Of a stretch of DNA of 6,571 nucleotides, positions 1 through 6,571 are shown in pieces. The translations under genes and the position numbers were made by a program. The DNA is taken from the NCBI GenBank assembly GCA_030746455.1, contig JASLMQ010000361.1, positions 1 through 6,571 on the forward strand, given 5' to 3'. The notes beneath the pieces are model-generated. The model saw only the letters and a list, made by a program, of their open reading frames with translations, searched no databases and had not been told where the DNA came from. Source of the stretch: Candidatus Latescibacterota bacterium. GTDB taxonomy: Bacteria; Latescibacterota; UBA2968; GCA-2709665. Each line of letters starts with the position of its first letter. The first letter of the stretch is position 1.

Positions 1-340
1 CCCATGCCTCGAGCATCCGATCGCAGCCTTCGGTGCTGATGGCCATGGGCTTTTCGGAGAAGACGTGCTTGCCGGCTTCGAGGGCGTCGCAGACGTACTG
101 CTCGTGGGTGAAGTCGGGACTCATCACGGCAATCGCGTCGACGTCGTCCCTGTCGAGCAGGGCTCGGTGGTCGTTGGTGGTGAAGCCCTGGTCGTTGACG
201 TTGTTGCGGAACCATTCGAGGCTTCCGTCCGACACGTCGGCGGCGCCTACGACGACGGAGCGTCCCTTCGGATCGTGCCAGTGCTTCGCCATCCCCCCTC
301 GTCCGGATGCGCCGATGACGCCGATTCTGACTGCGGTCAT
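1..340 (-). CDS. Gfo/Idh/MocA-family oxidoreductase, N-terminal part (runs off the window)
   Basis: This is the first 113 residues of an NAD(P)-dependent sugar or polyol oxidoreductase, ending in the Rossmann domain at the window edge. The protein opens MTAVRIGVIGASGRGGMA, a beta strand followed by a glycine-rich dinucleotide loop (residues 7-16). Asp35 sits where the acid after the second strand usually contacts the ribose. SPDFTH (residues 74-79) and GKHVFSEKPMA (90-100) are family hallmarks, and Lys97 of the EKP motif is the usual catalytic lysine. The start at 340 is supported by a GAGAGGTAGG ribosome-binding site just upstream and by the position of the first strand. The gene lies 184 bp after the sulfatase and is not a close copy of the oxidoreductase at 5157-6230: the nucleotide loop and the residues around EKP differ. 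The missing C-terminal domain would hold the substrate-specificity residues, so the substrate is unknown. Family assignment is confident. Confidence 0.93.
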   Translation of the reverse strand, partial: MTAVRIGVIGASGRGGMAKHWHDPKGRSVVVGAADVSDGSLEWFRNNVNDQGFTTNDHRALLDRDDVDAIAVMSPDFTHEQYVCDALEAGKHVFSEKPMAISTEGCDRMLEAW

Positions 341-390
341 ATCCTACCTCTCCATAGCGATGTGGTCGAGGCCCAACAGGTCAAAACCTT

Positions 391-421
391 ACCACGGATG
401 AACACGGATAGACACCGATGG
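391..421 (-). repeat. Periodic intergenic repeat, 10-nt units (family 1)
   Basis: On the plus strand three near-identical 10-nt units can be read: CACGGATGAA, CACGGATAGA and CACCGATGGT, starting at about 393. The element ends 50 nt before the oxidoreductase start at 340. From memory, near-identical word-like motifs recur in intergenic DNA of unrelated environmental bacteria and produce spurious hypothetical proteins; this was not checked. On the strand sense to the gene it holds only three A residues in 31. Function unknown. Confidence 0.75.
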
Positions 422-452
422 TGGAGCTCCCAAGCCCGATGATTGGGGGCTG

Positions 453-494
453 GCACGAAGAGCGTGCAGGTTGGAACACCGGCGAGAACCTGCA
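453..494 (-). terminator. Possible terminator hairpin after the sulfatase
   Basis: TGCAGGTT (465-472) and AACCTGCA (487-494) form a perfect 8-bp inverted repeat with a 14-nt loop, starting about 30 nt after the sulfatase stop codon. A second, overlapping 5-bp hairpin, GCACG/CGTGC, spans 453-467. There is no clear T-run on the minus strand, so this is a weak intrinsic terminator at best. It may only protect the mRNA 3' end. Confidence 0.35.
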
Positions 495-524
495 ACCCTA
501 CCCGTGTCACCGGCTGCTTACGAT

Positions 525-1850
525 CTATGGCATCAGCGGGGAGTCGACGTCGTCCCGCCGGGAGGTGTCGTCCAGCTCGCGCTGCTGGCGGATCATCTCG
601 CCGAGATCCTTGACCTTCTCCGGGTGATCGGCGGAGACCTCAATCTCTTCGTAGGGGTCCTCGGCGATGTTGAACAGCTCCCCCTCGTCCGACCTCTCTC
701 CGGGCGTGGAGATGAGCTTCCAGTCGCCGCAGCGCACGCCGAGCTTCGCGGCTCCCCTGAAGTTCCAGAAGATGCACCGATCGTCCATGCGCTCGGCCTC
801 GCCCGTGATCAGGGGCCAGATGTCCGTGCCGTCCCACTGCGGATCGTGCTGGAGTCTGGCCTCGGAGAGCTTCGTGAAGGTGGGCATCCAGTCGGTGACG
901 TGCACGGGGTGATCCATCTTCCGGGGAGCCAGCGTGCCGCGCCAGTTCACGAGGGTCGGTGTGCGAATCCCTCCCTCGTACATCTGAGCCTTGACACCGC
1001 GGTAGGGCAGGTTGGAGCCGAGGCGTGGATAGGCCTCCTGCCAGCCGGGGTACTTGTCCGTGGCGTGGATGGGGGTGTCGTTGACGGCCCCGTTGTCGGA
1101 GGAGAACACGACGATGGTCTCTTCGCGCTGGCACAGGCGCTCGAGCGATTCGAGCAGCTGGCCGATGGCGTGATCCATGTGCGTGGTGTAGGCGGCGTAC
1201 TTCTTGTAGGAGGCGTCTTTGTCCGGATCGTCATCGAAGTGCTCGAACTCGTACTCGCTGAGCGAGGCCCGTGTGGGCTTGATCGGGATGTGGACCGCGG
1301 TGAAGGGGACGTAGCAGAACCATGGACGGTCGCGGGTCTCGATCCACTGGACCGCCTCGCGGCCGATCAGGTCGGTGACGTGCCCGCGCTCCTCGACGAG
1401 CTGGCCGTCGCGATGCCAGGTGACGCAGAACTCGCCCCGCTTGTAGCGGTGGTTGTAGGGATCGACGCCGCCGGCCAGGCTGCCATAGCCCTTGTTGAAG
1501 CCGAACTGGTTGGGCCCGAAGCGGGGCAAGGACCCGAGGTGCCATTTCCCGAAGAGGCCGGTGTCATAGCCCGCATCGCGGAGGACGGTGGCCATGGTGG
1601 GGTAGCCGTCGGGGAGGACGGGGGCGTTGGAGGGCACGGTGGCGTGGGACCCGAAGCGCCCGGGGTGTCGGCCCGTGAGCAGACAGGCCCGGGTGGGCGT
1701 GCACATGGGGCAGACGTAGTGCTGGGTGAGCTCCACTCCCTCGCGTGCGAGCCGGTCGATGTTGGGGGTGCGGATGGGCGAATCGTGCAGGCTCAGGTCG
1801 GCCCAGCCGAGGTCGTCGGCGAGGATGTAGAGGATGTTGGGGCGTGGCAT
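525..1850 (-). CDS. Formylglycine-dependent sulfatase (arylsulfatase A-like, S1 type)
   Basis: This 441-residue enzyme is predicted to hydrolyse a sulfate ester, probably on a carbohydrate. The N-terminus PNILYILADDLGWADLS (residues 4-20) carries the metal-binding Asp pair at 12-13. The sequence PMCTPTRACLLTG (48-60) matches the sulfatase signature, with Cys50 (codon TGC at 1701-1703) as the residue to be oxidised to formylglycine. The second signature region GYDTGLFGKWHLG (94-106) supplies Lys102 and His104. His187 and the Asp252-Asn253 pair in FSSDNGA complete the usual metal and sulfate site, and YEGGIRTP (291-298) is a conserved family stretch. No key residue is missing. The start at 1850 follows AGGAG with 10 nt spacing and places the first strand correctly. 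This form has no signal peptide, although many family members are exported. The frame stays open far upstream, but no ATG, GTG or TTG lies in the roughly 48 codons before this start. The activating enzyme is not in the window and the substrate is unknown. Confidence 0.96.
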   Translation of the reverse strand: MPRPNILYILADDLGWADLSLHDSPIRTPNIDRLAREGVELTQHYVCPMCTPTRACLLTGRHPGRFGSHATVPSNAPVLPDGYPTMATVLRDAGYDTGLFGKWHLGSLPRFGPNQFGFNKGYGSLAGGVDPYNHRYKRGEFCVTWHRDGQLVEERGHVTDLIGREAVQWIETRDRPWFCYVPFTAVHIPIKPTRASLSEYEFEHFDDDPDKDASYKKYAAYTTHMDHAIGQLLESLERLCQREETIVVFSSDNGAVNDTPIHATDKYPGWQEAYPRLGSNLPYRGVKAQMYEGGIRTPTLVNWRGTLAPRKMDHPVHVTDWMPTFTKLSEARLQHDPQWDGTDIWPLITGEAERMDDRCIFWNFRGAAKLGVRCGDWKLISTPGERSDEGELFNIAEDPYEEIEVSADHPEKVKDLGEMIRQQRELDDTSRRDDVDSPLMP

Positions 1851-1860
1851 GGTATGGGAA

Positions 1861-1865
1861 CTCCT
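1861..1865 (-). promoter_or_regulatory. Ribosome-binding site fixing the sulfatase start
   Basis: AGGAG on the minus strand lies 10 nt before the ATG at 1850. It decides between this start and the much longer open frame that continues upstream to 2414. Confidence 0.7.
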
Positions 1866-1904
1866 GAGGGGTGGGGGCGATTGCCTATCCCGAACAGCAA
1901 GAAT

Positions 1905-1938
1905 CGAAACTACGAAAAACGCGAAAGACGCGAACGAG
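1905..1938 (-). repeat. Periodic intergenic repeat, about 9-nt units (family 2)
   Basis: Plus-strand units are CGAAACTA, CGAAAAACG, CGAAAGACG and CGAACGAG, starting at 1905, 1913, 1922 and 1931. The element ends 54 nt before the sulfatase ATG. On the strand sense to the gene it has a single A. It reads in frame with the sulfatase as a hydrophobic peptide, LSFASFAFFVV, which looks like a signal sequence but has no start codon. Function unknown. Confidence 0.75.
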
Positions 1939-2103
1939 AGGCGGCGAGCCGGGATCGGCTTCGGGTGGCCGGCTACGAGATCTGGTAGATAGAGCCTGGG
2001 TATGGGAGCGGGTAGTCCCCAGCGCTGCGAGGCGTACGCGCGTTGGCGGCAGGCCGGACGGGTCCCGCATATGGGCAGCGCGCAATATAGTGCGCATAGA
2101 GAC
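1939..2103. other. Intergenic stretch without a recognised gene
   Basis: Between the family 2 repeat and the terminator I see no protein, RNA gene or clear promoter. The only structure is a small hairpin, GCGCA/TGCGC, at 2080-2095 with a 6-nt loop. Open frames here on both strands look like chance products of G+C-rich DNA. Confidence 0.5.
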
Positions 2104-2127
2104 AGGGCGCAACGGGAGTTGCGCCCT
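2104..2127 (-). terminator. Strong hairpin, likely terminator of the exported-protein gene
   Basis: AGGGCGCAAC (2104-2113) and GTTGCGCCCT (2118-2127) form a perfect 10-bp stem closed by four bases. It begins 108 nt after the stop codon at 2236, on the downstream side of that gene. The minus-strand sequence after the stem is TGTCTCTATG, only moderately T-rich, so termination may be partial or factor-assisted. A weaker hairpin, TCCCCAGT/ACAGGGGA with one mismatch (2153-2177), lies between the stop and this stem. Confidence 0.6.
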
Positions 2128-2235
2128 TGGTGGTGGGTCGTTGTCGGGCAGATCCCCAGTCCGAGAGAGACAGGGGACCCGTCGGGCCGACTCACAGGGC
2201 TGTGAGGACTCCATGTGGGGGGGTGTAGCAGGACC

Positions 2236-3099
2236 TCAGGGGCTCGGGAGTATGGCCTTGACGAAGCTCGGGAGTATGCTTGTTCCATCGACACCCAAAG
2301 CCAAACCCACATGAGATGGTCGGTCCTGGCCGAAGTACGCGCCAACGCTGAGCCGGACTGGGCTCTCGATGACCAATCCTGGCGAGGACCAGAAGGAGAA
2401 GGGGAACAAGACAAGACCTAGATAAAGCTCGCGCCCTGGGCGCCCGAAGGACGTCATGCCAATCAATCTGACACTTGTTCTCTCTGTTCGTATGATCGGG
2501 TACTCCACCCCAAACATGCCGTTGACGCGCTCCAGATCTGCCCTAATGGTATCCCTACCCACTACCTTCAGCGTGTCAACGAGTTCCCCTCTGGGGAAGA
2601 ATGCTGCGAAAGTTAGACCTGGGGGTTGATGGGCATAGGCCCTCAGGAGGAGCGGCTGTGCGGCGCCCTTGTTGTTTGTGTCGAGCACCTGCACGTCCAT
2701 GTATTGGTTTCCTAGATCGTCACTGAGTTTCCAGGCATCGGTGGCGACACATCGCTTGCTTCCGTCTGGGGACGTCTCCAACCTTGGTTGAGCCTGGAAG
2801 GGCCCACGCTGTCCAGAGGCCTTGCCATCGGGCAGAGGCCAGAATTGAAGGCGCAACTCATTGCATTCGCAATTGTCGGCAATCGCAACAGAGGAGTCCC
2901 CTGCCGTCGCCTGCTTCTTCCTTATCTCGATCTTCACTAGATTTGGCAGTGGCTTGCCTCTGTACCACCCCTGACCATCGCCTTCCACGACCCTTAGCTC
3001 GTACCTGGGTTGCGCCCCAAGGTCGACAGGCCGAGTGATGAGTTCCTCCGCAAAGAGGCCCAGAAGAAACAGGATTTGCACTCTCCGATAGAGAAGCAT
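2236..3099 (-). CDS. Predicted exported protein with a possible Ig-like domain and beta-rich C-terminus
   Basis: This 287-residue protein is not recognised as a named family. It starts MLLYRRVQILFLLGLFAEE, a basic start and hydrophobic core that fit a signal peptide or N-terminal anchor, and LGAQ (about residues 27-30) could be a cleavage site. From about residue 32, YELRVVEGDGQGWYRGKPLP resembles the first strands of bacterial Ig-like (invasin-type) domains. WKLSDDLGNQYMDVQV further on would fit the later strands of the same fold. The last 90 or so residues alternate hydrophobic and polar positions (for example ELYLGLVLFPFSFW), as in outer-membrane or beta-barrel segments; this part is inference. 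AAGGAG six nt before 3099 fixes the start over an in-frame ATG at 3282. Base composition is lower in G+C than the neighbours (28 of 60 at 2461-2520 against 41 of 60 at 1501-1560, counted by hand), and its leader lacks the periodic repeats. Both suggest a different origin. Confidence 0.75.
   Translation of the reverse strand: MLLYRRVQILFLLGLFAEELITRPVDLGAQPRYELRVVEGDGQGWYRGKPLPNLVKIEIRKKQATAGDSSVAIADNCECNELRLQFWPLPDGKASGQRGPFQAQPRLETSPDGSKRCVATDAWKLSDDLGNQYMDVQVLDTNNKGAAQPLLLRAYAHQPPGLTFAAFFPRGELVDTLKVVGRDTIRADLERVNGMFGVEYPIIRTERTSVRLIGMTSFGRPGRELYLGLVLFPFSFWSSPGLVIESPVRLSVGAYFGQDRPSHVGLALGVDGTSILPSFVKAILPSP
2242..2278. repeat. 13-nt direct repeat at the end of the exported-protein gene
   Basis: GCTCGGGAGTATG occurs exactly at 2242-2254 and again at 2266-2278, a period of 24 nt. 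Because 24 is a multiple of three, the C-terminus repeats in frame: ILPS, four residues, ILPS, then proline and stop. It may be a small slippage or duplication event. Confidence 0.7.
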
Positions 3100-3105
3100 C
3101 TTCGG

Positions 3106-3111
3106 CTCCTT
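3106..3111 (-). promoter_or_regulatory. Ribosome-binding site fixing the start at 3099
   Basis: AAGGAG on the minus strand is six nt before the ATG at 3099. It places the start directly before a signal-peptide-like N-terminus. The in-frame ATG at 3282 would add 61 residues of no recognisable character. Confidence 0.75.
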
Positions 3112-3346
3112 GTGGTTGAGGGAGGGACTAACCCTGCCTTGGAGCAGACCGCGCCACGGTGCGCAATTAAGGGGCATCCAGTCATTGAGCTTGGTGATCA
3201 GGTACATGCTCCGAACTTGCAGGGGGTGGCACGCTTCGACAGGGCTAGACAGATGATGATCCGCAACAGGTCGCCGCTTCACTCCGCCCGTCGGTTGTCG
3301 ACTTTGCCAGGTCCGGAACCGGCGGGCATTTCTCTGTACTGTCGAT

Positions 3347-3399
3347 CACAAACACAAAAGCCCAGGTGGCGTCGCATCGGCGCAGACGCATCTGGGCTT
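3347..3399 (-). terminator. Rho-independent terminator-like hairpin
   Basis: On the minus strand AAGCCCAG followed by GCGTC pairs with GACGC and CTGGGCTT (3399 down to 3358), about 13 bp with a small AU/CAC internal loop. The stem runs into CTTTTGTGTTTGTG, a T-rich tail. It would stop transcription arriving from the promoter at 3603-3630 or from the glycosidase-like gene, about 250 nt before the exported-protein start. Confidence 0.65.
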
Positions 3400-3461
3400 C
3401 TTCGGGAGACAGAACTGACGATGGACCCTCCCGACAGGGCTACTAGCCAGGGCCCCAGATG
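3389..3461 (-). promoter_or_regulatory. Possible antiterminator pairing
   Basis: On the minus strand CATCTGGG (3461-3454) is perfectly complementary to CCCAGATG (3396-3389), which is the 5' arm of the terminator. The two pairings exclude each other. The first segment can instead be tied up by its neighbour, TGGGGCCC with GGGTCCA further downstream. This three-way choice is the layout of an attenuator. It is inferred from complementarity only. Confidence 0.35.
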
Positions 3462-3602
3462 GCCATGTTAACGGATGGCCGAGTACGCGTTGGTCCTCAG
3501 CGAGGACCTCTCACCTGAGCCTATTACGTCCTACAAGCCACCCCCGACGGTGACTGAAGTCCGCATCCCGGAAGCCTATGAGTAGGCCTTCAGGACGGAA
3601 GT

Positions 3603-3630
3603 AATATAACTGCAATTTTCGGTCTGTCAA
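3603..3630 (-). promoter_or_regulatory. Sigma70-type promoter, minus strand
   Basis: The minus strand reads TTGACA (3630-3625), a 16-nt spacer, then TATATT (3608-3603). This is a perfect -35 box, five of six bases of the -10 box and a near-optimal spacing, in a locally A+T-rich patch. Transcription would start near 3596. It lies just after the glycosidase-like gene and points towards the candidate RNA and the exported-protein gene. I noticed no comparable promoter elsewhere in the window. Confidence 0.6.
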
Positions 3631-3734
3631 CCCCCAAATGAAGGAAGAAGCCTTCTCGGATTGCTGTGGCTGCCGAGCAGGACATGAATGGCGTAACCTT
3701 TTGTGCTCCAGTAGTATATGTCTTGAAAGCCTGG

Positions 3735-5027
3735 CTATTTCTTGAGGTCGAATGTCACGAGTTCCGAGGTACCCTGCCACATAATCCCGTTGTGGCCGGT
3801 CTCGAAGACCCCGTCCCGGATCGCAACGATGTCTCCCTTCGGCCAGCCCTCGCCGTGGATGATGGGGAAGGACGGGATCTCCTCGGGCAGCGCCAGGCGT
3901 GCCTTGACCAGGTCGTGCAGGATGATCTCAGTCAGCGGGATGCTCTCGGCCAGGGCGTCGGGATCGTGGGCATTGTAGCCAGCTTCGGTCTCGGGGAGGC
4001 CGATCCCGCCGTAGCCTGTGACCGTGTAGATGATTCGGAGGGCCTCCTCCTCACTCAGCGATGGGTGGACACCTCTCAGGAGTTGCGCCAGCTCGATGAG
4101 GCCCAGGGAGACGAACTGGTAGACGTGGGAGACCAGCGGACTGGCGAAGTCGGAGAAGTCGGCCCAGTGGGCGTGATTGTGGCCGACAAGCATCGAGAGG
4201 GAGGCGGGATAGGTGTCGCAGCCGAAGACGAAGTCCTCTCCGGCGGCGGCATGGACCGCATCGCGGAACCGTTTTACGTTGCGGGCGAGCAGATCGGCGC
4301 GGAAGCGGAGCCAGTCGGCGATGCTGGAATCGCCGCCGAGAACCTGGAGGAAGTCGAGCGGGCCGGTGCCGCCCTTGCAGGCAGTGACCAGGCGCGCCGG
4401 GTCTATGCTCCCGAGCCTGTCGAGACCTGATGATATCGACGCGCGCATGGCGGCCATATCGAAGCCGAGCTCGCAGGCGCTCTTGGAACAGTCCTCACAG
4501 GCGCAGGCGAGGAGCCCCCTTGGGAAAGAGATCATGGGATACCGTGCGTGGGTGATGTCGAGACCGTCGACCCCGGCGTTCGTGGCGAGGTGGACATAGT
4601 AGGCCTCGTACCAGTCGTTCACGGCTTCGTTCGATGGACAGAACATGAGGCGGCGCAACGTCCAGGAGCCGCTGCAGATCCAGACCTCGCATCCGGCCTC
4701 ACGCGCGATGTCGACTGACCTGCGGAAGTCGGCGTCGTTCCCGGCTCCGCCTACACTGGGGCCGACGGAGCCGCGCACCTGGTCGAACTCCAGTGGATCG
4801 ACCGGTTCGCCGTCCATATGCTTGGCGACGATGGCGTGGAGGCATTCATCGGAAAGCGGAACGCCGTCATAGGGGCTCTTGGCCAGCACGTCCTCGGGTA
4901 GCTGACCGGAGAAGCCGAGGATCGCCAGGTTGAGGCCAATGCCATCGACGAGGGCCTTGATGTAGTCCGGGTTGTCGAGGACGAGCTTTGTGGTCAGGTA
5001 GACGCCAGTGCGGTTCCTCTTGTCCAT
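3735..5027 (-). CDS. TIM-barrel, glycoside-hydrolase-like protein
   Basis: This 430-residue protein has no signal peptide. It shows the layout of a (beta/alpha)8 barrel of the glycosidase-like kind. Strand-like segments include GVYLTTK (8-14), LNLAILGF (32-39), CEVWICSG (113-120), GVDGLDITHARYPM (152-165) and GHNGIMWQG near the C-terminus. The order CPSNEAV (130-136), then the strand ending in Asp157 and Arg162-Tyr163, then a short cysteine cluster CACEDC (175-180), resembles poorly characterised glycosyl-hydrolase-like families whose barrel strand 4 reads VDG(I/L)xxDxxRYP. Asp157 is the best candidate for a functional acid. The first Met, at 5027, follows GGAG with a 6-nt spacer. It lies 129 bp after the oxidoreductase at 5157-6230 and may share its transcript. 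A carbohydrate-active role is inferred; the exact family and substrate are unknown. The cysteine cluster might instead bind a metal. Confidence 0.8.
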   Translation of the reverse strand: MDKRNRTGVYLTTKLVLDNPDYIKALVDGIGLNLAILGFSGQLPEDVLAKSPYDGVPLSDECLHAIVAKHMDGEPVDPLEFDQVRGSVGPSVGGAGNDADFRRSVDIAREAGCEVWICSGSWTLRRLMFCPSNEAVNDWYEAYYVHLATNAGVDGLDITHARYPMISFPRGLLACACEDCSKSACELGFDMAAMRASISSGLDRLGSIDPARLVTACKGGTGPLDFLQVLGGDSSIADWLRFRADLLARNVKRFRDAVHAAAGEDFVFGCDTYPASLSMLVGHNHAHWADFSDFASPLVSHVYQFVSLGLIELAQLLRGVHPSLSEEEALRIIYTVTGYGGIGLPETEAGYNAHDPDALAESIPLTEIILHDLVKARLALPEEIPSFPIIHGEGWPKGDIVAIRDGVFETGHNGIMWQGTSELVTFDLKK

Positions 5028-5093
5028 GGGGTACTCCGATCACGTTGTGCGCTCAAGCAGGGGCACGGGCCTCATCGCGAGGATTCTGGATGT

Positions 5094-5128
5094 AGGCAGA
5101 AGGCAAAAGGCAGAGGGCAGAAGGAAAG
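5094..5128 (-). repeat. Periodic intergenic repeat, 7-nt units (family 3)
   Basis: Plus-strand units are AGGCAGA, AGGCAAA, AGGCAGA, GGGCAGA and AGGAAAG, an exact 7-nt period from 5094. The element ends 66 nt before the glycosidase-like start and has no A at all on the strand sense to the gene. From memory, this motif is also common in intergenic DNA of environmental bacteria. Function unknown. Confidence 0.8.
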
Positions 5129-5156
5129 GCGGCCATTGCTGAGGCCAAGGGAACTT

Positions 5157-6230
5157 CTATTCCTTGATGGCGTTGGGGCCGCGGTACTGGTAGTCCCGAT
5201 CCACGTCGTCGGGCAATCCGTCTGTGAAGGTCATCGGCTGGCCGGTCTCGATCGATCGGTACAGCGCCAGTCCCAGCGCGATGTTCTTGAGGCCCGTGAT
5301 TCCGCTGTTCTCCGGTTCCGTGTCATTCTCGATCGCACCGAAGAGGTCGGCCAGCTCTAGCTCGAAGGCGAGCACGTCGGAACAAGGGAAGAGCTCAGGC
5401 TCCTCGGCGCCCGGGCGGTGGTGCTTGACCGGGTCGTCCCACCCGTCGAAGGCGAGCGCGCCGGACGTGCCTGAGACCCAGTACACAAGACCGGGCAGGC
5501 CCACGATGCCGCCCTGACGGAACACGACTGATGACCCGTTCTCGAAGCTGATGAGGGCCTGCAGCATCACGGGGCTGATGTGGCCGTCGTAGTCCTCTTT
5601 GCCGGAGATCCCGCAGTAGATCGAGGCGACGTCCCCGAAAACGGCGCGAATGAAGTCCAGCTCGTGGACCGAGCTCTCGAGGATGTTGCCTCCGGAATAG
5701 CGCGTGTCGAACCGCCAGGGCTTCCTCGACCGGAGGGGAGGTGGCGTACCGGCCTGCCCCGAGCGCGATGAACCGACCCGGTGGATCTGGCCCAGGCAGG
5801 GGGTGCCGATCAGACCCTCTTCGATGAGGCGGCGCGTGGTGAGAAAAGCTCCCCAGAAGCGGATGGTGTGGCCGACGGCGAGCTTGACGTTCGCGGCGGC
5901 ACACGCGTCGACCATGTCCTGGCACTGGCCGATGGTGAGGGCCATCGGCTTCTCGCAGATGACGTGCTTGCCCGCCTCCGCCGCCTGGACGACGAGATCC
6001 CGGTGGGTGAAGGTGGGGGTACAGACGATGACGACGTCGACGTTGGAAGAGTCGAGCAGCGCCTCGTAGGTGGCGGCGACAGGAGCGCCCGCTTCTTCGG
6101 CGCGCGCTGCGGACGCTTCCTCGTTGGGGTCGTACACGAGGACGATTTCGCAATCGGGGTGACTGCCCGTGGCCTTCACCCACACGCGGCTGATGCCGCC
6201 GCATCCGACGAGACCGATTCGGTGGTGCAT
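5157..6230 (-). CDS. Gfo/Idh/MocA-family oxidoreductase
   Basis: This complete 357-residue NAD(P)-dependent oxidoreductase probably oxidises a sugar, inositol or derivative in the cytoplasm. The Rossmann domain starts RIGLVGCGGISRVW, with the glycine-rich loop at 9-12. Asp34 sits after the second strand, and CTPTFTH (70-76) and GKHVICEKPMAL (87-98) follow, with Lys94 as the usual catalytic lysine of the EKP motif. VGHTIRFWG (119-127) opens the C-terminal domain. GGNILESSVHELDF (180-193) is the family's active-site helix, with His189 in the usual place, although the Asp common two residues before the Gly-x-His is replaced (ESSVH). Length is normal for the family. The start at 6230 follows AAAGG with suitable spacing. 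It sits 113 bp after cutC and 129 bp before the glycosidase-like gene, which suggests a sugar-use cluster. The substrate cannot be told. Confidence 0.94.
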   Translation of the reverse strand: MHHRIGLVGCGGISRVWVKATGSHPDCEIVLVYDPNEEASAARAEEAGAPVAATYEALLDSSNVDVVIVCTPTFTHRDLVVQAAEAGKHVICEKPMALTIGQCQDMVDACAAANVKLAVGHTIRFWGAFLTTRRLIEEGLIGTPCLGQIHRVGSSRSGQAGTPPPLRSRKPWRFDTRYSGGNILESSVHELDFIRAVFGDVASIYCGISGKEDYDGHISPVMLQALISFENGSSVVFRQGGIVGLPGLVYWVSGTSGALAFDGWDDPVKHHRPGAEEPELFPCSDVLAFELELADLFGAIENDTEPENSGITGLKNIALGLALYRSIETGQPMTFTDGLPDDVDRDYQYRGPNAIKE

Positions 6231-6284
6231 CAGAATTGCCTTTCGGCTTCGGCTGAGCGCTAGGTTCTGTGAAGAGCGGACTCC

Positions 6285-6329
6285 CGCAGAGACGCAGAGC
6301 CCGCAGGGAAAGGCGAGAAGCAGAGAAGG
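6285..6329 (-). repeat. Periodic intergenic repeat, 8-9-nt units (family 4)
   Basis: Plus-strand units are CGCAGAGA, CGCAGAGCC, CGCAGGGAA, AGGCGAGAA and GCAGAGAA from 6285; the last two are degenerate. The element ends 54 nt before the oxidoreductase start and has no A on the strand sense to the gene. It fills most of the gap between cutC and the oxidoreductase. Function unknown. Confidence 0.75.
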
Positions 6330-6343
6330 TGGTCTGTCTGGTA

Positions 6344-6571
6344 TCAGGGCTTCCCGATAGCCGCGACGAGGGTTTTGACCCGGGAGGCGTCGGTGGTCTT
6401 CCAGGCATACTCGTCAGGACTGTATTCGGAACCCATGGCGCAGCGAGGGTTTCGGTGCTCCATCTTGCTGTGGACCGGTGACCTGGCGGAGACGTGGACC
6501 TCCCGGGCGCCGCTCTGTCCGACGACCTGCGCGACGTTGCCTTCGTCGATCTCGCCACCGGGCATGACTAT
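6344..6571 (-). CDS. cutC: CutC-family protein, C-terminal part (runs off the window)
   Basis: The visible last 75 residues begin IVMPGGEIDEGNVAQVVGQSGAREVHVSAR. This matches the conserved C-terminal barrel strands of the CutC family, where a PGGG(I/V)xxxN turn is followed by a GAxExHxSAR strand. SKMEHRNP and a closing stretch with TDASRVKTLV also fit. CutC is a TIM-barrel protein historically linked to copper homeostasis; its biochemical role is uncertain, and in genomes of this type it often lies near sugar genes. One glycine of the usual PGGG is Glu here. The ATG at 6565 is internal, because the frame stays open to the window edge. The stop is TGA at 6344, followed after 113 bp by the oxidoreductase. 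Confidence 0.88.
   Translation of the reverse strand: MVMPGGEIDEGNVAQVVGQSGAREVHVSARSPVHSKMEHRNPRCAMGSEYSPDEYAWKTTDASRVKTLVAAIGKP

Follow-up and report, generated by a model that had tools for sequence, protein, structure and literature searches.

Why should four short tandem arrays, built from different words, stand 50, 54, 66, and 54 nt ahead of four start codons? The question is raised by a 6,571-nucleotide stretch of DNA, hereafter the window, from a Candidatus Latescibacterota bacterium (assembly GCA_030746455.1, contig JASLMQ010000361.1). In a preliminary description, the even placement was taken to suggest a leader, an array bound by a protein, or a preference of insertions for 5' untranslated regions. 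Comparison with related genomes leads to a different reading, namely that the four repeats are probably solo ends of miniature mobile elements from two families and not start-codon switches.

The arrays in the window

All four arrays are present where they had been placed (Table 1), and re-measurement returned the same distances to the ATG codons at 340, 1850, 5027, and 6230, all of them belonging to minus-strand genes; the start at 1850 was read from the sequence and lies within a longer open reading frame. A recount of the A residues on the sense strand of the genes likewise gave 3, 1, 0, and 0 for arrays 1 to 4. Of the unit lengths, 10, 9, and 7 nt are borne out for arrays 1 to 3, which TRF lists with these periods at a low threshold (30). 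Array 4 is absent from the TRF list at that threshold and is weakly periodic, with a periodicity score below 8 and good units limited to the first two or three. Three segments of the window score at least 9, where 200 dinucleotide-shuffled versions average 0.285. The intergenic gaps holding the arrays are short in three of four cases (113–184 nt), and for arrays 3 and 4 the stop codon of the upstream neighbor is closer (28 and 14 nt) than the start codon.

Table 1. Arrays and host genes of the window, with the predicted origin of each array.
Feature	Positions	Strand	Description
Gfo/Idh/MocA gene, partial	2..340	-	Pfam PF01408; start 50 nt from array 1
Array 1	391..421	+	10-nt word CACGGATGAA; TRF 393-420; outer side left; predicted GxxExxY-type element end
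Sulfatase gene	525..1850	-	Pfam PF00884; stop 103 nt past array 1; start 54 nt from array 2
Array 2	1905..1938	+	9-nt word CGAAAGACG; TRF 1913-1934; predicted GxxExxY-type element end
Host gene without Pfam family	3735..5027	-	Start 66 nt from array 3
Array 3	5094..5128	+	7-nt word AGGCAGA; TRF 5094-5124; predicted four-helix-bundle-type element end
Gfo/Idh/MocA gene	5157..6230	-	Pfam PF01408; stop 28 nt past array 3; start 54 nt from array 4
Array 4	6285..6329	+	Irregular 8-nt word CGCAGAGA; may be a worn GxxExxY-type element end
Host gene, partial	6344..6571	-	Without Pfam match; stop 14 nt past array 4

Elements with similar ends in related genomes

The architecture, dispersal, insertion polymorphism, and orientation rule of such arrays can be seen in relatives of the window's host, for which the comparison set was 64 genomes of a related phylum together with a number of plasmids. 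Short elements in this set carry window-like words at their ends, facing inward, and enclose one of two unrelated genes. The first is GxxExxY (TIGR04256/PF13366), a gene for a protein of the PD-(D/E)XK fold, and its words are mostly 8–10 nt, as in arrays 1 and 2 and perhaps array 4. The second is the four-helix-bundle or 23S-IVP gene (TIGR02436/PF05635), and its words are mostly 7 nt, as in array 3. A complete element is typically 0.4–0.6 kb long and consists of a purine-strand-forward array, one small gene, and a like array in reverse complement. Shorter forms are array pairs, many with a spacer of 25–27 nt, and solo arrays.

In a flank test, which asked for an inverted match of at least 17 between the 220 nt upstream and the 220 nt downstream of a gene, 20 of the 29 loci with GxxExxY and 12 of the 30 with a four-helix-bundle gene passed, compared to 2 of 250 ordinary genes, with 9 and 18 loci of the two families remaining below the threshold. 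The best-scoring "ordinary" control is itself the GxxExxY gene of an element (L160), and the GxxExxY figure becomes about 17 of 25 once clear orthologues are merged (L140/L160, L143/L145/L148, and L150/L151). Outside the phylum, cyanobacterial four-helix-bundle genes have heptamer arrays on both sides in five of six cases. Among the GxxExxY loci on plasmids, an inverted pair surrounds the gene in one of four (Bernardetia, judged by eye); the flanks in Fusobacteria and Persicobacter are direct, not inverted, and the inverted pair in Gemmatirosa lies solely downstream of the gene. When folded, two elements gave z scores of -7.6 (L237) and -2.9 (L160), with the arrays making the outer stem. By sequence, the four-helix bundle has homologues in the PDB (2gsc, which is the product of XCC0516, and 2rld) and GxxExxY has none there; none of the four proteins queried matched PADLOC.

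Dispersal and insertion

Words like the window's are dispersed repeats in the related genomes. The word pattern of array 1 has 385 matches in 22 of the 64 genomes compared to 0 for the reversed pattern, and that of array 4 has 406 matches in 23 of the 64 compared to 10, although several of the word-bearing genomes hold only one or two matches. In the genome nearest by the protein of 3735–5027 (G020), patterns A and C are unmatched at the thresholds used. GxxExxY is present in 19 of the 23 genomes with at least three matches to words A or C, compared to 7 of the 41 others; with the requirement lowered to at least one match, the counts are 20 of 34 and 6 of 30.

That the elements insert follows from the absence of both elements and solo arrays at the same site in relatives. 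For example, four-helix-bundle elements face element-free sites among plasmids of Calothrix, Nostoc, Aulosira, Tolypothrix, and Microchaete, and the anchors around one GxxExxY locus (L139) are 20–42 bp apart in five genomes compared to about 1.76 kb in the genome that carries it (G032). Solo arrays behave alike at two of the four sites examined: 13 bp in six genomes corresponds to 124 bp in G032 at one of them (break 5), and 23 bp in seven genomes corresponds to 104 bp in G032 at the other (break 6), a gain of about 80–110 bp in each case. By eye, there is a hint of short target-site duplications at these two breaks, with left and right copies that differ. The insertion site of L160 gives a mixed picture.

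Solo arrays have more than the word in common with the gene-bearing element. In G032 and G033, 26 of 29 type-A copies are preceded by AAGCA (23) or ATGCA (3), and the flank outside the array, AAAAGCA, is exact in 21 of the 29, at different sites; two of the 29 are the ends of L160. Few similar pairs were found when the inner sequences of the 29 copies were compared. A search for partners had 16 of 71 arrays beating all eight controls (8 expected), so most solo arrays are without a visible second arm.

These observations could also be read the other way around, with the arrays as a separate repeat at which GxxExxY and four-helix-bundle genes bind or land without having spread it. The arrays far outnumber the genes (in G003, 218 type-C pattern matches compared to 5 PF13366 hits), four genomes with at least three matches to words A or C have no GxxExxY hit, and the Gemmatirosa pair lies beside its gene and not around it. 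However, like words stand inverted at both ends of many gene-bearing elements, and the more related two GxxExxY proteins are, the more similar their flanks (Spearman 0.31, permutation p 0.0005, 23 of 30 loci kept), a correlation that cannot fully separate element ends from other shared flank. We therefore consider a separate repeat unlikely, although it survives better than the other alternatives.

Orientation and the leader idea

In three related genomes, most arrays (61 of 73) are directed away from whichever gene is nearest. The rule is strong for words of 8–10 nt (42 of 45) and weaker for heptamers (19 of 28), in a count that covers arrays with a purine content other than 50% and gaps of at least 15 bp. 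A looser pattern count, in which matches inside predicted genes were set aside (38 in G032 and 9 in G033), agreed with it. The outward-facing arrays lie beside a stop codon in 35 of the 73 cases and beside a start codon in 26, and the other 12 face the other way. Arrays 3 and 4 of the window point toward the nearest gene, contrary to this majority.

The leader idea holds that the arrays are regulatory elements at a constant distance ahead of the start codon, acting through protein binding or within the 5' untranslated region. The window itself gives it some encouragement: the four distances spread over 16 nt, which is unusual against those of relatives' arrays (P ~0.007 for four distances drawn from 32 of the 33 start distances in relatives, a post hoc value). 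A published case of this kind exists as well, since the TAACTGA repeats of Beggiatoaceae lie mostly just before starts and in one orientation in the main genome studied, and a translational role has been proposed for them (MacGregor 2015, PMC4679880). In the relatives, however, arrays adjoin stops as often as starts, the outcome ("equally common after stop codons") that the preliminary description had named as speaking against its proposal. There is also no peak of distances to the start, which run from -12 to 324 nt, and six or seven relatives lack the arrays that G032 has in the gaps at breaks 5 and 6. The placement of the 73 arrays rules out a leader role in these genomes, and for the window we regard such a role as very unlikely. 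The suggested insertion preference fared better: insertion itself is seen in relatives as polymorphic inserts at gene boundaries, and the restriction to sites before start codons is not. As for neutral tandem expansion, in which polymerase slippage would act at many sites without any mobile element, variable array lengths and one perfect array of 15.8 copies in G032 are what it would produce, but it is highly improbable given that one word and its flank recur at different sites, that breaks 5 and 6 gained an insert rather than an expansion, and that two gene families are enclosed by inverted array pairs.

Probable assignment of the window arrays to element ends

The mobile-element reading can be carried back to the window by matching its arrays to the flanks of gene-bearing elements. 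Array 1 best matches the upstream flank of L139 (25 of 29 bases, score 20.2); the other strand scores 11.4 and ordinary-gene flanks, which hold solo arrays, score 17.0, so the match to a GxxExxY gene-end word is strand-specific. Array 2 scores 21.6 (ordinary genes 10.4) against the downstream flank of another GxxExxY locus, L146, agreeing at 27 of 30 positions with one gap; the other strand scores almost as high (18.6). Words like that of array 2 occur at L142, L146, and L157. Array 3 matches the downstream flank of a four-helix-bundle locus, L203, at 28 of 31 bases and in a strand-specific way (score 24.4, compared to 12.4 on the other strand and 10.8 for ordinary genes), and its word is also found at a Stanieria gene (L240). 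The best match of array 4 covers 14 of 15 bases at L143, with a score (12.8) scarcely above that of ordinary genes (11.0).

The four repeats had been called unrelated, and their words do differ; yet one element family accounts for two of the words, perhaps three, and another of them belongs to a second family with the same architecture. A search of this one window found no GxxExxY or four-helix-bundle gene or remnant (tblastn, best E 0.06), and none of the four arrays has an inverted partner within it. The window arrays are thus gene-less element copies at most. They would be the ends of four separate insertions, so a common regulatory role is not needed.

As to how such elements might spread, the encoded protein would bind or cut its own array word and act in trans on gene-less copies. 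Ends in the form of tandem arrays would let several protein subunits sit side by side on the DNA, and slippage would let the word drift. Copies would persist at gene boundaries, where they do the least harm, so that the outer (5') side of an array would face the neighboring host gene.

Relation to known systems

The elements may be parasites of the REPIN-RAYT kind without a known transposase. Like REPINs, they are short extragenic inverted doublets, capable of forming hairpins, present in many copies per genome, and with a protein gene nearby (Bertels and Rainey 2011, PMC3116915). REPIN-RAYT has a tyrosine transposase, whereas the genes enclosed here are PF13366 and PF05635. Also, compared to the account in the cited passages of PMC3116915, the ends here are tandem words of 7–10 nt and most copies are solo.

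Another relative is the intervening sequence (IVS) of 23S rRNA, in which an S23p open reading frame lies between terminal inverted repeats, preceded in one IVS by tandem heptamers (GACAGAT); these sequences have been termed selfish, and horizontal acquisition was proposed (PMC4990558). In contrast to that description, the elements here lie between protein genes, have word arrays at both ends, and exist as gene-less copies. The named copies have protein genes, not 16S or 23S rRNA, as their annotated neighbors, and the same is true in the window.

Several published repeats resemble the arrays in part. G-rich heptamers of Xanthomonas and Nostoc lie within 50 bp of genes, after stops in sense or before starts in antisense; pairs in convergent orientation number 70 and 75 in two xanthomonads and are few in Nostoc (PMC4692102). 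They share the placement rule seen here, but in the passages cited they are generally not tied to mobile elements and come without a named gene family. The TAACTGA repeats are likewise short intergenic heptamer arrays, patchy across phyla, and differ in the placement described above. The BrickBuilt element of Porphyromonas gingivalis is also a minisatellite in an intergenic miniature element; its 23-nt unit is internal rather than terminal, and the parts of that report considered here (PMC4596501) make no link to GxxExxY or four-helix-bundle genes. In open-licence PMC articles, no report was found that links dispersed arrays to either family, and GxxExxY was named in two of them, where the passages considered list it among other genes or remark on a neighboring reverse transcriptase.

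A bolder possibility, which we hold tentatively and rate somewhat below an even chance, is that the two families belong to a broad, unnamed class of bacterial selfish DNA that arose at least twice and has word-array ends and no known transposase. The GxxExxY nuclease would mobilize one branch by word-specific recognition, and an Avd-like four-helix bundle would mobilize the other by way of RNA, using a borrowed reverse transcriptase. Many intergenic short tandem repeats reported from cyanobacteria, xanthomonads, and environmental phyla would trace back to the two branches together. The mobile-element reading itself offers one origin for short periodic intergenic repeats described in several papers without a settled source, gives a role hypothesis for two common uncharacterized families (GxxExxY and four-helix-bundle/23S-IVP), and predicts a cognate protein for each array word. 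It also suggests why the published placement bias around stops and starts resembles regulation yet need not be, as well as why four-helix-bundle genes appear in cas loci, inside which they are reported to occur (PMC3936711). In Anabaena, for example, a four-helix-bundle gene sits between cas6 and cas4 and is missing from two related plasmids.

Arrays in the window

The four arrays in this window, each a tandem repeat of a 7-10-nt word, are best explained so far as the solo ends (arrays without a gene or partner arm) of two families of miniature mobile elements. In related genomes, one family carries a GxxExxY gene (TIGR04256/PF13366) and the other a four-helix-bundle gene (TIGR02436/PF05635, 23S_rRNA_IVP). 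A check of the sequence upheld the positions and repeat-to-ATG distances of the preliminary description; the periodicity of array 4 is poor. The arrays were compared with the flanks of 34 GxxExxY and 36 four-helix-bundle loci. Within the window, no partner arm was found for these arrays, nor any GxxExxY or four-helix-bundle gene or gene piece, and the simplest reading is that of four independent solo ends.

Features of the window and of related sequence records (L, locus; G, genome; C, contig)
Feature	Position	Observation
Array 1	391..421	GxxExxY flank matched, 25/29 bases
Array 2	1905..1938	Different GxxExxY flank matched, 27/30 with gap; other strand nearly as good
Window protein	3735-5027	430 aa; no Pfam match; of the candidates scored, 240 are relatives at E <= 0.001
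Array 3	5094..5128	Four-helix-bundle flank matched, 28/31
Array 4	6285..6329	Possibly a GxxExxY end: 14/15 bases, score 12.8, little above ordinary genes (11.0)
SocA/Panacea-domain gene	L139:2298-2954 (G032:C53)	Beside GxxExxY
8-nt array	L107:2890-3015 (G032:C33)	Perfect, 15.8 copies of GACGAATA; partner inverted and worn; an element end may have expanded recently
Top-scoring "ordinary" control	L103:19166-19531	GxxExxY gene of L160
Aulosira element	L242:440-860	Apparently removes last codons of upstream ORF and provides new stop (by eye)
Distinct repeat GGGCGGGCACAGGGGCACCGCCCCTAC	L080:12361-12415 (G032:C77)	Several matches in G038; polymorphic among relatives
Dolichospermum stretch	L244:155-420	At site of Anabaena four-helix-bundle element; different stretch, inverted ends TAGGTTGGGTT...AACCCAACCTA

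Elements in related genomes

The words of arrays 1 and 4 are members of dispersed families. Across 64 genomes of a phylum reached through a relative (L001) of the window protein, pattern A (array 1; CCACGGATGAACACGG...) has 385 matches in 22 genomes, 95 of them in G033 alone, and pattern C (array 4; CCRCAGAGRCRCAGAG...) has 406 in 23, with 218 in G003 alone, compared to 0 and 10, respectively, when the patterns are read backwards. Neither pattern matched in G020, the nearest genome by the window protein (62% identity). With kinship ignored, GxxExxY is present in 19/23 genomes with at least three A or C matches versus 7/41 others, and in 20/34 with at least one match versus 6/30 others.

PF13366 matched in 26 of the 64 genomes and PF05635 in 23 (19 above the family cut-off); flanks were inspected at 30 listed loci per gene family. 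At most listed GxxExxY loci, the gene is preceded by a forward array and followed by the reverse complement of a like array. Word A is found on both flanks at L135, L140, L144, and L160 (upstream only at L139), word C at L145, L148, and L159 (upstream only at L143), word B, which is like array 2 (AACTACGAAA..CGCGAAA or similar), at L142 and L146, and other words at L133, L136, L138, L152, L153, and L161. The listed four-helix-bundle flanks hold mainly heptamers, namely AGGCATA/AGGCAGA (L203), TTGGTGA (L217, L218), and ATTCCAG/AATCCAG (L210, L228), and octamers at some loci (L204, L226). With the threshold set at 17, the flanks match each other in inverted form at 20/29 listed GxxExxY loci (Fisher p 1e-21) and 12/30 four-helix-bundle loci (p 2e-11), compared with 2/250 ordinary genes; orthologues enter this test separately, and when they are counted once, about 17/25 GxxExxY loci show such a match. 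A locus's own pair exceeded the best of 60 mismatched pairs in 16/29 and 5/30 cases, respectively. In silico, elements of the relatives are predicted to form stems. In a published IVS, three heptamers precede the S23p ORF, and the terminal stem is 28 bp (PMC4990558).

Solo arrays resemble the ends of gene-bearing elements. Among 29 type-A copies in G032 and G033, two are the ends of element L160; 26 are preceded by AAGCA (23) or ATGCA (3), 21 by AAAAGCA, and 11 have AAGGC on the inner side. The short word-C pairs picked by eye in G002, G003, and G007 are all convergent (18/18), and 12 have a spacer of 25-27 nt.

Insertion can be followed at sites vacant in relatives. For example, the nrdB-nrdA gap holds a four-helix-bundle element in Nostoc edaphicum versus 40 bp in Calothrix sp. 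NIES-4105, and in Calothrix brevissima another separates an integrase gene from the ORF that follows, a gap of 3 bp in three relatives; an Aulosira site gives a similar picture against Microchaete and two others. At L139, the anchors on either side of the GxxExxY insert are about 1.76 kb apart, compared with 20-42 bp in five relatives. The insert ends on the right in a different word, and a SocA/Panacea gene lies inside it, so GxxExxY elements may carry cargo. The L160 site is mixed, with 576 bp in G032/G033, 48 bp in G039, and another stretch of about 1.05 kb in six relatives (G030, G031, G034-G037), which by eye resembles an oxidoreductase gene.

Four solo arrays in one 11-kb stretch of G032 were checked as well. 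The first site is 13 bp in six relatives and filled in G033, G031, and G035; the second is 23 bp in seven; the third is 22-24 bp in two, with other sequence of 101-158 bp in five and the array common to G033 and G036; and the fourth array is missing in two relatives and present in G033 and G036. At two of these sites, a different word array occupies the same spot in another genome, which means that insertion sites are re-used.

Orientation and placement

A survey of parts of three genomes (1.192, 0.197, and 0.382 Mb; genes called with our own gene finder) yielded 73 intergenic arrays with periods of 7-10, against about 0.6 in shuffled intergenic DNA. The purine strand is directed away from the nearest gene in 61 of them, 35 beside a stop and 26 beside a start, and the other 12 are split 6 and 6; the rule holds in 42/45 arrays of period 8-10 and 19/28 of period 7. 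The same orientation before starts, to which the preliminary description drew attention in the window, is thus one half of a symmetric start/stop rule. Arrays 1 and 2 follow this rule, and arrays 3 and 4, for which the upstream neighbor's stop is closer, break it; the common direction of all four may be chance (1 in 8 with n = 4). In Xanthomonas and Nostoc, G-rich heptamers have been reported to follow the same start/stop rule (PMC4692102).

Possible mechanism

The GxxExxY proteins conserve G.G..E..Y, a D, and E-x-K, a pattern that would be expected of a PD-(D/E)XK nuclease. The encoded protein would recognize its own array word and could mobilize gene-less copies in trans, and gene boundaries would be the places where inserts survive. 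Two four-helix-bundle proteins were scanned, and both are distantly related to Avd, a protein of diversity-generating retroelements, at scores below curated cut-offs; because of this relation, one might guess at an RNA/reverse-transcriptase route for these elements. Our search of open-licence PMC literature found no paper that connects dispersed arrays with either gene family.

Beyond the phylum

Cyanobacterial plasmid four-helix-bundle genes have heptamer arrays at 6/6 loci, on both sides in five, so here the link is not thin. For GxxExxY it is thin in this sample, since only one of four plasmid loci has an inverted pair around the gene: Bernardetia has inverted word-C-like flanks (by eye), Gemmatirosa an inverted CGCGGAT pair downstream only, Fusobacteria direct flanks, and Persicobacter weak, direct ones.

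The 23S_rRNA_IVP family co-occurs with Cas4/Cas6 (PMC3936711), and four-helix-bundle elements inside cas loci may be the source of this. On Anabaena and Pseudanabaena plasmids (L238, L239), cas6 and cas4 are separated by a four-helix-bundle gene with heptamer arrays; this gene is absent from two plasmids related to that of Anabaena.
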